Shown here: positions 1-64,000 of the stretch, piece after piece
Numbering within the stretch: position 1 is the first letter of the stretch
How the letters are laid out: the number at the start of each line of letters is the position of its first letter
Source: a virus
IMG/VR virus record: IMGVR_UViG_3300027973_000030
Coordinates: 1 to 64,000 of that record
DNA: 64,000 nucleotides
Strand: one strand, 5' to 3'
Notes under the pieces: generated by a model
The model's input: only the letters and a program-made list of their open reading frames with translations
Databases searched by the model: none
Told to the model about the DNA's origin: nothing
Program-made: the position numbers and the translations under genes

Positions 1-3000
1 TAATAGTGCATATTGAATTTCACTTGCTCCTGTATTATTTAATGTTAAACGTAATCCACCAGGACCACCATCGGCTGTACTAGTAAAATTACCTCCTGCA
101 GTTACACTACTAGAGAATGTAGCTGCTTGTCCTGTAGCTGCTATTTTAAGTCCCCAAGCTCCACTAGTTCCTAAATATAAATCATTTGCAGATATAGCAG
201 CTAGTCCTATACTATAAGCAGATGTTCCAGTCATCATACTTCCACCACCACTTCCTTCTACTCCAATATTCATTCTTCCAGTGCTGTTTTGAGCATCAAT
301 GAAAGTACTTGACGTACCAGTATTTGGACTTAAAGAAAGTGTTTGGTTATTTCTTTTAAGATATACTAATCCATTAAAATAACTTGTATCTCCTATACCT
401 ATTCCACCAGATACTATTAAAGCACCAGTTGATATAGATGTAGATACAGTAGTTGATTGAACAGATAAACTACTAGAAAATGTAGCACTTGTTCCACTCA
501 ATGCACCTGTTAAAGTACCACCAGTTAATAGTAAGTAATTAGCTAATGAAGCAGTTGATACTTTATTATTAAAGGTAGTCCAATCTGTATTTGATAAGTA
601 ACCATTTGTTGATCCACTTGATTGGGTTATAGAAATAGTACCTGCAGTATTTACTAAAGGTCCTGAAAATGTTAATGCTGATTGCTTACTATTAAATATA
701 GTCCAATCAGTGTTAGATAGGAATCCGTTTGTAGAACCGCTTGATTGACTAATAGATACTGTTCCACTTGTGTTAACTAATGGGCCTGTAAAAGTTAAAG
801 TAGATTGTTTACCAGCTAATGACGTAGTAATAGTAGTGGCAAAATTAGCATCATTACCTAGGGCAGTTGCTAATTCGTTAAGTGTATCTAAAGTTGAAGG
901 AGCTGAGTTAACTAAGTTAGCTACAGCTGTTGTAACATAAGATTGTGTAGCGTAAGTAGCGTTATCATAACTCACTGTAGTACCAGACATTCTTACTAGT
1001 CCAGTTCCATTAAGTTGTGGTTGTGCACCTAATGATGCATTATTAATAGTCCAAGTTCTATCTGCTGATAAATCGTAACTAGTACCATTTATAGTAAGAG
1101 TTCTTGTTGTAGATAATCCACTAAAGGCACCTACAGAATATGCATATGATATAATTTCTAATGCATCATTTAGAACGGCAGCATTAGCTAATACAACAGT
1201 TGTACCATTGCTAGCTGTATATTCAGAAGCTGCTAATTTAGATCCATTATAGAATACATCTATTAAACCTGGAGTGTAGCTAACTGTAAAGCTAGTCTGA
1301 CCGGCAGTGGCTGTAAAATAACTTACTTGTCTTAGTGCACTACTAGCTGTAAATGCTGATGTGTATTTTATTACATCAACAATATTGTTTACGCCAGTTC
1401 CTGTAGTTAGCACTACAGTGGTTCCGTTAGTTGCTGTAAAGTCAGCTGATGTTAATCTAACACCATTTATAAATACATCTACAAGTCCCACTACATATCC
1501 ACCTGTTACAGTGAAAGTAGTTTGAGCAGCCGTAGCTGTATAAGTTTGTATTGTTCTAGCAGAAGGAGTGACACCAATTGTCCATGTACGGTCAGCTGTT
1601 AAATCATATGCGTCACCATTAATAGTTAATGTTCTAGCATTTGTTACAGGAGTGTACGTTAAAGCTGTAGTTACATCAGAAGATGTAAGCGTAATAGCAC
1701 CTGTACGGGTATTGAAACTAGTAACACCACCTTGATATTGAGGAATATTTAAAACATTTCCTGATAGTGTTGCTGCTCCACTTGTACCTGTAGTGGTAAG
1801 ACTTGTTATCCTATTAGTATAAGCACTGTCCCAAGTTGTTTGAGATGCGGTTGTAGGTATTGAATATCCTGCTGTTAAACTAAATACACCTGTTGTATTT
1901 GTGTATGTTAAACCAGTTGCAGTAGAACTTAAAGAAACTAATGTGATGTAGTTAGCTCCATTAGTTATTTGATTGTTATTAGTAGGAATGGTTATAACAC
2001 CAGTGGTAGAATTATATCCACCGCTACCAGCAACAAAAGATAAAGCTAATCTAGCTCTAGCATCAGTGTAATATAGGTTACCAGATTCAGTAACCAATGC
2101 AGTTGTATAGTCTCCAGAAGTAGGAGTGATAGCTCCTGTTCTTGTATTGAATGATGTAACACCAGAAGCTATAGTCCATGAACGATCTGCAGATAAATCA
2201 TATCCTGTTCCGTTGATGGTAATAGTTCTAGATTGTGGAACTTTAGTTCCTATAGAAGTTGCTATAGTAGTAGCAAAACTTGGATCGTTTCCAAGAGCTG
2301 CCGCTAATTCATTTAAAGTATCTAATGTAGATGGAGCAGATGCTACTAAGTTGGCTATTTGAGTTCCAACATAAGTTTGAGTGGCATATGAATTAGCAGT
2401 TAAATAAGCTAATACACGTGCGTCTGTGTAGTATAAATTAGTACCCTCAGCTATATTAGTTGTTGTAAGAACAACAGCACCTGTTAAAGTGTTTACACTA
2501 GTTACACCTCCTGTTACAGTGATGACACCAGTGGAAGAATTATATGAGCCAGAACCTGTTACACTAATAGCAGCACGAGCTCTTGCATCTGTGTAATAAA
2601 GATTAGTACCTTCAGTTACTAGTGTAGTGGTATAATCACCGCTCACTGCAATCACTGTACCTGTTCTTCCAAATATTGATACAACACCTCCTATATAACT
2701 AGGGATGTTTAATACACCTGTTGAACTATTATAAGTAGCAGATCCACTAGTGCCAGTGGTGGTTAATGATATAGATGCTCTTGCACGAGCATTAGTATAA
2801 TAAAGATTAGTTGCACCTTCAGGTACTTGGTCTGTATTAGATATAAATCCATTGTAGATTGGATTGTATACATATACATCTAATACATCATTTACTAAAG
2901 CAGCATCTGCCAATGTAAATGTATTACCATTACTTGCTGTAATAGATGTTGGTGTAAGTAATACACCATTTAAGAATACATCAATAAGTCCAGCAGTGTA

Positions 3001-3618
3001 ACCACCAGATACTGTAAATACAGTTTGACCTGCTGTAGCAGTAAATTGTTGTAAAGCTCTAATAGCTCCTACACCAGTAGCAGCTACAGATACAATACCT
3101 GTACCATCAATATTTAAACCACTACCAATCTTGATACCACCAAGAGTGACACCAGAAGCTATTGGTAATGTATAAGAAGTTGGTGCAGCACCATTAACCC
3201 ATTGGGTTCCATTGTACTGAAGTACTTGGTTAGTAGTTGGGGATGTAAGTGTTACATCAGAAAGACCAGCAAGGGTTGTAATAATACTTACTGCATTTGT
3301 AGAAATAGACGTAATTCTACCTTTTGCATCTACAGTTATTGTAGGAATATTAGAAGCATTACCATAACTACCGGCAGTGACACCAGAATTGGCTAATGTT
3401 AATGCAATAGAAGTAGTACCTGACCCAGTGGCGTCACCAGATACAGTTATCGTTTGGTTAGCAGTAAGATACGACTGATTCTTTATGAATGCAGTAGTTG
3501 CTAACTTTGTAGAATTATCATTGGTTGCAGGGGTCTGACCGGTAGCAGTATTGTTAAAAGTAACTACACCATCTACTGTCAGACCGGCCTTAGCCAGTAT
3601 GTCAGATAGAAACTTCAT
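1..3618 (-). CDS. Large tail-fibre / receptor-binding protein, partial (at least 1206 residues)
   Basis: One uninterrupted minus-strand frame runs from an ATG at 3618-3616 (MKFLSDILAKAGLTVDG) to the left edge without a stop, so the C-terminus is missing. The protein is very rich in Thr, Ser, Gly, Asn and Val, as expected of a fibrous beta-structured phage tail protein. Several internal repeats can be read. A module of the type TAxQTxFTVSxGY then VDVFxNG occurs near residues 186, 690 and 768. APSTLDTLNELA followed by ALGND occurs near residues 426 and 904. LYYTDARAR occurs several times, and SFNTRTGAIT-like linkers recur. These motifs are typical of modular phage tail fibres. It probably contacts the host surface and is the last gene seen of the virion operon. 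No chaperone or peptidase domain is visible in the part present. Confidence 0.85.
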   Translation of the reverse strand, partial: MKFLSDILAKAGLTVDGVVTFNNTATGQTPATNDNSTKLATTAFIKNQSYLTANQTITVSGDATGSGTTSIALTLANSGVTAGSYGNASNIPTITVDAKGRITSISTNAVSIITTLAGLSDVTLTSPTTNQVLQYNGTQWVNGAAPTSYTLPIASGVTLGGIKIGSGLNIDGTGIVSVAATGVGAIRALQQFTATAGQTVFTVSGGYTAGLIDVFLNGVLLTPTSITASNGNTFTLADAALVNDVLDVYVYNPIYNGFISNTDQVPEGATNLYYTNARARASISLTTTGTSGSATYNSSTGVLNIPSYIGGVVSIFGRTGTVIAVSGDYTTTLVTEGTNLYYTDARARAAISVTGSGSYNSSTGVITVTGGVTSVNTLTGAVVLTTTNIAEGTNLYYTDARVLAYLTANSYATQTYVGTQIANLVASAPSTLDTLNELAAALGNDPSFATTIATSIGTKVPQSRTITINGTGYDLSADRSWTIASGVTSFNTRTGAITPTSGDYTTALVTESGNLYYTDARARLALSFVAGSGGYNSTTGVITIPTNNNQITNGANYITLVSLSSTATGLTYTNTTGVFSLTAGYSIPTTASQTTWDSAYTNRITSLTTTGTSGAATLSGNVLNIPQYQGGVTSFNTRTGAITLTSSDVTTALTYTPVTNARTLTINGDAYDLTADRTWTIGVTPSARTIQTYTATAAQTTFTVTGGYVVGLVDVFINGVRLTSADFTATNGTTVVLTTGTGVNNIVDVIKYTSAFTASSALRQVSYFTATAGQTSFTVSYTPGLIDVFYNGSKLAASEYTASNGTTVVLANAAVLNDALEIISYAYSVGAFSGLSTTRTLTINGTSYDLSADRTWTINNASLGAQPQLNGTGLVRMSGTTVSYDNATYATQSYVTTAVANLVNSAPSTLDTLNELATALGNDANFATTITTSLAGKQSTLTFTGPLVNTSGTVSISQSSGSTNGFLSNTDWTIFNSKQSALTFSGPLVNTAGTISITQSSGSTNGYLSNTDWTTFNNKVSTASLANYLLLTGGTLTGALSGTSATFSSSLSVQSTTVSTSISTGALIVSGGIGIGDTSYFNGLVYLKRNNQTLSLSPNTGTSSTFIDAQNSTGRMNIGVEGSGGGSMMTGTSAYSIGLAAISANDLYLGTSGAWGLKIAATGQAATFSSSVTAGGNFTSTADGGPGGLRLTLNNTGASEIQYALL

Positions 3619-3630
3619 TCAGTTTATTTA

Positions 3631-4842
3631 TTAGATTGAGCTAACGACCACTCTATAAGTATCAGCTACAGGTGAACCAGCAAATGTTAATGTAACAACA
3701 GAAGTAGATGTCTTAACAACGTCTACTAACACTTCATTATCAGATGAATCTGTCACTTGAACAAATACATCTTTAGTGCCTAAGTTATGTGTTACTGTTT
3801 GAGCTCCAGCTGCTGCAACTACAACGTTAGTTGCATATTTGTAAGTAGCTAAGTTTGTCTTTAACTTTAATGGAGTAACAATTGTGATATCATCAGTACC
3901 TGTGTTAGTCTCAGTCTGAGTAGCAATTTCTGCAATACCCGTTCTTGTTTCTGTAGCAGTACGAGCAGATAATGTAGCAGGAGTGATAGCTTTTACAGCA
4001 TCAGTTCCTGTTTGTACCTCAGCAGATGTTGCTAAGTAAACAAGACCTAAAACAGTTGTAGTAGCTTGATCACGGTTAACCTCTAATGAAGTCCAGTTAG
4101 AAGCATAAACAGTTGTTGAAGCAGAGTTAACTGTTGCAATCAACATATCACCTACATTAAAAGAAACACCACTTACTGTGCCAGCAACTGATACATACCA
4201 ATAGTCTCCTTTTTTAGTTCCAACTACTGGAGCTGCACCTACAGGGAAAGTACCAACAGAAGCATCCCAAGATCCTTCCAAGTTACCTAAAGCACCTATT
4301 TGAGCATCAACATAAGTTTTAACTGCTGTAGATGTAGGAATGTTAGCATTAGAAGCTGTTGCTAATGTACCATCAGTTATAACTGAAACCTCAGCAGCAT
4401 TTGCTGTACCTCCAGTTACGTTACCTACAACAGTCATTGTAGCAAGCTGTTGTAACTTAGCAAAAGTCACTGCGTTAGCATTGATCTTTACAGTGGTTAC
4501 TGCAGAGTCAGCTAATTTAGCTGTTGATACACCAAGATCTTTAATACGTAGAGTATCAGCATTGATCTCTATGGTAACACTATCAACGTTTACATCAAGA
4601 GTGATTACATCACCGTTACCTGATGTTGAGGCAGTAAGACCTGCTCCACCAAGTACATCTTGAATGTCTCCTGACATGTCAATCCACGCTGCACTATCCC
4701 AGAAGTAAACTCTGGCGTCAGCTGTGTTATAATAAATTTGTCCTACAACAGGTGAGGACGGAGCAGTAGCCAAGTTTTGTAAGGCTACGTTTAGTATCTG
4801 GTTTTTACTAAAGTCCAGACTGGTAAGAACTTTTTTAGACAT
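3631..4842 (-). CDS. Tail-fibre protein
   Basis: A 403-residue protein that starts MSKKVLTSLDFSKNQILN. The N-terminal segment resembles that of the 175-residue neighbour encoded at 4859-5386 (both have DFxKNQILN), followed by a short segment with IYYNTADARVYFWD, a pattern common in phage fibre attachment regions. The middle is Ala/Thr/Val-rich and repetitive (TAKLADSAVT, ATxTRTGIAEIATQTETN), typical of trimeric fibre shafts. The C-terminal 60 or so residues (VTHNLGTKDVFVQVTD) resemble the C-terminal domains of the next two upstream tail proteins. It lies 12 nt upstream of the giant fibre gene in the same direction. Role as a fibre or fibre adaptor is inferred from composition and context. Confidence 0.8.
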   Translation of the reverse strand: MSKKVLTSLDFSKNQILNVALQNLATAPSSPVVGQIYYNTADARVYFWDSAAWIDMSGDIQDVLGGAGLTASTSGNGDVITLDVNVDSVTIEINADTLRIKDLGVSTAKLADSAVTTVKINANAVTFAKLQQLATMTVVGNVTGGTANAAEVSVITDGTLATASNANIPTSTAVKTYVDAQIGALGNLEGSWDASVGTFPVGAAPVVGTKKGDYWYVSVAGTVSGVSFNVGDMLIATVNSASTTVYASNWTSLEVNRDQATTTVLGLVYLATSAEVQTGTDAVKAITPATLSARTATETRTGIAEIATQTETNTGTDDITIVTPLKLKTNLATYKYATNVVVAAAGAQTVTHNLGTKDVFVQVTDSSDNEVLVDVVKTSTSVVTLTFAGSPVADTYRVVVSSI

Positions 4843-4858
4843 GATATTTTATTTTAAA

Positions 4859-5386
4859 TTAATTTAAGAAAGCTTTGCCGCTAAATGAAGCTGAAAAGTT
4901 TAAGGTTAAAGTGTTATTATTATTATAAACTACTTCTCCTATTATTTCAGAGCTAGCAGTATCAACGATAGTTACAGAAGGATATTTATTCAAGTTATGA
5001 GTTATACTCCAAGATGAAGCTGGTGTAGATTGATCATGGATATAAGCATAATTAAAATTATCTGATATAAACGTATTATCTCTATAGGTTAGTTTTACAG
5101 TTCTATTAGTAGTTGTATTAGTAATACCAATAGTCATAACTGATCTATTATAAGATTCAGCTATTGAAGCATATTGAGCATCTGTTAAACCTATTGGTTT
5201 AAAACTATTACCATCCCAACTGTAAAAAATGGTAACATCTTTATCATATACTATTAAACCTTTATCATTACTATTTAATGTTGACGCTAACGTTGTACGT
5301 TCTACAGTTGATATAGGGTATAGTTTAGCATTAAGAATCTGGTTCTTATTAAAATCATAATCAACATATATTGTTTGTAGTGCCAT
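4859..5386 (-). CDS. Short tail-fibre-like protein with shared C-terminal domain
   Basis: A 175-residue protein. The N-terminus (VDYDFNKNQILNAKLYP) is like that of the next fibre protein. The middle holds a YDKDVTIFYSWDGNSFKPIG segment that resembles the carbohydrate- or assembly-type segments of phage fibres. The C-terminal domain (WSITHNLNKYPSVTIVD, ending in GKAFLN) is clearly related to the C-terminus of the protein encoded at 5386-5982. Its start codon overlaps the stop of that gene by one base (TAATG), suggesting coupled translation. Probably a minor fibre or baseplate-fibre adaptor; exact role unknown. Confidence 0.75.
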   Translation of the reverse strand: MALQTIYVDYDFNKNQILNAKLYPISTVERTTLASTLNSNDKGLIVYDKDVTIFYSWDGNSFKPIGLTDAQYASIAESYNRSVMTIGITNTTTNRTVKLTYRDNTFISDNFNYAYIHDQSTPASSWSITHNLNKYPSVTIVDTASSEIIGEVVYNNNNTLTLNFSASFSGKAFLN

Positions 5387-5982
5387 TATGATAAATATGC
5401 TTTACCAGCTACTGCTTGATTAAAAATTATTCTAATGGTATTATCATCTATATAGTTAATAGTACCAACTATATCAGCTCCTGTTAAATCATTTATTCTA
5501 ACATTTGGTTTTAAGTTCATGTTATGACTTATATTCCAAATTAAAGCAGCTGTTGGTTGTGAAAATACAAAAGAACTATTCTGATTAACAACAATAGATG
5601 GATTTAAGTTAATTCTAGTAATACATCCACCAGAGTTAATCTCAATAATGTTTTGACCAGCCTGCTGTTGATTCATATAGTTCAAACCTACAGTAGGACC
5701 TTTACCATCTCCAGATAAAAAATATCCAGTACCACCTTTAGAGTATAATACATCATCATACTTTACACCTAACCAAGTTTTAAGTTGAACTTTAGTTTCA
5801 GAAAGAGCACCATCATCTTCATTTGCTTCCCATTCAACTAACTCTTTTCTTAAAGAAATAAGTTGATTATCTTGTTTTGGTTCACAAGATTCAATACCAT
5901 ATCTCATCTGTCTATACAAACGATACATGATATCAGCAAACTGCTTATTATATTTTACTTTATTCGGTAGATACGTTCTCAT
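5386..5982 (-). CDS. Tail protein with shared C-terminal domain
   Basis: A 198-residue protein. Residues 1-85 are helical and charged (MRTYLPNKVKYNKQFADIMY and following), the middle contains a Gly-rich stretch (YSKGGTGYFLSGDGKG), and the C-terminal 55 residues (WNISHNMNLKPNVRINDLTG, ending GKAYLS) match the end of the next protein closely. The helical N-terminus could attach to the tail while the C-terminal domain faces outward. The start at 5982 overlaps the end of the small zinc-ribbon gene by 23 nt. Virion role is inferred from position. Confidence 0.7.
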   Translation of the reverse strand: MRTYLPNKVKYNKQFADIMYRLYRQMRYGIESCEPKQDNQLISLRKELVEWEANEDDGALSETKVQLKTWLGVKYDDVLYSKGGTGYFLSGDGKGPTVGLNYMNQQQAGQNIIEINSGGCITRINLNPSIVVNQNSSFVFSQPTAALIWNISHNMNLKPNVRINDLTGADIVGTINYIDDNTIRIIFNQAVAGKAYLS

Positions 5983-6118
5983 TTTCAGTTTTAATCTGAT
6001 TAATTAACTGTTGTTCATACAAGGTTATACAATTTGCACAAACATTAGTTCCGTTAGAAGCTATTCTGTCTTGACACCCGCATGTAATTTGGGTTCCACA
6101 ATTTGAACACTGTCTCAT
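5960..6118 (-). CDS. Small zinc-ribbon protein (52 aa)
   Basis: A short frame from ATG at 6118 to TAA at 5960-5962. The protein reads MRQCSNCGTQITCGCQDRI and goes on with VCANC before a helical tail. The cysteines are arranged as CxxC, CxC and CxxC, enough to bind one or two zinc ions. It sits tightly between two tail genes and overlaps the following one by 23 nt, which supports it being translated. Function unknown; it could be a small assembly factor or virion component. Confidence 0.7.
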   Translation of the reverse strand: MRQCSNCGTQITCGCQDRIASNGTNVCANCITLYEQQLINQIKTENENVSTE

Positions 6119-6140
6119 TATATTTGGTTTTTAGTGAGTT

Positions 6141-6698
6141 TTAACAGTTTGATCCACAAAGAGCATTGGTAATTTTATCCAATCTTTTCTTTGCATACAT
6201 CAAAAGTTCTATACCTGCTTCAGGACTATGACAGTATTCTACCTTAGCTTTAGCTGCATCTATAAAACTTTTTATTAATCGTAGTTCTTCAAGTTTTTCT
6301 TTTACATCAGCTCCTGGTTCACAAGCACTCATCTCTAGTTCACATAAAAGATTATAATATCTATTTACTGTTTGTGTTACACGAAGATAATTATATTCTA
6401 CTTGAACTATGCTATTTGGTGATAAAGAATAATTGATAACATATATACCATCTGGTATAGGTTGAAGATTGTCAGTACATCCTGTCTTTTGTAAACCCAA
6501 AGTACAGGCTGTTAATGTAGTATTAAATCCAGGTAACATCTCAATGTTTACAGGAAGGTTAAACCCTGGAGAAGTAATACTTAGTGTACCACAATCTTGT
6601 CCAATACCATCAGCATATATGCTGGTATCAAAGATACGTAAAACCTTAATATTGTTAGTATCAGGCAGCTCTAAACTTAGCTGATGTTTGCTTGCCAT
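6141..6698 (-). CDS. Cysteine-rich virion-associated protein
   Basis: A 185-residue protein in the tail operon. The first 110 residues look like a beta domain (SITSPGFNLPVNIEMLPGFN, then GIYVINYSLSP). The last 75 residues are helical, with several cysteines (LLCELEMSACEPGAD) and a C-terminal ALCGSNC. Proteins of this layout accompany tail genes in Bacteroidota phages, but I do not recognise a named family. Likely a tail or connector component by position. Confidence 0.65.
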   Translation of the reverse strand: MASKHQLSLELPDTNNIKVLRIFDTSIYADGIGQDCGTLSITSPGFNLPVNIEMLPGFNTTLTACTLGLQKTGCTDNLQPIPDGIYVINYSLSPNSIVQVEYNYLRVTQTVNRYYNLLCELEMSACEPGADVKEKLEELRLIKSFIDAAKAKVEYCHSPEAGIELLMYAKKRLDKITNALCGSNC

Positions 6699-6782
6699 TA
6701 GTGTAAACTTTTATAGTTTATGTAAATTTAAAAACGAAGGTCCTCAATAATAATATACCTATTTTCTAGCACTTTTCCAAAA

Positions 6783-6816
6783 CAAAAAAAAGGGAGGGAC
6801 ATGAGTCCGCTCCCTT
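6783..6816 (-). terminator. Intrinsic terminator after the 452-aa virion gene
   Basis: Read on the minus strand, AAGGGAG and GGAC pair with GTCC and CTCCCTT around a TCAT loop, with one unpaired C, followed by a run of eight T (plus-strand A-run at 6783-6790). It lies 24 nt past the stop of the gene at 6841-8199 and would end the capsid/connector transcript, so the tail genes downstream may have their own promoter. Confidence 0.85.
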
Positions 6817-6840
6817 CTTATTAATATTTACTAGAATCTC

Positions 6841-8199
6841 TTAGTAAGTCTCTAAAGTAACAGTGTTACCTGCTGCAGTAGCACTTGACGTGATGAAGTT
6901 AGTAATTGAAGTAGTTGCGGTACCAGCTGGTACGTGAACCACTAACAAATACTGATCATTGTCAAATGTTCCAGTAGGGTTGCTGAAACGTGGTACTGAA
7001 TGTAAGATCATAACTTGATCATACAAAGCATTACGGTTTACAGTAGCCAAAGCTGGATCAGCTTCAATTTCACGCATACGTAAATGTTCTACACGAGAAC
7101 TATCAGGGTAAGCGTTTTGTAAGTAACGACCATCTAAGATCAACTCACGAAGTACAGTTTCACCAGAACCAGATGTAGCCACTGCAGTTTGAACCTCAGC
7201 AGATACAAATCCGTTTGCAGCACAAGGATCACCAGACTCTTCTACGAAAGAAGTGTAGATAATCAATGGCTCTAAATCGTACTTATCGGTAGGAGTGAAA
7301 GTACAAGATCCAAATTTAGTCTCAACATAAGCAGCAGCAATCTCTAAATGAGAGTCTACAGCAGCAATATTGTTTGCAGAAGATGTTACTGGAGTGTAAC
7401 CTGCAGTAGTAATCTCAGCATAAACAGCAGCATTTACGTTAGTAGATGATGTAGCAGCTATACTTAAAACTACGTTTACATAACCAGCTCCACCTGAATC
7501 AGCAGCACCAACGCTTACAATTCTAGCAGCTTCTGGAATACCAGCAGCAATTAACTTACCACCTACAGTGAACTTAGTTCTATCTGCATTAGCCACAACA
7601 ATAGTTGCAGAAGCCGCAGTAGGATCAATCGCTACAGATGCATAAGTTTGATTGTAAACTTTAGCCACTACAAAGTCTTTCAACAATAGAGCTTCATTAA
7701 TTTGGTCTTTCCATTTAAGTAAGACTACGTTTTGGTCCACTGTGTTAGCAGTACCGGCAACAGTGTCACATCCTGTGTAACCATCTAAAGTCTTATACAA
7801 TTGGTGGTTCAAAAAGCGTAAAGCTGGAGAACCTTTGATGTCAAGACGTAAACGGTACGTAGAATCACTGTTAATTGTAGCAGCAGAAGGATCTACTTTT
7901 ACAATTTGGTTTTTAGCAACATCAGAAGTAATCTTCATTACACGGCTGATGTACTTAGGGTTAATCACTTTAGACTTAACTGACTCTTTGTAGCCACCGT
8001 GAACGGGACCAATTTTGTCAGCAGCAAAGTAACTACCTTGAGCAAAGATAAAAGGTGCAGCTTGAGCAGTAACAACTTGGTAAGTCTTGGCATCAAAGAA
8101 ACCAATCTGTCCAGCTGTTAAAGCGTCAGTACCACCAGTTGTTGCTAGAGTTGTACTAGCAGGCAAGAACGACTTGCGGAATGCATTAGGAAAATACAT
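6841..8199 (-). CDS. Virion structural protein (452 aa)
   Basis: A 452-residue protein starting MYFPNAFRKSFLPASTTLAT. It is rich in Ala, Thr and Val with long predicted beta stretches, has no signal peptide and no membrane segment, and ends in a sequence like VTLETY. Its own terminator follows at once, the typical setting of an abundant virion protein. Candidates are a tail-tube or sheath-like protein, a ring or muzzle component, or a decoration protein; I cannot choose from sequence alone. It is a less likely major capsid protein than the gene at 10577-12196, which follows the scaffold-like gene directly. Confidence 0.7.
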   Translation of the reverse strand: MYFPNAFRKSFLPASTTLATTGGTDALTAGQIGFFDAKTYQVVTAQAAPFIFAQGSYFAADKIGPVHGGYKESVKSKVINPKYISRVMKITSDVAKNQIVKVDPSAATINSDSTYRLRLDIKGSPALRFLNHQLYKTLDGYTGCDTVAGTANTVDQNVVLLKWKDQINEALLLKDFVVAKVYNQTYASVAIDPTAASATIVVANADRTKFTVGGKLIAAGIPEAARIVSVGAADSGGAGYVNVVLSIAATSSTNVNAAVYAEITTAGYTPVTSSANNIAAVDSHLEIAAAYVETKFGSCTFTPTDKYDLEPLIIYTSFVEESGDPCAANGFVSAEVQTAVATSGSGETVLRELILDGRYLQNAYPDSSRVEHLRMREIEADPALATVNRNALYDQVMILHSVPRFSNPTGTFDNDQYLLVVHVPAGTATTSITNFITSSATAAGNTVTLETY

Positions 8200-8241
8200 A
8201 GGGCTTTAATTTAAGGGTTTATAAATAAAAAAAAATAAATT

Positions 8242-8655
8242 TTAACTTAAGAACATTAACTTATACTTGGTTGAAGATATCAAACTCTTTACCTCATCTA
8301 GTTGGTTTACTATTTCAGAGAAAGGCATAAGCTTCTGTAAATCAACAACTTCTGTATATAATTCTTTCATGTGAGATATTGCTTCCTGTACAGATCCACA
8401 TTTATATGGACTCACTGCCGGGAAGTCTAGAAGCTTCTCACGAGCTCCTTGATATTGTTCAGCTACACTATCTACTAAATCTGGCATTCCAGTATAAAAC
8501 TCACCAAGAGCTTTATGTGCTGCAAAAGATCCAGGTCCTGTAATCTTCAGATGCAACTGATGCACACTTGTTGTAAGAGCCTGAGCATGAGCTATCATTG
8601 CAGCTGTTTCAGCACAAGGTCCCATTGGTCCAGGTCGTTGTAGTTTCTGCATCAT
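8242..8655 (-). CDS. Small helical virion-block protein
   Basis: A 137-residue, mainly helical protein (MMQKLQRPGPMGPCAETAAM and following), with no recognised domain. Its start overlaps the stop of the preceding connector-like gene by one base, so the two are probably translated together. A head-tail completion or tail accessory role is inferred from position only. Confidence 0.6.
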   Translation of the reverse strand: MMQKLQRPGPMGPCAETAAMIAHAQALTTSVHQLHLKITGPGSFAAHKALGEFYTGMPDLVDSVAEQYQGAREKLLDFPAVSPYKCGSVQEAISHMKELYTEVVDLQKLMPFSEIVNQLDEVKSLISSTKYKLMFLS

Positions 8656-9359
8656 TAGCTATTTCTTTGTGCGTTTTGTGTATCTCTTTGATACTGATTT
8701 AAACTTTCTATATCTCCAGCTAAAATAGCTGCTGCTTCATCCACTAGTATTTCACAAATATCATCTTTCAATTCACATTCTACATTAGATGCATTAGTTG
8801 AACCTGTATTAATATTGATACAACCTTGTAATTGAATATCTTTAGGTTTTCTATAATAGATCAATTTTGCATCTACTACGTTAAATTTACCATCTGTATA
8901 TATTCTTACCTTATCTCCCAGAATAGTACAGAATGTTTCTGCCCATTCAAAAGAGGGTTGTTTAAAATTATCTCCTAATAAGATATCTACGTTAGCTTCT
9001 TCAGCTTGATAGATACTTACAAAGTTTCTTGCAGGACAACACTCAGTTTTAGCTTTTGCACTAATCCTTACAAAGTGTAAATAATTAGCCGGTATTGGGT
9101 TAGTCTCAAAGTATTTAGGACTTTCAGTACCTTTTAATTCTACCTCATTAAGAAGAATTTGTAAGTCATCCACTACAGTGACACTTTGTTCAGTTGCTTC
9201 TCTTACAGCATTAAGACCGTGGAGGCGTCTACGCACCCACTCTAACTGAGCTTTATTAAACGCTTCTTGGATCATCCAACATTCTATGTTGTCATAATCA
9301 AAAGAAGCTAGTTTATTCAGCCTTTGCTTGATCTTTATTTGTAAGAGATTGTTATTCAT
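8655..9359 (-). CDS. Head-tail connector / tail ring-type protein
   Basis: A 234-residue protein. The N-terminal helix-rich part contains EAFNKAQLEWVRRRLHG, followed by DDLQILL and a beta-rich middle (IPANYLHFVRISAKAK, then KVRIYTDGKFNVVDAKLIYY), ending in a helix (CEILVDEAAAILAGDIES). This architecture and position between capsid and tail genes match connector or ring proteins of crAss-like and other short-tailed Bacteroidota phages. I recall similar N-terminal sequences from that group, but no comparison was run. Confidence 0.65.
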   Translation of the reverse strand: MNNNLLQIKIKQRLNKLASFDYDNIECWMIQEAFNKAQLEWVRRRLHGLNAVREATEQSVTVVDDLQILLNEVELKGTESPKYFETNPIPANYLHFVRISAKAKTECCPARNFVSIYQAEEANVDILLGDNFKQPSFEWAETFCTILGDKVRIYTDGKFNVVDAKLIYYRKPKDIQLQGCININTGSTNASNVECELKDDICEILVDEAAAILAGDIESLNQYQRDTQNAQRNS

Positions 9360-9363
9360 ATTA

Positions 9364-10383
9364 TTACTGGTTCCAATACTTTTCTACTTTCTTAGTTAAG
9401 TTTACCAAAATCTCCTCATTTAAAGGATTTTTAAGATATTCAAGAACATCCATTGGTGTTCTACCTAACATTGTTGTAGTCTCCATATGATAAATAAATC
9501 CATCAGCTTTAGTAGCAATAAACTTAAAATACCCACTGTCTTTTATAATTGATCTAATCTTTAATGTTTCCATATCTAGATTAGCAGTATCTAAAAATCT
9601 TTGAGCTGTCTTACGCTTATCCTTTTCTACCAAGTCTCCATTAATATATTTATCCATGTTATCATAGATAACGTCATTAGGTGTAGACTTCTTATACTGA
9701 GCACTGTTAGGATCTAACACTTTAGCTACATATAGTAACTTGTTTTGGTTCTTGTCAAATAACTTCTGAAGTTCAGAAAGAGCTTTATTACGCATCTTCT
9801 TAACCTCTGTTTGTATAGATGCAGTTTCCTCTAACTTATCTAAATAAAACTTAGGAGGAACAGACATTCTGCGTGCTTCTTCTAAGCTTTTAGCTACTAT
9901 TGAGAAACCACCTGCTTCTATAGCATACAATCTAATTAGATCATATGGGTCTTTATCAGGTTCTAAATACAATGGTTCGTTACCACATCTCACTTTAATT
10001 CTATCCCAGAACTCATCGTTATCTGGTTTAAGTAATTTTATCTTGTTCCAAAACTGATCATCTGCAGGATCAACTACATTTGATGCTAGTTCTTTTTCAA
10101 GTTGAGCTACAACAGCACGAATCTGTTTAATCTTAGCTTCTTGTTCTTCAAGTGGTAACTCTTTAATATCTGGGGCATATTCATTTAGACCTGTAAGGAA
10201 TCTTTTGATTCCGTTAATCTCTAAACATGCAATAGGTTCCTCGTGGAACGCTCCGTCAAAAAGACTTAATCCGTATTTCTGAAGTCCCATATTATCAACA
10301 ATAGGGTCAAAGAAAGGACGGATAGCAATACTTGAACGTTTGTTCTGTGGATACTTTTCCACCATTGATACATTACTACTCAT
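9364..10383 (-). CDS. Capsid-proximal conserved phage protein
   Basis: A 339-residue, mostly alpha-helical, charged protein (IRPFFDPIVDNMGLQKYGLS near residues 22-41). It is the first gene after the major capsid candidate, separated from it by a 193-nt hairpin-rich gap. No catalytic motif is seen. In crAss-like genomes this position holds conserved structural or head-completion proteins; role inferred from synteny. Confidence 0.6.
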   Translation of the reverse strand: MSSNVSMVEKYPQNKRSSIAIRPFFDPIVDNMGLQKYGLSLFDGAFHEEPIACLEINGIKRFLTGLNEYAPDIKELPLEEQEAKIKQIRAVVAQLEKELASNVVDPADDQFWNKIKLLKPDNDEFWDRIKVRCGNEPLYLEPDKDPYDLIRLYAIEAGGFSIVAKSLEEARRMSVPPKFYLDKLEETASIQTEVKKMRNKALSELQKLFDKNQNKLLYVAKVLDPNSAQYKKSTPNDVIYDNMDKYINGDLVEKDKRKTAQRFLDTANLDMETLKIRSIIKDSGYFKFIATKADGFIYHMETTTMLGRTPMDVLEYLKNPLNEEILVNLTKKVEKYWNQ

Positions 10384-10441
10384 ATTTGGTTTGTTTGGTT
10401 TTTATTATAACTGGTTACAAATGTAACCTTTTATATTTAGA

Positions 10442-10562
10442 ACCTATTAGAAGTTGCAAACTTCCCATGTGATCAGTCATGGTATGCGTACAATAGGTAA
10501 CCTGCAGATAAATCTACAGGGGGTATTAATGTATCCTTAGCAGGGGATTTTAACCCCCTGCT
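10442..10562 (-). ncRNA. Chain of hairpins between the capsid gene and the next gene
   Basis: The 193-nt gap 10384-10576 holds at least four stems. ACCTATT (10442-10448) pairs with AATAGGT (10492-10498) and encloses two hairpins: GAAGTT/AACTTC (10450-10455, 10459-10464) and CCATG/CATGG (10465-10469, 10478-10482), forming a three-way junction. Next come CCTG-AGA/TCT-CAGG (10501-10520) and AGCAGGGG/CCCCTGCT (10539-10546, 10555-10562). The last has no T-run on the minus strand, so it is not a classical terminator. A palindrome GGTTACA-AA-TGTAACC at 10413-10428 lies just upstream of the next gene; on the minus strand it contains TACATTTG, which fits the Bacteroidota -7 motif TAnnTTTG, but I see no properly spaced -33 element. 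Could be a stability or processing element for the capsid mRNA. Confidence 0.5.
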
Positions 10563-10576
10563 TTAGATACTATTTT

Positions 10577-12196
10577 TTAGAATGATCCGCCAGTAACTGG
10601 GTTTCTCATAACGATCTTCAATACCTTAGTTGGATCTTTAACCCAAATAGCAGGCATAGTCTGTGTCATGAATACACGGTAACCGTTGAAGTTTCCAGAA
10701 GACTGGAATCCTTGTGTACGTCCCATGTAATCCATTGTACCGTTTTGATAGAACCATTTCAATTGATTATCCCAGCTTAACTTCAACAAGTAAATGTTGT
10801 CATTAGTGTTCTCAGTAATATCAAAGATGATAAAGTTGTAAGAACTTAAAGGGAAACCATCAATAATTGGGTTTTCAATATCATTTGTGTGAATGTTATC
10901 AAACGCTGGGTTCAATACAAACTTAACGTTAGCCAAGAAAGGAATAACGTATTGTGTGTATGCAAAACCAAAGTTTAAGTCCATACCTTTTCCAGTGATA
11001 GCACCAACTTCAGAAGCGTTGATTACTAAACCAGAGTTAATTGCTTCACGCTTAATAGCTTCGTTAACCAATTTCATACCACCTAAACCAGTTTGTACAA
11101 CCAACTGACGCTTAGGATCTGGTCCTTGGAACTCAACCTTACCGTTAAAGAAGTTAAAGATTTCAGATTTAAACAAGTCTAAGTTGAAAGATCCTTTGTT
11201 GTAGATACGCTTGAAAGAGTTATCTAACTGCTTCCAAAGACCCACTGACAAACGGATATCATCTGGACCGTCTTGCTTAACCTTACCACCTTGACCCCAC
11301 ATTAAGTAAGTCTCAATGTCATTTGCAATTTTTGTTAAGTGAGCAGCTTCTAAAGTGGTTAAGAATGTACGAGTTAACTGACCAGATTGGTAAGCTTTCT
11401 TTACATAATCTTTACCCATTTTGTTAGCCATGTCTTCTAAATTAGTAATAGAAGGATCACTAGATTTGTCAAAGTTTCTCCAAAGTTCAACTACAGGAAC
11501 TGTACCGTCAGCTTTCAATCCACCTTTGATCATCAAGTCTGCACGAGATGAGATAGAATAATGAACGTGAGCTTCTGCACCACCTACGTAGTTGTAGAAT
11601 TCACGGAAACCTGCGTTAACATTTCCAATGTCAGAGAATTTTTCACCATATTCACCACGAGCAGAACCTTTACGGAACATTTTAGTACCAATCTTTAAGT
11701 ACTTGTTATCCAAGTATTTAGCATTGTCATTGTTCACTAACTGAACTGTGTAGATGAAACCATCACCAGCTGGGATAATATCGTCAACTGTAATGTACAT
11801 TTCAACACCGTTGTATTTGTCATAAGTGATGATATCACCATGTCCAAAAGAACGCTTGTTTACTTTGATTTTGAATGCTTGACCATCAATACCTTTAGTG
11901 GCATTAGCTGATTCTACATCCTCTGTAATATACGGAAGATCCTGAGTTACCGGAATCTGCCATTTGTACTCACCACGATTGTTATCTACTGAGATAACAT
12001 TCTTACCACCGAAGCTAGACATTTGGTACAAAGGCATTTCTACTTTTTGTGCCATAGCCCACAAATCTACAGGACCTAAATCTGTAGGTTCAGCTGACTT
12101 CAGTAAGTTTGAAAGGTGATACGAGTCTACGTGTGAACTTGTTTGATAACTGGTATCACGTAGAAATATACCATTGTTCAAAACTGGAGTTGCCAT
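10577..12196 (-). CDS. Major capsid protein (candidate)
   Basis: A 539-residue protein starting MATPVLNNGIFLRDTSYQTS. It follows the acidic scaffold-like gene, itself after the portal and TerL, which is the usual place of the major capsid protein. Length fits crAss-like capsid proteins (about 500 residues). It is rich in Asn, Gly, Lys and aromatic residues, has no signal peptide or membrane segment, and contains long helical segments around residues 260-330 as HK97-fold proteins do. No sequence motif proves the fold; the call rests on order and size. Confidence 0.75.
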   Translation of the reverse strand: MATPVLNNGIFLRDTSYQTSSHVDSYHLSNLLKSAEPTDLGPVDLWAMAQKVEMPLYQMSSFGGKNVISVDNNRGEYKWQIPVTQDLPYITEDVESANATKGIDGQAFKIKVNKRSFGHGDIITYDKYNGVEMYITVDDIIPAGDGFIYTVQLVNNDNAKYLDNKYLKIGTKMFRKGSARGEYGEKFSDIGNVNAGFREFYNYVGGAEAHVHYSISSRADLMIKGGLKADGTVPVVELWRNFDKSSDPSITNLEDMANKMGKDYVKKAYQSGQLTRTFLTTLEAAHLTKIANDIETYLMWGQGGKVKQDGPDDIRLSVGLWKQLDNSFKRIYNKGSFNLDLFKSEIFNFFNGKVEFQGPDPKRQLVVQTGLGGMKLVNEAIKREAINSGLVINASEVGAITGKGMDLNFGFAYTQYVIPFLANVKFVLNPAFDNIHTNDIENPIIDGFPLSSYNFIIFDITENTNDNIYLLKLSWDNQLKWFYQNGTMDYMGRTQGFQSSGNFNGYRVFMTQTMPAIWVKDPTKVLKIVMRNPVTGGSF

Positions 12197-12244
12197 AAGG
12201 CTTTAAAATTTAAGGGTTAATAAATTATTTAGTTAATAAGTTTT

Positions 12245-13525
12245 CTATCTTTTAAAAATGTTAGTAGGTCTAACTAACTTTCTAGATTTAGGTTCATCAT
12301 CCTCTTGATAAGTAGATGTGTTCTTTCTAGATTGTTCTGTCTTTAACTGTCTAACTGTTTGCTCTACTGCTTGATTCTTACCCTGTTTAGTCAATGTTTG
12401 ACGATATTCATCAGGGTTAGATAACAACCATAAAGCTTCTGCAATCAATGGATAATTTGGTTCTACAAATTGGTACTTCTCTAAAAGATGTCCTAACAAG
12501 TTTGTTGGACGTCCACTAATAGATGGATACTGTGGTTGTACTAAACCGCTATATAGTTGAGCTTGTGTCTTCTTGTCTAGCTTTAATCCGTTAATCTCAG
12601 CAGGTCTAAGAGCTTCAAATACATTTTGCATGTAAGCTTCAGCAGCATGTTCCTGTTGTTGTTTTTTAGCTTCTTGTTCAATAATCTGACTCTGTACAAT
12701 TTCTTCTTGCATAGAATCAAGCTTTGGCTTGAACTGTTTAGCTTTCTTTTCTAACACACCTAGATCTTTCCAAGTGGTTACTTCTTCATCAATTTCTTCT
12801 TCATTACCAAAACCAGTAGCTTGTAAATAAGATCTTACAATACCTTCTTGGTCATTCTCATCTTTAGGATCTAAAGATCTCACTTGTTCAACCTGAGCTA
12901 ACGCTTGGAATAAACCTTTAAGATCTTGTCCACCGTCCATTACATACTTTGCAGCATATTGTAACTCATCCGGTAAAGCTTCAAAGAATTCTTTTGGAGT
13001 TTTAGCTGCTACCTCAGACTTCATATTGTCTACGTTAGCTTGCCACAACTCTTCAACATCTTTCTCTCCAAGTGATCCTAAGTACTCTTCAAGATCTTGC
13101 TTTGTTTCATCATAGTCATCAAAAGCAAACATCTCTTTTGACTCTATGCGTTTTTTAAGAAACCCCACTAATCCAGACTTTTCTGTTTTAGGTCTTCCAG
13201 CTTTACTTTTACCTGTAGAATCATCTTCATCAGACTCTCCTAAGTTATCTATAAGATGGTCGGTCTCTTCTTTACTGATTACTTTAGTTCCTTTCGGATC
13301 CTTTTCATCTTTATTACTATTATCATCAGCGTCATTTTTATCCTCTTCATCATCAAGGAAACTTAAATCAGCTTTTGGTTGACTAAAAATATTTGGTTTA
13401 GAATCTTCTTTTTTAGTATCTGCTGGAGTAACAATACTGTCTGCTCCAGGAGCTCCTAACCAACTATCAATGTCAAGGTCTACTTGTTGTACAGATGTCT
13501 GTACATTGTTTTGATTATCAATCAT
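12245..13525 (-). CDS. Scaffold-like acidic protein
   Basis: A 426-residue protein with a very acidic, disordered N-terminal third (FLDDEEDKNDADDNSNKDEK, near residues 56-75), a helical middle with glutamine-rich coiled coil (around residues 260-290), and a basic C-terminal tail (SRKLVRPTNIFKR). This pattern, together with its place directly before the capsid gene, is typical of head scaffold proteins that are removed on maturation. No protease motif is visible in it or adjacent to it. Confidence 0.7.
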   Translation of the reverse strand: MIDNQNNVQTSVQQVDLDIDSWLGAPGADSIVTPADTKKEDSKPNIFSQPKADLSFLDDEEDKNDADDNSNKDEKDPKGTKVISKEETDHLIDNLGESDEDDSTGKSKAGRPKTEKSGLVGFLKKRIESKEMFAFDDYDETKQDLEEYLGSLGEKDVEELWQANVDNMKSEVAAKTPKEFFEALPDELQYAAKYVMDGGQDLKGLFQALAQVEQVRSLDPKDENDQEGIVRSYLQATGFGNEEEIDEEVTTWKDLGVLEKKAKQFKPKLDSMQEEIVQSQIIEQEAKKQQQEHAAEAYMQNVFEALRPAEINGLKLDKKTQAQLYSGLVQPQYPSISGRPTNLLGHLLEKYQFVEPNYPLIAEALWLLSNPDEYRQTLTKQGKNQAVEQTVRQLKTEQSRKNTSTYQEDDEPKSRKLVRPTNIFKR

Positions 13526-13635
13526 ATTTGTTTGGTTTTTTGTGTATCTCTACATTAAAAATATACAACTTTAAATCTTAAAAATTTACTTTTTTTAAAA
13601 TATTTATATCTAAGGTACGGATAATAGAGCTATAA

Positions 13636-16374
13636 TTATTTCTTCCCTCCCTTAACGTCATATTTATTTTTGTTCTCTCTAGCAATTTGTAACTGTTTGT
13701 CAGCTATTCTCTCTTGTGTCTGCATCTTATCACGCTCAATATTTAACTTCTGCTGGTTAGTAGAAGTTTTATTGATCTCTTGTTCACGTTTAAAGTTCAT
13801 AGTGTCTTGGTAGTTATCCTGTTTTTGAATACCTTCCATAGCATCTTGATAATCAGACATTTGATTTTGGTTAATATCTGACCCTGCACCATAACCAGCA
13901 GCTCTAATTTGAGCCACTGTAAGTTCAGTTTGTCTATCAAGGTCAGCTTGTTCAGCTCTAAACTGCATCTCCATCTGCTTCTGCTTTTCTTGAGATTCTA
14001 ACATCTCAGTTTGCATCTGCTGTTGTTGCTGCTGTTCAGCTTGTTTCATACCATTAGTTTTCTCTTCAGCTTTCTTAAGAACACCAGTTAACTCAGCTAT
14101 AGACTCAGACTTAATAACATTACCTAGATCATAAATAGATGCCCCCATAGTGTTATTATTAACAGCTAAGCTTTTAAGCTGTTCCATAATTGCACGAGAG
14201 TTAGTCTTTGTTGTACAGAAAATATTTAAATCACGCATTAAGAAGTCTGTACCATTCATCTCAAAATTAACCTTCTCATCTGTTCCTGTAATATATTGTA
14301 AACGAATATTAGGTTTATTAGCATGATAATATTGAGCTAAGTCAGTTCTCATTTCGTGAACTCTTGGCATCAAGTTATCAGAGTGTTGTATAAAATACTG
14401 CTCTGTCTGTGCATAAGAAGCGTTCATAGCTTGTTCTACACCAGTGGCAGTTTGTTGAGCAATAGATGCTCCCATACGCTGTGGATTAAGACCAATAGTT
14501 TCAAACGCTTGATTCTTAAAATACGTAGCTAAGTTCACCCTAGATAACAAACGGTTTGTTTGCTCTAAGTTTAACACTTGATAGTGTTGAAAGTTAAGAG
14601 CATTCTCAGTGTTTGTAATAGATGTATCCAAAGGTAGCATTTGGAAGTTCTTCATAGCCACATAGGCTTTAGCCAGATTATTTTTACCCCAGTCTTCTCC
14701 CAAAGAGTGACGTGGCAAAGCGTTCTGGTCTAACATAATAACGGTACCTAATTCATCAACTAAGATGTCAGCTATCTGATTATTTACGATATTATAACCT
14801 ATCTGGTACGGTTTCATAAGATCTACCAGTGAAATACTGCGGGTGTTACGATCACCGAATACAGAACCTTCCACTGGAAGCTTACATCCATACAATGTTG
14901 TATCTCCTTTAAATTGGAAAGGAAGCTTACCTGGTTTACCACCATTAAGTCCTAAGTAAATTGGGTTGATACCACCTGGGTTATTCATACCCCAGAATGC
15001 CGGTCTGTTAGGACCTATTTTAATACCACCCCATACTTCGTTAATCCATATCCAATCAATGTGTTCTCCAAAGATTAAATTATCTTTAGATTTATCTTTA
15101 TAAACTGATGTATTATACATTGGTTTATCTGTCACTTTATAGTTTTCAGATATAACTTCTTGCATAACTTCTCCTTCTTCTGTAATCTTAGTTAAGTGAC
15201 CCACCTTACGTTGAGACTTCCAATATATATTAGAAACACGTAATAAATGAGACTTACCAAAATCTATTGTATCTTCTGAATCAGATAAGATCCATTCTAC
15301 AATATCTCCTGTACCAAACTTAGTGTCATACAAAGAAGTAAACTGCCTGTATGCAAGACTTGGCATCTGAGTATTCCACTCATGAGATCTTGTAGGATCA
15401 TAATAGGTACCATCATTTTGATATCCTTGTACAGCATAACCGGCAGAACGAACAGGGTAGATGGCTTCTAAAGCTTCTAATTGTTCCTGGTTCATCATCC
15501 ATCCGTACTTATCAATAACATCTGATACACTCATCATATCCATTTTACCTACCCAGTTACCCTGAGATATGTAACGGATGTCTGGAGACTTATGATAGAA
15601 TGTTAAAAGAGGATTCCAAAGTTCTAATTCATAGTCATCTTCTTTCATATTGAAATGCCAGAACTCTCTATCTGTAATTAACATGTCTCTAAATGCACGC
15701 TCTTCAAGCTCTTGCATTTTAAAGCGTTCCTCATCTACAGCCATCTGGTGGGATGCCCACTCTTCAATCATTGATCTATAATCTTTACGAAAGAAAGATT
15801 CTATCTCAGGTAGAGATTTAATATTCTCATCACTCATCATCTGTTGAGCTTCTTCTGATTCAAAATCAGCTCCTTGCTCCATCATCTGAGTCATCATCTT
15901 CATTTGAGCATGCTGTACTAACACGTCTTCTACCATTTGACGTTTAGCTTCTAACATCTCATTATATGAAATATCATCAACAGCTCTAAACATAATACGT
16001 GAGCTTCTTTTAGAAAACTCATTACATAATACGTTAATTACATTTGGAATGATTGGGTAAAACTTAAGTTCTAAAGCTGATTCATCCTCTTTTGTAAGAG
16101 TATCAATCAATTCACCCATTTCATTATCTTCTTCTACAATATAGTCTGTCTTATCAATAATACCCTTAGCAAGCTTGTAGTTCTTCATAAGTCTACGAGC
16201 ATTACGTCTAAGTTGTTTCATTCCCTGAAACTCTAACCAATCCAAGTTCCAAGCTCTCCACTCCTCATCTTTCTCTTTCTCAGGTAAAAACTGGATCGGT
16301 TGGGTAAGTGTACCCATCTTATTATAATCCGCTTTTTTACCAGCTTTGAGGTCTAGAGCATTGTATATCTGCAT
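13636..16374 (-). CDS. Portal protein
   Basis: A 912-residue protein between TerL and the scaffold/capsid genes. Its size is on the long side of portals but fits crAss-like portals (about 800 residues). N-terminal helices contain EWRAWNLDWLEFQGMKQLRR; a long helical region with acidic inserts is followed by a mixed core (WNPLLTFYHKSPDIRYISQG, typical of portal wing/stem regions), and residues 800-870 hold a Gln-rich coiled coil (KQAEQQQQQQMQTEMLESQE). The twelve-fold portal ring would sit at the capsid vertex and accept DNA from TerL. Assigned from order, size and overall character. Confidence 0.8.
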   Translation of the reverse strand: MQIYNALDLKAGKKADYNKMGTLTQPIQFLPEKEKDEEWRAWNLDWLEFQGMKQLRRNARRLMKNYKLAKGIIDKTDYIVEEDNEMGELIDTLTKEDESALELKFYPIIPNVINVLCNEFSKRSSRIMFRAVDDISYNEMLEAKRQMVEDVLVQHAQMKMMTQMMEQGADFESEEAQQMMSDENIKSLPEIESFFRKDYRSMIEEWASHQMAVDEERFKMQELEERAFRDMLITDREFWHFNMKEDDYELELWNPLLTFYHKSPDIRYISQGNWVGKMDMMSVSDVIDKYGWMMNQEQLEALEAIYPVRSAGYAVQGYQNDGTYYDPTRSHEWNTQMPSLAYRQFTSLYDTKFGTGDIVEWILSDSEDTIDFGKSHLLRVSNIYWKSQRKVGHLTKITEEGEVMQEVISENYKVTDKPMYNTSVYKDKSKDNLIFGEHIDWIWINEVWGGIKIGPNRPAFWGMNNPGGINPIYLGLNGGKPGKLPFQFKGDTTLYGCKLPVEGSVFGDRNTRSISLVDLMKPYQIGYNIVNNQIADILVDELGTVIMLDQNALPRHSLGEDWGKNNLAKAYVAMKNFQMLPLDTSITNTENALNFQHYQVLNLEQTNRLLSRVNLATYFKNQAFETIGLNPQRMGASIAQQTATGVEQAMNASYAQTEQYFIQHSDNLMPRVHEMRTDLAQYYHANKPNIRLQYITGTDEKVNFEMNGTDFLMRDLNIFCTTKTNSRAIMEQLKSLAVNNNTMGASIYDLGNVIKSESIAELTGVLKKAEEKTNGMKQAEQQQQQQMQTEMLESQEKQKQMEMQFRAEQADLDRQTELTVAQIRAAGYGAGSDINQNQMSDYQDAMEGIQKQDNYQDTMNFKREQEINKTSTNQQKLNIERDKMQTQERIADKQLQIARENKNKYDVKGGKK

Positions 16375-16379
16375 GATAT

Positions 16380-16664
16380 TTAATTATTTAAGTCTGCTGA
16401 ATTATCAACAATTGTATTTGTAATAGAAGTAGTACCACTACCAGTCATGGATAAAAAAGTTGGTACCCCTGTTGTACTCCAAGTACCCAAAGGAGGATGA
16501 TATGCAGTACCAGTACTACTAGTTAGAAACTGTGCTAAAGCCTGTTTTGGTTCTTCTTCTTTTAAAAGAGTTAAAGCTTCTTCAAGCGTAAGAGAGCTTT
16601 CTTTAATCAATCTAGATAGGATAGCCATCTTCTGAACATGAAGTTCTTGTGTTGTATTTTCCAT
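16380..16664 (-). CDS. Small protein between TerL and portal
   Basis: A 94-residue protein. The first 45 residues are helical (IKESSLTLEEALTLLKEEEP), and the rest is a Thr/Ser-rich tail (STGTAYHPPLGTWSTTGVPT). It is packed between terminase and portal genes with 2-5 nt gaps. Similar Thr/Ser-rich tails occur in short head-fibre or completion proteins, but no family is recognised. Confidence 0.6.
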   Translation of the reverse strand: MENTTQELHVQKMAILSRLIKESSLTLEEALTLLKEEEPKQALAQFLTSSTGTAYHPPLGTWSTTGVPTFLSMTGSGTTSITNTIVDNSADLNN

Positions 16665-16666
16665 AT

Positions 16667-18871
16667 TTATCTTATATTTTTAAAAGCATTTCTAGGTGGT
16701 TGATTGTTCCCACTACTTTTCTTAGTATTTCCCATATGTCTAAAGGGGCTCCAATTTAATTTACTAAATTTTTGGGAGTTAACCAAATTTTCATTTGTAA
16801 CTTCTACACGTTTAGTTAATCCACGGTTAGATTGTTGCACCTTTGCAAACGCTATAAGAGCACAAAAGGTCACTAATCTATCCACGTTTAGTCCATCTCT
16901 GTATGCTTGCATCTCTTTAAGTAGCATAATGTCTGGTATACGTTCTACTCCATAAATAGTTTTTACTATTTCCCCGTCTGGTTTAGTTTCATGATCTAGT
17001 TCTTCTTTGGTAAATTCAATACCATAAGATAAAACTGTACCCTTAAAGAGCGTACCTACGTTCTTCCACCCGTATTCTTGGAACACATTACGATTTGCTC
17101 CTATATCTTTTAAGAAGAGTATCATATCTTTAGGTACTAAATAGCGTTGTTTCTTCTTACTTATCATATACTGTATGAACAAAGCTACGTTATTCTCCAC
17201 TATAGTCCAGGCATTATACCATTCTATGAGTAGTTCTAAACGCTCATGAGTTTTATTAAGATCATCAAAACGTCCACACCAACTAGCTACGATCATATCA
17301 CGTTCTATGGTATTAGTTACCTTACCGTCACCATCATCTTTTATAACTTCCACAGGATTCTTATAGATGTATATAGAACATAACGAGTCTGACGTGGTGG
17401 TCTTTCCCTCACTAACTGGATCCACAGAACCATAGTACATCCCAAATGGTGGACTTTTGTGTGGTCTTTCGTATATACACAGCACTCCTTCTTTATCTTC
17501 AGTCTTCTTAGATACAGGAAAATCCATAATAGGAATCTTCCTAGAAGGTTTATCTATAATCTTTCCTTCAGCATCTCTAGATAGTTCTAAGTATTCTACT
17601 GGATATTCTTTATCTTGTATACGTTGCATTTGTTTAGCTACAAGATGTGGAGGAAATACACTCACCTTACGTGTAGCAAAAGCTTCTTCTATATTTCTAG
17701 GTTGCTGAGATACTGTTAACTGATAAGCTGCCGGATCTAACTGACGTTTCATTCTAACAAACTCAGTTTCTAAAGCTTCTAAAGCTTCTTCCACTTTACT
17801 GTTACCGTATTGATCTATGTAAGGTGGCATTGACCACTGCTCAGGAATAAATAATCCTGTTAACCCTATTGTACCATCTTTATCTATAAGATTAGACTCT
17901 ACACCAAAGAAACCATTTTCTTCTGGATGTAAAATATATTCTTTCATAGGTTCACACTGATCAAGGTCTCCCACTGATCCTGCAGCTATAAACTGTCCTG
18001 TAATAATATGACCAGACTTTAATGCTGGTTTCATAAATCCATAGGTGTCATCCATCTTAGGAGCAATACCTGCTTCCTCGTGAAAGAAATAAGTTACAGG
18101 TCCACCGACACCATGTGTAGGATCTTTCTCAAATGAGTATAAGTTAATTGTAGATTTTAAACCTTTATATGTATCACGTCCTCCTTGTCTCACTTTAATC
18201 TGTTGGTTCCATGCTCCCACCTTATCTGGTTCAGCTGGTCTATACCATGCAGTGTGTTCATTTAAAAAGTTACGGTATTCATTAAGAAACTTCCAAGATC
18301 CTTTCTCATTGATGTAGTCTTTTAGACTAGCTCCTATTTTTAATACGGCACCTGGTTCAAATACCCATTGGTTAATTAACTTAGCCATATGGAAATAAGA
18401 AGATGCTATCTGACGTTTCTTTAGAATAATTGCATGTTTCCAGTTTAACTCTGCTAAGTGTTCATATAGTGCCATATGATACTGAGCATCTCTCACCTTT
18501 GCAAAGTCAAAACGTTTTTCTTCTTTATCATATATGGGTAAGAAATTCAACCACATGTAATAATCTCTAGATATATACCATGTGTCTATAGCATCTTTTA
18601 TAATTATACCATTACGACATTTAGCTTTTTGGTCATCCCAATAATGTATAAAGTCTTTTGTTTTTATAGGTGCTGCACAATAGTACCCTTGCTTCTGAAA
18701 CTTACGAGCTTCAGCATTAAATATTAAACTACTCTCAGTGAAGTTATACTGACCGGGTTCTTTAAATATAGAACGGACAAAGTCTCTAAATTCTTCTCTT
18801 GTATAGAAAGTAGTGACAGTCCATTCTCCCAATTCGTAAGTGGGTATTTCTATAAATATGTTATTTTCCAA
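16667..18871 (-). CDS. terL: Terminase large subunit
   Basis: A 734-residue packaging motor. The ATPase part (first ~430 residues) has an unusual Walker A-like site KKRQIASSYFHMAK near residue 152, a Walker B with acidic pair VTYFFHEEAGIA near residue 258, and a coupling-like segment after it (GQFIAAGSVGD). The nuclease part shows GSVDPVSEG near residue 483, a downstream VENN acidic segment, and LNVDRLVTFCAL near the end, matching the three acidic positions of RNase H-like TerL nucleases. The atypical Walker A lacking GKS is a feature of several Bacteroidota phage terminases. It would cut and pump DNA through the adjacent portal. Confidence 0.9.
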   Translation of the reverse strand: MENNIFIEIPTYELGEWTVTTFYTREEFRDFVRSIFKEPGQYNFTESSLIFNAEARKFQKQGYYCAAPIKTKDFIHYWDDQKAKCRNGIIIKDAIDTWYISRDYYMWLNFLPIYDKEEKRFDFAKVRDAQYHMALYEHLAELNWKHAIILKKRQIASSYFHMAKLINQWVFEPGAVLKIGASLKDYINEKGSWKFLNEYRNFLNEHTAWYRPAEPDKVGAWNQQIKVRQGGRDTYKGLKSTINLYSFEKDPTHGVGGPVTYFFHEEAGIAPKMDDTYGFMKPALKSGHIITGQFIAAGSVGDLDQCEPMKEYILHPEENGFFGVESNLIDKDGTIGLTGLFIPEQWSMPPYIDQYGNSKVEEALEALETEFVRMKRQLDPAAYQLTVSQQPRNIEEAFATRKVSVFPPHLVAKQMQRIQDKEYPVEYLELSRDAEGKIIDKPSRKIPIMDFPVSKKTEDKEGVLCIYERPHKSPPFGMYYGSVDPVSEGKTTTSDSLCSIYIYKNPVEVIKDDGDGKVTNTIERDMIVASWCGRFDDLNKTHERLELLIEWYNAWTIVENNVALFIQYMISKKKQRYLVPKDMILFLKDIGANRNVFQEYGWKNVGTLFKGTVLSYGIEFTKEELDHETKPDGEIVKTIYGVERIPDIMLLKEMQAYRDGLNVDRLVTFCALIAFAKVQQSNRGLTKRVEVTNENLVNSQKFSKLNWSPFRHMGNTKKSSGNNQPPRNAFKNIR

Positions 18872-19150
18872 TTACTTAGTTGAGGTTAATTTATGTATTT
18901 CAACCACATCTCCTTTACACTTATGTAATAGATGCAAAAGAGTTTCAAAACTTTTACTACGCAATACACCATCTAGTTGAGAATTATCCCAATACTTGGT
19001 ATACATATCTCTAGGGATAGCGTTCCATAGTTTGGTATAAGGATTAAAATGAAACACCCAATCATGCATATACTCTTCTGTATCTGATAACTCAGATACT
19101 GGAGCAAACTCTTTAATGTTTTCGTAATCTGTGTAAACTTCTTGTTTCAT
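18872..19150 (-). CDS. Small protein upstream of TerL (possible small terminase position)
   Basis: A 92-residue protein starting MKQEVYTDYENIKEFAPVSE. A longer reading from 19213 is rejected because its first 21 codons lie inside the tRNA-like RNA; the start at 19150 lies just outside that RNA. It contains WVFHFNPYTKLWNAIPRDMY in the middle and a C-terminal HKCKGDVVEIHKL. This motif combination recurs in Bacteroidota phages next to TerL. A DNA-recognition role as a small terminase is possible from position but unproven. Confidence 0.65.
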   Translation of the reverse strand: MKQEVYTDYENIKEFAPVSELSDTEEYMHDWVFHFNPYTKLWNAIPRDMYTKYWDNSQLDGVLRSKSFETLLHLLHKCKGDVVEIHKLTSTK

Positions 19151-19165
19151 AATTTTTAATTTAGC

Positions 19166-19333
19166 TGTAGAGGGTGGACTCGAACCACCAAGGTGAGATT
19201 CAATTGATAACACTACGCTTGCAAGCTGGTGGTCTACCCCATATTATCAATCTATTTCTATATCACCGCCCACGAGACAGGTGGGTACGTTTGCCGGGGT
19301 CATGCTGAGACAACCCAATTTCGTCACTCTACA
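19166..19333 (-). ncRNA. 168-nt RNA with tRNA-like ends
   Basis: On the minus strand the RNA begins TGTAGAG and ends CTCTACA, a perfect 7-bp acceptor-type stem, followed by a G discriminator. Just before the 3' strand is a canonical T-arm: GGTGG, loop TTCGAGT, CCACC. Near the 5' end GACG-AAATTGGGT-TGTC could form a D-arm with the usual GG. The remaining ~110 nt do not fold as a standard anticodon arm. They hold CCCAC/GTGGG around CTGTCTC (19269-19285) and an 8-bp stem ATTGATAA/TTATCAAT (19203-19210, 19244-19251) enclosing a sequence with CTTGCAA, which reads like an Ala(TGC) anticodon loop without a matching stem. No encoded CCA. It could be a tRNA with a large insertion or a tRNA-mimic RNA. 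Confidence 0.6.
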
Positions 19334-19338
19334 ATGTT

Positions 19339-19851
19339 CTATTGATCATAAGCTAGGTTCTGTCCTCCTCTAACTTGTGATTGTTGTTCATCTTGTAAAT
19401 CTCTATAAGTAGCTTTGAAAGATTGTCTTATTTGATCAAACTTAGCAGCAGCATTTATCAGTGCTGTAATGTTACCATCTCTACCATGTTCAATTTCTGT
19501 AGTCTCCATATACTTAGCAAGCCTCTCCACCATGCTTTTCATACCCATGTAGGCACGATAGGTGGGAGTTTGATATAACTTCTCACAAAACTTAATAGCA
19601 TTGCTAATAAGCTCGTCATCCGTTGAGAAATCAGCATCCACCTCTGCAAGTATTAACTCCTCTTTATCAGTCTCTGCAACATCAAAGAAAGGATTTAAGT
19701 CTGGGTTGGGACAAGTCATATAAAAGACATATGCAAATACCTTCATATATTCTAAAGGATGTTCAACAATTATGTCGTTTAAAGACTTTAATGTGTAACA
19801 ATGTTCACTTGGAACAACCTGTCCGTTCTGTATATCAAATAATCTTACCAT
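19339..19851 (-). CDS. Conserved protein of the packaging-proximal operon
   Basis: A 170-residue protein (MVRLFDIQNGQVVPSEHCYT), mostly helical, with an acidic middle (FFDVAETDKEELILAEVDAD) and a Gln-rich C-terminus. It ends 6 nt before the tRNA-like RNA. No domain recognised. The short spacing suggests it belongs to the same transcript as the terminase region. Confidence 0.65.
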   Translation of the reverse strand: MVRLFDIQNGQVVPSEHCYTLKSLNDIIVEHPLEYMKVFAYVFYMTCPNPDLNPFFDVAETDKEELILAEVDADFSTDDELISNAIKFCEKLYQTPTYRAYMGMKSMVERLAKYMETTEIEHGRDGNITALINAAAKFDQIRQSFKATYRDLQDEQQSQVRGGQNLAYDQ

Positions 19852-20150
19852 TATTCATCTTTTTTTAAAAAATCCATATTATGTTTTGCTCCTTTAGGCC
19901 ATCTAGACTTCTTAACATTCCAGTCTTCAGGAATAGGCGGTGTTAAACTTTCTCCTGTTGTAGGATTACCATAAACTATTAAATCATTTTGATCTACCGT
20001 GCGTATAATTCCTGAATGATATATACGTACAATAAACTGAGGGTTAGATGTAACACTTCCTGTAATCATAAACATAACTAAACATTCTCCTAACTGTTTA
20101 GCATAAGCATCAAAAGGATTGTGTATTTCATGAACAGTTTGTGTTATCAT
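19851..20150 (-). CDS. Small conserved phage protein
   Basis: A 99-residue protein (MITQTVHEIHNPFDAYAKQL) with a beta-rich middle (NPQFIVRIYHSGIIRTVDQN) and a basic C-terminus (WNVKKSRWPKGAKHNMDFLK). Its stop overlaps the next start by one base and its own start overlaps the nuclease stop by 4 nt (ATGA). Function unknown. Confidence 0.6.
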   Translation of the reverse strand: MITQTVHEIHNPFDAYAKQLGECLVMFMITGSVTSNPQFIVRIYHSGIIRTVDQNDLIVYGNPTTGESLTPPIPEDWNVKKSRWPKGAKHNMDFLKKDE

Positions 20151-20983
20151 TTAGGTTTTATTTTGTCTCTGTTATCTTCTAACCAATGTATAAGAGCAAT
20201 AGCTTCTTGTTTCAAATAAGGAAGGTCATAAGGTATTATATCTTTTACTATAGGATCAGCATTAGAGTCTAAAGCAGTGATGGGGTTACCAAACTTATCT
20301 ACGCCTACAGTTTCAAACGTAATGTGATGTATAGTGAGTACACCTGGTTTTAATCTAGGATTATGTTTAAGAATCATATACAAATACATACTTAACTGTA
20401 AGGAATAGTGCATTAGATTACAATCATCTAGATGAGCTAATGGCGGTGACATCTTCTGCACCTTGCCATCCCAGCTAGTGTAAGCTTCTGTTTTAATTTC
20501 TTTATTAGTCTTGTAATCAGTGATGTGAACTTCTCCATTTATAACTTCTACTAAATCTGATTGTCCACATATGCCGGCAGACTTTAAATATACTAAATGT
20601 TCTGGATAAACACCATCAGTTATTTTTTGTGTAGGTGAAAATTTAACTCCTTCTTTTTCTATAGGTGTAATAACAGGAATAGTTTTACCATGTCTTTCCA
20701 TTGTAGATAGTTCACAAATATCTGTTTCTCTACAGTTGTGATACCATGTTCCTAATGTTGTAGCACGTAATGCTTCATTAGACCATGCCACCTTAATTTC
20801 TTCAGGTGTCATACCATACCATTTAGACTTCTTAGACTTAGATGACTTTTCAGCTATTCTGTCTGCGTCAAATGGTTGTTTAAAATTAGATATAAAACTT
20901 GTAACCGATATCCAATCTGTTGTGTCTTTTACATCTATGCTTGTGTACTTGTGATCTTGTGGGGTGAATCTCAAAATGCTCAT
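20147..20983 (-). CDS. PD-(D/E)XK nuclease, RecB/Cas4 type
   Basis: A 278-residue nuclease. Motifs in order: GTWYH near residue 79 (the conserved helix His), ICGQSDLVEV near 138 (first metal-binding Asp), VHITDYKTNKEI near 150 (D-x-K catalytic centre), and LQLSMYLYM near 196 (QxxxY motif). This is the standard signature of RecB-family exonuclease domains. It lies beside an IHF-like gene in the late operon. The enzyme may trim or process DNA ends during recombination or packaging. A second, different PD-(D/E)XK protein is encoded at 55900-56931. Confidence 0.85.
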   Translation of the reverse strand: MSILRFTPQDHKYTSIDVKDTTDWISVTSFISNFKQPFDADRIAEKSSKSKKSKWYGMTPEEIKVAWSNEALRATTLGTWYHNCRETDICELSTMERHGKTIPVITPIEKEGVKFSPTQKITDGVYPEHLVYLKSAGICGQSDLVEVINGEVHITDYKTNKEIKTEAYTSWDGKVQKMSPPLAHLDDCNLMHYSLQLSMYLYMILKHNPRLKPGVLTIHHITFETVGVDKFGNPITALDSNADPIVKDIIPYDLPYLKQEAIALIHWLEDNRDKIKPK

Positions 20984-20994
20984 ATGTTTGTTGT

Positions 20995-21324
20995 TTATAT
21001 TCCTAACTTCTGATTAATCATATCCTCTTCTTCTTGACTCACTTCTGCTTTCCAATGTCCCTTTGGACACTCTGAAGATAATGATCTTGTCTTAAACTTT
21101 AAACTGCAACCGCATCCTCCTAATATTGAGTTACAACATGGACCTGTTCCGGCCACCATACATCCTTTATCATCTTCTGTAAATAGATCACAGAAGGTAC
21201 ATATATCTATTCTGTGTTTAGCTATCTGTTCTACATCTTCTCTTTTAAAAATAGAGTTAGCTACTCCCTCAAGAATCTGACCCTTGGATTTCCATATCTT
21301 GATTATATTCTCTTTTAGACTCAT
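20995..21324 (-). CDS. Cysteine-rich putative metal-binding protein
   Basis: A 109-residue protein from the start MSLKENIIKIWKSKG. An upstream in-frame ATG at 21375 would extend it further into the IHF-like gene and is less likely. Nine cysteines cluster in ICTFCDLFTEDDKGCMVAGT, then PCCNSILGGCGCSLKF and SECPKGHW, consistent with one or two zinc sites. It overlaps the 3' end of the IHF-like gene by 56 nt. Similar small cysteine-rich proteins are common in Bacteroidota phages; role unknown. Confidence 0.65.
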   Translation of the reverse strand: MSLKENIIKIWKSKGQILEGVANSIFKREDVEQIAKHRIDICTFCDLFTEDDKGCMVAGTGPCCNSILGGCGCSLKFKTRSLSSECPKGHWKAEVSQEEEDMINQKLGI

Positions 21325-21688
21325 TAGTTTTGGTTTTATGAAGTTTAATAAAATCTTTTCTTTGTTTCTCTTCATCCATTAATTTCTTAACAGCTTTCAA
21401 ATCATACAAAGTTTCTACCGTTTTGAATCTAGCAGTCATTTGCTGTAGACCCTTCTGCCGGTTAGTCTCTTCAAACTTTTCCAGCATTTCTATCTTACCA
21501 TCTATCTTCCAACTCTTGATGGTAAAATCTCCAAGATTAGTGATATGTATTCTAGCATGCTTTAAACTAGACAAACTCTTTCTCACTTCTTGCCAATAGT
21601 ATTCAACAACCTCCTTTACAAGATGCTCACTAATTTGTAATTCATTAGCTACTATTGGCAGCAGCTCCTTTGACTTTTTAGGCTTCAA
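21269..21688 (-). CDS. IHF/HU-like DNA-binding protein
   Basis: A 139-residue protein whose first 70 residues match the HU/IHF pattern: a helical part (VVEYYWQEVRKSLSSLKHAR) followed by the beta segment IHITNLGDFTIKSWK, equivalent to the 'glGtF' region of HU. The C-terminal half is a basic helical extension not present in bacterial HU. IHF-like genes next to structural genes are a known trait of crAss-like phages. It probably bends DNA for packaging, replication or transcription control. The extension and the lack of a perfect DNA-arm motif leave some doubt. Confidence 0.7.
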   Translation of the reverse strand: MKPKKSKELLPIVANELQISEHLVKEVVEYYWQEVRKSLSSLKHARIHITNLGDFTIKSWKIDGKIEMLEKFEETNRQKGLQQMTARFKTVETLYDLKAVKKLMDEEKQRKDFIKLHKTKTNESKREYNQDMEIQGSDS

Positions 21689-22040
21689 CGCATAAAAATT
21701 TAAAGTCTAACAAAATGTTACCACTTGAATACACTTTAATAATCGGATTGATACTAATCTTTTTCTTGTTCTTCCCTTCTTTTACAATAAGGGATTTCTT
21801 TTCTGCTTTTGTTAAACAGTTTCTAACTGACTGTGTGCTAGAGAATATATCTTTATCACTAGCTTTATTACAGAAGTTTGTAAGCTCTTGCTCACCTTCT
21901 ATAGCTAGTAATGTCAGACAATTTAAGTCTGCATCACTTACAGGAATTTTATATAGATAACAATGCGTCAACAGCTGATATTTTACAATTTCTTGTAGCT
22001 GCATCCGTACACGTTTATCCACTTGGTTTACTATTGCCAT
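21678..22040 (-). CDS. Conserved phage protein, possible winged-helix
   Basis: A 120-residue protein (MAIVNQVDKRVRMQLQEIVK). The central part STQSVRNCLTKAEKKSLIVK followed by KKISINPIIKVYSS resembles a recognition helix and wing (SVRNxLxKxEKKxLI). It overlaps the next gene by 11 nt and touches the acetyltransferase stop. A DNA-binding regulatory role in the late operon is a suggestion only. Confidence 0.6.
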   Translation of the reverse strand: MAIVNQVDKRVRMQLQEIVKYQLLTHCYLYKIPVSDADLNCLTLLAIEGEQELTNFCNKASDKDIFSSTQSVRNCLTKAEKKSLIVKEGKNKKKISINPIIKVYSSGNILLDFKFLCVEA

Positions 22041-22471
22041 TACAATTTGATTTTAAAACTTATATACTCTTCACCGGTCTTTGACCAATTTTTATAGACT
22101 AACACTTCTTCTGCACCAAAGTCTTGAAATACTTTCCAGCTTGCACCTTTACGTGCTTCTCCTATAAAGTATTCAAACCCTGATTCTGTTGCCCAGTCTA
22201 AAGCTTCTTTTACTATATCATGACCTAGACCTTGTCCTCTATGGGAAGGCATCACTGTAAAGCTATCACAATGTACTGCATTATCGCTAGTCCATGTCAT
22301 TATGATTTCTGCTACCAGATCTGTCTTGTCTTTAAACCATATACCCTGGACACAATCACCTTGGGACAAGAGATACGTTTTATACCCCTCGTCCCACTGG
22401 ATTGCTTTAGGATGTTCCCTCTCAAATCTATAAGCTAGTTTATAGTCTCTTAGTTTATAAAGGGTGGTCAT
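22040..22471 (-). CDS. GNAT-family N-acetyltransferase
   Basis: A 143-residue protein with the GNAT fold order. A beta strand segment (LVAEIIMTWTSDN) precedes the acetyl-CoA motif A, FTVMPSHRGQGLGHDIVKEA (residues ~72-91, with the Q/RxxGxG/A site HRGQGLG), then motif B-like GEARKGASWKVFQDFGAEE. It would transfer an acetyl group from acetyl-CoA to an amine or protein N-terminus; the substrate cannot be read. Phage GNAT proteins are known to modify host proteins. Short spacing places it in the late operon. Confidence 0.85.
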   Translation of the reverse strand: MTTLYKLRDYKLAYRFEREHPKAIQWDEGYKTYLLSQGDCVQGIWFKDKTDLVAEIIMTWTSDNAVHCDSFTVMPSHRGQGLGHDIVKEALDWATESGFEYFIGEARKGASWKVFQDFGAEEVLVYKNWSKTGEEYISFKIKL

Positions 22472-22472
22472 T

Positions 22473-22823
22473 CTATTTCTTTTTTAACTTTTTAATAGGA
22501 GCTTCTTCTGGCTGCGTAGGAATCATAATATCATCTCCAACCATAAACCCACCACTAGCAAGATCTGGATTATTATCTAAATCTTCTTGTGTAAGTGTAT
22601 GAGGTTGCCCTTCTGGTTGTGCAGACTTCTGACCCGGTTGTGTAGTCATCTGAGCAATAAATCCTAAAGCTTTTAATTCTTCTGCTTTAGCTACAGCTAA
22701 ATTAGTGTTAAGCTCTTGAAGTTCTAATTGTACCTTCTTAACTTCAATCTGTTCTTTAAAGAAGTTAATTAACTCTTCTTTGGTGGGAACTTGTTGTTCC
22801 TCTGTAATTTGGTTTTCTGACAT
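22473..22823 (-). CDS. Coiled-coil protein
   Basis: A 116-residue protein with an N-terminal coiled coil (KEQIEVKKVQLELQELNTNL, residues ~25-44) and a Pro/Gln-rich disordered tail ending in KKLKKK. No domain recognised. It begins 19 nt after the first gene of the minus-strand block and probably helps assembly or another structural step. Confidence 0.55.
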   Translation of the reverse strand: MSENQITEEQQVPTKEELINFFKEQIEVKKVQLELQELNTNLAVAKAEELKALGFIAQMTTQPGQKSAQPEGQPHTLTQEDLDNNPDLASGGFMVGDDIMIPTQPEEAPIKKLKKK

Positions 22824-22841
22824 GTTGGTTTTATTTAAAAA

Positions 22842-23153
22842 TTAAAAATCTAGTTCATCCTTTTCTTCAGCATCAGATTCAGTGCCTGAAGAGTAAAGAC
22901 TCTCATTATACTTTATATATAAATCTTGGAATTCTACATAGGGCGTATCTATAATATACGTATCCCCATATTCTGTGAATATAGTGGTACACCCATTCAC
23001 TAACATTTCTTCATCATCTGATGTAAGCTTACATGCTATTACGCAGTCTATGTCAAAAGCAAATGCCATCCATCTACCTTTGTCATCTAGTCCCATCATC
23101 TCAGCTTTGTCTATATCCACTGTATGGCAGTGAATGTTGCATTTATGTATCAT
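22842..23153 (-). CDS. First gene of the minus-strand block, unknown
   Basis: A 103-residue acidic protein (MIHKCNIHCHTVDIDKAEMM) with a beta-rich middle (VNGCTTIFTEYGDTYIIDTP) and an acidic end (SDAEEKDELDF). It is the gene nearest the divergent control region on the minus side. Function unknown. Confidence 0.55.
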   Translation of the reverse strand: MIHKCNIHCHTVDIDKAEMMGLDDKGRWMAFAFDIDCVIACKLTSDDEEMLVNGCTTIFTEYGDTYIIDTPYVEFQDLYIKYNESLYSSGTESDAEEKDELDF

Positions 23154-23397
23154 TGGTTATTAGTTTGGTCTATACTATAATATACCTAATAAGTTTAAAC
23201 TTAACAAATTTAATATTATATAATTTCATTTCAATATTATATTTTTCAACATGTGTTAACAAACCCCCCTATTACTTTTCTACTGGTATAGCCCCCCTCT
23301 ATGCTAGAGGATGAGATGACCTACTAACCATCGGCTCCCCCTCTTATCATTAGCCCGGGTCTACCCGGTATTTATATCCACATTTAAATCCATAATC
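23154..23397. promoter_or_regulatory. Divergent control region between late and early blocks
   Basis: A 244-bp gene-free stretch between genes pointing away from each other, so it should hold promoters for both. The half near the minus gene is very AT-rich (AATTTAATATTATATAATTT near 23208-23227). The half near the plus gene holds C-runs (AACCCCCCTA and GCCCCCCTC) and a small stem CCCGGGTCTACCCGG near 23353. I could not identify a clear Bacteroidota TAnnTTTG/-33 promoter pair on either strand. An origin or operator is possible but not shown. Confidence 0.5.
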
Positions 23398-23643
23398 ATG
23401 GCAATGTATTTTGTAAAAAACACAGACAAAGGTATCGTAGTAGTAAACAACAAACTAACTACTAAAGAGGTAACCTTGAACGGTAAGAAACGTATGATGA
23501 GTACACAAGTAGCTGACCTTAAATTCGGCTTCTTTGCTTGTGAAAACCCTGAAGAGATTGGATACACTAAAGGTGATACAGTACCTGTAGTATTATCTGA
23601 CTCTCAAATTGAAGGCAACCTTTATTGGTGCAATCCTGCATAA
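23398..23643 (+). CDS. First early gene, small unknown protein
   Basis: An 81-residue protein (MAMYFVKNTDKGIVVVNNKL), with short beta segments and conserved-looking FGFFACENPEEIGYTKGD, ending LYWCNPA. It directly follows the divergent control region and its strong A/T leader (TATTTATATCCACATTTAAA), and so is likely among the first and most strongly expressed early products. No family recognised. Confidence 0.65.
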   Translation: MAMYFVKNTDKGIVVVNNKLTTKEVTLNGKKRMMSTQVADLKFGFFACENPEEIGYTKGDTVPVVLSDSQIEGNLYWCNPA

Positions 23644-23675
23644 GCAGGAACCCTGTAAAGGGTTGGACATTGGTA

Positions 23676-23707
23676 GTACATGCAGCTTAATTTCTAGCTG
23701 CATGTAC
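23676..23707. repeat. Perfect 12-bp inverted repeat
   Basis: GTACATGCAGCT (23676-23687) and AGCTGCATGTAC (23696-23707) are exact inverted copies around an 8-nt loop TAATTTCT. It lies 33 nt after the first early gene. There is no T-run after it, so it is more likely an RNA processing or stability element, or a protein site, than a terminator. The half-site GTACATG/CATGTAC is repeated nearby (CCATGTACGTTAC at 23712). Confidence 0.75.
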
Positions 23708-23789
23708 GTTACCATGTACGTTACTATCTCTAACCACTGTGTATGTAACCATAAACACTGTGTATTCATCCATCACTAAATTTAGTATT

Positions 23790-23942
23790 ATGCTAAAGCA
23801 TTCTAAAACCCTGAAGTTCCGTACATACGAAGACTTCAGACAATGGTACATGTACATCACTAGTAAGTATACACACCTAACAGCACGTTTGTTATCAAGC
23901 GTTAGCGGTGTGTCTGCAGTTGTAGTAATAATTATGTACTAA
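23790..23942 (+). CDS. Small early membrane-anchored peptide
   Basis: A 50-residue frame starting MLKHSKTLKFRTYEDFRQWY, after an A/T leader. An in-frame ATG at 23739 is upstream but lies in hairpin-flanking sequence. The C-terminus (LLSSVSGVSAVVVIIMY) could be one membrane segment. Basic and aromatic; unknown function. Coding is plausible rather than certain. Confidence 0.45.
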   Translation: MLKHSKTLKFRTYEDFRQWYMYITSKYTHLTARLLSSVSGVSAVVVIIMY

Positions 23943-24058
23943 CTGATTGATTATCAGAGAGATAGAGTGTGGTAGGCAACTGTCACGCTCTTTCTTTATG
24001 TATTCCTCACCTGCTATTTATACCAACCGTTAAGCGGATTAAATAGCTATAAACTTCT

Positions 24059-24301
24059 ATGTGTATGGATAACGTTCATTACGACAATCAAAGGATCTAT
24101 TGTAACACTAACAAACTACCGTTCTTTGCATCCTCATCTTGTAACCATACATATGGTTGGGTAAGAGATGACAGATACGGTAAGCTTCAGTCCTTATCTG
24201 AAATGTTAGTAGAAAAGTACGGAGATGATCAAGCATTTAGAATATCATCTTCCTCACATATCATTTCATGTCCAGTTTGCAGCCGCAGCTGGTGTGATTA
24301 G
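24059..24301 (+). CDS. Small early protein with C-terminal zinc-ribbon-like motif
   Basis: An 80-residue protein (MCMDNVHYDNQRIYCNTNKL). Residues 66-80 read SSHIISCPVCSRSWCD, which with earlier cysteines could bind zinc. The second ATG (24065) is an equally good start. A small early zinc protein is a common phage tool for binding host proteins; this is inference. Confidence 0.55.
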   Translation: MCMDNVHYDNQRIYCNTNKLPFFASSSCNHTYGWVRDDRYGKLQSLSEMLVEKYGDDQAFRISSSSHIISCPVCSRSWCD

Positions 24302-24656
24302 ACAGCTCATTTTTGCACCCTTCTGTATAGTAGTTAAATAGTATTTATATATATCTATACTATAGGGGTCAAATATGAGCTCATGAAACAGGAGTTTATC
24401 TGGTCTACTTCACTGATCAGAGGCTTTATAGGTAGAAGCTTAAAACCTATATTTGAACCTATTAGTTGGTGGACTACAATAACCACACTGAACGAGCAGC
24501 AGTATCTGCTTATCAGGTATCTTGTATGGAGGTAAAGGAAACCATACACCTAGCCTACAGTCTCATATCAGCTCCTTTACAGTTGTATATGTTTCACCCA
24601 AAGGAGTGACGGAGAGAACATTGAGTCTCTCTTAATCCTTTACATTTATTTTATAT
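24302..24656 (+). ncRNA. Structured non-coding region D (multi-hairpin)
   Basis: A 355-nt gap without a convincing gene that carries a row of stems: ATAGTAT/ATACTAT (24338-24344, 24357-24363); TATAGGT/ACCTATA (24427-24433, 24445-24451); AGCAG/CTGCT (24495-24499, 24506-24510); TGTATGG/CCATACA (24523-24529, 24542-24548); CTCCTTT/AAAGGAG (24572-24578, 24600-24606); GAGAGA/TCTCTC (24612-24617, 24626-24631). The regular succession of perfect 5-7 bp stems suggests an RNA fold read with the plus-strand early genes. No tRNA signature is present. Confidence 0.5.
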
Positions 24657-24884
24657 ATGATAGTATTTAATACACTTGCGAAAGCTACTCATTATGTCAA
24701 GCATAAGAACACACAATACCTTACGTATCGTAATGGTCCTTCTTATGACTATGAAGAGTATGAATATCACTACGTTAGCAACAAACGTGTCCTTAAAAAC
24801 TTTGGTTGGGCATGTGGTTGTGGATGTGGTAAAAGTACTAACAACACAACAATTATTGGTAAAATTAAATTAACATCCAAATGA
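24657..24884 (+). CDS. Small cysteine/glycine-rich protein
   Basis: A 75-residue protein with Tyr-rich middle (YDYEEYEYHYVSNKRVLKNF) and a compact Cys-Gly motif WACGCGCGKST near residue 51. It overlaps the next gene by 4 nt (ATGA), which favours this frame over the other open frame at 24676. The CGCGCGK cluster could bind metal. Function unknown. Confidence 0.55.
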   Translation: MIVFNTLAKATHYVKHKNTQYLTYRNGPSYDYEEYEYHYVSNKRVLKNFGWACGCGCGKSTNNTTIIGKIKLTSK

Positions 24885-25102
24885 AAACGATCACTCTATT
24901 TTTAATATATGTGTTTACACATATGTTTTTCTTCCTATTATTAAGCTTAATAGGTACGTTATGGAACCAAAGTTACTCTGAAGTAACTGGTAATGCAAAC
25001 TGGTTTATTTGCTACACCCTCTTTATAGGTTGGTGGATAGCATTAGTTCCTTGTGTAGAATACTATAGCAGGAACAGAGATTATTTCAAAAGACACTTTT
25101 AA
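24881..25102 (+). CDS. Small two-helix membrane protein
   Basis: A 73-residue protein with two hydrophobic segments, FLIYVFTHMFFFLLLSLIG (residues ~6-24) and WFICYTLFIGWWIALVP (residues ~41-57), and a basic C-terminus. Early inner-membrane proteins often act in superinfection exclusion; this role is a guess. Confidence 0.6.
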   Translation: MKTITLFLIYVFTHMFFFLLLSLIGTLWNQSYSEVTGNANWFICYTLFIGWWIALVPCVEYYSRNRDYFKRHF

Positions 25103-25132
25103 GATATGTATGGATGGTTAGCCCTGGAGATA

Positions 25133-25345
25133 ATGTCAAAGGGGTCTAACATCTATATTATTGTTAACTACACTAAATCAAATACATTGAAAAAGAGTAC
25201 TAATCCCTTATTAGTATTAATGATATGGTTTTTAGTAACTATAATGTTAGTATTGATAATATCATCATGTTCAGCTGAAAGGCATTATTACGCACCAAAG
25301 CAATACCGCTGCGTAGTTGGTAAAGTAAATTATTGGAAACATTAA
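25133..25345 (+). CDS. Small putative lipoprotein
   Basis: From the ATG at 25133 (MSKGSNIYIIVNYTKSN); an upstream ATG at 25106 is possible. A hydrophobic segment LLVLMIWFLVTIMLVLI is followed by ISSCSAERHYY, which fits a lipobox with the Cys as acylation site, leaving a short mature peptide. The hydrophobic segment starts late (after ~25 residues), so it may instead be a plain membrane anchor. Early cell-envelope peptide of unknown role. Confidence 0.5.
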   Translation: MSKGSNIYIIVNYTKSNTLKKSTNPLLVLMIWFLVTIMLVLIISSCSAERHYYAPKQYRCVVGKVNYWKH

Positions 25346-25358
25346 ATATTTAATCCAC

Positions 25359-25523
25359 ATGGAAAAAACACTAATTAGACGCAAAAACTACAGTCTAAAG
25401 TTTATTAAAAACACAGTATTGTTTGGTATCAGCTATGACAAACCAAATTTATTTATTGCATTTCTATGTTTAATCATAGAGATAGATTTTTCTAGAAGAA
25501 ATCAGGGTAAAAAGACCTTTTAA
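25359..25523 (+). CDS. Small hydrophobic peptide (54 aa)
   Basis: A short frame MEKTLIRRKNYSLKFIKNTV and onward, with one hydrophobic stretch LFIAFLCLIIEID, ending in a basic tail at TAA 25521-25523. It is preceded by an A/T leader of the usual type and followed by a terminator-like hairpin. Coding is plausible from context only. Confidence 0.4.
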   Translation: MEKTLIRRKNYSLKFIKNTVLFGISYDKPNLFIAFLCLIIEIDFSRRNQGKKTF

Positions 25524-25544
25524 TGGTTTCGTATAGTAAATATA

Positions 25545-25577
25545 AGCTCCTGCGTTTCTACGTGGGAGCTCTATTTG
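25545..25577 (+). terminator. Hairpin with T-rich tail
   Basis: AGCTCC (25545-25550) pairs with GGAGCT (25565-25570), with an inner CG pair and a loop around TTTCTA, followed by CTATTTGTATTTTATTT. It ends the unit of small membrane peptides; the next start codon is only about 40 nt further. Confidence 0.65.
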
Positions 25578-25613
25578 TATTTTATTTCACACATCCATTT
25601 AAATCATTTAATT

Positions 25614-26222
25614 ATGAAAGAGTTTAAACTAAAAAGCCCATCTACAGGTGAAACTGTATCTGTGGTTATCAATTTAAGTAAATACGACAATGGTCGTACA
25701 GCAATACAATTATTACAAAAAGATTTAGATATGGCTATGTATACACCCTATGCTGTAGCTACCGTTAATCTAACTCATGTATTACTAGCTGAAAATGAAG
25801 TGCTTATCAAAGACTATTCTGAAAATGAAGGTATGTTAGACTTTCTTACAAAGAATAACATAGTGTCTTTTACTCCTAATGGTGTACAATCAGGATATGT
25901 ATGGGTACCAGTTTGTATTCTTAATGATGAGTCTGTATGGGGTGAAACACCAAATGTATACTCACTTGATGAAGAACCTGAATACGACAGTGCTGGTTAT
26001 ACACAGGATGATAGAAAGCCTTTAGTAGCATCATATGTTGATGTTAATGAGCGTAGTGCTCCTAATAGTAATGGTTGGATTTCAATGAATAAATTAGATC
26101 CTGCACCAGATGAGATAAACACCACAACAGGTAAATCTATGTGGAAACTTAAAGGTTATAAAATATGGGCAGATAACTATGAGCAAGCTCAGAAATTACT
26201 ACCTATGATTGAATCATTTTAA
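25614..26222 (+). CDS. Early protein, possibly DUF4313-like
   Basis: A 202-residue protein starting MKEFKLKSPSTGETVSVVIN; this ATG follows a typical A/T leader, whereas the ATG 39 nt upstream lies in that leader. The N-terminal 100 residues contain ATVNLTHVLLAENEVLIKDY and SENEGMLDFL, similar in outline to DUF4313 proteins of Bacteroides mobile elements (recollection, not searched). The C-terminal half is acidic and ends in a helix with WKLKGYKIWADNYEQAQKLL. Function unknown. Confidence 0.6.
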   Translation: MKEFKLKSPSTGETVSVVINLSKYDNGRTAIQLLQKDLDMAMYTPYAVATVNLTHVLLAENEVLIKDYSENEGMLDFLTKNNIVSFTPNGVQSGYVWVPVCILNDESVWGETPNVYSLDEEPEYDSAGYTQDDRKPLVASYVDVNERSAPNSNGWISMNKLDPAPDEINTTTGKSMWKLKGYKIWADNYEQAQKLLPMIESF

Positions 26223-26233
26223 ATAACTATTGT

Positions 26234-26446
26234 ATGACAAATACATCAAGAGGTATTGTATTAGCTATGCTATGTTTGTTCATAGGATATGCAGCTGGTA
26301 CTATTAATAAAAATCATAACAAAATTGACTTACCCGTAGAATTCAATAAACAAACTATATCCACAGACAGATACAATCCCACATTAATGATGGTAGCGTA
26401 TGATACTGTAGATAATGTTTATATATTTGAATATATGGACAAATAA
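26234..26446 (+). CDS. Small membrane-anchored protein
   Basis: A 70-residue protein with one N-terminal membrane segment (GIVLAMLCLFIGYAAGTI, residues ~7-24), and a periplasmic-type tail (DLPVEFNKQTISTDRYNPTL). It follows the previous gene by 11 nt. Probably an envelope-facing early protein; function unknown. Confidence 0.55.
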   Translation: MTNTSRGIVLAMLCLFIGYAAGTINKNHNKIDLPVEFNKQTISTDRYNPTLMMVAYDTVDNVYIFEYMDK

Positions 26447-26452
26447 AAGTAT

Positions 26453-26662
26453 ATGAAAAAACTATTAGAAAAACTATTTATTGTTAGACCTCCTATTATG
26501 GAAGGTATGATATATACCTCTCGTAGAGAGCCAATGAATATAACACCGGAATATCAACAATGGTGTACCCAGTTTAATGTATCTATGTTAGCAGATAGAA
26601 GATCTGACAATATACGTGTATTAATGGGTGAAAAGATTAAGTATGTATGTTTACACACTTAG
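26453..26662 (+). CDS. Small basic protein
   Basis: A 69-residue protein (MKKLLEKLFIVRPPIMEGMI), basic with no membrane segment. It sits 6 nt after the preceding gene and just before structured region A. No family recognised. Confidence 0.5.
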   Translation: MKKLLEKLFIVRPPIMEGMIYTSRREPMNITPEYQQWCTQFNVSMLADRRSDNIRVLMGEKIKYVCLHT

Positions 26663-26968
26663 AAGATGGTGAAGTTAACATTAGTTAACATGGGTACGTT
26701 CATATCCTAACCTGTATCACTAGACTTGATCAACCGTGAACTACCGCAGATGAAGACTGAACCTTCTTAATTGAACTAGTAGGATGGCTGCCGTAATGGG
26801 GGCATACCAAAGCGTCTTTTGCATTAGCTAACGCTTTATAAGTCAAAATTACCGTGAGTAGTATTGACTGAACCTGACAGCTTAGCTGTATAGATGTAGG
26901 GAACTTCAGCACAATCAGTACGTCAAGCTGATTATTTTTAATTTTTCATTTATAAATATAAACCAACC
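26663..26968 (+). ncRNA. Structured non-coding region A ending in a terminator-like hairpin
   Basis: A 306-nt stretch with no plausible gene. Stems seen: GTTAAC/GTTAAC (26674-26679, 26684-26689); TGCC/GGCA (26789-26792, 26801-26804); AAAGCGT/ACGCTTT (26809-26815, 26831-26837); AGTCAA/TTGACT (26841-26846, 26864-26869); ACAGC/GCTGT (26877-26881, 26885-26889); and AATCAG/CTGATT (26913-26918, 26928-26933) followed by ATTTTTAATTTTT, which looks like an intrinsic terminator. A stable RNA of about 270 nt ending near 26946 is therefore plausible. Shares GGATGG-N3/4-CGTAA with region C, a weak likeness. Confidence 0.55.
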
Positions 26969-27367
26969 ATGTCAACAAAAAAACTGACACCAATCATTGC
27001 TAAAGCATTAGCAGAGAAAGTAAGAGCTGAATTAATAGCTCGCCACAAAGGAAGTTCTGAAACCCTTGTAAAAAAGGTAGAAACTTCTAAATTATATAAA
27101 GAGCTATTAACAACTATTAGTAAAATAGAAGAGCTTGAAGAAAGAAAACAAGTAATTAGAAAGCAAATAGAGGAACAATACTCTAATAAACTATCTGATG
27201 TAAGCGTATCTAACTATCACACACCACCACAAATTAGTGTTAACTACCACTCTACATTTTATGTAGATAGCATTAAAGATATGATCTTAATAGAAGATTA
27301 TATGTCTGATGATACTAAAACACCAGAAGAATTTGTAAACTATATTGCTGATAAAATAAATTTCTAA
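26969..27367 (+). CDS. Coiled-coil early protein
   Basis: A 132-residue protein, helical and charged over residues 1-75 (SKIEELEERKQVIRKQIEEQ, a coiled coil), followed by a beta-like segment (YHTPPQISVNYHSTFYVDSI) and an acidic end. It forms a pair with the next gene (4-nt gap). Function unknown. Confidence 0.6.
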   Translation: MSTKKLTPIIAKALAEKVRAELIARHKGSSETLVKKVETSKLYKELLTTISKIEELEERKQVIRKQIEEQYSNKLSDVSVSNYHTPPQISVNYHSTFYVDSIKDMILIEDYMSDDTKTPEEFVNYIADKINF

Positions 27368-27371
27368 CATT

Positions 27372-27995
27372 ATGTCACTAAAAGATAGAAAGTTTAACCA
27401 TGAGGAAGATGACTTCCATTTGGCAATGGGTATAAGTGAAGAAACTAAAGTTATATGTAAAGAACGTATATTCTTTACATCATTTAGTAACTCTTTACAA
27501 GCAGATGAGTTATTTGATGATAGAGAAGACGCTCCTAAAGAATTTCGTACAGTTACAGGTGATTTAGAAAGATTAATAGCTACTATCACAAACCCTATAG
27601 AGTACGAATATACATTGCTGATATTTATGATGTACCAGCAAATGGCTAAAGAAGTGTACTCTAGATATAGAAACTTTAACGAAGATTCAGCAGAGTCTCG
27701 TGAAGAAAAGATCAAAATGCAGATACTTAAAGGTATAATGAAACTTAAAGAGTTAAAAGATCGTGAAGAAGCAGGTGAAACATCTGATGATAACGATAAC
27801 TTTGAGATTATCAGTAAAGAAAGTCTTACAGAACGTATTAAATTAGTTAAAAGAAGTGGATATAACTTTGACAAGTATTTAAATCTTGTTAAAACTAATG
27901 GTATGATACCTAAGAAAATTAGCCGTTCAGACTTTGACATCAGTGATCTTTTATCTGGATTATTTTCAGGTGATGATGATAGTAGTGATTCATAG
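27372..27995 (+). CDS. Helical early protein with acidic tail
   Basis: A 207-residue helical protein. The middle contains ITNPIEYEYTLLIFMMYQQM, and the C-terminus is acidic (LFSGDDDSSDS), the kind of tail found in proteins that mimic DNA or bind SSB-like partners. It ends with TAG and is followed by a strong terminator. No family recognised. Confidence 0.6.
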   Translation: MSLKDRKFNHEEDDFHLAMGISEETKVICKERIFFTSFSNSLQADELFDDREDAPKEFRTVTGDLERLIATITNPIEYEYTLLIFMMYQQMAKEVYSRYRNFNEDSAESREEKIKMQILKGIMKLKELKDREEAGETSDDNDNFEIISKESLTERIKLVKRSGYNFDKYLNLVKTNGMIPKKISRSDFDISDLLSGLFSGDDDSSDS

Positions 27996-28017
27996 AAGGT
28001 TAAAGTTAGTATTTAGA

Positions 28018-28048
28018 AGAGGAGGGCACTGTTCTCCTCTTTCTTTTA
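28018..28048 (+). terminator. Intrinsic terminator
   Basis: AAGAGGAG (28018-28025) and CTCCTCTT (28035-28042) form a perfect 8-bp stem with a 9-nt loop, followed by TCTTTT. The next start codon is at 28076. Confidence 0.85.
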
Positions 28049-28075
28049 ACTTTAACATATTTAACAACCACACTT

Positions 28076-28363
28076 ATGAAGTTTAATAATCCTCGTATAC
28101 AAAAAGGTTTTGGGCAAGCTACTAGTTTAGTAATGCGTGATCCTGATATATCCCTACGAGACAAAGGTTTATATGCATATTTATGTACTTACGCTAACGC
28201 TATAAGCAATGAACTTGTAGTTAGTGTACATAGAATGTCATCAGAATGTGGTGTTACTACGTCAACAATCAAACGTACACTTGAATCTCTAGAAGAAAAA
28301 GGTATCATTAAACGTATATATCAAGGACCAAGAGTTACAAAACTTACAGTTATTCTAAAATAA
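28076..28363 (+). CDS. Winged-helix DNA-binding protein, replication-initiator-like
   Basis: A 95-residue protein matching the helix-turn-helix domain seen in phage and plasmid replication initiators: RDKGLYAYLCTYAN (residues ~27-40), then MSSECGVTTSTIKRTLESLE with the recognition helix, and the wing KGIIKRIYQGPRV. The HTH_36 family has this layout. There is no further domain, so it is more likely a regulator or origin-recognition factor. It lies before structured region B and could control that transcript. Confidence 0.75.
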   Translation: MKFNNPRIQKGFGQATSLVMRDPDISLRDKGLYAYLCTYANAISNELVVSVHRMSSECGVTTSTIKRTLESLEEKGIIKRIYQGPRVTKLTVILK

Positions 28364-28722
28364 AGATCTTTAAGGCAACGGGGCCAAGTTCAGATAGTTA
28401 GGTATAAGTACGCTAGTTATAAGTATAATTCTTGAGCCCTACGCCATGTTATTGGCTGATTGCAGTAGACACTTAAGACCCCTCGGGGCAGAGTCGGCTG
28501 TAATAGCTAAATGTTAAAGTCTGATCTCAGGTGCCTACATTATATTCTGTTGAAAGCAAACGGTTCCGTCATTGAGTAATTAAACGACATATTAGTAAAA
28601 TAAATTTCTGTCATATGAAAGATGGTCATGTACTTAGTAGCAGTTCTGATGATAATTAATGTAGTCCCTGAGATAGACTTTTAGCTCAGTATTTAATTAC
28701 AATTCCATATAAATTCATTTAA
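28364..28722 (+). ncRNA. Structured non-coding region B with a long bulged helix
   Basis: A 359-nt gap that contains strong RNA structure. AAAGTCTGATCTCAGG (28516-28531) pairs with CCTGAGATAGACTTT (28667-28681) over 15 bp with a single bulged G at 28523. Stacked inside, CTACATTA (28535-28542) pairs with TAATGTAG (28657-28664) over 8 bp, leaving a ~115-nt apical part. Upstream are GGGC-AAG/CTT-GCCC (28381-28388, 28431-28439), GCCA/TGGC (28443-28446, 28453-28456), CCC-CTCG-GGG near 28479-28488, and an alternative pairing of AGAC-TTAA (28467-28476) with TTAA-GTCT (28514-28522). No start codon with a sensible frame lies inside. Confidence 0.7.
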
Positions 28723-29457
28723 ATGAAAGATTCTAAAGTAGTTGGAAAGATCTTCCAAACAAAAAACTATTCTCAGTTCAAATACAGAGCTGATAATAGA
28801 CCCGTGGACCAAGCTAACGTTCACAAATTAGTAAAAAGCTTTGAAGTAATGGGACAAAAAATTCCAATCAAAGTAGACTCTAGTATGAATGTACTAGATG
28901 GACAGCACCGCTTAAAAGCTTGTGTGCAGTTAAAAATGCCTGTTGTCTTTATTATAGATGACGAAGACATGACAACATCAGAGATAGCTCAATTACAAGC
29001 TACATCTACAAAATGGAACTATGCTGATTATGCACATAGTTTTGCAACTGATGAAAGTTTAATTGATTACAGATTGTATAATAACTTCTGTACGACTTAT
29101 TCAGAATTCCCTCACAGCACAGCTATACTTATGTTAAGTAATTTACGTGCTGCAGGTGGTAATGCTGATCAAGTATTTAAATCAGGTAAGTTTAAAATTA
29201 AAAGTTTTAGTAAAGCAAAAGAAATTGCTGAAACTTTAAGAAAGATGTCTATATATTACAAGAGTTACAACCGTAAAGGTTTTGTATCATCTGTAATTGT
29301 TATGATGAACCACAAAGACTTTAGTCAGGAAAGACTATTTAGAAAGCTTCCAAAGCGTTGTAAAGAAATTCATGATTTCAGCAAAACTGAAGATTATTTG
29401 GATACTTTACAAGATATCTATAACTGGAAAGAACCTAAAAAAGTATATTTCCATTAA
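28723..29457 (+). CDS. ParB-like (sulfiredoxin-fold) nuclease-domain protein
   Basis: A 244-residue protein. Residues 25-90 match the ParB N-terminal domain: RPVDQANVHKLVKSFEVMGQ, then PIKVDSSMNVLDGQHRLKAC with the hallmark DGQHR, followed by MPVVFIIDDEDMT. The C-terminal 140 residues are helical (NFCTTYSEFPHSTAILMLSN) without the ParB HTH core that I could recognise. Phage ParB-like proteins include DNA-binding regulators and nucleases. It stands alone between structured regions B and C. Confidence 0.85.
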   Translation: MKDSKVVGKIFQTKNYSQFKYRADNRPVDQANVHKLVKSFEVMGQKIPIKVDSSMNVLDGQHRLKACVQLKMPVVFIIDDEDMTTSEIAQLQATSTKWNYADYAHSFATDESLIDYRLYNNFCTTYSEFPHSTAILMLSNLRAAGGNADQVFKSGKFKIKSFSKAKEIAETLRKMSIYYKSYNRKGFVSSVIVMMNHKDFSQERLFRKLPKRCKEIHDFSKTEDYLDTLQDIYNWKEPKKVYFH

Positions 29458-29749
29458 AATATTTAAAACTGATACACAGAACAACCAGAGCATGACTTGG
29501 ATGGTGTCGTAAGATGATTATATCAGTTTTAATGTTATTACTAGATTGAAGTCAACAGCAATAAAACCGGCTGTGTGAAATGTCCTCTTAGTATTGCACT
29601 GTAGAGAGCCACGACAAAACCGGATATCTAGGAGTAGTTAGTGAAATTTCCACGTATGGAAGCTACTTATATTATCCGAGTAGTAGAATGCACTTATAAA
29701 CAGACGGTAAATCATTCCAATGGTGCCCCGATAAAAGTAACTAGCGTTT
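29458..29749 (+). ncRNA. Structured non-coding region C
   Basis: A ~290-nt gap ending in the terminator at 29750. TTAAAACTGATA (29463-29474) pairs with TATCAGTTTTAA (29521-29532) over a perfect 12 bp, enclosing a 46-nt domain. Further on are AGTAG/CTACT (29633-29637, 29663-29667) enclosing TTCCA-CGTA-TGGAA (29648-29661), and GAATG/CATTC (29686-29690, 29713-29717). AAAACCGG occurs twice (29563-29570... and 29616-29622 region). With a terminator directly after it, this looks like a stable transcript of ~320 nt. GGATGG-TGT-CGTAA at 29499-29512 recalls region A. Confidence 0.7.
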
Positions 29750-29787
29750 AAGATGGTGGAGTTTATTTTTTCTCCACCATCTTTTTT
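29750..29787 (+). terminator. Strong intrinsic terminator
   Basis: AAGATGGTGGAG (29750-29761) and CTCCACCATCTT (29772-29783) form a perfect 12-bp stem with a T-rich 10-nt loop, followed by TTTT. It ends the region C transcript; the next start codon follows after only about 12 nt, so the downstream gene must have a promoter inside or rely on readthrough. Confidence 0.9.
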
Positions 29788-29799
29788 AAATTTAAAGTC

Positions 29800-30078
29800 A
29801 TGGATAACAAGCATATGTTATTACTCTGTAGCTGTTATAGCTCAGAACATCAGATGATTATACACTTAGATGAAGGCGGTGACATGTTTGCTCCAGAAGC
29901 ATACGTACACGTACATCTAGTAAGACGGTCCTTTTGGTACCGTGTGAAATATGGGATTAAATACATATTTGGATACACATCTAGATATGGAGCATGGGAT
30001 GAATTTATATTAGATAAAACTCACGTTGTTTCTCTTAGAGAAATAGCTAAACATTTAGATGATGAAACAGTATACTAA
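29800..30078 (+). CDS. Small early protein
   Basis: A 92-residue protein (MDNKHMLLLCSCYSSEHQMI) with CSCYSSEHQ near the N-terminus, a pattern I have seen in hypothetical proteins of Bacteroidota phages, and a basic aromatic middle (RRSFWYRVKYGIKYIFGYTS). Function unknown. It overlaps the next gene by 20 nt. Confidence 0.6.
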   Translation: MDNKHMLLLCSCYSSEHQMIIHLDEGGDMFAPEAYVHVHLVRRSFWYRVKYGIKYIFGYTSRYGAWDEFILDKTHVVSLREIAKHLDDETVY

Positions 30079-30625
30079 ACTACCTATTCCTGTAGATACA
30101 GCATGGGATGTACCAAGATATAAATGGCAAAGATATATGCATTGGCGTATAAAAGAGTTCTTTAGATCTATATACAGTCTAATTCAATGGTTTCCAATTA
30201 TTTGGAAAGACAGACATTGGGATGATTACTTTATAACAAAGCTTCTGCAGAAAAAAATTGAATTTCAAAGAGCTTATTTAGTATCAGCTAATAGACATGT
30301 AAACATAGATAGAGATAATTATTGGATGACTGTAGTTCTTAATCTTTTAGAACGTAAGCATTGTGACTATTATTCTATGGAAAAATATGAGTATATAGTT
30401 ATGGGTGAAGATTTATTTTCTGAACCTGAATCAGATACACTTGATGAATATATAGCTAAATATCCTAGTGCTAAACGAACAGCTATAAAAAAGTATGCAA
30501 AAAATAATAAGAGTCTTAATAATAAAGATTCTATATCATTTTATATGAGTCATATACGTCAAGAAAAAGCTGATGATCTAATATTTGAAATTCTTAAAAG
30601 ACATTCTGCCGAATGGTGGGACTAA
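30059..30625 (+). CDS. Unknown early protein
   Basis: A 188-residue, aromatic and basic protein. The N-terminal half is Trp-rich (MHWRIKEFFRSIYSLIQWFP) and the C-terminal half helical and charged. The second codon is also ATG (30062). The hydrophobic stretch is interrupted by charges and is not a clear membrane segment. Unknown function. Confidence 0.55.
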   Translation: MMKQYTKLPIPVDTAWDVPRYKWQRYMHWRIKEFFRSIYSLIQWFPIIWKDRHWDDYFITKLLQKKIEFQRAYLVSANRHVNIDRDNYWMTVVLNLLERKHCDYYSMEKYEYIVMGEDLFSEPESDTLDEYIAKYPSAKRTAIKKYAKNNKSLNNKDSISFYMSHIRQEKADDLIFEILKRHSAEWWD

Positions 30626-30635
30626 ACAAAACTAT

Positions 30636-31181
30636 ATGACAGATGAACAGTTTATAGAAATGAAGGATGAGTATTTAGATAATATGAAAAGCATATTATT
30701 ACGTGCAGGTAATATACAACCTACAATCACCATACTTGGTGACCATAGGAAGGAAAATAAACCTGCTATTATACACATACCTCTTCCTGAAAAAATAGCT
30801 AATTCTGATGAAGGCAAGCAGATGTTTGTAGATGAAATGATACCAGAGTTATCTATAAAAGTTCAAGAAAGGTTTGATGTTAAAGCTGTAGCATTTGCTT
30901 CTGAAGCATGGATGCGTACAGCAGAAAAAGACGAGTTTGATCCTGAAGTGGATAATTACAAAAAGCTACCTATAAAAAAAGAAATTCTTATTATCACAAT
31001 TGATGATGGTAAAGAGACTTTTTGTAATATCTTTGAGATCAAACGTGATGGTAAATCTGTTACACCGGAAGGTGATTTAATAGATATTATAGAGTTGGAA
31101 AAGCTTCCTGAGTTAGAAGCACCTTATAGTGCATCTGGAGGAAGGTTTGGGAAGCTTTATCAAAAGTTTACTAAACAATAA
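30636..31181 (+). CDS. Unknown early protein
   Basis: A 181-residue protein from the start MTDEQFIEMKDEYLDNMKSI; an earlier ATG at 30585 lies inside the previous gene. Mixed alpha/beta with ITIDDGKETFCNIFEIKRDG in the second half. No catalytic motif or family recognised. Confidence 0.55.
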   Translation: MTDEQFIEMKDEYLDNMKSILLRAGNIQPTITILGDHRKENKPAIIHIPLPEKIANSDEGKQMFVDEMIPELSIKVQERFDVKAVAFASEAWMRTAEKDEFDPEVDNYKKLPIKKEILIITIDDGKETFCNIFEIKRDGKSVTPEGDLIDIIELEKLPELEAPYSASGGRFGKLYQKFTKQ

Positions 31182-31222
31182 TTTTTAACCGAGAGGGTTA
31201 TCCTCTCACATTAATATAACTT

Positions 31223-31390
31223 ATGATTAATTGGTTCACATCTTTATTTGGTAAAAATAAGATACAAGAGTTAGAGAAAGAAATCGTAGAACTTAAAATC
31301 AAACTACAAGAAAGACAAGAGCATATAGACAAAACTAATGCATATTGGAAGAAAAGATTGCATTTAAGTACTAAGAAAGACAAGTTATAG
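31223..31390 (+). CDS. Small coiled-coil protein (55 aa)
   Basis: A short frame MINWFTSLFGKNKIQELEKE onward, with an amphipathic N-terminal segment (WFTSLFG) followed by a single charged coiled coil, ending in TAG at 31388-31390. The amphipathic start could bind membranes. It fills what would otherwise be a gap between two genes. Confidence 0.5.
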   Translation: MINWFTSLFGKNKIQELEKEIVELKIKLQERQEHIDKTNAYWKKRLHLSTKKDKL

Positions 31391-31472
31391 CTCTATTATC
31401 CAAAGAAAATAGAATAGGTATTTGTAGATTAAGAGACATATACTAGCTTTATAAATACATAAAGCCCCAAAT

Positions 31473-31733
31473 ATGCTCTACCAGTTGCCAAATGGAAAAG
31501 TAATAGAGATGAGTACTGAGCAGTATTTTGAGATGTCCGATGAAGAATTAGATTATTTAGTAGCTTATAACTATGGTGAAGTATTAGAAAACCCATGGTT
31601 TGGCTCAATATTAAGTAAAGCAGATAACTCTAGATCAGAAGATATACCAGATACTATTAAAGAACTTACTGATATAACCGTTTCAGAAAAACTGAACGCT
31701 CCAGATATTGATTTTCAAATTGAAGAAGACTAA
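31473..31733 (+). CDS. Small acidic protein
   Basis: An 86-residue acidic protein (MLYQLPNGKVIEMSTEQYFE; then MSDEELDYLVAYNYGE). The opening 'LPNGKVIEMSxEQYxxMxDEEL' pattern is seen in hypothetical phage proteins. It is the last gene before a terminator. Function unknown. Confidence 0.6.
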   Translation: MLYQLPNGKVIEMSTEQYFEMSDEELDYLVAYNYGEVLENPWFGSILSKADNSRSEDIPDTIKELTDITVSEKLNAPDIDFQIEED

Positions 31734-31756
31734 ATTAGTCTAAACTTTTTAAACCT

Positions 31757-31786
31757 AAGCTCCAGCTAACCCTGGAGCTTTTTTTA
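31757..31786 (+). terminator. Intrinsic terminator
   Basis: AAGCTCCAG (31757-31765) and CTGGAGCTT (31772-31780) form a perfect 9-bp stem with loop CTAACC, followed by a run of T. The next start codon is 24 nt further, after TTTATAATTTAATAATT. Confidence 0.9.
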
Positions 31787-31809
31787 TTTATAATTTAATA
31801 ATTATTATT

Positions 31810-32286
31810 ATGAACAAAGTAGCAGTAGCAGCCGACAAAAACGGTAATGTAATTGGTATTTCACCAAACAATCCAGAATATGGCTGGATTAGAGTAGAAC
31901 AGAACGCCCGTGTCATTAATGACCGTGGTTGGTTACGTAACGCTAAAAGATCAGCGTTAATTAAAGGTAAGGTAGAAGACTTAGTAGCTTCTAACTACAA
32001 AGACGGAGAGGAAATCACAGGTAAAATCATTGTGGTAGAGTCTCACGATCCATTTAACCCAGAAAATCCTGATAGAGATATCAAGATAGCTGGTGATACA
32101 GGTGTAATTTGCCGTGTAGATGATCAAGCAATTTATCGTCAGACGTTCTTTACACCTAATGTAAACGCTCAAGACGAGCTTATTATGCATACTAATGCAG
32201 AAGAAATTAAAGAAGTACAATCTGCACAACGTGCAATTGGTTCTTTAAATAAGTCTCGTTTAAAGGAATTACAAGCAGAACTATAA
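31810..32286 (+). CDS. Abundant-type early protein of unknown function
   Basis: A 158-residue protein (MNKVAVAADKNGNVIGISPN) that stands as a single-gene unit between two terminators. The N-terminal half is beta-rich with YGWIRVEQNARVINDRGWLR, and the C-terminus is a helix (EVQSAQRAIGSLNKSRLKEL). Codons are those of a well-expressed gene (many AAC, GGT, GCT). The single-gene layout suggests a nucleic-acid-binding or otherwise stoichiometric protein. Not recognised. Confidence 0.65.
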   Translation: MNKVAVAADKNGNVIGISPNNPEYGWIRVEQNARVINDRGWLRNAKRSALIKGKVEDLVASNYKDGEEITGKIIVVESHDPFNPENPDRDIKIAGDTGVICRVDDQAIYRQTFFTPNVNAQDELIMHTNAEEIKEVQSAQRAIGSLNKSRLKELQAEL

Positions 32287-32311
32287 TTGCATAGTGTGTT
32301 ATAAACCCCCA

Positions 32312-32344
32312 GGGAGCTTGGAGAAATCTGAGCTCCCATTTTTT
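32312..32344 (+). terminator. Intrinsic terminator
   Basis: GGGAGCT (32312-32318) and AGCTCCC (32331-32337) form a 7-bp stem with a 12-nt loop, followed by ATTTTTT. The next start codon is at 32373. Confidence 0.85.
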
Positions 32345-32372
32345 ATCTATTCCATTACATAAATCCAGCTAT

Positions 32373-32882
32373 ATGCACAATAATCAGAACAAAACCGTAT
32401 CTGCAAACTCTAAAGGCATAGTTATATGTTTTAGAGACGTTAATAAACATAGGTTTATACCTTATGATAGCCAGTACGTAAAACAAATTCAGCTGTATGG
32501 TACCACAAAGTATCAACAGATTGAAGCAGTAGTGTTTAACTCCACTCAAAGAAGGATATATGATGAAGCCTTATACGGGTTTGCCATATACTCTGCAGAA
32601 GAGGTAAAAGCTTTTACACCTACTAAAAAGCATTTCATACAAAAAAACTACCATAGAGTACAAAGGTTTTTAGCTCGTTGGAAAGATGACATTATGAATC
32701 AGCGTATAGACAATTTCTTGCTTAAGTTATTTCATAGATCAGATGTTGTAAAAGAATTTGTAAAAATTACAAGTTCAGAATACCAATTTTCTAATCCAGG
32801 TGAGCGGTTATCAGATGATGTGATAGCACGTAAACTTGTTGAATTTAAACTTTTGCCAAGTAACTTTTTTAACTTAACTTAG
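32373..32882 (+). CDS. Unknown early protein
   Basis: A 169-residue basic protein (MHNNQNKTVSANSKGIVICF). The middle is VKAFTPTKKHFIQKNYHRVQ and the end is helical. It starts a run of closely spaced genes leading to the SF2 helicase. No family recognised. Confidence 0.55.
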   Translation: MHNNQNKTVSANSKGIVICFRDVNKHRFIPYDSQYVKQIQLYGTTKYQQIEAVVFNSTQRRIYDEALYGFAIYSAEEVKAFTPTKKHFIQKNYHRVQRFLARWKDDIMNQRIDNFLLKLFHRSDVVKEFVKITSSEYQFSNPGERLSDDVIARKLVEFKLLPSNFFNLT

Positions 32883-32888
32883 AGCATT

Positions 32889-33119
32889 ATGCAATGTACA
32901 TTTGTAATTAACGGTACAGCACAGTTAGTGTTGATACCAGAAAACGATCTAGATAAACTCTTATTAGATAGAGTGCTAGATGGAGGTAGTTTTATTGAAG
33001 CTGTAAGAATTACACAACCTATTAATATTTTAGGTAAACCCGTAACTGACAGTGTAATATTCAAGAAAAAAACACATTCAACACAAAATAGTAAAGAGGA
33101 TGATACAAGCGAAACTTAA
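32889..33119 (+). CDS. Small protein, GGSF-type
   Basis: A 76-residue protein. The middle DRVLDGGSFIEAVRITQPIN shares the phrase L-x-GGSF with the 93-residue protein two genes on. It overlaps or abuts the following gene. Function unknown. Confidence 0.55.
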   Translation: MQCTFVINGTAQLVLIPENDLDKLLLDRVLDGGSFIEAVRITQPINILGKPVTDSVIFKKKTHSTQNSKEDDTSET

Positions 33120-33120
33120 G

Positions 33121-33483
33121 ATGTGTGCCGGCTGTAACAAGTCTAAACACATATGGAAGTCTCACGGTAAAGAAAAATACTGTAAGGAATGCTGGTATGA
33201 TATTGAGAAACCAAAGTCTATAGCTCCTATGTCTAAAAAGATGAAGGAAACTGTAGATCAGTATTCAAAGATACGTACTGCATACCTTACAGTAAATACT
33301 TTATGTAAGGCTAAACTATCTGGCTGTACAAGCAATGCTACAGAAGTACATCATAAAGCAGGTAGAGGTGAAAATTATCTACGTATTGCTACATGGTTAC
33401 CTGTCTGCAGGAACTGTCACACATGGATAGAGCTTCATCCAGATGCAGCTAAAGAACTTAATTTATCAGAAAACCGATTATAA
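33121..33483 (+). CDS. HNH-type endonuclease with zinc-binding cysteines
   Basis: A 120-residue protein starting MCAGCNKSKHIWKSHGKEKY; an ATG 21 nt upstream overlaps the previous gene and is possible. Two CxxC pairs near the N-terminus (CAGC, then YCKECW) precede an HNH-like part: EVHHKAGRG (residues ~79-87) and CRNCHTWIELHP (residues ~98-109). The HH and C-x-x-CH pattern fits phage HNH/HNHc proteins related to NinG or free-standing HNH nucleases. Could be a homing nuclease or recombination nuclease. Confidence 0.75.
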   Translation: MCAGCNKSKHIWKSHGKEKYCKECWYDIEKPKSIAPMSKKMKETVDQYSKIRTAYLTVNTLCKAKLSGCTSNATEVHHKAGRGENYLRIATWLPVCRNCHTWIELHPDAAKELNLSENRL

Positions 33484-33484
33484 T

Positions 33485-33766
33485 ATGGAAACAAATTGGG
33501 AAGAAACTAGAAACAAATACAGAATGGCAGCAGTCCATTTTGCTAACAGATATGGAGTAGAAGTATCTGAACACGTAATTGACGTTATGATATCAGCAAT
33601 GATGACAAGAGATAACGTCTTACAAGGTGGTAGCTTTGTACAATCAGTAGTGGCTAACAATTTAAAAGATGCTATTAGTAATGCAGATGCAGACTGTAGT
33701 AAAAATTTAAGAATCATTACACTGTGTGCAAACTTTTGCTACGCTGAATACGAAATGAATGAGTAA
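33485..33766 (+). CDS. Small conserved phage protein
   Basis: A 93-residue protein from METNWEETRNKYRMAAVHFA, chosen because this ATG lies 2 nt after the previous stop. It contains LQGGSFVQSVVANNLKDAIS followed by NADADC, matching a known family of phage hypothetical proteins recalled from enterobacterial phages (GGSFVxAxxNNDL). Its function is not established. It overlaps the helicase gene by 8 nt. Confidence 0.65.
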   Translation: METNWEETRNKYRMAAVHFANRYGVEVSEHVIDVMISAMMTRDNVLQGGSFVQSVVANNLKDAISNADADCSKNLRIITLCANFCYAEYEMNE

Positions 33767-34883
33767 AAGAGAAGAAATCCAACAAGAAGCTCTTGATATA
33801 GTTACCAAACATAAACGTTCAGGTCTAGCTATATCAATGGGTGTTGGTAAAACCTTAATAGGTTTGAAATATATAGATTTTTTTCAGAAAGCAAACATGA
33901 ATAAGCTTAAAGTGTTAGTAGTAGCACCAAAGCTTTCTATTTTTGATAGCTGGAAAGACGACTCTGTTAAGTTTAATATTTCACTTGATAATGTTGAATT
34001 TACCACTTACTTATCATTAAATAAATGTGATCCATTTATTTATGATATAGTTATAATGGATGAGTGTCACAGTTTACTAATTAATCACACTTTATTTCTT
34101 AACCGATATAAAGGTAGAATACTTGGTTTAACTGGTACACCGCCTAGACACTTACAATCTGAAAAAGGTAAGATGGTAAGTACATATTGTCCTATGATGT
34201 ATAAATACATTACAGATGATGCTATTGACGATAACATTCTTAATGATTACAGAATTATAGTTCATAAGCTTTCTTTATCTACTGATAACACAATAGCAGT
34301 AAATATGAAAGACAAACAGTTTTATACCTCTGAGCAAAAGAACTATGAATATTGGACTAAACGTCTAATGGAAGCACAGAGTAAAAAGATGGAACAAATA
34401 GCTTCTGTAATGAGAATGCGTACTCTTATGGATTTTCAAACTAAAGAGACTTATGCTAAACAGCTGATGCAAGATATAGAAGAGAAGTGTATTGTATTTT
34501 GTAATACACAAGCTCAAGCAGATAGAATTTGTAAAGATTCATATCATTCTACTAATCCAGATGCTGAAGACAATCTTCTTAGATTTAAAAACGATGAGAT
34601 AGATAAACTTTCATGTGTTCTTCAACTTAATGAGGGTGTAAATATACCTAATCTTAGAGCCGGCATAATTATGCATGCTTATGGTAACGAGCGTAAAAGC
34701 AATCAACGTATAGGTAGATTACTAAGACTTAATCCTAATGATACATCTATTATACACATACTATGTTATAAAAACAGTGTAGATGAACGTTGGGTTACAG
34801 AAGCTCTTAAAGATTTAGATCCTGCTAAAGTGAAACACTTTGATGTAAAAATTGAAACAGATGAATCAATCTTTTATAGGTAA
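33759..34883 (+). CDS. SF2 DNA helicase (SNF2/UvsW-like)
   Basis: A 374-residue helicase. Motif I is SMGVGKTLIG (Lys31), motif Ia VLVVAPK, motif II IMDECHSLL (DECH, residue ~99), motif III GLTGTPPR, motif V-like LNEGVNIPNLRAGIIM and motif VI NQRIGRLLRLNP with arginine fingers. The size and DECH box resemble T4 UvsW and the SNF2-type helicase of crAss-like phages. Acts on branched DNA, replication restart or recombination. Most likely part of the early DNA metabolism group with UNG. Confidence 0.9.
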   Translation: MSKREEIQQEALDIVTKHKRSGLAISMGVGKTLIGLKYIDFFQKANMNKLKVLVVAPKLSIFDSWKDDSVKFNISLDNVEFTTYLSLNKCDPFIYDIVIMDECHSLLINHTLFLNRYKGRILGLTGTPPRHLQSEKGKMVSTYCPMMYKYITDDAIDDNILNDYRIIVHKLSLSTDNTIAVNMKDKQFYTSEQKNYEYWTKRLMEAQSKKMEQIASVMRMRTLMDFQTKETYAKQLMQDIEEKCIVFCNTQAQADRICKDSYHSTNPDAEDNLLRFKNDEIDKLSCVLQLNEGVNIPNLRAGIIMHAYGNERKSNQRIGRLLRLNPNDTSIIHILCYKNSVDERWVTEALKDLDPAKVKHFDVKIETDESIFYR

Positions 34884-35256
34884 ACTTATAAAAAAGAATG
34901 GGAGACTAGAGTTTTCTAGTCTTGCCCAATCTAAACAGTTTGAATATTATGCTTCAGATGTACCAGATGGTATGATAGTAGAATGTTTTTACGAAATGAC
35001 TCATGATGATGGCACGCTTCCACAGCTAGCCAAACTTCATGTAATAATTAGACAGCTTGCCAATCATATTGGTGAGACTGCAGAGAATATGAAAATTCTT
35101 ATTAAAGATCGTGCTGGTCTTTGTATATCTAGAGAAGTAGCAGGTAGAGAATACTTTTTAGCTAAAAGCTTTGGTGAGTGTTCTAAAGAAGACTTATCGT
35201 TAGCTATACAAGCAGCTATGGAAATAGGTGAAGAAATTAATTTTCCGGTAGGGTAA
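34861..35256 (+). CDS. Unknown DNA-metabolism-region protein
   Basis: A 131-residue protein from MNQSFIGKLIKKNGRLEFSS; an ATG 9 nt upstream is also possible. It contains LAKLHVIIRQLANHIGETAE and ends KEDLSLAIQAAMEIGEEINF. The layout (basic beta start, then helices) faintly resembles NinB-type recombination proteins, but this is uncertain. It overlaps the helicase gene by 23 nt and the opposite gene tail to tail by 20 nt. Confidence 0.5.
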   Translation: MNQSFIGKLIKKNGRLEFSSLAQSKQFEYYASDVPDGMIVECFYEMTHDDGTLPQLAKLHVIIRQLANHIGETAENMKILIKDRAGLCISREVAGREYFLAKSFGECSKEDLSLAIQAAMEIGEEINFPVG

Positions 35257-35515
35257 TTTCTTTCTCTTCTAACTGTCCATCAGTTTCAGCTTTATCTTCA
35301 AGAGCTCTGATCAATAACACTACAGTGAATAAGTGAGCCATCCAGTCTTCTGTGATCTCTTTCTTTTCAATAATAGCAGTTTCAAATTCTTTAATTTGTT
35401 CATCAGTCTTGTCTTCTGTAAGATATACAAGAAGGTCTTTTAGCTTTAAATAAAAAGCTGTACCGATAGGGAGATGTATAATAGCATCACTCTTTAATAT
35501 TTTCATTTTTTCCAT
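35237..35515 (-). CDS. Lone minus-strand small protein within the early block
   Basis: A 92-residue helical acidic protein (MEKMKILKSDAIIHLPIGTA, then FYLKLKDLLVYLTEDKTDEQ). Its codon use and amphipathic helices look real. It ends inside the 3' end of the preceding plus gene. Being opposed to early transcription, it may need its own promoter in the 35 bp before the UNG gene. Function unknown. Confidence 0.6.
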   Translation of the reverse strand: MEKMKILKSDAIIHLPIGTAFYLKLKDLLVYLTEDKTDEQIKEFETAIIEKKEITEDWMAHLFTVVLLIRALEDKAETDGQLEEKEITLPEN

Positions 35516-35550
35516 AATGTAGATTTATTCTACAAATTTAATAAATTTTT

Positions 35551-36267
35551 ATGACTGAGACGATAAATCTTGAAGAAATAAAATGTAAGCTTATTGAGCG
35601 TCTAAAACCGTCAGGTTGGGCAGATAAGTTTAAAAGTTTTATACAATCTAGTGATTTTGATAATATACTAGAAACCCTATATAAACAAAGAGAAGACGGT
35701 AAACGCTTTACTCCTCCTCTTAAGCATGTATTTAATGCATTTCAAAACTGTCCGTTAAACGATCTTAAGATTGTTGTAATAGGACAAGACCCTTATCCAC
35801 AGTTTGGTGTAGCAGACGGTATGGCATTTTCTTGTGGTATCACTGGAAAACCTCAACCAAGTTTGCGTAACATGTTTGAAGCTATAGAACAAACAGTTTA
35901 CCAAGAGTTTCCTACGTATCAAGATCCTAATCTTGCACGCTGGGCTAACCAGGGCGTACTGTTATTAAATACAGCTCTTACCTGCGAGGTAGATAAGATT
36001 GGATCTCACGTAAATCTATGGCATGACTTTACAATGTATGTATTAGATATGCTCAACTTAACAAGTTCTGGTTTGATCTTTATGCTTTTAGGTAAGCAAG
36101 CTCAAGAACTAGAACCTTTCATCGGACAGAATCATTATATACTTAAAGCTTCTCATCCAGCTTCTGCAGCTTATACTAAAACAGTATGGGATTGTGGTGA
36201 TGTATTCAACAAAGCTAATGAGATCATTAAAGGTAATAATGGTCCTGAATTTACAATTAACTGGTAA
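35551..36267 (+). CDS. ung: Uracil-DNA glycosylase, family 1
   Basis: A 238-residue enzyme that removes uracil from DNA. The water-activating loop is VVIGQDPYPQFGVADGMAFS (motif A, GQDPYP in place of GQDPYH), followed by LLNTALTCEVDKIGSH, and the DNA intercalation loop KASHPASAAY (motif B, HPSP variant) near residue 207. Length is normal for family 1. UNG is common in crAss-like phages. It helps exclude uracil, together with nucleotide metabolism genes, and could also serve as a processivity partner as in poxviruses. Confidence 0.95.
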   Translation: MTETINLEEIKCKLIERLKPSGWADKFKSFIQSSDFDNILETLYKQREDGKRFTPPLKHVFNAFQNCPLNDLKIVVIGQDPYPQFGVADGMAFSCGITGKPQPSLRNMFEAIEQTVYQEFPTYQDPNLARWANQGVLLLNTALTCEVDKIGSHVNLWHDFTMYVLDMLNLTSSGLIFMLLGKQAQELEPFIGQNHYILKASHPASAAYTKTVWDCGDVFNKANEIIKGNNGPEFTINW

Positions 36268-36285
36268 AATTTTAAATACACAATT

Positions 36286-36702
36286 ATGGCAATCAACAAA
36301 GTAGAGATCTATGTATCTCAAATTCTAGAGGATTTAGACAATGGTCTAACCTGGTTAAAGAAAGACGACTTAGGATATGGAAGTATCCAAGATAAGTACA
36401 ATGCAAAAGAGCAACAGATCGCTATGATCCGTAAACATCCTGCTTTAAAGGATGCAGAAACTACAGTTACAGTATTTACTGTAATTGATGATACAAAAAA
36501 TAATAATAATGCAGGAACAACCACCAATGACACTAGTGTCAGACGAGATGAGATCAATTTGGAAAGCTTACCAAAGACTAATATCGGGGACACAAGATCT
36601 ACGGATACAAGCGTCATATCTCAAGGTAACAACCAGACTGCTATTAGAATCACAGCAGAGAGTGGTGCAGAATCCGACCTCGCAGCATTTGCAAACCTTT
36701 AA
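36286..36702 (+). CDS. Unknown protein with disordered C-terminus
   Basis: A 138-residue protein. The first 60 residues are helical (MAINKVEIYVSQILEDLDNG, then YGSIQDKYNAKEQQIAMIRK); the rest is Asn/Thr/Ser-rich and disordered (TKNNNNAGTTTNDTSVRRDE). It lies 25 nt before the MoxR-like ATPase and could be a partner of it. No family recognised. Confidence 0.6.
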   Translation: MAINKVEIYVSQILEDLDNGLTWLKKDDLGYGSIQDKYNAKEQQIAMIRKHPALKDAETTVTVFTVIDDTKNNNNAGTTTNDTSVRRDEINLESLPKTNIGDTRSTDTSVISQGNNQTAIRITAESGAESDLAAFANL

Positions 36703-36727
36703 CACACAACCCAAAAATACATTAAAA

Positions 36728-37864
36728 ATGTCTAAAGTAAAATCAATTACAAAAAAGTCTACGCAGGAAGTAAGAACTATTGATACATCATTAATCAATA
36801 AAGAAGAAGTATTTAAAATGCTAGCTCTAGCAGAATCTACAGGTTTACCCTGTTTATTAGTAGGTGCACCTGGCGTAGCTAAAACTAAAACAGTATTGGA
36901 TTATGCAAAAGCTTGGTTAAACAGAGATGGTAATATGACTGCACAAGACTTTGCTAATAAAATCTATATATTAGAGACTGATGAAGGTACTAAAGCATCA
37001 GAGATCAAAGGTATGCCTGATTTAGGTAAGTTATTTACTGAAAATATCTATGATCTTAATACACCAATTGCTGAAGCAGAGATTGTTATCATTAATGAGG
37101 TAGACAAAGCATCTTCAGCTATACGTAATGCTATGTTAGGTGTAATGAACGAGAAGTTCTTATTCAACGGTAAGCACAAAATCCCATGTAAGTGGAAGTT
37201 ATTCATTGCTACATGTAATGAAATACCGAAAGATGAGATTGGATCTCCTTTCTGGGATAGATTTATGTTAAAGCATACTGTTAACCGTGTATCTGCAGGT
37301 GAACTAGTTAAGTATTTTAACAAAGGGGCCCGTAACTACAAAGAAAAGTTTACAATTGGTATACCATCTAAAACTGAAATAGAGTCTTTAGAAGTACCAG
37401 TTAATAAGTTAGAAAAATATCTTGAGGTGGGTTACCAAAACAGTTCAGATCGTACGTTAACTTTCGTACCTAGTCTAACTAAAGCGGTATCATACATCTG
37501 GGACATTAGTATAGATAAAGCACTTGTGAAAACAGCACAAATTATGATTGGACAATCAGCAGGTTCTGAATTACAGAACAAGTTGATGTCTCCAGAAGTT
37601 AAAGCTGTTATGAGCAAAGTGGAAATGTTACATTCTCACAGTTCTAATGAGCAGTTAGAATTAGCTATTGCTGAAATAGAGAGCTTAATCAATACTTACA
37701 CTTCTCGTGGTATCATGGATGAAGGACAAGTAGAAGAAATAGAACTTTCTATGCAGTATATATTACAGAATCACCCTGCTCGTGTAGATAACCAAGGTTC
37801 AGAAGACTTTGAAGCTATGATGTCTGAATCTGAAGTAGAACAAGCCTCTGTTCAAGCTTTTTAA
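36728..37864 (+). CDS. MoxR-type AAA+ ATPase
   Basis: A 378-residue ATPase starting MSKVKSITKKSTQEVRTIDT; an upstream in-frame ATG at 36485 lies within the preceding gene and is rejected. Walker A is LLVGAPGVAKTKTVLDYA, with the MoxR-like GxxGxAKT form. Walker B is EIVIINEVDKASSAIRNAML, followed by a sensor-1 region (LFIATCNEIPKDEIGSPFWD with the typical ATxNP-like segment). MoxR ATPases work with vWA-domain proteins in complex assembly or metal-chelatase roles. The next gene encodes exactly such a vWA protein. Confidence 0.85.
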   Translation: MSKVKSITKKSTQEVRTIDTSLINKEEVFKMLALAESTGLPCLLVGAPGVAKTKTVLDYAKAWLNRDGNMTAQDFANKIYILETDEGTKASEIKGMPDLGKLFTENIYDLNTPIAEAEIVIINEVDKASSAIRNAMLGVMNEKFLFNGKHKIPCKWKLFIATCNEIPKDEIGSPFWDRFMLKHTVNRVSAGELVKYFNKGARNYKEKFTIGIPSKTEIESLEVPVNKLEKYLEVGYQNSSDRTLTFVPSLTKAVSYIWDISIDKALVKTAQIMIGQSAGSELQNKLMSPEVKAVMSKVEMLHSHSSNEQLELAIAEIESLINTYTSRGIMDEGQVEEIELSMQYILQNHPARVDNQGSEDFEAMMSESEVEQASVQAF

Positions 37865-37932
37865 CACAGGGTTATAGATTGATAGCCAATAACTTTTATT
37901 GGAAAGATTCAAATTTATATAAATACAATGAA

Positions 37933-37982
37933 CTCACTAGCAAGATGGACTTATTTTGTTCATCTGCTGGTGAGCTTTTTTA
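37933..37982 (+). terminator. Intrinsic terminator between MoxR and vWA genes
   Basis: CTCACTAGCAAGATG (37933-37947) pairs with CATCTGCTGGTGAG (37961-37974) with a G-T pair and a bulge, loop about 13 nt, followed by CTTTTTTT. It limits the level of the vWA gene relative to the ATPase gene unless a promoter lies in the short A/T leader (37983-38008). Confidence 0.8.
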
Positions 37983-38008
37983 ATTTATAATCCTTAAAAT
38001 AAATTAAC

Positions 38009-39526
38009 ATGGCACTGAAAAGTCTCAGTACAGGAAAGCAGTATAAGAATGTTTATACCATCCTAGAAAAAGTAAAGAAAGGAGAGATACAATCTCACTA
38101 TAAAGATACAGAAGGATTATTTGGTAAGCTTAACTTCTATAAAAAAGGAGATCTTATCAAACCTCACATGCATTATATAGATGAAGATAAACTTAGCTCA
38201 ATAGTAAGAGCTCATATTAATGATCCACAAGGAGTTAATACCGACTATAATAAATTTCAAAGAAGTGCTAGTTTTAATAAAATATCTGACGATAGAAAGC
38301 CTGATTTCCGTGCATTTTCTGAGAAATTAATAGAAACTTATAATAAGTTTCCTAAACATCTTAAGAATGACATCTTTAAGATGTTCTATCATAAAATGGA
38401 TAGACTAGACTTTGAAGAGCGTACAGATAAAAATTACGGTCAGTACAAATTTTTAGAAAGAGCTAACAATCCTGTTTCTAAAATTATGACAGAAACAAGT
38501 AATCTTAAGTCTTCAATTTTTGCAAGAAACTTAATGAGATATTTTGCTATGCAGCTAACTATGATGGAATATGTAGATCCAGATGCAGCAAAACAAATAA
38601 TGAATGGTCTTAATGGTAGTTCTGAGTTTGATAATGAAGACTTAGATAAATTAATGAAAGACATGCTTGATAATAAACTATCTAAAAATATGTTAGATGA
38701 TGCTGTAAAAGATGCAACAGAAACATGTAAATCTTTGGATGAAAGTATGCCTAAAGATATACAAGATAGCTTGTTTGAAAACATAAAAGATGGCGGTGGA
38801 GCTTCTAAAATAGGACCTGAGTATCTAAAACAGGTGGCTGAAGACATTAGACGTATTAATCTCTCTTTAGGTTCATTAAAAGAAAAGATTAAAAAACTTA
38901 TGGACAAATCCACGTCATACTTTAGTGCTAAAAAAGAGACTATATATGAAGACTTATTTAATTCTGATAATATATCAGCGTTAGATGATTATGTATTCTT
39001 ACATCCAAAGCTTAGAAAAGTAATGATAGAAGATATCATTATTAAAGACACTAAAGCTATAGGTAAGATTGATATATACATAGACATTTCAGGATCAATG
39101 TCTGGTAACTGTGGAGTAAAAGATAAAGATGGAAATAATATAGATAAGCTAGATTTCTGTAAAGCTTTTGCACTTAAGTTACAAGAACTAGATTTGTTAA
39201 ATAAAATCTACGTATTTAATGATCGTGTAAGAAGTTTAAAAACAGATATATTTACAATAGCTGCTTTAGGTACATCAGGCGGTACGTGCATAAACAATGT
39301 GGTTGAACATATCAATCAACATAGTACTAATGCATTAGTAGTGACAGATGCTGAAGACAGATGTCGTATATATTCCGACAAAGCTTTCTTTATAGGTATT
39401 AACGGTGCTAGATTTGATTACTTTAATGAATCAGTTATGCAACAATACTCTGATGCAGGTCAAGCAGTAGTCTTTGATGGTAGTAAAATCTATAAAGTAG
39501 ATAAAAAAGGTGAAGTTATAGGTTAA
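38009..39526 (+). CDS. vWA-domain protein, partner of the MoxR ATPase
   Basis: A 505-residue protein. The N-terminal 340 residues are helical and charged. The C-terminal vWA domain starts near residue 350: GKIDIYIDISGSMSGNCG carries the MIDAS motif DxSxS; ALGTSGGTCINNVVEH holds the conserved Thr; and ALVVTDAEDRC the third Asp. This resembles the CobT/vWA partner of MoxR/CobS-type ATPases, also seen in cyanophages. The pair could remodel a host or virion complex. The gene ends convergently, overlapping the barrel-protein gene by 11 nt. Confidence 0.85.
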   Translation: MALKSLSTGKQYKNVYTILEKVKKGEIQSHYKDTEGLFGKLNFYKKGDLIKPHMHYIDEDKLSSIVRAHINDPQGVNTDYNKFQRSASFNKISDDRKPDFRAFSEKLIETYNKFPKHLKNDIFKMFYHKMDRLDFEERTDKNYGQYKFLERANNPVSKIMTETSNLKSSIFARNLMRYFAMQLTMMEYVDPDAAKQIMNGLNGSSEFDNEDLDKLMKDMLDNKLSKNMLDDAVKDATETCKSLDESMPKDIQDSLFENIKDGGGASKIGPEYLKQVAEDIRRINLSLGSLKEKIKKLMDKSTSYFSAKKETIYEDLFNSDNISALDDYVFLHPKLRKVMIEDIIIKDTKAIGKIDIYIDISGSMSGNCGVKDKDGNNIDKLDFCKAFALKLQELDLLNKIYVFNDRVRSLKTDIFTIAALGTSGGTCINNVVEHINQHSTNALVVTDAEDRCRIYSDKAFFIGINGARFDYFNESVMQQYSDAGQAVVFDGSKIYKVDKKGEVIG

Positions 39527-40862
39527 TCTTAGATCCTATAACAGCAAAATATAACATGGGAACCTCGGGATTAGTAGAAATACTAGTCTTGAGTCCTATG
39601 TTTAACTTAAATCTCTTAGTAAAAGAGTAATCAAAACCAAAACCTGTAAGTATACCCATATCTGAAGACTCAGTAAAACTACCTTCTTTAGTAAGATATA
39701 TTAAAGGACTACCTGATAAATATATATCAGGAGATATAGATAACCGTTTACTTAGTGTAAATGGTTTAGTGTAGAATAATAAAATAGAACTAGTTAAACT
39801 AATTTGACTAGATGCATCTATCATTGGGTCCGGCTGGTACGCTGCTTCAGCAAAACTCAAAGTGTAATTGACACCAGTTACACCCCATTTTCCTAATGGT
39901 TTTATGTAAGCATATGTACCAAAACCAAACTTTGTACCGAAAGCATAAGCTGCTGTAAAACCAAAGTTAGATATACCTTGGAGTTTACCTTCATCAAAAT
40001 GCATTAAAGTATATCTAGAACTAATAGCAAACTGTTGTAGATTGCTCCACACCATACCGGTTACTCCCCAGGAAGATTGTCCAGTCATAGAAGACTGTGA
40101 TATCCCACCGGTCATAATAATACTGAAACTATTATCTAGACTTTGCCCACCAGTAAAGTCAGAGTTAAATAATATAGGATTTACTTTAGCAGGTCCCTTA
40201 GCGGCAGCTTTAGATTTAGATCCCCCAGATTTAGATGATGAACTTTTTGATTCAGATTTAGACTCAGACTTAGATTCTGAGCTACTTGATGAAGACTCTG
40301 ATTTAGAATCTGATGATGAAGAAGAACTTTCCCCGCTAGAGCTACTACTGCTAGACTCTGAGCTCGATCCTTGAGAATTGCTTGAACTAGAAGCAGAGCT
40401 ACTAGCTGAGGAAGACGCAGAAGAACTTGCAGATGAAGCAGCACTACTAGAAGCTGATGAGGCGGCTGAACTTGCTGCTGATGAAGCTGCACTAGCCGCA
40501 GCAGAAGAAGCTGCCGTAGAAGCAGCCGCAGAGGCTGCAGCACTTACTGCAGCAGAAACAGCACTGGCTGTAATCTGAGTACTAGTAGCTGTAGCTTGAG
40601 CAACAGAACAGGGAGATAACTTTCTATAATCTTCATAAACTTGATTGAGCCAACTATTAAAAGCCCCGCTCCTAACATCAGCAGACGTAAAGACTCTAGA
40701 CTTATTGTAAAAAACAATAACAGTACTACCAGTGATAGGGATAACAAACGTAGAGACCACTTTTGTACAAGGGTCAACAAATGTCTGTACAAGAGTTTGA
40801 GAGTATCCATAAAATGGTAGGATTACTACTAAAAATAGTAAAAATATAAACCGTTTCATCAT
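39516..40862 (-). CDS. Secreted Ser/Ala-rich protein with beta-barrel-like C-terminus
   Basis: A 448-residue protein in three parts. A clear signal peptide (MKRFIFLLFLVVILPFYGYS) is followed by a ~80-residue domain. Residues ~105-215 form a long low-complexity tract: Ala/Ser repeats (AASAAxSAASSAASSASSSA type) passing to Ser/Glu/Lys repeats. Residues ~225-448 alternate hydrophobic and polar residues with many Gly and aromatic residues (SWGVTGMVWSNLQQFAISSR; YAFGTKFGFGTYAYIKPLGK), as in outer membrane beta-barrels. Likely exported to the outer membrane of the host. The tract would act as a spacer across the periplasm or at the surface. Role unknown; it overlaps the CsgG-like gene by 4 nt. Confidence 0.75.
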   Translation of the reverse strand: MMKRFIFLLFLVVILPFYGYSQTLVQTFVDPCTKVVSTFVIPITGSTVIVFYNKSRVFTSADVRSGAFNSWLNQVYEDYRKLSPCSVAQATATSTQITASAVSAAVSAAASAAASTAASSAAASAASSAASSAASSASSSAASSASSSASSSASSSASSSSNSQGSSSESSSSSSSGESSSSSSDSKSESSSSSSESKSESKSESKSSSSKSGGSKSKAAAKGPAKVNPILFNSDFTGGQSLDNSFSIIMTGGISQSSMTGQSSWGVTGMVWSNLQQFAISSRYTLMHFDEGKLQGISNFGFTAAYAFGTKFGFGTYAYIKPLGKWGVTGVNYTLSFAEAAYQPDPMIDASSQISLTSSILLFYTKPFTLSKRLSISPDIYLSGSPLIYLTKEGSFTESSDMGILTGFGFDYSFTKRFKLNIGLKTSISTNPEVPMLYFAVIGSKINL

Positions 40863-41590
40863 TTAGTGAAGATTGCTTTCTTCACCATTCTATCTAAAAT
40901 ACGAGCACATGCTATATCTAGAGCTTTTTTCGTAGCAATAGAAATAGTAGATTGATTAAATTTTACAGGGTCTAAACTAGCGTCAGATAATCCTGATGTT
41001 TCTTTAGTACTTTTAGCTTCACCCAATCCAGAACCAGATATAATGGTACCCGTTTCAGCGTCAGTGAATCTCACTTGCAAACCGATACGAGTAACCATCA
41101 ACTGTTTTGTATCCCCCTTTATATACACAGATTCGTCTTCTGATATAGAGTAATCATAGCATTCTATAGTAACAAAGTACTTAGCTAGATTAATCTTACC
41201 ACGACCATCTAGTTTATTCTCAGATATCCCGGCAGCGGAAGCTTGAAACTGCTTCACCATACGGTTTTTAATCTCTGTTTTATCCTCAGTAAACTTGAAC
41301 CTATTAAGGTTCTCTAAATATTCCATAGATATGTTAGCTACGCCAAGACCTACACGCTTTTCTTTAAGCTCAGGGTATTGTTCGTACATCTCATCTGATA
41401 TACCACACTTAAGAATTTGTATAGGTATTTGCACACCTTCATAATCCATAAACTGACTAATGTCTATAGCTTTTTCAAAACTAGCTTTATAATTCTCAGT
41501 GGTAGTCTTAGCTATTTGTGAAAAACCAGTATGCCCTATTAAGAGCATACTGGATAGAAACACAAACCAAACAAAATATTTCTTAATCAT
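40859..41590 (-). CDS. CsgG-like secreted protein
   Basis: A 243-residue protein with a signal peptide (MIKKYFVWFVFLSSMLLIGH, cleavage after GFSQ). Residues ~125-240 match the CsgG pattern: KINLAKYFVTIECYDYSIS, then QLMVTRIGLQVRFTDAETGT, the DAxTGxI element and a long helix (ATKKALDIACARILDRMVKK). Classical CsgG is a lipoprotein that forms the curli secretion pore; this one lacks a lipobox Cys. It may form an oligomeric ring or help exported phage proteins. Neighbours are all envelope proteins. Confidence 0.7.
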   Translation of the reverse strand: MIKKYFVWFVFLSSMLLIGHTGFSQIAKTTTENYKASFEKAIDISQFMDYEGVQIPIQILKCGISDEMYEQYPELKEKRVGLGVANISMEYLENLNRFKFTEDKTEIKNRMVKQFQASAAGISENKLDGRGKINLAKYFVTIECYDYSISEDESVYIKGDTKQLMVTRIGLQVRFTDAETGTIISGSGLGEAKSTKETSGLSDASLDPVKFNQSTISIATKKALDIACARILDRMVKKAIFTK

Positions 41591-41808
41591 GTTTTTAATT
41601 TAGTAGAGTATTTGGTAAGTAACCAATATAGCAGCCAAAAGACCCCTGACAAGCAGTAGAATATGATATCTGTAGCCCAGAAGCTCCCAGTAATATTTAA
41701 GAGAGTCTTGAATAAAAGATCGTATCCTAAAGGTAGGAAGAACATTGCCAGCATTAAGCTGATATCTTTGAGAGAATTCACGCTCCGTAGTCTGTTTCTT
41801 TTGTTCAT
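41587..41808 (-). CDS. Small two-helix membrane protein, holin-like
   Basis: A 73-residue protein with two membrane segments, SLMLAMFFLPLGYDLLFKTL and FWATDIIFYCLSGVFWLLYW (residues ~17-36, ~43-62), and short charged ends. It overlaps the CsgG-like gene by 4 nt. The alternative frame at 41818-41600 starts with the phage-like hydrophilic MDPDEQKKQTTEREFSQ and stays open nearly as long, so the N-terminus is uncertain or a frameshift joins the two. Confidence 0.55.
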   Translation of the reverse strand: MNKRNRLRSVNSLKDISLMLAMFFLPLGYDLLFKTLLNITGSFWATDIIFYCLSGVFWLLYWLLTKYSTKLKT

Positions 41809-41832
41809 CAGGATCCATGGGAGTTAATTAAG

Positions 41833-42450
41833 TTAAACAATATCTTTTATCTTGCCACACTTAAGACATTCTAATTCACCGTCTCCATCAGCGTCACCCC
41901 AAACGTGTTCACACTGACGATGTGCAAAATATTCATCAATCTTACCATCACCATCAAAGTCTAGACCGTCCATTGTACCGTCACCGTCTTCATCAATTTC
42001 TACACCTTTCTTAACTGGTACAGCAATTGGTTGTTCTGCTTTAACTTCAGCTTTAGAAGCTTGTGATTGAGCATTAGCTCTATCAGCAGCAGCTAAAAAT
42101 GCAGGATCTACTAAAGGTGTATGATCTTTAGGAGACTCTTTCATATCGTTTGTATGAGATAGAGTTACACCATCTTCTTCATCCATTTTCTGTACTAACA
42201 TTTTATCTTTATCTGTATCAGAGAACCAATAATCAATAATTTTACCATAAGAGCCAATAAAAGCTCCTAGTAACAATAATAATAACTCTTTCCATTCTCC
42301 TGCAATAGCAGTACCGTATGTAATAGCAGTAAAAATACCTGCTATAATAAGCATAAAAGAACCTAATACTAACGCTGTAATAAACCAGCGTCTTTGCATC
42401 ATTTCTCCTAACAGTTGTTTAAATCCACCAGATTCTGTGTTGTTTTGCAT
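41833..42450 (-). CDS. Membrane protein with Ca-binding-type DxDxDG repeats
   Basis: A 205-residue protein. Two membrane segments lie near residues 20-45 and 58-70 (WFITALVLGSFMLIIAGIFT and ELLLLLLGAFIGSYG). A flexible Ala/Lys/Glu middle leads to a C-terminal block with DEDGDGTMDGLDFDGDGKID and later DADGDGELECLKCGK. These DxDxDG loops resemble EF-hand, dockerin or thrombospondin type-3 calcium sites; CxxH and CxxC also suggest a zinc site. It could anchor or dock partners of the envelope module. Confidence 0.65.
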   Translation of the reverse strand: MQNNTESGGFKQLLGEMMQRRWFITALVLGSFMLIIAGIFTAITYGTAIAGEWKELLLLLLGAFIGSYGKIIDYWFSDTDKDKMLVQKMDEEDGVTLSHTNDMKESPKDHTPLVDPAFLAAADRANAQSQASKAEVKAEQPIAVPVKKGVEIDEDGDGTMDGLDFDGDGKIDEYFAHRQCEHVWGDADGDGELECLKCGKIKDIV

Positions 42451-42467
42451 ATATTTATATTAATTGA

Positions 42468-42770
42468 TTACCACTTTGGAGCTTCTTCTTTAAACTCATC
42501 ACCTTCTTTCTTTTTAACAGGAGCCACAGGTTTAGGATCTGCAGCTTTCTGATTAATAATAACAGTTTTACCTCCAGCAGCTTGAGACTGCTGATTAGAG
42601 TTAGTGATGTTAATAACTGGAGCAGGAGCTGGAGCAGCTGCTTTATCTTCTCCTCCACCAAATAAGGTTGAACCTAACCATGCCCCACCAGCTGTTACAA
42701 CTGTAGCTATAGTACCTAATATTGTTTTTTTTAAACTTGAGCCGGTTGACTCTTCTTTTTCTTCTGACAT
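42468..42770 (-). CDS. Small membrane protein with Ala/Pro-rich tail
   Basis: A 100-residue protein with one hydrophobic segment near residues 16-38 (ILGTIATVVTAGGAWLGSTL), a repeat APAPAPV linker, Asn/Gln-rich middle, and a charged C-terminus (VKKKEGDEFKEEAPKW). Single-span with long tail, as in spanin- or TonB-like linkers. It lies in the envelope operon. Confidence 0.6.
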   Translation of the reverse strand: MSEEKEESTGSSLKKTILGTIATVVTAGGAWLGSTLFGGGEDKAAAPAPAPVINITNSNQQSQAAGGKTVIINQKAADPKPVAPVKKKEGDEFKEEAPKW

Positions 42771-42776
42771 AATATG

Positions 42777-43154
42777 TTATTTTATAATTATTGGATGTTT
42801 AACTTCTTTACCTTTTATATCTATAAAGATAAGATCATAATCTTGCTTAGTCAAGCCAGATAGATCATATACTTTTTTAGTTAATTCTTCTGTAGCAGTA
42901 AAACCCTCTTTCTTAACTGGGTCTTCTTTACCAAATGGTACAATCTGTACAGAATATTTAGCTCCAACTGTTGTCTCAAACTCAGCTGTAATGCTGTTAC
43001 CCACTTGAGTGATAGACTTGATAGCCGTAGACTCGGATTTAACACCTAAATTAATAGGTTCTGGAGCTGGGATATCTATTTTAGTACAAGCATATAAAAT
43101 GACTGTCACTATAATAAGAAGATATACCACTAATAGTTTACTAGTTTCTTTCAT
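42777..43154 (-). CDS. Small lipoprotein
   Basis: A 125-residue protein with a lipoprotein signal: charged start MKETSK, hydrophobic core LLVVYLLIIVTVILYAC, acylated Cys followed by TKIDIPAP. The mature part is a ~95-residue beta domain (SITAEFETTVGAKYSVQIVP). It follows the cohesin-like gene by 1 nt and probably anchors to a host membrane. Family not recognised. Confidence 0.7.
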   Translation of the reverse strand: MKETSKLLVVYLLIIVTVILYACTKIDIPAPEPINLGVKSESTAIKSITQVGNSITAEFETTVGAKYSVQIVPFGKEDPVKKEGFTATEELTKKVYDLSGLTKQDYDLIFIDIKGKEVKHPIIIK

Positions 43155-43155
43155 T

Positions 43156-45288
43156 TTAAAAATTGTTATAACCGGTTAACTTAATTTGTGTAGAGTTAAG
43201 ATTTATTCCTAACTGATTTCCTTTAGAATCTGCAGCATCCATAAGAGGTGAAACTTTTACAGATGTAACAATGTTTACACCTTCACCAATTGTGCTAAAC
43301 TTAAGTTTAAATGGAGTGTTAGTTCCTTTAATAAACTCAGAGTTATTCTTATCTAAACCTCCAAACTTTACACGTCCATCTTTAGAACTAGCAAATACAT
43401 ACCAAGTGTTTGGTACATTACTTGTAAGCTCTTCAAATTTTATTTTAGCTGGATCAAATGTAAATTCAAACTGTAAACCAGAAACACTAGAAGTTTTAGC
43501 ATCTATATTTACTGGAATCTCAATTGTATTAGAAGTAACTGTTAAGTTATTTAAGTTTACATCAATATAACTAATATCAGCCGTAGAATTCATTGAAGTT
43601 CCTGTAGACTGTGCTTGTATAGACATAGTTTTAAATGCTGAGTTAGTAGCTAAGCTATTTACAGCATTTGTTTGTACAGTTGCTGTACCTGCAGAGCTTG
43701 TAACTACCTGCGAAGAGTGAGATCTGTTTACATCACCCCATAAAAGATATTTAAGGTCTAAGAAGGCATTAGTACCAAGAGTACCTGTTTTAAAATAAGT
43801 CTTAGGATAAGTAATATTCTTCCAGTTAGCTGCAGTGATGGTCCCCCATGAATGGTTAACATCTACATCAAATTCAAATTCTGCTTTTAAAGCATAATCC
43901 ACACCTTGACCATTAATATCACGTATAGAACTTACATATAACGAAGTACCGTCTTTAGCTTTAATAAGTGTTGAAGGTACAGTGTATTGGGCCCAAGTAC
44001 CATCATTAGATACATATTCAACTGGTCCAGTGTATATATCAAATAACTGAACACTTTTAACAGTGCTAGCTACTGAACTACTAGGAAATTCTCTCATATC
44101 AATACGTAATGTACTTGATGTAGAACCAGGAGTTACATATCCCCATTCTGCTTGACCTGCAATAGTTGTAACATCAGATGCTTTCCATGTAGGAAGACTC
44201 ATATAACCACCGCTACCTGAAGTGTAAGTACTAGGTAACATCATTAGCGTATCTAAACCCGCCACTTGTGCAAGAAGTTTAGGAAGATCACCACCATCTA
44301 TTGTTCTACTACGATTAATATCTGCAGCGTATAATGACTGTCCAGTTTTAATACTCTGACCGTTAGATCCGTCCAGTCCCATAGATGTAAATTCACCTTG
44401 AGCTGTAGTAAAATCAGATATAGTGATTGCATTACTATACATAGTATACAATTTATCTAACTCATGCATTACAGTAACCTCATACACTTTATCAGCAGAT
44501 AAAGAAGCTTGATTGATATCAACTTCACCTGTAGACGTAACAGGGAACATCACTCCTGTATTAGTAAGAGTATCTCTAAATGATACTTTTACATTAGATA
44601 TGCTATACAAGTTAGTATTTAAATCTACTTTAGCTGTTACATACTTACCATAGTTTTGGTTCATGATAACTGCTGTAGATAATGGATTTTCCATTGTAGT
44701 ATTATCATATTGACCAGATCCGTTCCATCCAGCAACAAAGTTTAACTTAATAGGATTAAAAGTGTATGCAGTGGAAGCAGCTTTAAGTCTAAACTTAATC
44801 TTAATAAAATCACTATAACCACTATAAGGCATAGCTGATGTAGTAGACCAAGTAAGCGTAGTTCTTAAAATAGCATATGGATTAGTTGTACCATAGTTAT
44901 AATTAGCGTATTGATAGTTAGTAGTACCATTAGTAGTAGTATTAGCTGCATTACCTGTTGCTACAGGAATAAAATTATAACCAGGATAGTTATAATAAGA
45001 AAGGTTAATAGTAGAGTTCTGAGGTAAAATACCACCGTTTCCACCTGTACCTGTGTGATTAACAGATACTAACTCAAAAACATCTCTGTCATATTGTACA
45101 TCAAATAATAACTGACGAGTAGTGGCATTGTTCATACCATTACCATAAATCACATAATCAAAAACGTCTCCTCTATTAAGAGAAGACCCACCTACATAAG
45201 TAGCAGCTTTGAACTTTTGTTGACTATACGAAAATGTCGCAATAAGTACTAAAAGTGTCGTAAAAAATGTCGTAATAAATTTTCTCAT
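43156..45288 (-). CDS. Secreted protein with cohesin-like and dockerin-like segments
   Basis: A 710-residue protein with a signal peptide (MRKFITTFFTTLLVLIATFS, cut after YSQ). Residues ~25-200 look like a cohesin-type beta-sandwich (GDVFDYVIYGNGMNN, RQLLFDVQYDRDVFELVSVN). Near residue 310 YAADINRSRTIDGGDLPKLL resembles a dockerin loop-helix, and LLWGDVNRS occurs near 515. Residues ~570-705 form a second cohesin-like domain (GLQFEFTFDPAKIKFEELTS). Cohesins bind dockerins in cellulosomes and in Bacteroidota surface complexes. A phage-encoded version is unusual and might link exported proteins at the host surface. Overlaps the preceding gene by one base (TAATG). Confidence 0.75.
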   Translation of the reverse strand: MRKFITTFFTTLLVLIATFSYSQQKFKAATYVGGSSLNRGDVFDYVIYGNGMNNATTRQLLFDVQYDRDVFELVSVNHTGTGGNGGILPQNSTINLSYYNYPGYNFIPVATGNAANTTTNGTTNYQYANYNYGTTNPYAILRTTLTWSTTSAMPYSGYSDFIKIKFRLKAASTAYTFNPIKLNFVAGWNGSGQYDNTTMENPLSTAVIMNQNYGKYVTAKVDLNTNLYSISNVKVSFRDTLTNTGVMFPVTSTGEVDINQASLSADKVYEVTVMHELDKLYTMYSNAITISDFTTAQGEFTSMGLDGSNGQSIKTGQSLYAADINRSRTIDGGDLPKLLAQVAGLDTLMMLPSTYTSGSGGYMSLPTWKASDVTTIAGQAEWGYVTPGSTSSTLRIDMREFPSSSVASTVKSVQLFDIYTGPVEYVSNDGTWAQYTVPSTLIKAKDGTSLYVSSIRDINGQGVDYALKAEFEFDVDVNHSWGTITAANWKNITYPKTYFKTGTLGTNAFLDLKYLLWGDVNRSHSSQVVTSSAGTATVQTNAVNSLATNSAFKTMSIQAQSTGTSMNSTADISYIDVNLNNLTVTSNTIEIPVNIDAKTSSVSGLQFEFTFDPAKIKFEELTSNVPNTWYVFASSKDGRVKFGGLDKNNSEFIKGTNTPFKLKFSTIGEGVNIVTSVKVSPLMDAADSKGNQLGINLNSTQIKLTGYNNF

Positions 45289-45932
45289 TATAATAGTTTA
45301 TTTACCAATGAAACAGAAGCTTTCTTTAGAGCTGAACTTAAATTTTGTTGGTTAAACTTACCTCCCTCATCTACAAGAAGAGCGGACATACTTACCTCAT
45401 CAGCAGATTCCTCAACAGTTACTTTCTTCTCAAGTTTACCATCTTTGTATAGGTATCCTCTAAGTCTAATAACAACTGACTCTTTATTATTATGTAATAC
45501 TGAAAAACTAGATTGTGTTTTTAATACATCTAGATATATAATTTCTGCTGTAATTTTTAAATTAGAAGCTTTATCTAGTTCATATTCTTTTTCTTGAACT
45601 ACTTCTTCTAATATATTCTTTAGACCAAACTCTAGATTACGATTACCAGCTAAAGAACCTACAACAACTTTATTAGTTACAGATGATATATCTATCTTTT
45701 TAGGTTCTTCATACCAAATATTACCTGGACTGTCTTTAAAGGTTCCATCAAATGTCCAACTAAACCAGTTAGAAATGGCCATAGTCTTTTCTACTTGTCC
45801 TGAAAAGTGCAGGTACACCATATAACCCTCAAAGGTTAATGCAAATGCTAGCCATAGTCCTACAAAGACTAAAAAAGCTTTACCTATTAGGTCAAATAAC
45901 TTTTGGCTGTAATTAATAACGAGTGCTCTCAT
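45288..45932 (-). CDS. Membrane-anchored envelope-module protein
   Basis: A 214-residue protein with one N-terminal membrane segment (LIGKAFLVFVGLWLAFALTF), then a periplasmic-type domain of alternating strands and helices (LKITAEIIYLDVLKTQ, VIRLRGYLYKDGKLEKKVTV) and a C-terminal helix (SSALKKASVSLVNKLL). The fold outline recalls small LpoB/CsgG-type periplasmic domains, though this is weak. It is the first gene of the envelope operon. Confidence 0.6.
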   Translation of the reverse strand: MRALVINYSQKLFDLIGKAFLVFVGLWLAFALTFEGYMVYLHFSGQVEKTMAISNWFSWTFDGTFKDSPGNIWYEEPKKIDISSVTNKVVVGSLAGNRNLEFGLKNILEEVVQEKEYELDKASNLKITAEIIYLDVLKTQSSFSVLHNNKESVVIRLRGYLYKDGKLEKKVTVEESADEVSMSALLVDEGGKFNQQNLSSALKKASVSLVNKLL

Positions 45933-45965
45933 ATCTCTATATATTTATTAGAGAGCTTAGTAGTA

Positions 45966-46091
45966 TTATCTACCCTGCCCTCTATATTTACTAACTTTTT
46001 TAGCTTTAGGACCATTACTTTTACGTAAACGTCCACCTTTTCTTTTTCCAAAAGTGACTTTTCTTGAGTCACCAACTTTAGTTTTAGCCAT
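45966..46091 (-). CDS. Very basic 41-residue protein
   Basis: A short frame from ATG 46091 to TAA 45966-45968: MAKTKVGDSRKVTFGKRKGG, and on to SKYRGQGR. About one third of residues are Lys or Arg. Similar tiny Lys/Arg-rich proteins with a YRGQG end occur near late genes in Bacteroidota phages (recollection). Probably binds DNA in the virion or host nucleic acid. It lies between endolysin and the envelope module. Confidence 0.7.
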   Translation of the reverse strand: MAKTKVGDSRKVTFGKRKGGRLRKSNGPKAKKVSKYRGQGR

Positions 46092-46103
46092 TATTTGTTG
46101 GTT

Positions 46104-46703
46104 TTATGCAAGTAATGCATGATATTCTTGAAAGTGTTTGATACGATCAGGTAAACCTATAGTACCGCCATTAACTCTTTTAGTTATTTTAGTTACTACT
46201 TCAGAACTAGATCCTGTATCTGCAATTAGATTTAAACCATTCTTTTTCCAGAACCATGCTGCAGAAGCTAACGCATGCTTAGAAGAAACTAAGTCTGGAT
46301 TAGCAAGAATATCATCTTCTACGGCTAGATCAAATGCAGTGTAGTTTTGTTTACCAGTTAACTGAATATAACCTCTTCCACGGAATTTATAACCTTCACC
46401 TGAAGCTTCTAATCCATTACCCATTCTACCACCGTATACACGGTTAGCAATCTTTTCTGGTTTACGAGCGTAAGCATCAGCTAATGCTTGAGTAGGAAAG
46501 TATTTCTTAAAAATACCCATAAGACCTTTAGCTGAGTAGTTAAGGTTTTCTTGAGTAAGTCTGAATCCACCAGATTCATGACCACACTGTGCTAAAAAAT
46601 GTGCAAGACGTAAAGACGTATTTACACCAAACGTATCTATGACAGCCGGGATCTGTGCAATTACAGTATCCGGAACATGCCCCCTAAGCTTTTCTAAATT
46701 CAT
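46104..46703 (-). CDS. Endolysin, GH19 chitinase-like
   Basis: A 199-residue protein with the GH19 lysozyme/chitinase pattern: AHFLAQCGHESGGFRLTQEN (catalytic Glu in HESGGF, residue ~43), LNYSAKGLMGIFKKYFP, YGGRMGNG, and the hallmark YKFRGRGYIQLTGKQNY (residues ~108-124). No signal peptide, so it needs a holin to reach the cell wall. It would cut peptidoglycan glycan chains at lysis. Neighbouring genes give the rest of a lysis cassette. Confidence 0.92.
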   Translation of the reverse strand: MNLEKLRGHVPDTVIAQIPAVIDTFGVNTSLRLAHFLAQCGHESGGFRLTQENLNYSAKGLMGIFKKYFPTQALADAYARKPEKIANRVYGGRMGNGLEASGEGYKFRGRGYIQLTGKQNYTAFDLAVEDDILANPDLVSSKHALASAAWFWKKNGLNLIADTGSSSEVVTKITKRVNGGTIGLPDRIKHFQEYHALLA

Positions 46704-46719
46704 ATGTATAGTGTGTTTA

Positions 46720-46863
46720 TTACTTCTTCTTCTTACTAGCAGTACCAGACTTAATCTTTACTGATGTTTTCTTAACTTCGTTAGCAACTTGAGCTGCAGC
46801 TACTGCTTTCTCAACCTTGCTACCAAATAATAACTTCTTAACTAATTCAATAATCTTTTTCAT
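46720..46863 (-). CDS. Short cationic amphipathic peptide (47 aa)
   Basis: From ATG 46863: MKKIIELVKKLLFGSKVEKA and then an Ala-rich helix and a Lys-rich end (SGTASKKKK). The first 15 residues form an amphipathic cationic helix that could insert in membranes. It sits between endolysin and spanin-like genes. A longer reading from 46929 overlaps the previous gene and is less likely. Possible lysis helper or small DNA-binding peptide. Confidence 0.55.
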   Translation of the reverse strand: MKKIIELVKKLLFGSKVEKAVAAAQVANEVKKTSVKIKSGTASKKKK

Positions 46864-46864
46864 A

Positions 46865-47491
46865 TTATTTTGTTTTTTTACCAATCTTCCAGTATGTCTG
46901 GAAACCATAAGATATATTACCATTGACATCAGATCCGGCTTTTAAACCATAGATCTTGTCTGATTTAGTTTTTAATATTAATCCTGCTTCTGCAGAATGT
47001 AATCCTAATGTTTGTGTTGTATTAACACCACCACCTACGTATAACTGATTCTTTGGTTTAGCATAATTAGTAACCGTAACTGTTTTAGTAACAAACGGTA
47101 TCTTATAATTATACTGCCAGGATCTACCTATAATTTTATTTTCTCTTACAGAATCTGTAACTGAAACATAACCTAGTGTATCTAGCTTTACACTGTCAAT
47201 GTATATAGCTAATGCTGTATAACTTTTAACAAGATTATCAAACTGTATCTTTAGAGCTGCATAATTAGTATCAGCTAGATATTCAGTTTTACCTTCTATA
47301 AATAAGCTATCATGTATAATCTTAGCCGGCTTAGGTTTAGCAAAGATTAAGCTATCATGAACTGACCAAGTAGTATCATGTACTACAAGAGTATCAGACC
47401 CTTGATGACTAGCTCCACCTATACAACCTTTATTCTGTAAAAGAACAAAGACTACTAGTACACCTATAATGAAAAAATATATTTTATTCAT
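46865..47491 (-). CDS. Spanin-like membrane protein
   Basis: A 208-residue protein with an N-terminal membrane segment (IYFFIIGVLVVFVLLQ), followed by a periplasmic stretch with DTTWSVHDSL-type repeats, a helical middle (ALKIQFDNLVKSYTALAIYI) and a C-terminal beta part (LYVGGGVNTTQTLGLHSAEA). Bacteroidota phages carry such proteins with the lysis genes, where they probably act as the inner-membrane spanin. A lipoprotein is also possible because of KGCIGG after the segment. Overlaps the holin-like gene by 8 nt. Confidence 0.65.
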   Translation of the reverse strand: MNKIYFFIIGVLVVFVLLQNKGCIGGASHQGSDTLVVHDTTWSVHDSLIFAKPKPAKIIHDSLFIEGKTEYLADTNYAALKIQFDNLVKSYTALAIYIDSVKLDTLGYVSVTDSVRENKIIGRSWQYNYKIPFVTKTVTVTNYAKPKNQLYVGGGVNTTQTLGLHSAEAGLILKTKSDKIYGLKAGSDVNGNISYGFQTYWKIGKKTK

Positions 47492-47726
47492 CTACTTTCT
47501 TTTTAAATGAGAACTTATCTCCAGTGTCACCAATTAATGCTGCTATGCAGATGTACATTACTGACTCTACTAAAGCATCTGAAGGTTTAATATCACCATG
47601 AGAAAAGCTATTAGCAGTTAATGTAACACATAGAAACAGTGCACACATAAAACCTACAACAGGTTTAATGGATGTGGTTCCACGCTCATCTTTGAAAAGA
47701 TCTAAAACCCATTGTTTAAAAGTCAT
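47484..47726 (-). CDS. Holin-like membrane protein
   Basis: An 80-residue protein with two membrane segments, VVGFMCALFLCVTLTA (residues ~23-38) and ALVESVMYICIAALIG (~51-66), with a charged C-terminus (DKFSFKKKVDE). Size, topology and place in the lysis cassette fit a holin that permits endolysin release. Confidence 0.7.
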   Translation of the reverse strand: MTFKQWVLDLFKDERGTTSIKPVVGFMCALFLCVTLTANSFSHGDIKPSDALVESVMYICIAALIGDTGDKFSFKKKVDE

Positions 47727-48024
47727 ACTTAATTGTTTTATAATATTTACCTTTTAACGTTTTGTTATCAGGCAGAACAGCTAGAACTTGTTGAAAATCA
47801 ATAAGTTGTTTAGTAGGTTCTTCTGGAACACTTGCAGTTTTAAACATCTGACGCTCTAAATTATCAATCCTGGTCTTGTCTATATTAGACTGAGCCATTA
47901 ATAACTTTACATCAGATTTTATTTCGTTTACATCATTCCATATGAGTAAACTAACTAAAGATACTAGTGTAGGAAACACCCACACTTTAAAAGCTGCTAT
48001 AGACGGGTTTTCTCTAGGAGTCAT
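47716..48024 (-). CDS. Single-span membrane protein with coiled coil
   Basis: A 102-residue protein. A membrane segment (KVWVFPTLVSLVSLLIW, residues ~13-29) is followed by a coiled coil (VNEIKSDVKLLMAQSNIDKT, then RIDNLERQMF). The layout matches lysis-cassette spanin or holin-regulator proteins. It overlaps the holin-like gene by 11 nt. Confidence 0.6.
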   Translation of the reverse strand: MTPRENPSIAAFKVWVFPTLVSLVSLLIWNDVNEIKSDVKLLMAQSNIDKTRIDNLERQMFKTASVPEEPTKQLIDFQQVLAVLPDNKTLKGKYYKTIKYDF

Positions 48025-48033
48025 TGCATTACC

Positions 48034-48303
48034 TTATTTAGTAGGTTGAAACTCATAAACTAGACCAGCAGGCTTTTTTAAGCTAGCAATCAATGAGTTA
48101 GCAATGATTTTACCATTTCTGTCTTTACGTACAAAATATCTCATACTATTCTCACGAATGTTTTGAGGACTTGTAATAGTATCAGCAGCTGGAATCTCAA
48201 TAGTATCTACTGGAACTGGTTGTTCAGCAGAGATACTTTGCATTGTACCCGGAATAGGATATCCTAAATAATCCTTTTGGGCATAAAACTTTTTAGTTAC
48301 CAT
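48034..48303 (-). CDS. Small protein at the head of the lysis operon
   Basis: An 89-residue protein (MVTKKFYAQKDYLGYPIPGT) with no membrane segment; ends in a GLVYEFQPTK strand. The same-orientation genes follow it by 9 nt, so it opens the lysis operon. Phage fibre-type 'KKFYAQKDYLGYPIPGTMQ' openings occur in small virion proteins of Bacteroidota phages. Role unknown. Confidence 0.55.
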   Translation of the reverse strand: MVTKKFYAQKDYLGYPIPGTMQSISAEQPVPVDTIEIPAADTITSPQNIRENSMRYFVRKDRNGKIIANSLIASLKKPAGLVYEFQPTK

Positions 48304-48422
48304 GTTATAAACGATTTATATATAAACTTAGAATATGTAGAATTTCTATAATCCCTACATTATAATATACAAAATATCAGTCAGATTATCTACATTTGTG
48401 CATAAAACCTCAAAATTAAGTT
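48304..48422. promoter_or_regulatory. Divergent region between lysis operon and replication block
   Basis: A 119-bp AT-rich stretch between genes pointing apart. It must hold the promoters of both. TATAATATACAAAATATCAG near 48360-48379 is a possible AT-rich core. No repeated DnaA-box-like motif could be made out, even though the next gene encodes a DnaA domain IV. Confidence 0.45.
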
Positions 48423-48959
48423 ATGGAAAACAAAGAGTACGCCTACGCACTACAAGAAAAACTAGTTTCTGAGTTCAGGCAGACATTTTATGAAAAATTA
48501 GGTTATTACCCAATCATTATTACGGAAATACAGACATCTAGCGGTGAATATAAGCCGATAATGACACTAGAAAAGCTAAAAACTATGTTTGATAAGTTTC
48601 TACCAGAAAGACATAACATAAAGCTTAAACTAGAATGCAAACACAGATATAGAGAAATAGTAGAATTAAGACATATCTACTGCTACATAGCAAGAGGTAT
48701 GAAATATGGTCTTAAAATAATAGGTCAGACAATAGGAAACAGAGATCACACCACTGTAATCCATAATGTAAACGTTTTCAATGACTTATACGAAACAAGC
48801 TATGAGTTTCGTGCTAAATATGCAACCATCGTTAAATATATAAAAGATAATCATGAGCCTTCAATTATGGACTACGTGCAGAAAGTACAGCTTGACCCCG
48901 AACCAAATGTTTTTGCTGGATTGTTACAACAGCAGCATAATGCCGGGGACGCTGATTAA
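48423..48959 (+). CDS. DnaA domain IV replication-initiator-like protein
   Basis: A 178-residue protein. Residues ~75-145 match the DNA-binding domain IV of DnaA: HRYREIVELRHIYCYIARGM (first helices), the KIIGQTIGNRDHTTVIHNVN segment containing the DnaA signature GxRDHTTVxH, and a closing helix. There is no AAA+ domain. It would bind DnaA-box-like DNA, either at the phage origin or to titrate host boxes. It opens the replication block in front of a putative loader and the DnaB helicase. Overlaps the next gene by 107 nt. Confidence 0.85.
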   Translation: MENKEYAYALQEKLVSEFRQTFYEKLGYYPIIITEIQTSSGEYKPIMTLEKLKTMFDKFLPERHNIKLKLECKHRYREIVELRHIYCYIARGMKYGLKIIGQTIGNRDHTTVIHNVNVFNDLYETSYEFRAKYATIVKYIKDNHEPSIMDYVQKVQLDPEPNVFAGLLQQQHNAGDAD

Positions 48960-49461
48960 TGAAGATGCAGAATTACTACTGTGTCAGAAAATGGGAGTTA
49001 TAGACATGAGCGGAAAACTTACACCAATAGGTTTACAAGCTCTTGAAGAGTTCAAAACATTTCAAACAAAGACTAAAACTAAAGTAACCACTGAAGTTTT
49101 AGGTAAAGATTTCTTAGCTAAAGTAAAAGAGTATTTAAACATATTTCCAGACTCTACTAAGTTAAATGGAGGAAGAATACCTACATCAAAAGAACTTGCT
49201 AGACAAGGTATAGATGAAATAAAAGATAAATTTGTAAAATTTAGAAAAGCATATCCAAATTATAGTTGGGATCTTATACTAGACGCCACAGAATATTATG
49301 TGTATTTAAAGAGTTTAGATGATTATAACTATATGGTTACCAGTAGTTATTTTATTAGAAAAACAGATCCTCGTACAAAAGAAGTAGCTTCTAAATTAGC
49401 TGACCATTGTCAACTATTAATTGACAATCCAAATATTTTAAAAGATTTACAAGATAGTTAG
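48853..49461 (+). CDS. Putative helicase loader or replication protein
   Basis: A 202-residue protein (MSLQLWTTCRKYSLTPNQMF). The N-terminal half SLTPNQMFLLDCYNSSIMPG with INEDAELLLCQKMGVI resembles a winged-helix segment of replication accessory proteins in Bacteroidota phages. The reading in the 107-nt overlap with the previous gene appears conserved-like, so this long form is preferred. The middle carries KLNGGRIPTSKELARQGIDE. Placed just before DnaB, so a loader function is plausible. Confidence 0.6.
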   Translation: MSLQLWTTCRKYSLTPNQMFLLDCYNSSIMPGTLINEDAELLLCQKMGVIDMSGKLTPIGLQALEEFKTFQTKTKTKVTTEVLGKDFLAKVKEYLNIFPDSTKLNGGRIPTSKELARQGIDEIKDKFVKFRKAYPNYSWDLILDATEYYVYLKSLDDYNYMVTSSYFIRKTDPRTKEVASKLADHCQLLIDNPNILKDLQDS

Positions 49462-49511
49462 TTTATTTTTAGGAAAAGTAGTATATTTACAATACAAAAC
49501 ACATAAATACA

Positions 49512-49739
49512 ATGACAGAAAAAAACATCACTTCAGACGAAGAGGCTCAAATTCTTGAGCTCTATGAAAAAGTAACAGTAACAATCCCAGGACTTAACAC
49601 AGAAATTAGAGCTATCAGTTTTGATGGTTTTAAACTTGCTGTAGAACAAATGATGCAAATAGCTGACTTAAAAGGTAAGCTAGAAGCGTTAGATGTTTCA
49701 TTAAAAGCTATTAGATCAGCTAAAATAGCTGAACTATGA
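49512..49739 (+). CDS. Small acidic protein before DnaB
   Basis: A 75-residue acidic protein (MTEKNITSDEEAQILELYEK). It overlaps the helicase start by 4 nt (ATGA), indicating coupled translation. No domain recognised; the C-terminal helix LKGKLEALDVSLKAIRSAKI may contact the helicase. Confidence 0.6.
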   Translation: MTEKNITSDEEAQILELYEKVTVTIPGLNTEIRAISFDGFKLAVEQMMQIADLKGKLEALDVSLKAIRSAKIAEL

Positions 49740-50812
49740 GTATAAAACCCATAGATGATAGAGCTTACGGTGCTAGAAACTATTCAGAAATTCTAGCAGA
49801 AGGTTTAGGTTATATCAATGACAGAAGACATGGTAGGATTAAGTCCTTTAAAACACCATGGTTAGGTTTTAACAGAGCCGGTATAAACGGATTAGAATGG
49901 GGGTCACTACTTACTATTGGTGCAAGACCTGGTAGTGGTAAGACAATGATTTCTAGTCAGATATTACGTGAAGCTCATAAACAAAACCCCGATCAAGATT
50001 TTAACATATTAGAATTCCAATTTGAAATGGGTGCTAAACAATCAGCATCTAGAGCATTTGCTGCAGAAGTAGCTTTGGATTATAATGTTGTGTTAAGTAC
50101 TGATCGTCAATTAGATGACTACGTATATGGATTGATGCAAACACATCTTGCTGAAGTTAAAGCAATGGAAGCTGTTGGCATACGTAGAATACAAATTAAC
50201 AAACCTCTCACTAACAAAGAGATAGTTGATGCTGTACATTTATATTATAATAAACTTGGTGGTAAGCCAATGATTATTACAATAGATCATAGCTGGTTAA
50301 TCAAGAAAAATGCAGACGAGAGAGAAAAGATTGCAACACTCTACAATACAGTAGAAGCATTAATGCAACTTAAGAATGAACTTCCTGTAATTATTATAAT
50401 GCTTACACAGCTTAATAGAACTATAGATGATCCATCTAGAAAAAATCCAGGTTCTGTAGGTAACTTTCCTACATCATCAGATATCTTTGGTGGTGACGCT
50501 CTTATGCAAGGTTCAGATATGGTTGCAGTTTTAAACCGTCCGTATAAATCGGACATTAAAATCTACGGACCAAAATCATATGAATGTAAATCTGAAGATG
50601 TATTCATGCATCTATTAAAAAACAGAAATAATTCAGATGATAACAATCTCATCTATTTAAAAATGGATGGTGTAAGACAGCGTATGATAGAAGTAGCAGA
50701 ACCAGTTTCAAGAAACGCTTCTGGTAACTCTGGTACAGGAAAACCAAAAGGAAGATCTATTGGTCAATTTACAACAGGTAATGTCTCTGCCGACATCGGG
50801 GACGAATTATAA
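49736..50812 (+). CDS. dnaB: Replicative DNA helicase, DnaB-like
   Basis: A 358-residue helicase with the RecA-type core of DnaB. Walker A is LTIGARPGSGKTMISSQILR (residues ~59-78). It goes on with NILEFQFEMGAKQSASRAFA, Walker B MIITIDHSWLIKK (residues ~180-192), and IMLTQLNRTIDDPSRKNPGS carrying the Q motif H3. The N-terminal domain of DnaB is missing; the core is typical of phage helicases. Residues ~245-255 include DIFGGDALMQGSDM, the DnaB 'GS' motif. It unwinds the fork together with the primase encoded downstream. Confidence 0.92.
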   Translation: MSIKPIDDRAYGARNYSEILAEGLGYINDRRHGRIKSFKTPWLGFNRAGINGLEWGSLLTIGARPGSGKTMISSQILREAHKQNPDQDFNILEFQFEMGAKQSASRAFAAEVALDYNVVLSTDRQLDDYVYGLMQTHLAEVKAMEAVGIRRIQINKPLTNKEIVDAVHLYYNKLGGKPMIITIDHSWLIKKNADEREKIATLYNTVEALMQLKNELPVIIIMLTQLNRTIDDPSRKNPGSVGNFPTSSDIFGGDALMQGSDMVAVLNRPYKSDIKIYGPKSYECKSEDVFMHLLKNRNNSDDNNLIYLKMDGVRQRMIEVAEPVSRNASGNSGTGKPKGRSIGQFTTGNVSADIGDEL

Positions 50813-50843
50813 CAAAATACATTAACATTTAAAACAAAAGCAC

Positions 50844-51416
50844 ATGTCAAACTTTATGTCAGATGATGAACATAAGGAATGGAAAAAAGCTAAGCTTGAC
50901 GCCATCCGTGATTATCATCAAGAATTAATTGATGATCTTAAAATCTTAAGAACAGATTTTAACATGAAGATGCCGTTCTACAATTCTCGTGGTGAGATGG
51001 TAGTAGGTATCTTTGCATCAGAGTTTAAAAAAGAAAAAGGTTTCTTCTTTGAACTAGTAACTAGAGGTTTAGAACCTATCAACACTGAAAGAACAGTATA
51101 CAGAGTTCAACCAAGTGTAACATTTCAAGATGAATATGAACTAAATGAAAAAGGTTCGTATCTTGTGTCACTGGATGAATTAAGAACTGTTAATCCACAG
51201 TCAGTAGCAATTAGTAAATCTTCTGCTGTTACTAGCAGTGATAGATTTAATACTAAGCAACCAACAGCTCCTACACCAGATGTTATGTACAAAGCTCCAG
51301 CACCTATGGAAGACGCTCCTTATAGTGAAATGACTATAAGAGACTATTACGCTATACATACAGGTAAGCCTGTTAGTGTTAAAACATGGTTAAACGAACT
51401 TATAAAACAAAAATAA
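50844..51416 (+). CDS. Replication-block protein of unknown function
   Basis: A 190-residue protein with an N-terminal helix (MSNFMSDDEHKEWKKAKLDA), a beta-rich middle (MVVGIFASEFKKEKGFFFEL) and a disordered linker with PTAPTPDV, ending in a helix. It starts 31 nt after DnaB and ends 1 nt before the Sak4-like gene. It may be a recombination or SSB partner. Unrecognised. Confidence 0.6.
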   Translation: MSNFMSDDEHKEWKKAKLDAIRDYHQELIDDLKILRTDFNMKMPFYNSRGEMVVGIFASEFKKEKGFFFELVTRGLEPINTERTVYRVQPSVTFQDEYELNEKGSYLVSLDELRTVNPQSVAISKSSAVTSSDRFNTKQPTAPTPDVMYKAPAPMEDAPYSEMTIRDYYAIHTGKPVSVKTWLNELIKQK

Positions 51417-51417
51417 T

Positions 51418-52101
51418 ATGGGACAAGGAATTTTAGTAATTGCAGAATCAGGTAGTGGTAAATCCACTAGTATAGAAAAACTAGATCCAAAAGAAACGTT
51501 TATTATCAACATTGCTAATAAACCATTACCTTTCAGAGGTTGGAGAAAAAACTATACTATTTGGTCTAAGGATAATCCTGCTGGTAACATGTATGATAAA
51601 GCTTCACCTGCAAATATTGAGGCAGCTTTAAAATATATCAGTGAGAAACGTCCAGAGATTAAGAACATTATAATTGATGACTTTCAATACATGAGCTCAT
51701 TTGAGTTCTTTGAAAGAGTAGACGAGAAAGGTTATGAGAAATTCACACAGATCGGTGCACATTTAGCTCGTATAGCTAGACTACCTAAAGATCTTAGAGA
51801 AGACCTTATGATATTCATCTTAACCCATGCAGAAGAATCTACTGATATGGAAGGTAAAAAGAAGTTTAAAGCAAAAACTATTGGTAAAATGGTTGATGAA
51901 AAACTTACTTTAGAAGGATTATTTTCCATAGTTTTGTTTGGTAAAGTAAAAAAAGACAAAGACGGTAACATCAGATATGTATTTGAGACATCTAACAATG
52001 GTGAAAATACATGTAAGTCTCCTAGAGGGATGTTTGAGTCATTTGAGATAGCTAATGATCTGCAACTTGTAAAAGAAGCAATTACAGCTTATGAAAACTA
52101 G
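51418..52101 (+). CDS. Sak4-like RecA-fold ATPase
   Basis: A 227-residue ATPase. Walker A is LVIAESGSGKSTSIEKLDP (residues ~6-24), Walker B IKNIIIDDFQYM (residues ~80-91), with DLMIFILTHAEEST and the VDEKLTLEGLF element typical of this phage family. Sak4-like proteins are recombinases/annealing helpers of RecA ancestry, usually next to an SSB gene as here. Ends in TAG. Confidence 0.82.
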   Translation: MGQGILVIAESGSGKSTSIEKLDPKETFIINIANKPLPFRGWRKNYTIWSKDNPAGNMYDKASPANIEAALKYISEKRPEIKNIIIDDFQYMSSFEFFERVDEKGYEKFTQIGAHLARIARLPKDLREDLMIFILTHAEESTDMEGKKKFKAKTIGKMVDEKLTLEGLFSIVLFGKVKKDKDGNIRYVFETSNNGENTCKSPRGMFESFEIANDLQLVKEAITAYEN

Positions 52102-52139
52102 TGTATAAATTAAACGTTTAATATTTAAATTCAAACAAC

Positions 52140-52751
52140 ATGTTCAGCACAAAAGGACAAGAAGTCAAAGCAACAGGTGGAGTACAAAAGTCTCTACAAT
52201 CAGGAGTAGTTTACGCACATATCTATAGTGCGTTAGTAAGAGATTCTAAAGGTACTGGTAAAAAGTCCTTAGAATTAGTTTTAGAAACCCCGCCTATAGA
52301 CGGTTTTGAGGGTTGGGCAATCAGTAAAGATGATTTAGAAGGACCTAAGTTTAAAGGTCAGTCATCAAGAGTATCTGCAAGTATCTGGATAGATACATTT
52401 AATGAGACTAGTCCATCTAAAAATGAGATTATGAACAAGCTTAGCGTTATTGCTGTAGAACTAGGTCTTAAAGACGAGTTAGATAAAATTAACGCATCTA
52501 GTATTGAAGACTGGGTTGCTCAAGTAGCAAACCTATTGAAAGGTAAAGATTTATATTTCTTCTTAAAAGGAACTGAAGAAGAGTATAATGGTAAGACTAT
52601 AATTAAATTATCTTTACCTAAGTATAAATTTGCAGCTGCAGATGAAGCTAAGTTAGATAAATTTGATAAGACTAATCAATATCATTATAAAGCTATGCAA
52701 ACTAAAGCTGTAGCTAGCTTTGAGCCAGCTAATGATGATTTTGAAATGTAA
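52140..52751 (+). CDS. Single-stranded DNA-binding protein (putative)
   Basis: A 203-residue protein with an OB-fold-like first half (GVVYAHIYSALVRDSKGTGK, then LELVLETPPIDGF), a helical centre and an acidic end FEPANDDFEM. An acidic tip with terminal aromatic residue is typical of SSB proteins that recruit partners. It lies between Sak4 and the primase, a standard place for SSB in phage. A DUF2815-type SSB is a possible match. Single gene before a strong terminator. Confidence 0.68.
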   Translation: MFSTKGQEVKATGGVQKSLQSGVVYAHIYSALVRDSKGTGKKSLELVLETPPIDGFEGWAISKDDLEGPKFKGQSSRVSASIWIDTFNETSPSKNEIMNKLSVIAVELGLKDELDKINASSIEDWVAQVANLLKGKDLYFFLKGTEEEYNGKTIIKLSLPKYKFAAADEAKLDKFDKTNQYHYKAMQTKAVASFEPANDDFEM

Positions 52752-52771
52752 GTTGGATTAGTAAATATAAC

Positions 52772-52802
52772 GGGGGGTGTTTCTACACTCCCCTATTTTT
52801 TT
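52772..52802 (+). terminator. Intrinsic terminator after SSB-like gene
   Basis: GGGGGGTGT (52772-52780, first G outside the C run) pairs with ACACTCCCC (52785-52793), including one G-T pair, around TTCT, followed by TATTTTTTTT. The next start codon is at 52821. Confidence 0.88.
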
Positions 52803-52820
52803 TAATTTAAAAACTGTGTT

Positions 52821-53801
52821 ATGTTTAAGACCAAAAACTTGGTACATGACATTAAAGATGTACCAGTAGCATGGATATTTGAACATTTCTGCAAATTAAA
52901 AGAAAAGCTTAATGGTCACGATGTAAAGATAAAGTCTCTCTTCAATTTGAAAGAGCGTACACCAAGTATGTGTATATATTATGACGCTAAGAAATCTTCT
53001 TACCGTTATAAAGACTTCTCATCAGGCAAAGGTGGTTCAGCAATAGATCTTGTAAAAGATATTGAAAACTTATCTTACTACAAAGCTTGTTCTTTAGTTG
53101 TAGAAAAGTACAATGACTTCGTACTTCACAACAATGGGGGTTATGACTTACAAGAATTTAAACAAGCATCTAAGTATAAGGTAACTACCTATATATTTAG
53201 ATCGTGGAATACCCAAGATCAATATTTCTGGACCCAGTTTAATATTGGTACTAGACTTCTTGAAGAGTATCAAGTGAGACCTTTATCAGCATACACTATG
53301 CACAAAGATAATGATGGCAGTCCTATAGACTTAACCATTAAAGGTAATTACTTATACGGTTATTTCAAGACAGACGGTACGCTGTATAAAATATACCAAC
53401 CTAAAACTTTAGATAAAAAGTTTATAAAGGTTGCAGATTATATACAGGGATCAGAACAATTAAAAAATCATAAGTGGTTGATAATCACATCCTCTCTTAA
53501 AGATCTAATGGCATTAAGAAGTCTTAAACTGCCTTTAGATATAATAGCTCCAGACTCAGAGAACACTGTTATACGTAAAGAAGTCATGGAAGGATACATT
53601 AACAAATACGAAAAAGTAATTGTTATGTTTGACTTTGATGACCCCGGTATTAAAGCTATGGAAAAGTACAAAGAACTGTATCCAGAGATTGAACATACTG
53701 CTTTACCTATGAGTAAAGACCCTGCAGATTCTATTAAAGACTACGGTGCCAAAGAAGTCTACTACCGTATAGTCCCATTATTAAACAAAAAAATTGTTTA
53801 G
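52821..53801 (+). CDS. DnaG-type primase
   Basis: A 326-residue primase. The N-terminal ~95 residues look like the DnaG CHC2 zinc domain (IKSLFNLKERTPSMCIYYDA, then YRYKDFSSGKGGSAIDLVKD) but without the zinc-binding Cys set. Residues ~215-290 form a Toprim domain, with KVIVMFDFDDPGIKAMEKYK as the DxDxxG motif and DPADSIKDYG near the end. It makes RNA primers at the fork opened by the DnaB helicase. A classical archaeal-type primase is ruled out by the Toprim motif. Confidence 0.85.
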   Translation: MFKTKNLVHDIKDVPVAWIFEHFCKLKEKLNGHDVKIKSLFNLKERTPSMCIYYDAKKSSYRYKDFSSGKGGSAIDLVKDIENLSYYKACSLVVEKYNDFVLHNNGGYDLQEFKQASKYKVTTYIFRSWNTQDQYFWTQFNIGTRLLEEYQVRPLSAYTMHKDNDGSPIDLTIKGNYLYGYFKTDGTLYKIYQPKTLDKKFIKVADYIQGSEQLKNHKWLIITSSLKDLMALRSLKLPLDIIAPDSENTVIRKEVMEGYINKYEKVIVMFDFDDPGIKAMEKYKELYPEIEHTALPMSKDPADSIKDYGAKEVYYRIVPLLNKKIV

Positions 53802-53834
53802 ACTCACCTATCTTTGTAAGAACAAATAATATTT

Positions 53835-54227
53835 ATGCCAAGAAAAATAGCTAGACCACGTAAAACTACAGTAGATAAAACAAGAAATGCTGGTACTATG
53901 ACAGAATCAGTTTTTTGGAGTTTTATACGTAGTACATTGAGACAAAAGTCAAGATGGTGGAAGCCAATTACACAATGTAAAATAGATGCTCGTAGACCTT
54001 ATAAAGGACCTAACAAACGGCAGAAGTTTGAATATGAATGTAATGCTTGTCATAAGTGGTTTCCTGAAAAGAAAATCAACGTAGATCATATAATAGGAGC
54101 AGGTAGTCTTAAATGTAGTAATGACCTTCCAGGTTTTGTAGATAGATTGTTCTGTGAACAAGAGAACTTACAAGTACTATGTGAAACATGTCATGATGCT
54201 AAAACTAAATTAGAAAAACTAAAGTAA
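53835..54227 (+). CDS. HNH endonuclease
   Basis: A 130-residue protein with a basic N-terminus and an HNH core: YECNACHKWFPEKKINVDHI (residues ~66-85; CxxC and DHI), then LQVLCETCHDAKTKLEKLK (CxxCH). This ββα-metal motif is complete. It could be a homing-type nuclease or part of the DNA processing of the phage. The second HNH gene of this window is at 33121. Confidence 0.85.
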   Translation: MPRKIARPRKTTVDKTRNAGTMTESVFWSFIRSTLRQKSRWWKPITQCKIDARRPYKGPNKRQKFEYECNACHKWFPEKKINVDHIIGAGSLKCSNDLPGFVDRLFCEQENLQVLCETCHDAKTKLEKLK

Positions 54228-54228
54228 A

Positions 54229-54384
54229 ATGGAAGACCCAATTATTGAAGCTGTCATAGAACAGATGAGAAAAGACTTTGAGATGGATGACGTAACAGCT
54301 ATATATGAGTTGTTAGAGTTCACACCAAAGAAGAATTTACTAGGTTATTTACCAGAAGAAATTTCAGAACAATTAGAAAACTAA
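54229..54384 (+). CDS. Small acidic protein (51 aa)
   Basis: Reading MEDPIIEAVIEQMRKDFEMD, then an acidic C-terminus, stop at 54382-54384. It starts 1 nt after the HNH stop and fills the gap to the next gene. Helical with the pattern of small regulators; no family. Confidence 0.6.
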   Translation: MEDPIIEAVIEQMRKDFEMDDVTAIYELLEFTPKKNLLGYLPEEISEQLEN

Positions 54385-54389
54385 ATACT

Positions 54390-54626
54390 ATGGCAATATA
54401 TAGTAATGAAACAGACCCAAATGTTAATGATTGGGATAAGTCAGAAGATGCACAGATATCTAAGCAGGAACTATTAAATAAAGCTGCTGAGCTAAAAAAC
54501 TGTAATGACTTAATTAAAGAATTAGTAGCTCTCCTTGAATATGAGGAAGCTCTAACTGTAGATCCAAGATCCCAACAGAGGATGAGTGCTAAACTAATAG
54601 AACTAGGATTATGGCCATCAAGATAA
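54390..54626 (+). CDS. Small helical protein
   Basis: A 78-residue helical, acidic protein (MAIYSNETDPNVNDWDKSED). It overlaps the next gene by 16 nt. Function unknown. Confidence 0.55.
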   Translation: MAIYSNETDPNVNDWDKSEDAQISKQELLNKAAELKNCNDLIKELVALLEYEEALTVDPRSQQRMSAKLIELGLWPSR

Positions 54627-55111
54627 CTACAGAAGAAATAATAGCTAAGTATCCAAAGATATTTGAAGACTATCCTGGTAATCCAGGAAGATGTAATTGG
54701 CATGGTGTACCGACAGGTTGGTTACCAATTATAGATGACTTGTGTGGTTCTATACAAGAATACATAGATCATCATAGATACTCTATAGACAATCCTGATT
54801 ATATAGAAGGATCTACATGGAACTATGATGATATAACTACGCATAAATCTATAATGGTATCTCATGATCAAGTTACCTGCACACAGATGAAAGAAAAGTT
54901 TGGTGGACTCAGATTCTATGAAAATGGTGCAGATAAAAAAGTAGATGGTATGATACACTATGCAGAATACTTAGCTGATAATACATGCCAAGATTGCGGT
55001 TCTAGAGAAGATCTAGGAAGAACATCAGGTTGGATTTCTACAATATGTAGAACCTGTGCAATTGGTAATGGTGATAGAGCTATGGCAGCATGGAAATCTT
55101 TAAACGAATAA
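54611..55111 (+). CDS. Phage zinc-ribbon protein family (WHGVPTGW/EKFGGLRFY type)
   Basis: A 166-residue protein. It has YPKIFEDYPGN near the N-terminus, CNWHGVPTGWLPIIDDLCGS, then QMKEKFGGLRFYENGAD and a CxxC pair followed by another (TCQDCGSREDLG, ICRTC). This combination is a common phage hypothetical family in which a C-terminal zinc ribbon follows an EKFGGLRFY motif. Its function is not established. Confidence 0.75.
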   Translation: MAIKITTEEIIAKYPKIFEDYPGNPGRCNWHGVPTGWLPIIDDLCGSIQEYIDHHRYSIDNPDYIEGSTWNYDDITTHKSIMVSHDQVTCTQMKEKFGGLRFYENGADKKVDGMIHYAEYLADNTCQDCGSREDLGRTSGWISTICRTCAIGNGDRAMAAWKSLNE

Positions 55112-55112
55112 T

Positions 55113-55469
55113 ATGGCAGATATAGATCAAGAAATAGATCATAACTCAGCATTCAGAAGACTGATGGCTGATCCTGAATATCAAAAAATGCAGCAAGATT
55201 TTCAGAAAAGACATGATGCAGAAATAGAAATATTAAGTAATGATATGACAGCTGATATGTTAGCTGATATCCGTGATTGGAGATGTGGTACAGGACCAGA
55301 TGATCCTAATACTCACTCATGGAGAGGTGTAGCAGCACAATTTTATGAAAAATATCCTGAATTTAGCTACTCACATAGTATAATGTCTAGTAATCAAATA
55401 TCAGGTATGATGTTATGTCAAGTGGCACAAGAGCTACTAAAACAAGATAACTCTGAAGGATGGAATTAA
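55113..55469 (+). CDS. Phage protein with WRGVAAQFYEKYPE motif
   Basis: A 118-residue protein. The second half has DDPNTHSWRGVAAQFYEKYP, and an N-terminal helical part. This segment is known from hypothetical phage proteins. Directly follows the previous gene (1 nt). Confidence 0.55.
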   Translation: MADIDQEIDHNSAFRRLMADPEYQKMQQDFQKRHDAEIEILSNDMTADMLADIRDWRCGTGPDDPNTHSWRGVAAQFYEKYPEFSYSHSIMSSNQISGMMLCQVAQELLKQDNSEGWN

Positions 55470-55481
55470 AACTTTAATGTT

Positions 55482-55895
55482 ATGAACGGACTAGAACAAA
55501 TTGTATATAGTACCGCTACATGTAAAAAATGTGGTGATGTACTAGTCTCTAGACACAGACATAATTATGTTATGTGTACTTGTGATAATAAAACCATGCT
55601 AGATGGAGGTACAGAATACCAACGTTATGGTGGTGCTGATCTTGATTTAGTAGACTTATCTGCAACTGTATATCTTACAGACGGATTTGAAAAATGTAGA
55701 ACTGCTCCATTATGGGGAACACACGGTATAAACGGTGATGAACCGTATAAACAAATGTCTGTATCAGAAATGAATGATGGACATTTAGAAGCTGTTATTA
55801 AAGAATACGGACACAGAATGGAAAAATGGAGACTCGGCCTCATGCTACAAGAAGTAGAGAAGAGAGCTGAAGAATTAAATAACTCAATACAATAA
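55482..55895 (+). CDS. Zinc-ribbon protein with CxxC near the start
   Basis: A 137-residue protein. The N-terminal CKKCGDVLVSRHRHNYVMCTC contains CxxC and CxC, followed by a flat middle (GGTEYQRYGGADLDLVDLSA) and a C-terminal helical segment with HRMEKWRLGLMLQEVEKRAE. The opening resembles phage proteins 'CxxCGD...SxHRHxFVxC'. Role unknown. Confidence 0.6.
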   Translation: MNGLEQIVYSTATCKKCGDVLVSRHRHNYVMCTCDNKTMLDGGTEYQRYGGADLDLVDLSATVYLTDGFEKCRTAPLWGTHGINGDEPYKQMSVSEMNDGHLEAVIKEYGHRMEKWRLGLMLQEVEKRAEELNNSIQ

Positions 55896-55899
55896 CAAC

Positions 55900-56931
55900 A
55901 TGGAACTAGAAGATTTAATGGAAGAGTCTATAAAAATTATGCAAGATGATTTTTACAATAAGAAGTTTTACTTCTCATACAGTAGTTTAAATAAACTTCT
56001 TTGGAGCCCTGCAGTATTTCATAGCATGTATATACTTGGACTTAAAGAAGAACGTACAGATGCTCACTTAGTACAAGGTAAGATTGTGCACGCACTTCTA
56101 TTAGAAGAAGAAAAGTTTAATGACAACTTTATTGTTAGTCCAGGTAAACTACCGGGTGATGGTGTAAGAGCTGTTGTAGATAGAGTGTTTGCTCATCATA
56201 TAGAATTATCACAAAATGGTGACTTACGTACAAAACTAGATGAATTTGATCAAGCAGTTCTTGATGTTATGAAAGATATGAATTATTTTCAAGCATTAAA
56301 AACAGATCAGCAACGTCTAGATAAAATTATCAGTACAGAAACTACTAACTATTGGGATTTCTTAAAGACTAAAGGTAACAAGACTCTTATAGATCAAGAA
56401 ACATTTGATTTCTGTAAGTCAGCGGTAGAGCTAGTTAAGACTAACAAAAGTATATGCAAACTTATTGGTTGTAATAAAACTGAGTTTGATAATATAGATG
56501 TTAGAAACGAGTTGTTCTTACAAACTGAAGCAGGAGAAAAACCTTTTGGTATTAAAGGAATTATAGATAACTTAGTAATCAACCATGATGAAAAGATTAT
56601 ATATATTAATGATATTAAAACAACAAGTAAAGAACTAAAAGATTTTCCTGAAACTATTGAGTTTTATTCTTACTGGTTACAAGCTATAATCTATTGTAGC
56701 TTAGTGGCTAACGAGTATAAAGCTCAAATTGAATTAGGTGGTTATGAATTTAAATTTAACTTTGTAGTTATAGACAAGATGTTTCAAACATACGCTTTTC
56801 CTGTATCAGATGCTACATTAGCAAGCTGGTTAATGAGAATGAGAGAGGTTATGAATAAAGCAGAATGGCATTATGTAAATAAAAGTTATGATCTTCCGTA
56901 CGATTTTGCTACAGGTTCCGTAACTTTGTAA
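55900..56931 (+). CDS. PD-(D/E)XK exonuclease (RecE/YqaJ type)
   Basis: A 343-residue nuclease. A helix with the GKIVHALLLEEEKF segment (catalytic Glu/His helix) is followed by FGIKGIIDNLVIN (Asp) and IIYINDIKTTSKE (D-x-K, residues ~229-241), and YWLQAIIYCSL (QxxxY). This is the arrangement of RecE-like/DUF3799 exonucleases that make 3' overhangs for annealing, and it lies near SSB and Sak4 genes. It probably forms the recombination set of the phage. Confidence 0.85.
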   Translation: MELEDLMEESIKIMQDDFYNKKFYFSYSSLNKLLWSPAVFHSMYILGLKEERTDAHLVQGKIVHALLLEEEKFNDNFIVSPGKLPGDGVRAVVDRVFAHHIELSQNGDLRTKLDEFDQAVLDVMKDMNYFQALKTDQQRLDKIISTETTNYWDFLKTKGNKTLIDQETFDFCKSAVELVKTNKSICKLIGCNKTEFDNIDVRNELFLQTEAGEKPFGIKGIIDNLVINHDEKIIYINDIKTTSKELKDFPETIEFYSYWLQAIIYCSLVANEYKAQIELGGYEFKFNFVVIDKMFQTYAFPVSDATLASWLMRMREVMNKAEWHYVNKSYDLPYDFATGSVTL

Positions 56932-56944
56932 ACAAATTGTACAT

Positions 56945-57502
56945 ATGATAGAGAGCTTATATGGTAAATACTTTCAAAAGTCTAGGTCTTTTTTGTACCC
57001 AGCTTTAGGAATTAAAAAGAGCAGTAGCACCCATCCTACAGGTACTTATCTATCCCTTAAAGGAAAAATAGGTCCTGAAGACATGAAGCTTATCTGCAGT
57101 TATAAAAATAGTGAGACTGAAGGGTTTAAAGCATTTGAGGAAAAGATGTTACTCACTAATCCTTTATTTGAACAAGTCATCCCTATTCAAGATTATAAGC
57201 TCTATGTATTTGATTTTCAAATATATAAAGATGACTGGTTCAACTTTTTACTTGGAAAATATTCTAATTTATCAAATGTTCTGAAGAGAGCTATTAAAGC
57301 ATACTATGGTGAGAAATCATCTGAATACAACTACATGGAGTCATATCTGTTTCCCGAAAGGTTCCACGGCTTGTACGCTAAACTTTTAGATGTGGATATC
57401 AAAACAATAAAGTCAAGCGGTGGTGAGCTCTGTGACCCATGTAGTATTGAAAAAGAAACTTTAAAAATTCCTTTAGAACATTTGGTAATGTTAGATAAAT
57501 AA
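56945..57502 (+). CDS. Conserved phage protein of the replication block
   Basis: A 185-residue protein (MIESLYGKYFQKSRSFLYPA). It has ALGIKKSSSTHPTGTYLSLK and PERFHGLYAKLLDVDIKTIK near the C-terminus. Similar proteins travel with crAss-type PolB and nuclease genes (recollection). Not linked to a known activity. Confidence 0.6.
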   Translation: MIESLYGKYFQKSRSFLYPALGIKKSSSTHPTGTYLSLKGKIGPEDMKLICSYKNSETEGFKAFEEKMLLTNPLFEQVIPIQDYKLYVFDFQIYKDDWFNFLLGKYSNLSNVLKRAIKAYYGEKSSEYNYMESYLFPERFHGLYAKLLDVDIKTIKSSGGELCDPCSIEKETLKIPLEHLVMLDK

Positions 57503-57529
57503 GTAAATTTGTATACTAAAAAAACAACA

Positions 57530-57946
57530 ATGAATAAATCAATGATGCTAGTTACTTCTAGCTGGGGTCCTAGAAAAACCTTTAAACTTATGCCTATTAC
57601 ACCTGATGCTATCTATAACGAAGGGATATTTGACCCAGATAGCAAAGTGTTAGCTTTAATCGGTAAAGAGAAAAAACAGTCTTTACACATGTTAGCTAAG
57701 CTTAATGATTTAGGAGACCCACAAGAACTTAAGATTGGTAAAAGATCTAACGGTAAATCATATGCTGAAGAGCGTAAACCATTAGAGAGCTTTTATGAAT
57801 ACTATGTAGAGCATCCAGAAGAGATTGTTAATATTATTAATATGATTGCTATTAATGCAGACACATTTAATTATAAAGAACATATGGAATCTCCAGCTAC
57901 ACCTCCAGCAGGTCCAAAACATAGCGGGATTATTACAGAAGCGTAA
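57530..57946 (+). CDS. Conserved phage protein
   Basis: A 138-residue protein from MNKSMMLVTSSWGPRKTFKL; the earlier ATG at 57509 lies in the leader after the previous stop. It has SKVLALIGKEKKQSLHMLAK in the middle and an acidic C-terminus. Ends at a perfect terminator. Function unknown. Confidence 0.6.
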   Translation: MNKSMMLVTSSWGPRKTFKLMPITPDAIYNEGIFDPDSKVLALIGKEKKQSLHMLAKLNDLGDPQELKIGKRSNGKSYAEERKPLESFYEYYVEHPEEIVNIINMIAINADTFNYKEHMESPATPPAGPKHSGIITEA

Positions 57947-57976
57947 TTACTACTACTAGCTCCATCAATAACAACT

Positions 57977-58003
57977 AAGGGAAGAGAAATCTTCCCTTTT
58001 TTC
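57977..58003 (+). terminator. Perfect intrinsic terminator with GAAA tetraloop
   Basis: AAGGGAAGA (57977-57985), loop GAAA, TCTTCCCTT (57990-57998), followed by TTTTC. One of the clearest hairpins in the window. The polymerase gene starts 44 nt further. Confidence 0.92.
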
Positions 58004-58046
58004 AGCTTCATTAATACGGGGGGACAGCTTAACTGAACAAAAACTT

Positions 58047-60005
58047 ATGGCACAGACAGCATCACCTACCCATTGGGTAATGGACTATGAGACACTTACT
58101 AATTGTTTTATAGCCGTATTCCAACACTATAAAGATGATAATATCAGTGAGATATTCATTGTTACTAAAGATCAAAACGACATAGCTAAATTTATAGACT
58201 TTCTTAATAAGTGTGTAAAACAAAAGCAGTGGCATATATCATATAATGGTCTAGCATTTGATGCTCAGATTTCACAGCATGTGATTAATAATCAAAAAGA
58301 ATACTTAAAACTAGATGGTGAAGAAGCTGCTAAGCGTTTATATGCTTACGCTCAATCTGTTATTGATAAATCAAGTAAAGGGGAGTTTCTAGAATTTGCT
58401 CCTTACAAACTTAAGATCCGACAAATAGATCTATTCAAAATGAACCACTGGGATAACCGTGCTAAGATGAGTAGTCTTAAATGGATACAGTATAGTATGG
58501 ATTGGGAGAACGTTGAAGAAATGCCGCATCATTATTATGAAGATGTAGAAACATCAGAACAATTACAGGATGTAGTTCAATATTGTATCAATGACGTACT
58601 CAGTACTAAGATGATACTTGAACATTCTAAAGAGCAAATACAGCTCAGACAAACTCTTACAAAAGAATATGGTATTGACTTATATTCAGCATCAGAACCA
58701 AGAATTTCTAAAGAGTTATTTCTTTATTTCTTGAGTAAGAAGCTGGACTGGGACAAGTCTGAGATCAAAATGCTCAGAACGCCACGTAATTATATTGTAT
58801 TAGCTGATTGTATACTTCCTTATGTGAAGTTTGTAACCCCAGAGTTTCAAAAGATTCTTGACTACTTCCGTACCAAGGTAATTACATCTACTAAAGATGG
58901 TTTTAAGTTCACTCTTGAAAATAGAGGTGTTAAAACTGACTACGGTCTAGGCGGTATCCATGGTGCAGCAGATGCAGGAGTATATGAAGCTCAAACTGGT
59001 TATACAATTATGACTAGTGACGTTACATCATTCTATCCTAATCTAGCTATTAAGAACAAGTTTCATCCTGAACACCTACCACAAAAAGAGTTTGGTGATC
59101 TGTATGAATGGTTCTTTGAAGAGCGTAAAAAGATTCCTAAGTCTGATCCTAAAAACTACGTTTACAAGATTATCCTCAATAGTACATACGGTTTAACAGG
59201 TGATGAAAACTCATTCCTGTATGATCCACGTATGACTATGCAAATTACAATCAACGGTCAGTTATTATTATCAATGCTTTACGAGATGTTGTGTTTAGCT
59301 ATACCAGAAGCTATGCCTCTAATGCAAAATACAGATGGTTTAGAAATGATGATACCAACATCAGCTATACCTAAGTATATGGAGGTATGTGAAAAATGGC
59401 AAGTAATTACACAACTTAACCTGGAACATGATGAATATTCTAAAATGATCATTGGTGATGTAAACAATTATATAGCAGTAACTAAAGATGGTAAAACTAA
59501 ATGTAAAGGTAGATTTGAGTGGGAAGACTTAGAAAAAAAGAAAGTAAGTGTATTCCATAAGAATAAATCTTTCTTAATTATACCTAAAGCTATCTATGCA
59601 TTCTTTACAAAAGGTATAGAGCCCGAACAGTTCTTAGAAGACAATCAGTCTATCTTTGATTATTGTGCAGGTGTAAAAGCTAAAGGTGGCTGGTATTATG
59701 AGACTAGAAAACTTATTCATGAAAATGATGGGTCATCTATAGAAAAAACTAAACTACAAAAAATAGTAAGATACTATGTAGCTGAGAAAGGTACTAAACT
59801 AATGAAGTGTCACCCGGATGGTCGTGAAGCTCAAGTAGAAGCAGGACCTTGGATGCAAACAGTAGTTAATGACTTAAGAGATACTAATAAACCTCTTAGT
59901 GAATACGGCATTAACAAAGACTATTATCTAGAAAACATTCATAGACAAATAGAACAAATCAACAAGATAAAGCGTAAAAGCTTTACTCAGTTATCATTAT
60001 TTTAA
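58047..60005 (+). CDS. Family B DNA polymerase
   Basis: A 652-residue polymerase with both exonuclease and polymerase parts. Exo I VMDYETLTN (Asp13, Glu15), Exo II ISYNGLAFDAQ (~residue 67), Exo III QYCINDVLSTKM (~182). Polymerase motif A TSDVTSFYPNLA (~325), motif B KIILNSTYGLTGDE (~378), motif C PLMQNTDGLEMM (~431). In motif C the usual DTD is NTD, keeping the second, catalytic Asp. Size is small for PolB, similar to crAss-like and some protein-primed phage polymerases; I see no TPR-type insert with confidence. The next gene follows by 11 nt. Confidence 0.93.
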   Translation: MAQTASPTHWVMDYETLTNCFIAVFQHYKDDNISEIFIVTKDQNDIAKFIDFLNKCVKQKQWHISYNGLAFDAQISQHVINNQKEYLKLDGEEAAKRLYAYAQSVIDKSSKGEFLEFAPYKLKIRQIDLFKMNHWDNRAKMSSLKWIQYSMDWENVEEMPHHYYEDVETSEQLQDVVQYCINDVLSTKMILEHSKEQIQLRQTLTKEYGIDLYSASEPRISKELFLYFLSKKLDWDKSEIKMLRTPRNYIVLADCILPYVKFVTPEFQKILDYFRTKVITSTKDGFKFTLENRGVKTDYGLGGIHGAADAGVYEAQTGYTIMTSDVTSFYPNLAIKNKFHPEHLPQKEFGDLYEWFFEERKKIPKSDPKNYVYKIILNSTYGLTGDENSFLYDPRMTMQITINGQLLLSMLYEMLCLAIPEAMPLMQNTDGLEMMIPTSAIPKYMEVCEKWQVITQLNLEHDEYSKMIIGDVNNYIAVTKDGKTKCKGRFEWEDLEKKKVSVFHKNKSFLIIPKAIYAFFTKGIEPEQFLEDNQSIFDYCAGVKAKGGWYYETRKLIHENDGSSIEKTKLQKIVRYYVAEKGTKLMKCHPDGREAQVEAGPWMQTVVNDLRDTNKPLSEYGINKDYYLENIHRQIEQINKIKRKSFTQLSLF

Positions 60006-60016
60006 AAAACAATTTT

Positions 60017-60838
60017 ATGCCAATAAAGACAGAGTTCAGAACTGAACAACTTATTAGACAAGCAGCTTTACCTACACATGGTAAAAGCTACACTGTTATT
60101 CCTCACGGTTACGTGATTGATGAAACTAAAAAAGAATTAGCTACTGCAGGATTTACAATTTCTAACGAGCTATACAAGACTAATTTAAATGGTGAAGTAG
60201 CACAAGGTGTCTATCATTTAAATTATGGTAATGATCCTGATATGGGTCTAATGTTTGCATGGTCTAACTCATACAACAAGATGATGAGATTTAAATGTGC
60301 AGTGGGTGCTCAAGTATTTGTATGTATGAATGGTATGGTATCGGGTGACATAGGTAGTTATGCCAGGAAACATACTGGTACAGCACTAGTTGATGTTACA
60401 CAAACTATTCAATATCAGATATCTAAAGCTAAAGAACACTATAATAACTTAATAGCTGATAAAGAAACATTTAAACAAATCACGCTAAGTAAGAAAGAGC
60501 AAGCTTCTATTATTGGTCAGCTATATGCAGATCAAGAAATACTTACTCTTTCTCAAGTAGGTATAGTTAAACATGAGTTAGATGCTCCAAGTCATAATTA
60601 TAATGCTCCTGTAGATTCTGCATGGACATTATATAATCACATTACTTTAGCTCTAAAAGATTCTCATCCAATGAGATATCTTGGAGATCATCAAAAAGTA
60701 CATACGTTCTTTCTAAACAATCTTGGATCTACTACTACAGTGAGTAATATAATTACTTCTCCTATCATAGATGATTTAGAAGAAGAAGCAGTATATGCAG
60801 ATATTGAAGAATCTATATTTGGAGTAACTTTTTTATAA
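60017..60838 (+). CDS. DUF932-like phage protein
   Basis: A 273-residue protein. It has HGKSYTVIPHGYVIDETKKE, MGLMFAWSNSYNKMMRFKCA, and GAQVFVCMNGMVSGDIGSYA. These are features of the DUF932 phage/plasmid family of unknown function (recollection). It directly follows the DNA polymerase, so a replication-linked role is likely. Strong terminator after it. Confidence 0.72.
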   Translation: MPIKTEFRTEQLIRQAALPTHGKSYTVIPHGYVIDETKKELATAGFTISNELYKTNLNGEVAQGVYHLNYGNDPDMGLMFAWSNSYNKMMRFKCAVGAQVFVCMNGMVSGDIGSYARKHTGTALVDVTQTIQYQISKAKEHYNNLIADKETFKQITLSKKEQASIIGQLYADQEILTLSQVGIVKHELDAPSHNYNAPVDSAWTLYNHITLALKDSHPMRYLGDHQKVHTFFLNNLGSTTTVSNIITSPIIDDLEEEAVYADIEESIFGVTFL

Positions 60839-60846
60839 TTAAGATG

Positions 60847-60878
60847 AGTGAGGGAGTGTAATACTTCCTCACTTATTT
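60847..60878 (+). terminator. Intrinsic terminator
   Basis: AGTGAGGGAGT (60847-60857) and ACTTCCTCACT (60863-60873) form an 11-bp stem with one G-T pair and loop GTAAT, followed by TATTTTC. The next start is at 60891. Confidence 0.88.
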
Positions 60879-60890
60879 TCAAGTTTACAT

Positions 60891-61226
60891 ATGTTAAATG
60901 AAAAATCTATAGGAAACTTATTTTCCTGTGTGCTTCAACACCTAAAATGTATAGAAATAAGACTAGAATATGCAAAAGCTGCTAGTACTCAAAAACAAAA
61001 ATACGCTCTGAGTAATGCAGCTCAAAAAGTAAAGGTGGCTATAGATCACTTATGTGGTTTACTACCTGACTCTAATCATATTTTAGAAGTAAAAAAAGAG
61101 TTAGACAAAGCTAACTTAGTATATGTAATGCTTCTCACTGAACAACTAATTAGTTTACCAGAAGAAGATTTAGAAGAAGTAATTGAATTAATAGAAACAC
61201 ATATTAATAATAAATACAAAGAATAA
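60891..61226 (+). CDS. Small helical protein
   Basis: A 111-residue helical protein (MLNEKSIGNLFSCVLQHLKC) ending acidic. Followed by next gene 2 nt later. Function unknown. Confidence 0.55.
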   Translation: MLNEKSIGNLFSCVLQHLKCIEIRLEYAKAASTQKQKYALSNAAQKVKVAIDHLCGLLPDSNHILEVKKELDKANLVYVMLLTEQLISLPEEDLEEVIELIETHINNKYKE

Positions 61227-61228
61227 TT

Positions 61229-61570
61229 ATGAAATGGTATAAACTAAATGAAGACCATACAGTGGAACTATTACCTGATGGTGTATACCCTCTACAAGGA
61301 GATTTAACAGGACCAACTAAACATGTTGGTAACACCTTTGTAGGTGAACAAAGAATATCTACAGTATTTCTACATTTTGATCACAGCTTAGATTTTGGAA
61401 TGAATACAAAATCTTCTAAACCAATATTATTTGAGTCTATGATCTTTGATGGTAGTAATGATGAATATCAGCGTAGATACTGTACATATGACGAAGCTTT
61501 AGAAGGACACAATAACTTAGTAAAAGCTTTAGAAGAAGAAAGACATCCTGACTTTTATTTTAATGATTAA
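61229..61570 (+). CDS. Unknown conserved phage protein
   Basis: A 113-residue protein (MKWYKLNEDHTVELLPDGVY) that contains GEQRISTVFLHFDHSLDFGM and later RRYCTYDEALEGHNNLVKAL. The pattern 'vSTVFLGldH.f....P..fETM.F......Y..RY.tw.eA..gH' is a recognised phage hypothetical family. No function known. Confidence 0.7.
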   Translation: MKWYKLNEDHTVELLPDGVYPLQGDLTGPTKHVGNTFVGEQRISTVFLHFDHSLDFGMNTKSSKPILFESMIFDGSNDEYQRRYCTYDEALEGHNNLVKALEEERHPDFYFND

Positions 61571-61573
61571 ACT

Positions 61574-61717
61574 ATGAACGAAACAATCAGCTTAGATATA
61601 GACTTAATATCAGAAGAACTATATCAATTATTATTACAAGAATTTTATAACCAACATCCTGAAATAGGAGACAGTTCTTTAGATAACTGGACTATTACAG
61701 CAGATGTAGAAAACTAA
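61574..61717 (+). CDS. Small acidic protein (47 aa)
   Basis: Reads MNETISLDIDLISEELYQLL, then an acidic C-terminus; stop at 61715-61717. It fills the gap between two genes with 3- and 5-nt spacing, so coding is likely. Function unknown. Confidence 0.6.
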   Translation: MNETISLDIDLISEELYQLLLQEFYNQHPEIGDSSLDNWTITADVEN

Positions 61718-61722
61718 ATAAC

Positions 61723-62433
61723 ATGATCATAGGAATTAACGGGTATTCCGGCAGTGGAAAAGACACTGTCGGTATTATCATACAATACTTATCTGTAAAT
61801 GATGACAACCAACCAACTACATCTTTAGAAGATGTATTAGAGTTTACAATAACACACGAGTGGTGGCTAGAAGAACAGTCTGGTTGGGAAATTAAAAAGT
61901 GGGCAGGTAAACTTAAAGAAATAGCTTCTACACTAACAGGTATAGCTAAGCATAAGTTTGAAGACCAAGAGTTTAAAAAAACTAACCTAAGTTCTGAATG
62001 GGATTGTAATCCTCCAGGTAAAGTAGGTACAATGCATAAACAACCTTTAACTGTAAGAGAATTCTTACAAAGATTAGGTACAGATGCATTAAGATATGGT
62101 CTACATGAAAACGCATGGGTTAATGCTCTTATGTCTGATTATACACCTACACAAGTACAATGGGCTCAAGGTCCTATTGGTGGTTATGAAGACGGTGATA
62201 TGCCTAACTGGATTATTACAGACACTAGATTTCCTAATGAAGCAGATGCTATCAGAGAAAAAGATGGTGTACTAATCCGTGTAGAAAGACCTGGCGTAAA
62301 ACCAATTAATGATCATCCTTCAGAAATAGGATTAGATCATTATAAGTTTGACCATGTTATTAAAAACAATGGTTCTATACAAGAGTTAGCAAATCAAGTT
62401 AAAAGTATACTACGTTTACACAAGATGTTATAA
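61723..62433 (+). CDS. Deoxynucleoside monophosphate kinase (putative)
   Basis: A 236-residue P-loop kinase: MIIGINGYSGSGKDTVGIII (Walker A GxxGSGKDT, residues ~7-15), TVREFLQRLGTDALRYGLHE (substrate-binding segment with LQxxGTxxxR) and NWIITDTRFPNEADAIREKD near residue 165. This is the dNMP kinase pattern of phage T4 gp1 and crAss-like phages. Supplies dNDPs for replication by phosphorylating dNMPs. Confidence 0.85.
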   Translation: MIIGINGYSGSGKDTVGIIIQYLSVNDDNQPTTSLEDVLEFTITHEWWLEEQSGWEIKKWAGKLKEIASTLTGIAKHKFEDQEFKKTNLSSEWDCNPPGKVGTMHKQPLTVREFLQRLGTDALRYGLHENAWVNALMSDYTPTQVQWAQGPIGGYEDGDMPNWIITDTRFPNEADAIREKDGVLIRVERPGVKPINDHPSEIGLDHYKFDHVIKNNGSIQELANQVKSILRLHKML

Positions 62434-62435
62434 TT

Positions 62436-63119
62436 ATGAAAATACTACACATCAGTGACACCCACGGGTTTCATAATGACTTCCCTAAAAATTATTTTGA
62501 TGGTATAGATATGGTCATACATAGTGGTGACTGTTCTAATAGTAATCTTCTACATCAATCAATTATTGAAATACAAAGTTTTCTTAACTGGTATGAAACT
62601 GTACCAGTTAAACATAAGATCTTTGTAGCAGGTAATCATGATACAGCAATTGCTAGAAGAGCTATAGCACCTGAAGATATCAGGCTTAGAGGTATTACAT
62701 ACTTAGAAAATGAATCTGTAGATATAGAAGGACTAAAGATATGGGGCTCCCCTATTACACCAACCTTTGGTGATTGGTCCTTTATGAAAGCTAGAGATAA
62801 AACCTTTACTGTATGGGACAAAATACCTGTAGGTACAGATGTCATCGTAGTACATGGACCACCAAAAGGTATACGAGATCTTTCGTTGGATAGACAGAAC
62901 AACTTAGAAATGTGTGGTGATAAGTCATTAGGTAAAAGAATTAAGATAATTAACCCACAACTAGTATGCTTTGGTCATATCCATAACTGTAAAGAGATCA
63001 TAAACCAAGGAGTATCAACTTATTATGGTACTCGTACTGTATTCTCTAACGGTGCTTGTGTAGATGATGGAAGATTTGACCGTGGTCTTACATCTTTTGG
63101 TAATATAATAGAACTTTAA
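62436..63119 (+). CDS. Calcineurin-like metallophosphoesterase
   Basis: A 227-residue phosphoesterase with all motifs: MKILHISDTHGFH (D-x-H), MVIHSGDCSN (GD), KIFVAGNHD (GNHD, ~residue 69), VVHGPPKG (GH-type His), CFGHIHN (GHxH). Similar to MPPED-type/UPF0046 enzymes. Substrate not known; phage enzymes of this class can act on nucleotides, cyclic nucleotides or nucleic acid ends. Follows the kinase by 2 nt. Confidence 0.88.
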   Translation: MKILHISDTHGFHNDFPKNYFDGIDMVIHSGDCSNSNLLHQSIIEIQSFLNWYETVPVKHKIFVAGNHDTAIARRAIAPEDIRLRGITYLENESVDIEGLKIWGSPITPTFGDWSFMKARDKTFTVWDKIPVGTDVIVVHGPPKGIRDLSLDRQNNLEMCGDKSLGKRIKIINPQLVCFGHIHNCKEIINQGVSTYYGTRTVFSNGACVDDGRFDRGLTSFGNIIEL

Positions 63120-63146
63120 TAACTTTAATTTTTAAATCAATGACGT

Positions 63147-63374
63147 ATGAAAGATTGTTGCGTATCTTGCGGTGTAGAAACTGCATACGATGAATCAACT
63201 CATGTAGACATGAGAAACGGTTATATAGATGGATTAGGTCAATTATGTTCAAGCTGCTACCTTTATGGTAGTAACCGCAGACATATCCTAGTATCTGAAG
63301 CTACAATTATAAACACTCCTAATGACAATGAGTTAGGTAGTAAGGTAAGAAAAATATATCATGAAGCGAAATGA
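63147..63374 (+). CDS. Small zinc-binding protein (CxxC)
   Basis: A 75-residue protein (MKDCCVSCGVETAYDESTHV) with CxxC pairs CVSCG and LCSSCY, which form a zinc ribbon; the rest is small helices. The opening is typical of phage zinc-finger proteins ('CxxCGxETxY...HVDMRxxYV.G.GQLC..C'). Overlaps the next gene by 14 nt. Confidence 0.7.
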   Translation: MKDCCVSCGVETAYDESTHVDMRNGYIDGLGQLCSSCYLYGSNRRHILVSEATIINTPNDNELGSKVRKIYHEAK

Positions 63375-63615
63375 TAACTTGATACAAATTATTATAGACC
63401 AAATGTTTATTATAGCCGGCCATAACGTTAGCTATAATGATATTATTGGTAGAAAAGATGACTGGTATTGTCAATGGACAATGACAGATGACCAACGTAA
63501 AGAATGGATAGACTGGGGCGTAACGTACATCCGTAAGAAAAAACGTTGGAGTAAAAAGTTAGCCGAAAGAGAAATGGCTTTCTTAGATTTATATTGTGGA
63601 CTTAAAAATGTTTAA
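63361..63615 (+). CDS. Small conserved phage protein
   Basis: An 84-residue protein with WYCQWTMTDDQRKEWIDWGV and a C-terminal basic helix (KKKRWSKKLAEREMAFLDLY), a pattern known from hypothetical phage proteins. Function unknown. Confidence 0.6.
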   Translation: MKRNDNLIQIIIDQMFIIAGHNVSYNDIIGRKDDWYCQWTMTDDQRKEWIDWGVTYIRKKKRWSKKLAEREMAFLDLYCGLKNV

Positions 63616-63616
63616 A

Positions 63617-63886
63617 ATGAAAAAATATATAACAGCAGCATTAAGCTTAGGTACAATTACTTTATTGTTCTACACTATGTTTGATTTAAAAGAACAAGTA
63701 AAACAAGTGGACATTCTACAAAAACAATTAGATAGTGTTACAATATTAAAAGACAGCTTATATGATGTAAGTTTTGGAGCTCAAGTAGAAAATGGTAGAT
63801 ACCAAATGTCTCTAGAGCATTTAAAGACAGTTAATCCTAAAGCAGCTGATGAATTTGAAAACTTCTACGGTCATGAAACAGAGTAA
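63617..63886 (+). CDS. Membrane-anchored coiled-coil protein
   Basis: An 89-residue protein from MKKYITAALSLGTITLLFYT, chosen because it lies 1 nt after the previous stop (earlier ATGs overlap it). One membrane segment (residues ~4-22), then coiled coil (DLKEQVKQVDILQKQLDSVT) and an acidic C-terminus. Overlaps the next tiny gene by 14 nt. Confidence 0.6.
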   Translation: MKKYITAALSLGTITLLFYTMFDLKEQVKQVDILQKQLDSVTILKDSLYDVSFGAQVENGRYQMSLEHLKTVNPKAADEFENFYGHETE

Positions 63887-63977
63887 ATGGAAATGGGATG
63901 TAATCTTTGTGTGGTTTATTATAGCTGCTACAAGTTTTACGCTCTGGTATAATATTATAAACTGGATAAAGAATTAA
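63873..63977 (+). CDS. Tiny membrane peptide (34 aa)
   Basis: Reads MKQSKWKWDVIFVWFIIAAT, then a short tail ending at TAA 63975-63977. Single membrane segment with basic N-terminus. Overlap with the previous gene and an immediate next start support coding. Confidence 0.5.
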   Translation: MKQSKWKWDVIFVWFIIAATSFTLWYNIINWIKN

Positions 63978-63978
63978 C

Positions 63979-64000
63979 ATGAAACTATATACAGAAGAAC
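63979..64000 (+). CDS. Next gene, start only
   Basis: ATG at 63979 opens MKLYTEE and runs off the right edge. Only seven codons are visible; no function can be assigned. Confidence 0.4.

What the first reader, a model, noticed from the sequence alone, without database searches (positions are those of the whole stretch)
29458..29787. Second structured ncRNA candidate (region C) with its own strong terminator
Seen: a perfect 12-bp stem closes a 46-nt domain (29463-29474 with 29521-29532); more stems follow, and the stretch ends in a 12-bp terminator hairpin with T-run. The closed unit from the end of the ParB-like gene to the terminator, without an open frame, looks like a stand-alone RNA of about 320 nt. 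Region C and region B flank the ParB-like gene on both sides.
Basis: partly seen in the sequence, partly recalled or inferred. Interest (0 to 1): 0.7.

Follow-up and report, generated by a model that had tools for sequence, protein, structure and literature searches.

The report
Conserved modular structured RNA in phages
A stretch between two genes of a bacteriophage does not code for protein but for a folded RNA whose shape has been preserved across eleven related viruses, and it is one piece of a larger mix-and-match RNA that matches no RNA family we searched.

Summary
Confirmed and extended. Both 12-bp hairpins exist as described and are far beyond chance. Its core is 29539-29747; 11 distinct versions occur in related phages, and 20 of 42 base pairs show changes on both sides (0 of 500 shuffles). 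G·U outnumbers A·C 43 to 1, which points to + strand RNA. Folding energy alone is no better than chance for the core (z -0.28). The 12-bp stem at 29463-29532 is an optional insert, in 2 of 11. Regions B and C are two halves of one element: in 6 of 11 phages the ParB-like gene is absent and B's last helix runs into C after 13-16 nt. The locus is a mosaic of RNA modules behind an HTH gene; relatives carry tRNAs and tmRNAs there. No Rfam family matches. Best reading: the 3'-terminal domain of a modular, terminator-ended phage ncRNA, analogous to but not homologous with GOLLD/ROOL. Action in trans is inferred; no expression data exist here.

The parts
28076..28363 (+). HTH protein gene (95 aa) just upstream of the RNA element; anchor of the locus
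   Evidence: Pfam HTH_36 E 4.8e-9; upstream of C in 11 of 11 distinct loci
28372..28445 (+). RNA module B1
   Evidence: nhmmer family, 8 of 38 sequences
28450..28512 (+). RNA module B2, closed by outer stem-CUGAU-inner stem ... AUAG
   Evidence: motif search (copy L173); found in 13 other loci by nhmmer, which missed the window copy
28516..28681 (+). RNA module B3, closed by a 15-bp helix with a conserved bulged G
   Evidence: 8 of 15 closing pairs with both-side changes, 99.5% of cells paired, 15 sequences; model R3 match; 20 of 38 sequences
28723..29457 (+). ParB-like gene (244 aa) sitting in the linker between B3 and C
   Evidence: phrog_12305 ParB-like E 2.9e-30; no Pfam family; absent between B and C in 6 of 11
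29463..29532 (+).
   Evidence: 2 of 11 distinct C loci; alignment with one compensatory and two G·U changes
29539..29747 (+). RNA C core
   Evidence: models R1, R2: 11 distinct sequences, one copy per record; covariation
29541..29631 (+). C1 domain: P1 29541-29546/29626-29631; P2 29553-29559/29570-29577; P3 29585-29592/29598-29606; two-pair CC/GG 29609-29610/29622-29623 (invariant, so untested)
29637..29745 (+). C2 domain: P4 29637-29642/29740-29745 (long range); P5 29657-29661/29715-29719; P6 29662-29668/29678-29684
29750..29787 (+). Intrinsic terminator: 12-bp stem, 10-nt loop, T-run
   Evidence: perfect stem of 10-12 bp next to C in 9 of 11, imperfect by eye in L175, absent in L157
29800..30078 (+). 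92-aa gene downstream (virion structural protein by PHROG)
   Evidence: phrog_12660 E 3.7e-8

Best explanation
Region C is the 3'-terminal folded domain of a modular non-coding RNA transcribed from the + strand behind the HTH gene and ended by its own terminator. Region B is the 5' part of the same element, and a ParB-like gene sits in the linker between the two halves in some phages. Shown: conserved sequence and compensatory pairing, + strand RNA signature, no coding, terminator, contiguity with B, and dispensability of both ParB and the 12-bp stem. Inferred: that B, the ParB ORF and C lie on one transcript made in infection; that C folds as two domains (P1-P3, then P4-P6); and that the RNA works in trans as a scaffold or particle on the RNA or translation side of infection, like GOLLD and ROOL, rather than as a switch for the next gene.
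For: 20 of 42 pairs with both-side changes, 95.8% of cells paired, 0 of 500 shuffles, slid controls 1-5 pairs. Helix P5 was not in the model that made the alignment and still shows both-side changes at 2 of 6 pairs. G·U 43 cells against A·C 1 over the C and B3 helices. All-or-none detection: R2 finds 12 of 37 records, one copy each, E 1e-39 or better. All 11 C loci carry B3; 9 loci have B3 without C. B3 and C are 13-16 nt apart in the 6 loci without ParB. tRNA, tmRNA or other modules share the locus in relatives. No Rfam match at E <= 5 to GOLLD, ROOL, OLE or introns. GOLLD and ROOL are described as phage RNAs often near tRNA islands (PMC12286853, passages read).
Against: No transcript evidence. 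Core folding energy is not unusual (z -0.28), and its energy-minimum fold differs from the comparative one. Only 11 distinct sequences, all from one phage group. Alignment A7 was fitted to most of the tested structure (an unfitted 5-sequence alignment agrees, though its structure was drawn on those sequences). Helix choice favours G·U over A·C to some degree. No conserved contact between B and C was sought, so one functional molecule rather than neighbouring RNAs is inference. A ParB-like gene follows B-type or island modules in eight genomes, so a functional link to ParB is not excluded.
Confidence: 0.62

Rival explanations
1. C is a cis-regulatory element (attenuator or riboswitch) that controls the gene downstream through the terminator.
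For: C lies 5' of a terminator and then a gene in 10 of 11 loci (one of the ten terminators judged by eye); size and conservation fit an aptamer.
Against: Terminator arms differ between loci and show no extra complementarity to their own C core (mean longest run 7.5, against 7.4 for arms of other loci; 10 loci). The downstream gene changes (92-aa gene or a 143-aa gene). In L157 no terminator follows; another module, a tRNA and a tmRNA come next.
Confidence: 0.13
2. B and C are DNA sites (centromere or origin type) served by the ParB-like protein between them.
For: ParB-fold protein flanked on both sides by hairpin-rich DNA.
Against: B and C persist without any detected ParB in the 7 records where they are contiguous, some of them fragments. 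G·U far exceeds A·C. The helices are long-range and branched, not short palindromic boxes.
Confidence: 0.07
3. Independent small RNAs that merely share a locus: B and C are separate transcripts with separate functions.
For: Modules come and go separately: B3 without C in 9 of 20 B3 loci. B3's closing helix is followed by a T-run, and B3 is the last module in L178 and L180.
Against: C never occurs without B3 (11 of 11) and lies 13-16 nt from it when ParB is absent.
Confidence: 0.16
4. Remnant or variant of a self-splicing intron, with ParB as its inserted ORF.
For: A large structured RNA with an optional ORF in one linker resembles introns that carry an ORF.
Against: No Rfam match; no split gene around it: the HTH gene and the next gene are complete.
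Confidence: 0.02

Closest known systems
GOLLD RNA
   Same: Phage or prophage RNA of several hundred nt, often near tRNAs; less conserved 5' part and conserved 3' part (PMC12286853, passages)
   Different: No covariance-model match; cage formation untested; a ParB ORF rather than a tRNA in the linker
ROOL RNA
   Same: Phage-encoded, large, near tRNA islands (PMC12286853, passages)
   Different: No covariance-model match
OLE RNA
   Same: Large ornate bacterial RNA
   Different: No match; not at this kind of locus (recalled)
Phage tmRNA
   Same: Occupies the same locus in relatives
   Different: RF00023 finds nothing in the window's record; of 37 records, 12 have C and only 1 of these has a tmRNA

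Membership tests
GOLLD / ROOL / OLE | match to the family's covariance model | tested here: not met
   cmscan at gathering cut-offs on the window and at E <= 5 on four loci: none
GOLLD / ROOL | phage-encoded, in a tRNA neighbourhood | tested here: inconclusive
   phage record yes; tRNA or tmRNA at the locus in relatives, but no tRNA or tmRNA in the window's own record
GOLLD / ROOL | homo-oligomeric cage | not testable with these tools
   needs cryo-EM
tmRNA | tRNA-like domain and tag frame | tested here: not met
   ARAGORN and RF00023 find nothing in the window or its record
Group I / II intron | conserved catalytic core | tested here: not met
   no Rfam match
Any Rfam 15 family | score above gathering | tested here: not met
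   0 matches in the window
Structured ncRNA with conserved secondary structure | compensatory changes beyond controls | tested here: met
Stand-alone ncRNA gene | discrete transcript | not testable with these tools
   no expression data
Attenuator riboswitch | antiterminator pairing between aptamer and terminator | tested here: not met
   own against foreign arm complementarity equal; a simple longest-run test only

The most novel reading that the evidence does not exclude
The locus encodes a modular RNA machine assembled by shuffling closed RNA domains, several sharing the same CUGAU/AUAG bulged-G closure, in which C fills the slot used for tmRNA in relatives. The phage would use a large home-made RNA to act on ribosomes or stalled translation, and the ParB-like ORF would be carried inside the RNA as a passenger or partner.
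Probability: 0.12. Interest if true: 0.92.

Novelty: new variant of a known kind. Interest (0 to 1): 0.7.

Why it matters
Large structured RNAs of phages are among the least understood RNAs; GOLLD and ROOL still lack known functions. This adds an apparently undescribed class with clear covariation and natural variants: modules gained and lost, and a protein gene that appears or disappears between two RNA halves. Those variants are ready-made tests of which parts are needed and whether the halves work as one molecule.

Tried and rejected
Rejected: the 12-bp stem as the defining feature (2 of 11). A pseudoknot with a CGG/CCG helix, first drawn on 5 sequences (helix 8, 75% of cells paired), did not look conserved in the 11-sequence alignment (by eye); TGGAA/TTCCA was kept as an ordinary nested helix P5. 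Folding energy as evidence for the core. Attenuation. tmRNA, intron and Rfam classes. Link to the distant ParB of Flavobacterium phage lillamy9-1: densely annotated genes around it there, no R2 or R3 match in that record.

Led nowhere: exact pattern TGGAAGCTACWTRTAT in IMG/VR (37 stretches; those with C came from contigs already known, the rest looked coding or chance). Second C pattern in GTDB genomes (4 stretches; R1 gave at best E 0.13 for one of them). ParB alignment scan (same 6 contigs). DNA search of annotated phages (none). Seven annotated phage records searched with R2 and R3: no B3; one fragment of 31 positions with R2 at E 0.058, taken as chance. ParB structure model is of low confidence (pLDDT 62); Foldseek ranks ParB-N structures first.

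Rows dropped: one search used 77 of the 90 loci (13 left out: same contigs as others or apparently the same phage by identical match values, which was not checked) plus the window and three stretches. One search used 38 sequences, after dropping five near-duplicates. The 30 motif hits include 5 from near-duplicate loci, and two lie at the very start of their island. Alignment A9 left out L202 because its 3' boundary was wrongly called.

Full report
WHAT WAS CHECKED. The window is part of G000, a 131,294-base virus record. Its terminase is about 25% identical to those of crAss-like and Flavobacterium phages, and its capsid protein is 28.6% identical to that of Leptolyngbya phage Lbo-JY46, the best annotated match. 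I therefore call it a distant crAss-like relative; this is my label, not a formal assignment. Energy of the whole region is modestly unusual (z -2.5), but this comes from the two hairpins; the stretch between them is not unusual (z -0.28).

HOMOLOGS OF REGION C. The ParB-like protein led to six contigs, five of them distinct phages counting the one identical to the window, each with C right behind ParB. On five distinct sequences 19 of 46 proposed pairs had changes on both sides and 96.1% of cells were paired, with 0 of 500 shuffles as high. A covariance model (R1) searched over 49 records, mostly capsid relatives, found two more strong matches. Scans with the HTH gene upstream and the 92-aa gene downstream and R1 over 81 sources brought the total to 11 distinct sequences. 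The final model R2 finds C in 12 of 37 records, once each, at E 1e-39 or better, and nothing else at E <= 0.01. Two DNA-pattern scans of IMG/VR and one of GTDB genomes added no new supported version.

STRUCTURE. On 11 sequences 20 of 42 pairs have both-side changes, 95.8% of cells are paired, no shuffle of 500 reaches these values, and sliding the partners by 1-3 columns gives only 1-5 such pairs. One further measure, the number of further standard pair types, was not above its shuffles there (33 against a mean of 37). Helices: P1, P2 and P3 (first domain), P4 closing the second domain, P5 and P6 inside it. P5 was not in the model used for the alignment, and two of its six pairs still show both-side changes; P6 and a two-pair CC/GG helix hardly vary and are little tested. 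Across the C and B3 helices G·U cells number 43 and A·C cells 1, which points to RNA of the + strand; helix choice favours this somewhat. Every frame of each core carries stops. A perfect terminator hairpin lies next to C in 9 of 11; L175 has an imperfect one by eye, and L157 has none.

B AND C BELONG TOGETHER. In 5 of 11 loci a ParB-like gene lies between B and C; in 6 of 11 it is absent, and B3's closing helix is followed by C after 13-16 nt. A profile search found no ParB anywhere in the seven records with contiguous B-C, some of which are fragments. B3 itself is closed by a 15-bp helix with a conserved bulged G, with both-side changes at 8 of 15 pairs. The same closure (outer stem, CUGAU, inner stem ... 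AUAG) also frames B2: 30 instances in 40 loci (5 from near-duplicates) against 0 in each of 20 shuffles. B3 occurs in 20 of 38 sequences and C in 11, always with B3. Model R3 found B3-like elements in 11 of 46 records, the window's own and some of its building sequences included, and in 0 of the 7 annotated phages among them; by the coordinates these matches lie downstream of the HTH gene.

A MOSAIC LOCUS. Between the HTH gene and the next genes relatives carry different module sets, tRNAs and tmRNAs. tmRNA (E <= 0.001) occurs in 17 of 37 records, 11 over the curated cut-off; of the 12 records with C only one (G006) has it, against 16 of 25 without C. These records are related and partly incomplete, and the same search also rang in archaeal control genomes at E <= 0.001, so this is a lead only.

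WHAT IT DOES. Shown: a conserved + strand RNA structure with terminator, one element with B, independent of ParB. Inferred: transcription during infection and action in trans. I rank scaffold or particle action on the RNA or translation side highest, by analogy with GOLLD and ROOL (passages of PMC12286853), but no functional datum supports it here. A riboswitch or attenuator is less likely, a DNA partition site unlikely, an intron very unlikely.

NOVELTY. No Rfam 15 family matches. Searches of an open-access library for crAss-like phages with structured or non-coding RNA, tmRNA or covariance models, for GOLLD/ROOL, and for large phage RNAs listed no report of this element; only listings and, for one paper, passages were read, and subscription papers are mostly absent. 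I file it as a new variant of a known kind: large structured phage ncRNA, not a member of a named family.

Noticed in passing
L157 3582-4006 (-), L228 2754-3171, L203 4316-4726, L200 4192-4665, L188 4535-4959, L193 5738-6177: Phage-encoded tmRNA genes at the same locus in relatives, over the Rfam cut-off; the predicted tag in L157 ends APVAIAA.
   Followed up: partly
L187 4691-4802, L198 and L199 3967-4085: A further module type (D) with a conserved GATTAGGAATAT..ATTCCGAAA stretch downstream of the HTH gene.
   Followed up: no
L157 (reverse) 5255-5325, L193 5255-5325, L214 2819-2889: Module E lies 5' of the tRNA/tmRNA genes in all three loci.
   Followed up: no
window 28451-28510 and 28516-28681: B2 and B3 share a CUGAU/AUAG bulged-G closure, also seen at module M2 by eye; it may be a recurrent 3D motif.
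   Followed up: partly
L182, L183, L176, L180: A 143-aa gene whose homolog lies at 54611-55111 in the window sits behind the RNA element in G011 (L183) and L180, and an ORF of the same length in L182 and L176: gene shuffling around the element.
   Followed up: no
window 23676-23707: The only other perfect 12-bp inverted repeat of the window, outside this locus.
   Followed up: no
window 28016-28042: Terminator-like hairpin with 12 pairs upstream of the HTH gene; it may bound the transcript on the 5' side.
   Followed up: no

What the first reader, a model, noticed from the sequence alone, without database searches (positions are those of the whole stretch)
39516..45932. Phage operon of envelope-targeted proteins: cohesin/dockerin-like, CsgG-like, barrel-like, lipoprotein
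Seen: three proteins with N-terminal signal peptides (encoded at 39516, 40859, 43156), one with a lipobox (42777), and four with membrane segments, packed with overlaps. Known: CsgG forms a secretion pore in curli systems; cohesin binds dockerin in surface complexes. Inference: the phage builds a multi-protein assembly in the host periplasm and outer membrane. Possible roles are outer-membrane rupture at lysis, surface remodelling, exclusion of other phages, or secretion. Adjacent lysis genes make a role late in infection likely. I do not know a described phage system with this set.
Basis: partly seen in the sequence, partly recalled or inferred. Interest (0 to 1): 0.8.

Follow-up and report, generated by a model that had tools for sequence, protein, structure and literature searches.

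The report
Phage module coating host with lectins
Large viruses of Bacteroidota bacteria carry an optional set of genes that appears to build a complex across the wall of the infected cell and to hang sticky, sugar-binding proteins on its outside, in most relatives by borrowing the bacterium's own secretion machine; no such viral system was found described.

Summary
The eight genes are real, tightly packed and on one strand, and the fold guesses survive testing. G has a cohesin domain (Pfam, above cut-off). B models as a CsgG/PelC fold (Foldseek, top PDB hits CsgG). A models as a 12-stranded outer-membrane barrel (top hit FapF, the amyloid secretion pore) on a periplasmic tether. F is a lipoprotein. 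H proves to be a distant homologue of B. The set is a strict module: 101 of 101 non-redundant IMG/VR contigs that carry B also carry G, E, A and H, as does the cultured Flavobacterium phage immuto. B was found in 1 of 396 Bacteroidota genomes. In 64 of 101 modules the cohesin protein ends in a type IX secretion (T9SS) sorting signal; in 36 others, including the window's type, lipoprotein F is present instead; never both. Companion proteins carry C-type lectin and LamG domains. A close relative with its lysis genes lacks the module, so it is accessory and not the lysis machine. Best reading: a phage-encoded surface-display/adhesion apparatus. B lacks CsgG's pore hairpins, so 'CsgG pore' is not supported. 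What it does for the phage is untested.

The parts
45288..45932 (-). H, 214 aa: N-terminal membrane segment plus a periplasmic CsgG/PelC-like domain; distant homologue of B
   Evidence: Profile-profile match of H family to B family, probability 97%, E=1e-10; H present in 101 of 101 modules; weak Pfam Lipoprotein_16 match, below cut-off
43156..45288 (-). G, 710 aa secreted protein: signal peptide, cohesin-like region, interrupted dockerin-like F-hand pair, C-terminal cohesin domain (588-680); no T9SS sorting domain
   Evidence: Pfam PF00963 E=3e-7; PF18962 not found in the whole 131-kb record; relatives in the same gene order
42777..43154 (-). F, 125 aa lipoprotein (lipobox LYAC); found only in modules whose cohesin protein lacks a T9SS sorting domain
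   Evidence: Sequence; lipobox in 68 of 75 unique relatives; mutual exclusion 36 / 64 / 0 both / 1 neither
42468..42770 (-). E, 100 aa: short N-terminus, one probable membrane helix, Ala/Pro/Asn-rich tail, invariant C-terminal Trp
   Evidence: Alignment of 34 relatives; present in 101 of 101 modules
41833..42450 (-). D, 205 aa: membrane segments and a DxDxDG-rich tail; probably part of the lysis cassette rather than of this module
   Evidence: Present in 70 of 101 modules, and kept next to the endolysin gene in a relative without the module (L457)
41587..41808 (-). C, 73 aa small membrane protein, optional
   Evidence: Present in 19 of 101 modules
40859..41590 (-). B, 243 aa secreted, most conserved protein of the module; CsgG/PelC fold without membrane hairpins
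   Evidence: AF2 model pLDDT 76; Foldseek PDB top hits CsgG, E=6e-6, then PelC, GNA1162, HpaA, FlgT, LptE; no PF03783 match; 491 IMG/VR stretches
39516..40862 (-). A, 448 aa: signal peptide, small beta domain with two invariant Cys, long helix (87-134), about 95 disordered Ser/Glu/Lys-rich residues, 12-stranded outer-membrane barrel (230-447)
   Evidence: AF2 model, barrel pLDDT about 88; Foldseek PDB top hit FapF, E=3e-8, then NanC; present in 101 of 101 modules
46104..46703 (-). Neighbour, not part of the module: GH19 endolysin
   Evidence: Pfam PF00182 and PHROG 181 endolysin E=7e-70; within the flanks of 62 of 101 modules
46720..48303 (-). Neighbours, not part of the module: small membrane and periplasmic proteins of the presumed lysis cassette (46720-46929, 46865-47491, 47484-47726, 47716-48024, 48034-48303)
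   Evidence: ORFs; relatives of several of them remain beside the endolysin in a relative without the module

Best explanation
The genes are an accessory phage module that makes the infected Bacteroidota cell carry a phage-encoded complex across its envelope and display phage-encoded adhesive proteins. E and H are anchored in the inner membrane; B (CsgG/PelC fold) with H forms a periplasmic, probably ring-like assembly; A is a 12-stranded outer-membrane barrel tied by a long disordered tether and a small domain to that assembly. G is the surface scaffold: its cohesin binds dockerin-like regions of itself or of companion lectin proteins. It is held at the outer membrane either by a T9SS sorting domain, which makes it a cargo of the host's type IX secretion system (most relatives), or by the lipoprotein F (the window's type). 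The most likely benefit is adhesion: infected cells stick to glycans, particles or other cells, or mask receptors. Shown: gene set, folds, sorting signals, lectin domains, dispensability. Inferred: the assembly, the topology, the cohesin-dockerin pairing, F as substitute anchor, and the benefit.
For: Cohesin in G and in 55 of 71 relatives, T9SS sorting domain in 44 of the same 71, confirmed by TIGR04183 above cut-off in two. Ten virus records of the sorting-domain type each hold exactly one PF18962 match; where the cohesin match can be compared, it lies just upstream in the same gene. Companion proteins: Lectin_C in 29 of 49, Laminin_G_3 in 17 of 49. F and the sorting domain exclude each other, 36/64/0/1. 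B has a CsgG/PelC fold, H is its homologue, A is a barrel nearest FapF. Core set in 101 of 101. Cultured example: Flavobacterium phage immuto gp013-gp019. A relative with its lysis genes lacks the module. B essentially absent from Bacteroidota genomes: 1 of 396, 1 confirmed locus in the GTDB scan.
Against: No experiment, no localisation, no complex prediction. The window's own G has no T9SS sorting domain and its genome no Lectin_C match (the second had no positive control), so surface exposure of G in the window's own phage rests on F and analogy. Lectin companions have no sorting domain, so how they cross the outer membrane is unexplained. The F / sorting-domain exclusion needs only 2 changes on the B tree, so it is one or two historical events, not 100. 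Dockerin-like regions mostly fail Pfam. The B model is of middling confidence (pLDDT 76, TM-scores about 0.45).
Confidence: 0.55

Rival explanations
1. A secretion system of its own, working like curli (type VIII) or Fap secretion: A is the outer-membrane channel, B/H its periplasmic ring, E the inner-membrane part, and the lectin/cohesin proteins (or an unknown product) are the cargo.
For: A's nearest solved structure is the amyloid secretion pore FapF and B's is CsgG; lectin companions have no T9SS sorting domain, so they need some way out; pelagiphages and the methylophage Melnitz carry partial or complete curli operons (PMC7029224, PMC9599517, PMC9004378).
Against: 12-stranded barrels resemble each other (NanC scores as well as FapF); B has no membrane hairpins; no ATPase, peptidase, CsgF or curlin-like gene in the module.
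Confidence: 0.25
2. Exclusion of competing phages: the module masks or blocks surface receptors, or occupies the host's type IX secretion/gliding machinery, which flavobacterial phages are thought to need (general knowledge).
For: Accessory, envelope-targeted, present in a virulent phage; cohesin proteins carry T9SS sorting domains. It can be a consequence of display and does not contradict the main reading.
Against: Exclusion proteins are usually single small proteins; five conserved genes plus lectins look like more than a block. No sequence match to a known exclusion protein passes a usual threshold (E=0.024 for immuto's E).
Confidence: 0.2
3. Outer-membrane rupture at lysis: the set replaces or supplements spanins.
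For: In the window it is continuous with the endolysin and small membrane genes; an endolysin lies within the flanks of 62 of 101 modules and a holin-like small protein in 60 of 101, with about 20 changes each on the B tree.
Against: A relative with the same lysis genes lacks the module (L457), so it is not needed for lysis; in immuto it lies among nucleotide-metabolism genes; lysis does not need lectins or T9SS sorting signals.
Confidence: 0.08
4. Virion components (head or tail decorations).
For: Lectin and LamG domains also occur in phage tail proteins (PMC7824862).
Against: Signal peptides, a lipobox and T9SS sorting domains direct these proteins out of the cytoplasm, where virions are built; the genes are apart from the head and packaging genes at 10-19 kb.
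Confidence: 0.04

Closest known systems
Phage-borne curli (type VIII secretion) operons of pelagiphages and the methylophage Melnitz (HTVC008M gp014-gp016; PMC7029224, PMC9599517, PMC9004378)
   Same: Phage-encoded envelope set with a CsgG-fold protein; function also unproven
   Different: No CsgF, no curlin repeats, no FecR or cyclase; B has no CsgG sequence match, no lipobox and no pore hairpins; barrel, cohesin, lectin and T9SS cargo are new here
Fap functional-amyloid secretion (FapF)
   Same: Barrel of the same size with an N-terminal periplasmic part and linker
   Different: Fold similarity only; no other Fap gene identified; N-terminal domain differs
Cohesin-dockerin surface assemblies (cellulosome type)
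   Same: Cohesin domain plus dockerin-like calcium-loop motifs on secreted proteins
   Different: In phages, no enzymes identified, dockerin-like regions interrupted and mostly below Pfam thresholds, lectins instead of catalytic domains
Type IX secretion (type A) cargo of Bacteroidota
   Same: Signal peptide plus C-terminal sorting domain PF18962/TIGR04183 on the cohesin protein of most relatives
   Different: Encoded by phages; replaced by lipoprotein F in the window's type
Surface-modifying morons such as lambda Lom and Bor (general knowledge, not tested)
   Same: Accessory envelope proteins in a phage genome
   Different: A conserved multi-gene complex in large phages, one of them virulent, not single lysogenic-conversion genes

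Membership tests
CsgG (curli secretion channel) | Match to the CsgG sequence family (PF03783) | tested here: not met
   No match in 11 module-bearing phage genomes at E<=1, while HTVC008M rings at 2e-54; hhalign to three CsgGs probability 2%
CsgG (curli secretion channel) | CsgG fold of the periplasmic domain | tested here: met
   Foldseek top PDB hits are CsgG, E=6e-6, probability 1.0; TM-scores about 0.45; shared with PelC, GNA1162, LptE
CsgG (curli secretion channel) | Two transmembrane hairpins and lipidation that make the outer-membrane pore | tested here: not met
   No lipobox; the loops in the hairpin positions are short and hydrophilic (alignment, model, alignments with CsgG)
Curli / type VIII secretion operon | CsgF and curlin-repeat subunits beside CsgG | tested here: not met
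   None recognised among the recurrent gene families within 9 kb of B in 101 modules; no dedicated CsgF or curlin search was made
Cohesin domain | PF00963 above curated cut-off | tested here: met
   Window G 31.1 bits vs 24.1; 14 of 16 records over cut-off
Dockerin | PF00404 duplicated F-hand module | tested here: inconclusive
   Loop motifs visible in G and companions, but Pfam passes E<=0.001 in only 5 of 120 proteins
Type IX secretion cargo | C-terminal sorting domain PF18962/TIGR04183 on a protein with signal peptide | tested here: met
   Met in relatives: 44 of 71, 64 of 101 modules, TIGR04183 over cut-off in two. Not met in the window's own G
FapF-type secretion channel | 12-stranded barrel with periplasmic N-terminal domain | tested here: met
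   fold only
FapF-type secretion channel | Fap operon partners and polypeptide export | tested here: inconclusive
   No Fap family appeared in the Pfam, PHROG and NCBIfam scans of the window's module; export itself is not testable here
Phage lysis cassette | Present whenever the lysis genes are present | tested here: not met
   L457 has endolysin and neighbours but its record has no B and the site shows none of A, B, E, F, G, H, only D

The most novel reading that the evidence does not exclude
A widespread, previously undescribed phage system in which a phage-specific trans-envelope machine (CsgG-fold pair B/H, tethered barrel A, inner-membrane E) works with the host's type IX secretion system to build a cohesin-dockerin-lectin coat on the infected cell, turning it into an adhesive or shielded factory.
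Probability: 0.45. Interest if true: 0.9.

Novelty: categorically new. Interest (0 to 1): 0.78.

Why it matters
Most genes of large Bacteroidota phages from lakes and seas are unexplained. This is a module of several undescribed families kept together in every B-bearing relative examined, with a cultured example (Flavobacterium phage immuto) in which it can be tested. If the reading is right, phages use the host's type IX secretion system and cohesin-dockerin chemistry, both thought of as bacterial, to remodel the surface of infected cells. That bears on how infected cells aggregate, sink or resist other phages in natural waters.

Tried and rejected
CsgG pore: rejected, see membership test. 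Recent capture from a host: not supported for B (1 of 396 Bacteroidota genomes, that one a 254-kb contig in a bacterial bin that carries the phage module). Lysis apparatus: rejected as main role because a relative keeps the lysis genes and lacks the module. D as a core part: rejected. Sequence search of PDB with the B profile and with G: no hit. DNA-level search of phage records: no match. Shared C-terminal export signal in the proteins without T9SS domain: looked for; G-type proteins of the window's close kin share a conserved end (IKLTGYNNF) and lectin companions another (YLIxTGY), but nothing common enough to call a signal. Promoter scan: at chance level. Treating the F / sorting-domain exclusion as 100 independent cases: rejected after the tree. 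Literature searches for phage with cohesin, T9SS or this set found nothing; most subscription papers and all bioRxiv preprints are outside the library.
Full report
WHAT THE WINDOW IS. The window lies in a 131,294-bp phage record of IMG/VR with portal, terminase, major head protein and DNA polymerase genes. No similar DNA was found in the phage collection. The finding's eight genes lie on the minus strand, tightly packed, directly downstream of a GH19 endolysin and several small membrane-protein genes. I call them H, G, F, E, D, C, B, A in order of transcription.

OBSERVATION. G has a cohesin domain above Pfam's cut-off. None of A, B, E, F or H has a confident Pfam or PHROG match, nor A, B or F an NCBIfam match, so the other guesses needed structure.

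B. B is extraordinarily conserved: 491 stretches in IMG/VR encode a relative, and 40 diverse relatives average 67% column identity. An AlphaFold2 model from that alignment (pLDDT 76, pTM 0.68) gives CsgG as the best PDB match, E=6e-6, followed by PelC, GNA1162, HpaA, FlgT and LptE, and the only strong viral match is annotated CsgG. So the fold is of the CsgG/PelC superfamily. But the sequence is not that of a CsgG: PF03783 finds nothing in 11 module-bearing phages while it rings in the pelagiphage HTVC008M, profile comparison with three CsgGs gives 2%, and the lipobox and the two membrane hairpins that form the CsgG pore are missing (my reading).

H. The H family is homologous to the B family (hhalign 97%, E=1e-10): a second CsgG-fold protein, anchored by an N-terminal membrane segment in the window's type and with a signal peptide in others.

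A. The model shows a signal peptide, a small beta domain, a 48-residue helix, about 95 disordered Ser/Glu/Lys-rich residues and a 12-stranded barrel with local confidence near 88. Two cysteines of the small domain are invariant. Best PDB match: FapF, the Pseudomonas amyloid secretion pore, then NanC. The barrel is well supported; a functional link with FapF is not, because barrels of one size resemble each other.

E. E has a probable single membrane helix, an Ala/Pro/Asn-rich tail and an invariant C-terminal tryptophan in 34 diverse relatives, which suggests a docking tail.

A STRICT MODULE. I collected the neighbourhoods of B from IMG/VR. Among 101 contigs with different B proteins and enough flanking sequence, all 101 encode G, E, A and H; D is in 70, F in 36, C in 19. 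An independent clustering of ORFs gives the same core, with A and E split into sub-clusters. Contigs with B reach 434 kb. Gene orders fall into a few types, mainly H-G-F-E-(D-C)-B-A (the window) and G-E-(D)-B-A-G2-H. Flanking genes differ: lysis genes, ribonucleotide reductase, others. A cultured phage has it: Flavobacterium phage immuto, gp013-gp019, annotated only as lectin, cohesin and hypothetical proteins. B is nearly confined to phages: one confirmed locus in the GTDB scan and 1 of 396 Bacteroidota genomes, both times the same MAG contig of 254 kb.

THE SURFACE PROTEINS. In relatives the cohesin protein ends in a T9SS type A sorting domain: Cohesin in 55 and Por_Secre_tail in 44 of 71 scanned proteins, TIGR04183 above cut-off in immuto gp015 and in L145. 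With a profile built from these, 64 of 101 modules have the domain, always within two residues of the C-terminus; 36 modules have the lipoprotein F instead; none has both; one (L226) has neither. On the B tree this needs only two changes, so it is a rare replacement and not a statistical correlation over 100 cases. Still, it suggests that F takes over the anchoring role. Whole-record searches find exactly one Por_Secre_tail in each of ten virus records of this type and none in the window's record. A second group of proteins, mostly downstream of A, carries C-type lectin domains (29 of 49) and LamG domains (17 of 49), with dockerin-like loops (DVNNDGxITISD) that mostly stay below Pfam thresholds. 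The window's G has both cohesin and dockerin-like loops in one chain; no Lectin_C was found in its record (without a positive control).

NATURAL ABSENCE. Searching with the terminase and portal found relatives. Four long contigs (93-128 kb) have no B. In one of them (L457, from a 100-kb record with a terminase 84% identical) the order UDG-MoxR-VWA is followed directly by D, a small basic protein, the GH19 endolysin and further lysis neighbours, while H, G, F, E, B and A are missing from the site. Two others (L458, L459) have different genes there. The records may be incomplete, but L457 shows the site itself. Hence the module is accessory, lysis does not depend on it, and D probably belongs to lysis.

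HOW IT MAY WORK. Shown: gene set, folds, sorting signals, lectin domains, dispensability. Inferred: E and H in the inner membrane, B/H assembly in the periplasm, A in the outer membrane with its tether reaching inwards, G displayed and linked by cohesin-dockerin contacts to itself or to lectins, anchored by T9SS or by F. The benefit (adhesion or aggregation, glycan binding, or exclusion of competitors) is not decided by any evidence here. The main gap is how lectin companions without a sorting domain cross the outer membrane; export through A is the obvious idea and would make the module a secretion system of its own.

COMPARISON WITH WHAT IS KNOWN. The nearest described phage systems are the curli operons of pelagiphages and Melnitz (PMC7029224, PMC9599517, PMC9004378; read, loci). 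They share a CsgG-fold protein and a speculated surface or lysis role, but have CsgF and curlin repeats, true CsgG sequence and no cohesin, lectin or T9SS signal described. A survey of jumbo phages (PMC7824862) mentions lectin domains on virions and no cohesin, CsgG or type IX system. The literature searches found no description of this set. I therefore rate the module as a new kind, with the reservation that its function is unproven and that not all literature could be searched.

Noticed in passing
window 45966-46091, minus strand: A 41-aa very basic protein (KVTFGKRKGGRLRKSNGPKAKKVSKYRGQGR) between endolysin and H; similar small proteins stand near the same genes in relatives L457 and L458.
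   Followed up: partly
window 36485-39526, plus strand: A MoxR-type ATPase (PHROG ATPase, E=2e-17) followed by a protein that looks like a VWA-domain protein, facing the module; the pair with a uracil-DNA glycosylase upstream is kept in relatives.
   Followed up: partly
L459 11849-14948: In this relative the MoxR gene is split in two pieces with two inserted ORFs that look like homing endonucleases.
   Followed up: no
L128 (CAIWBA010000291.1, 254 kb): A contig in a Bacteroidetes MAG carries the phage module and is probably a large phage binned with a bacterium.
   Followed up: partly
OR851715.1 (hit H9): A 1.5-kb record named Salmonella phage encodes a CsgG 96% identical to that of E. coli; it looks like host DNA rather than a phage gene.
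   Followed up: no
window 39516-40862: A's Ser/Ala repeat region leaves long alternative open frames on both strands (for example 40042-40374 + and 40181-40543 -); these look like by-products of the repeat.
   Followed up: no
L127 9935-10513 and relatives (cluster of 16 loci): A nuclease annotated as related to endonuclease G, with a signal peptide, lies beside the module in immuto-like phages.
   Followed up: no
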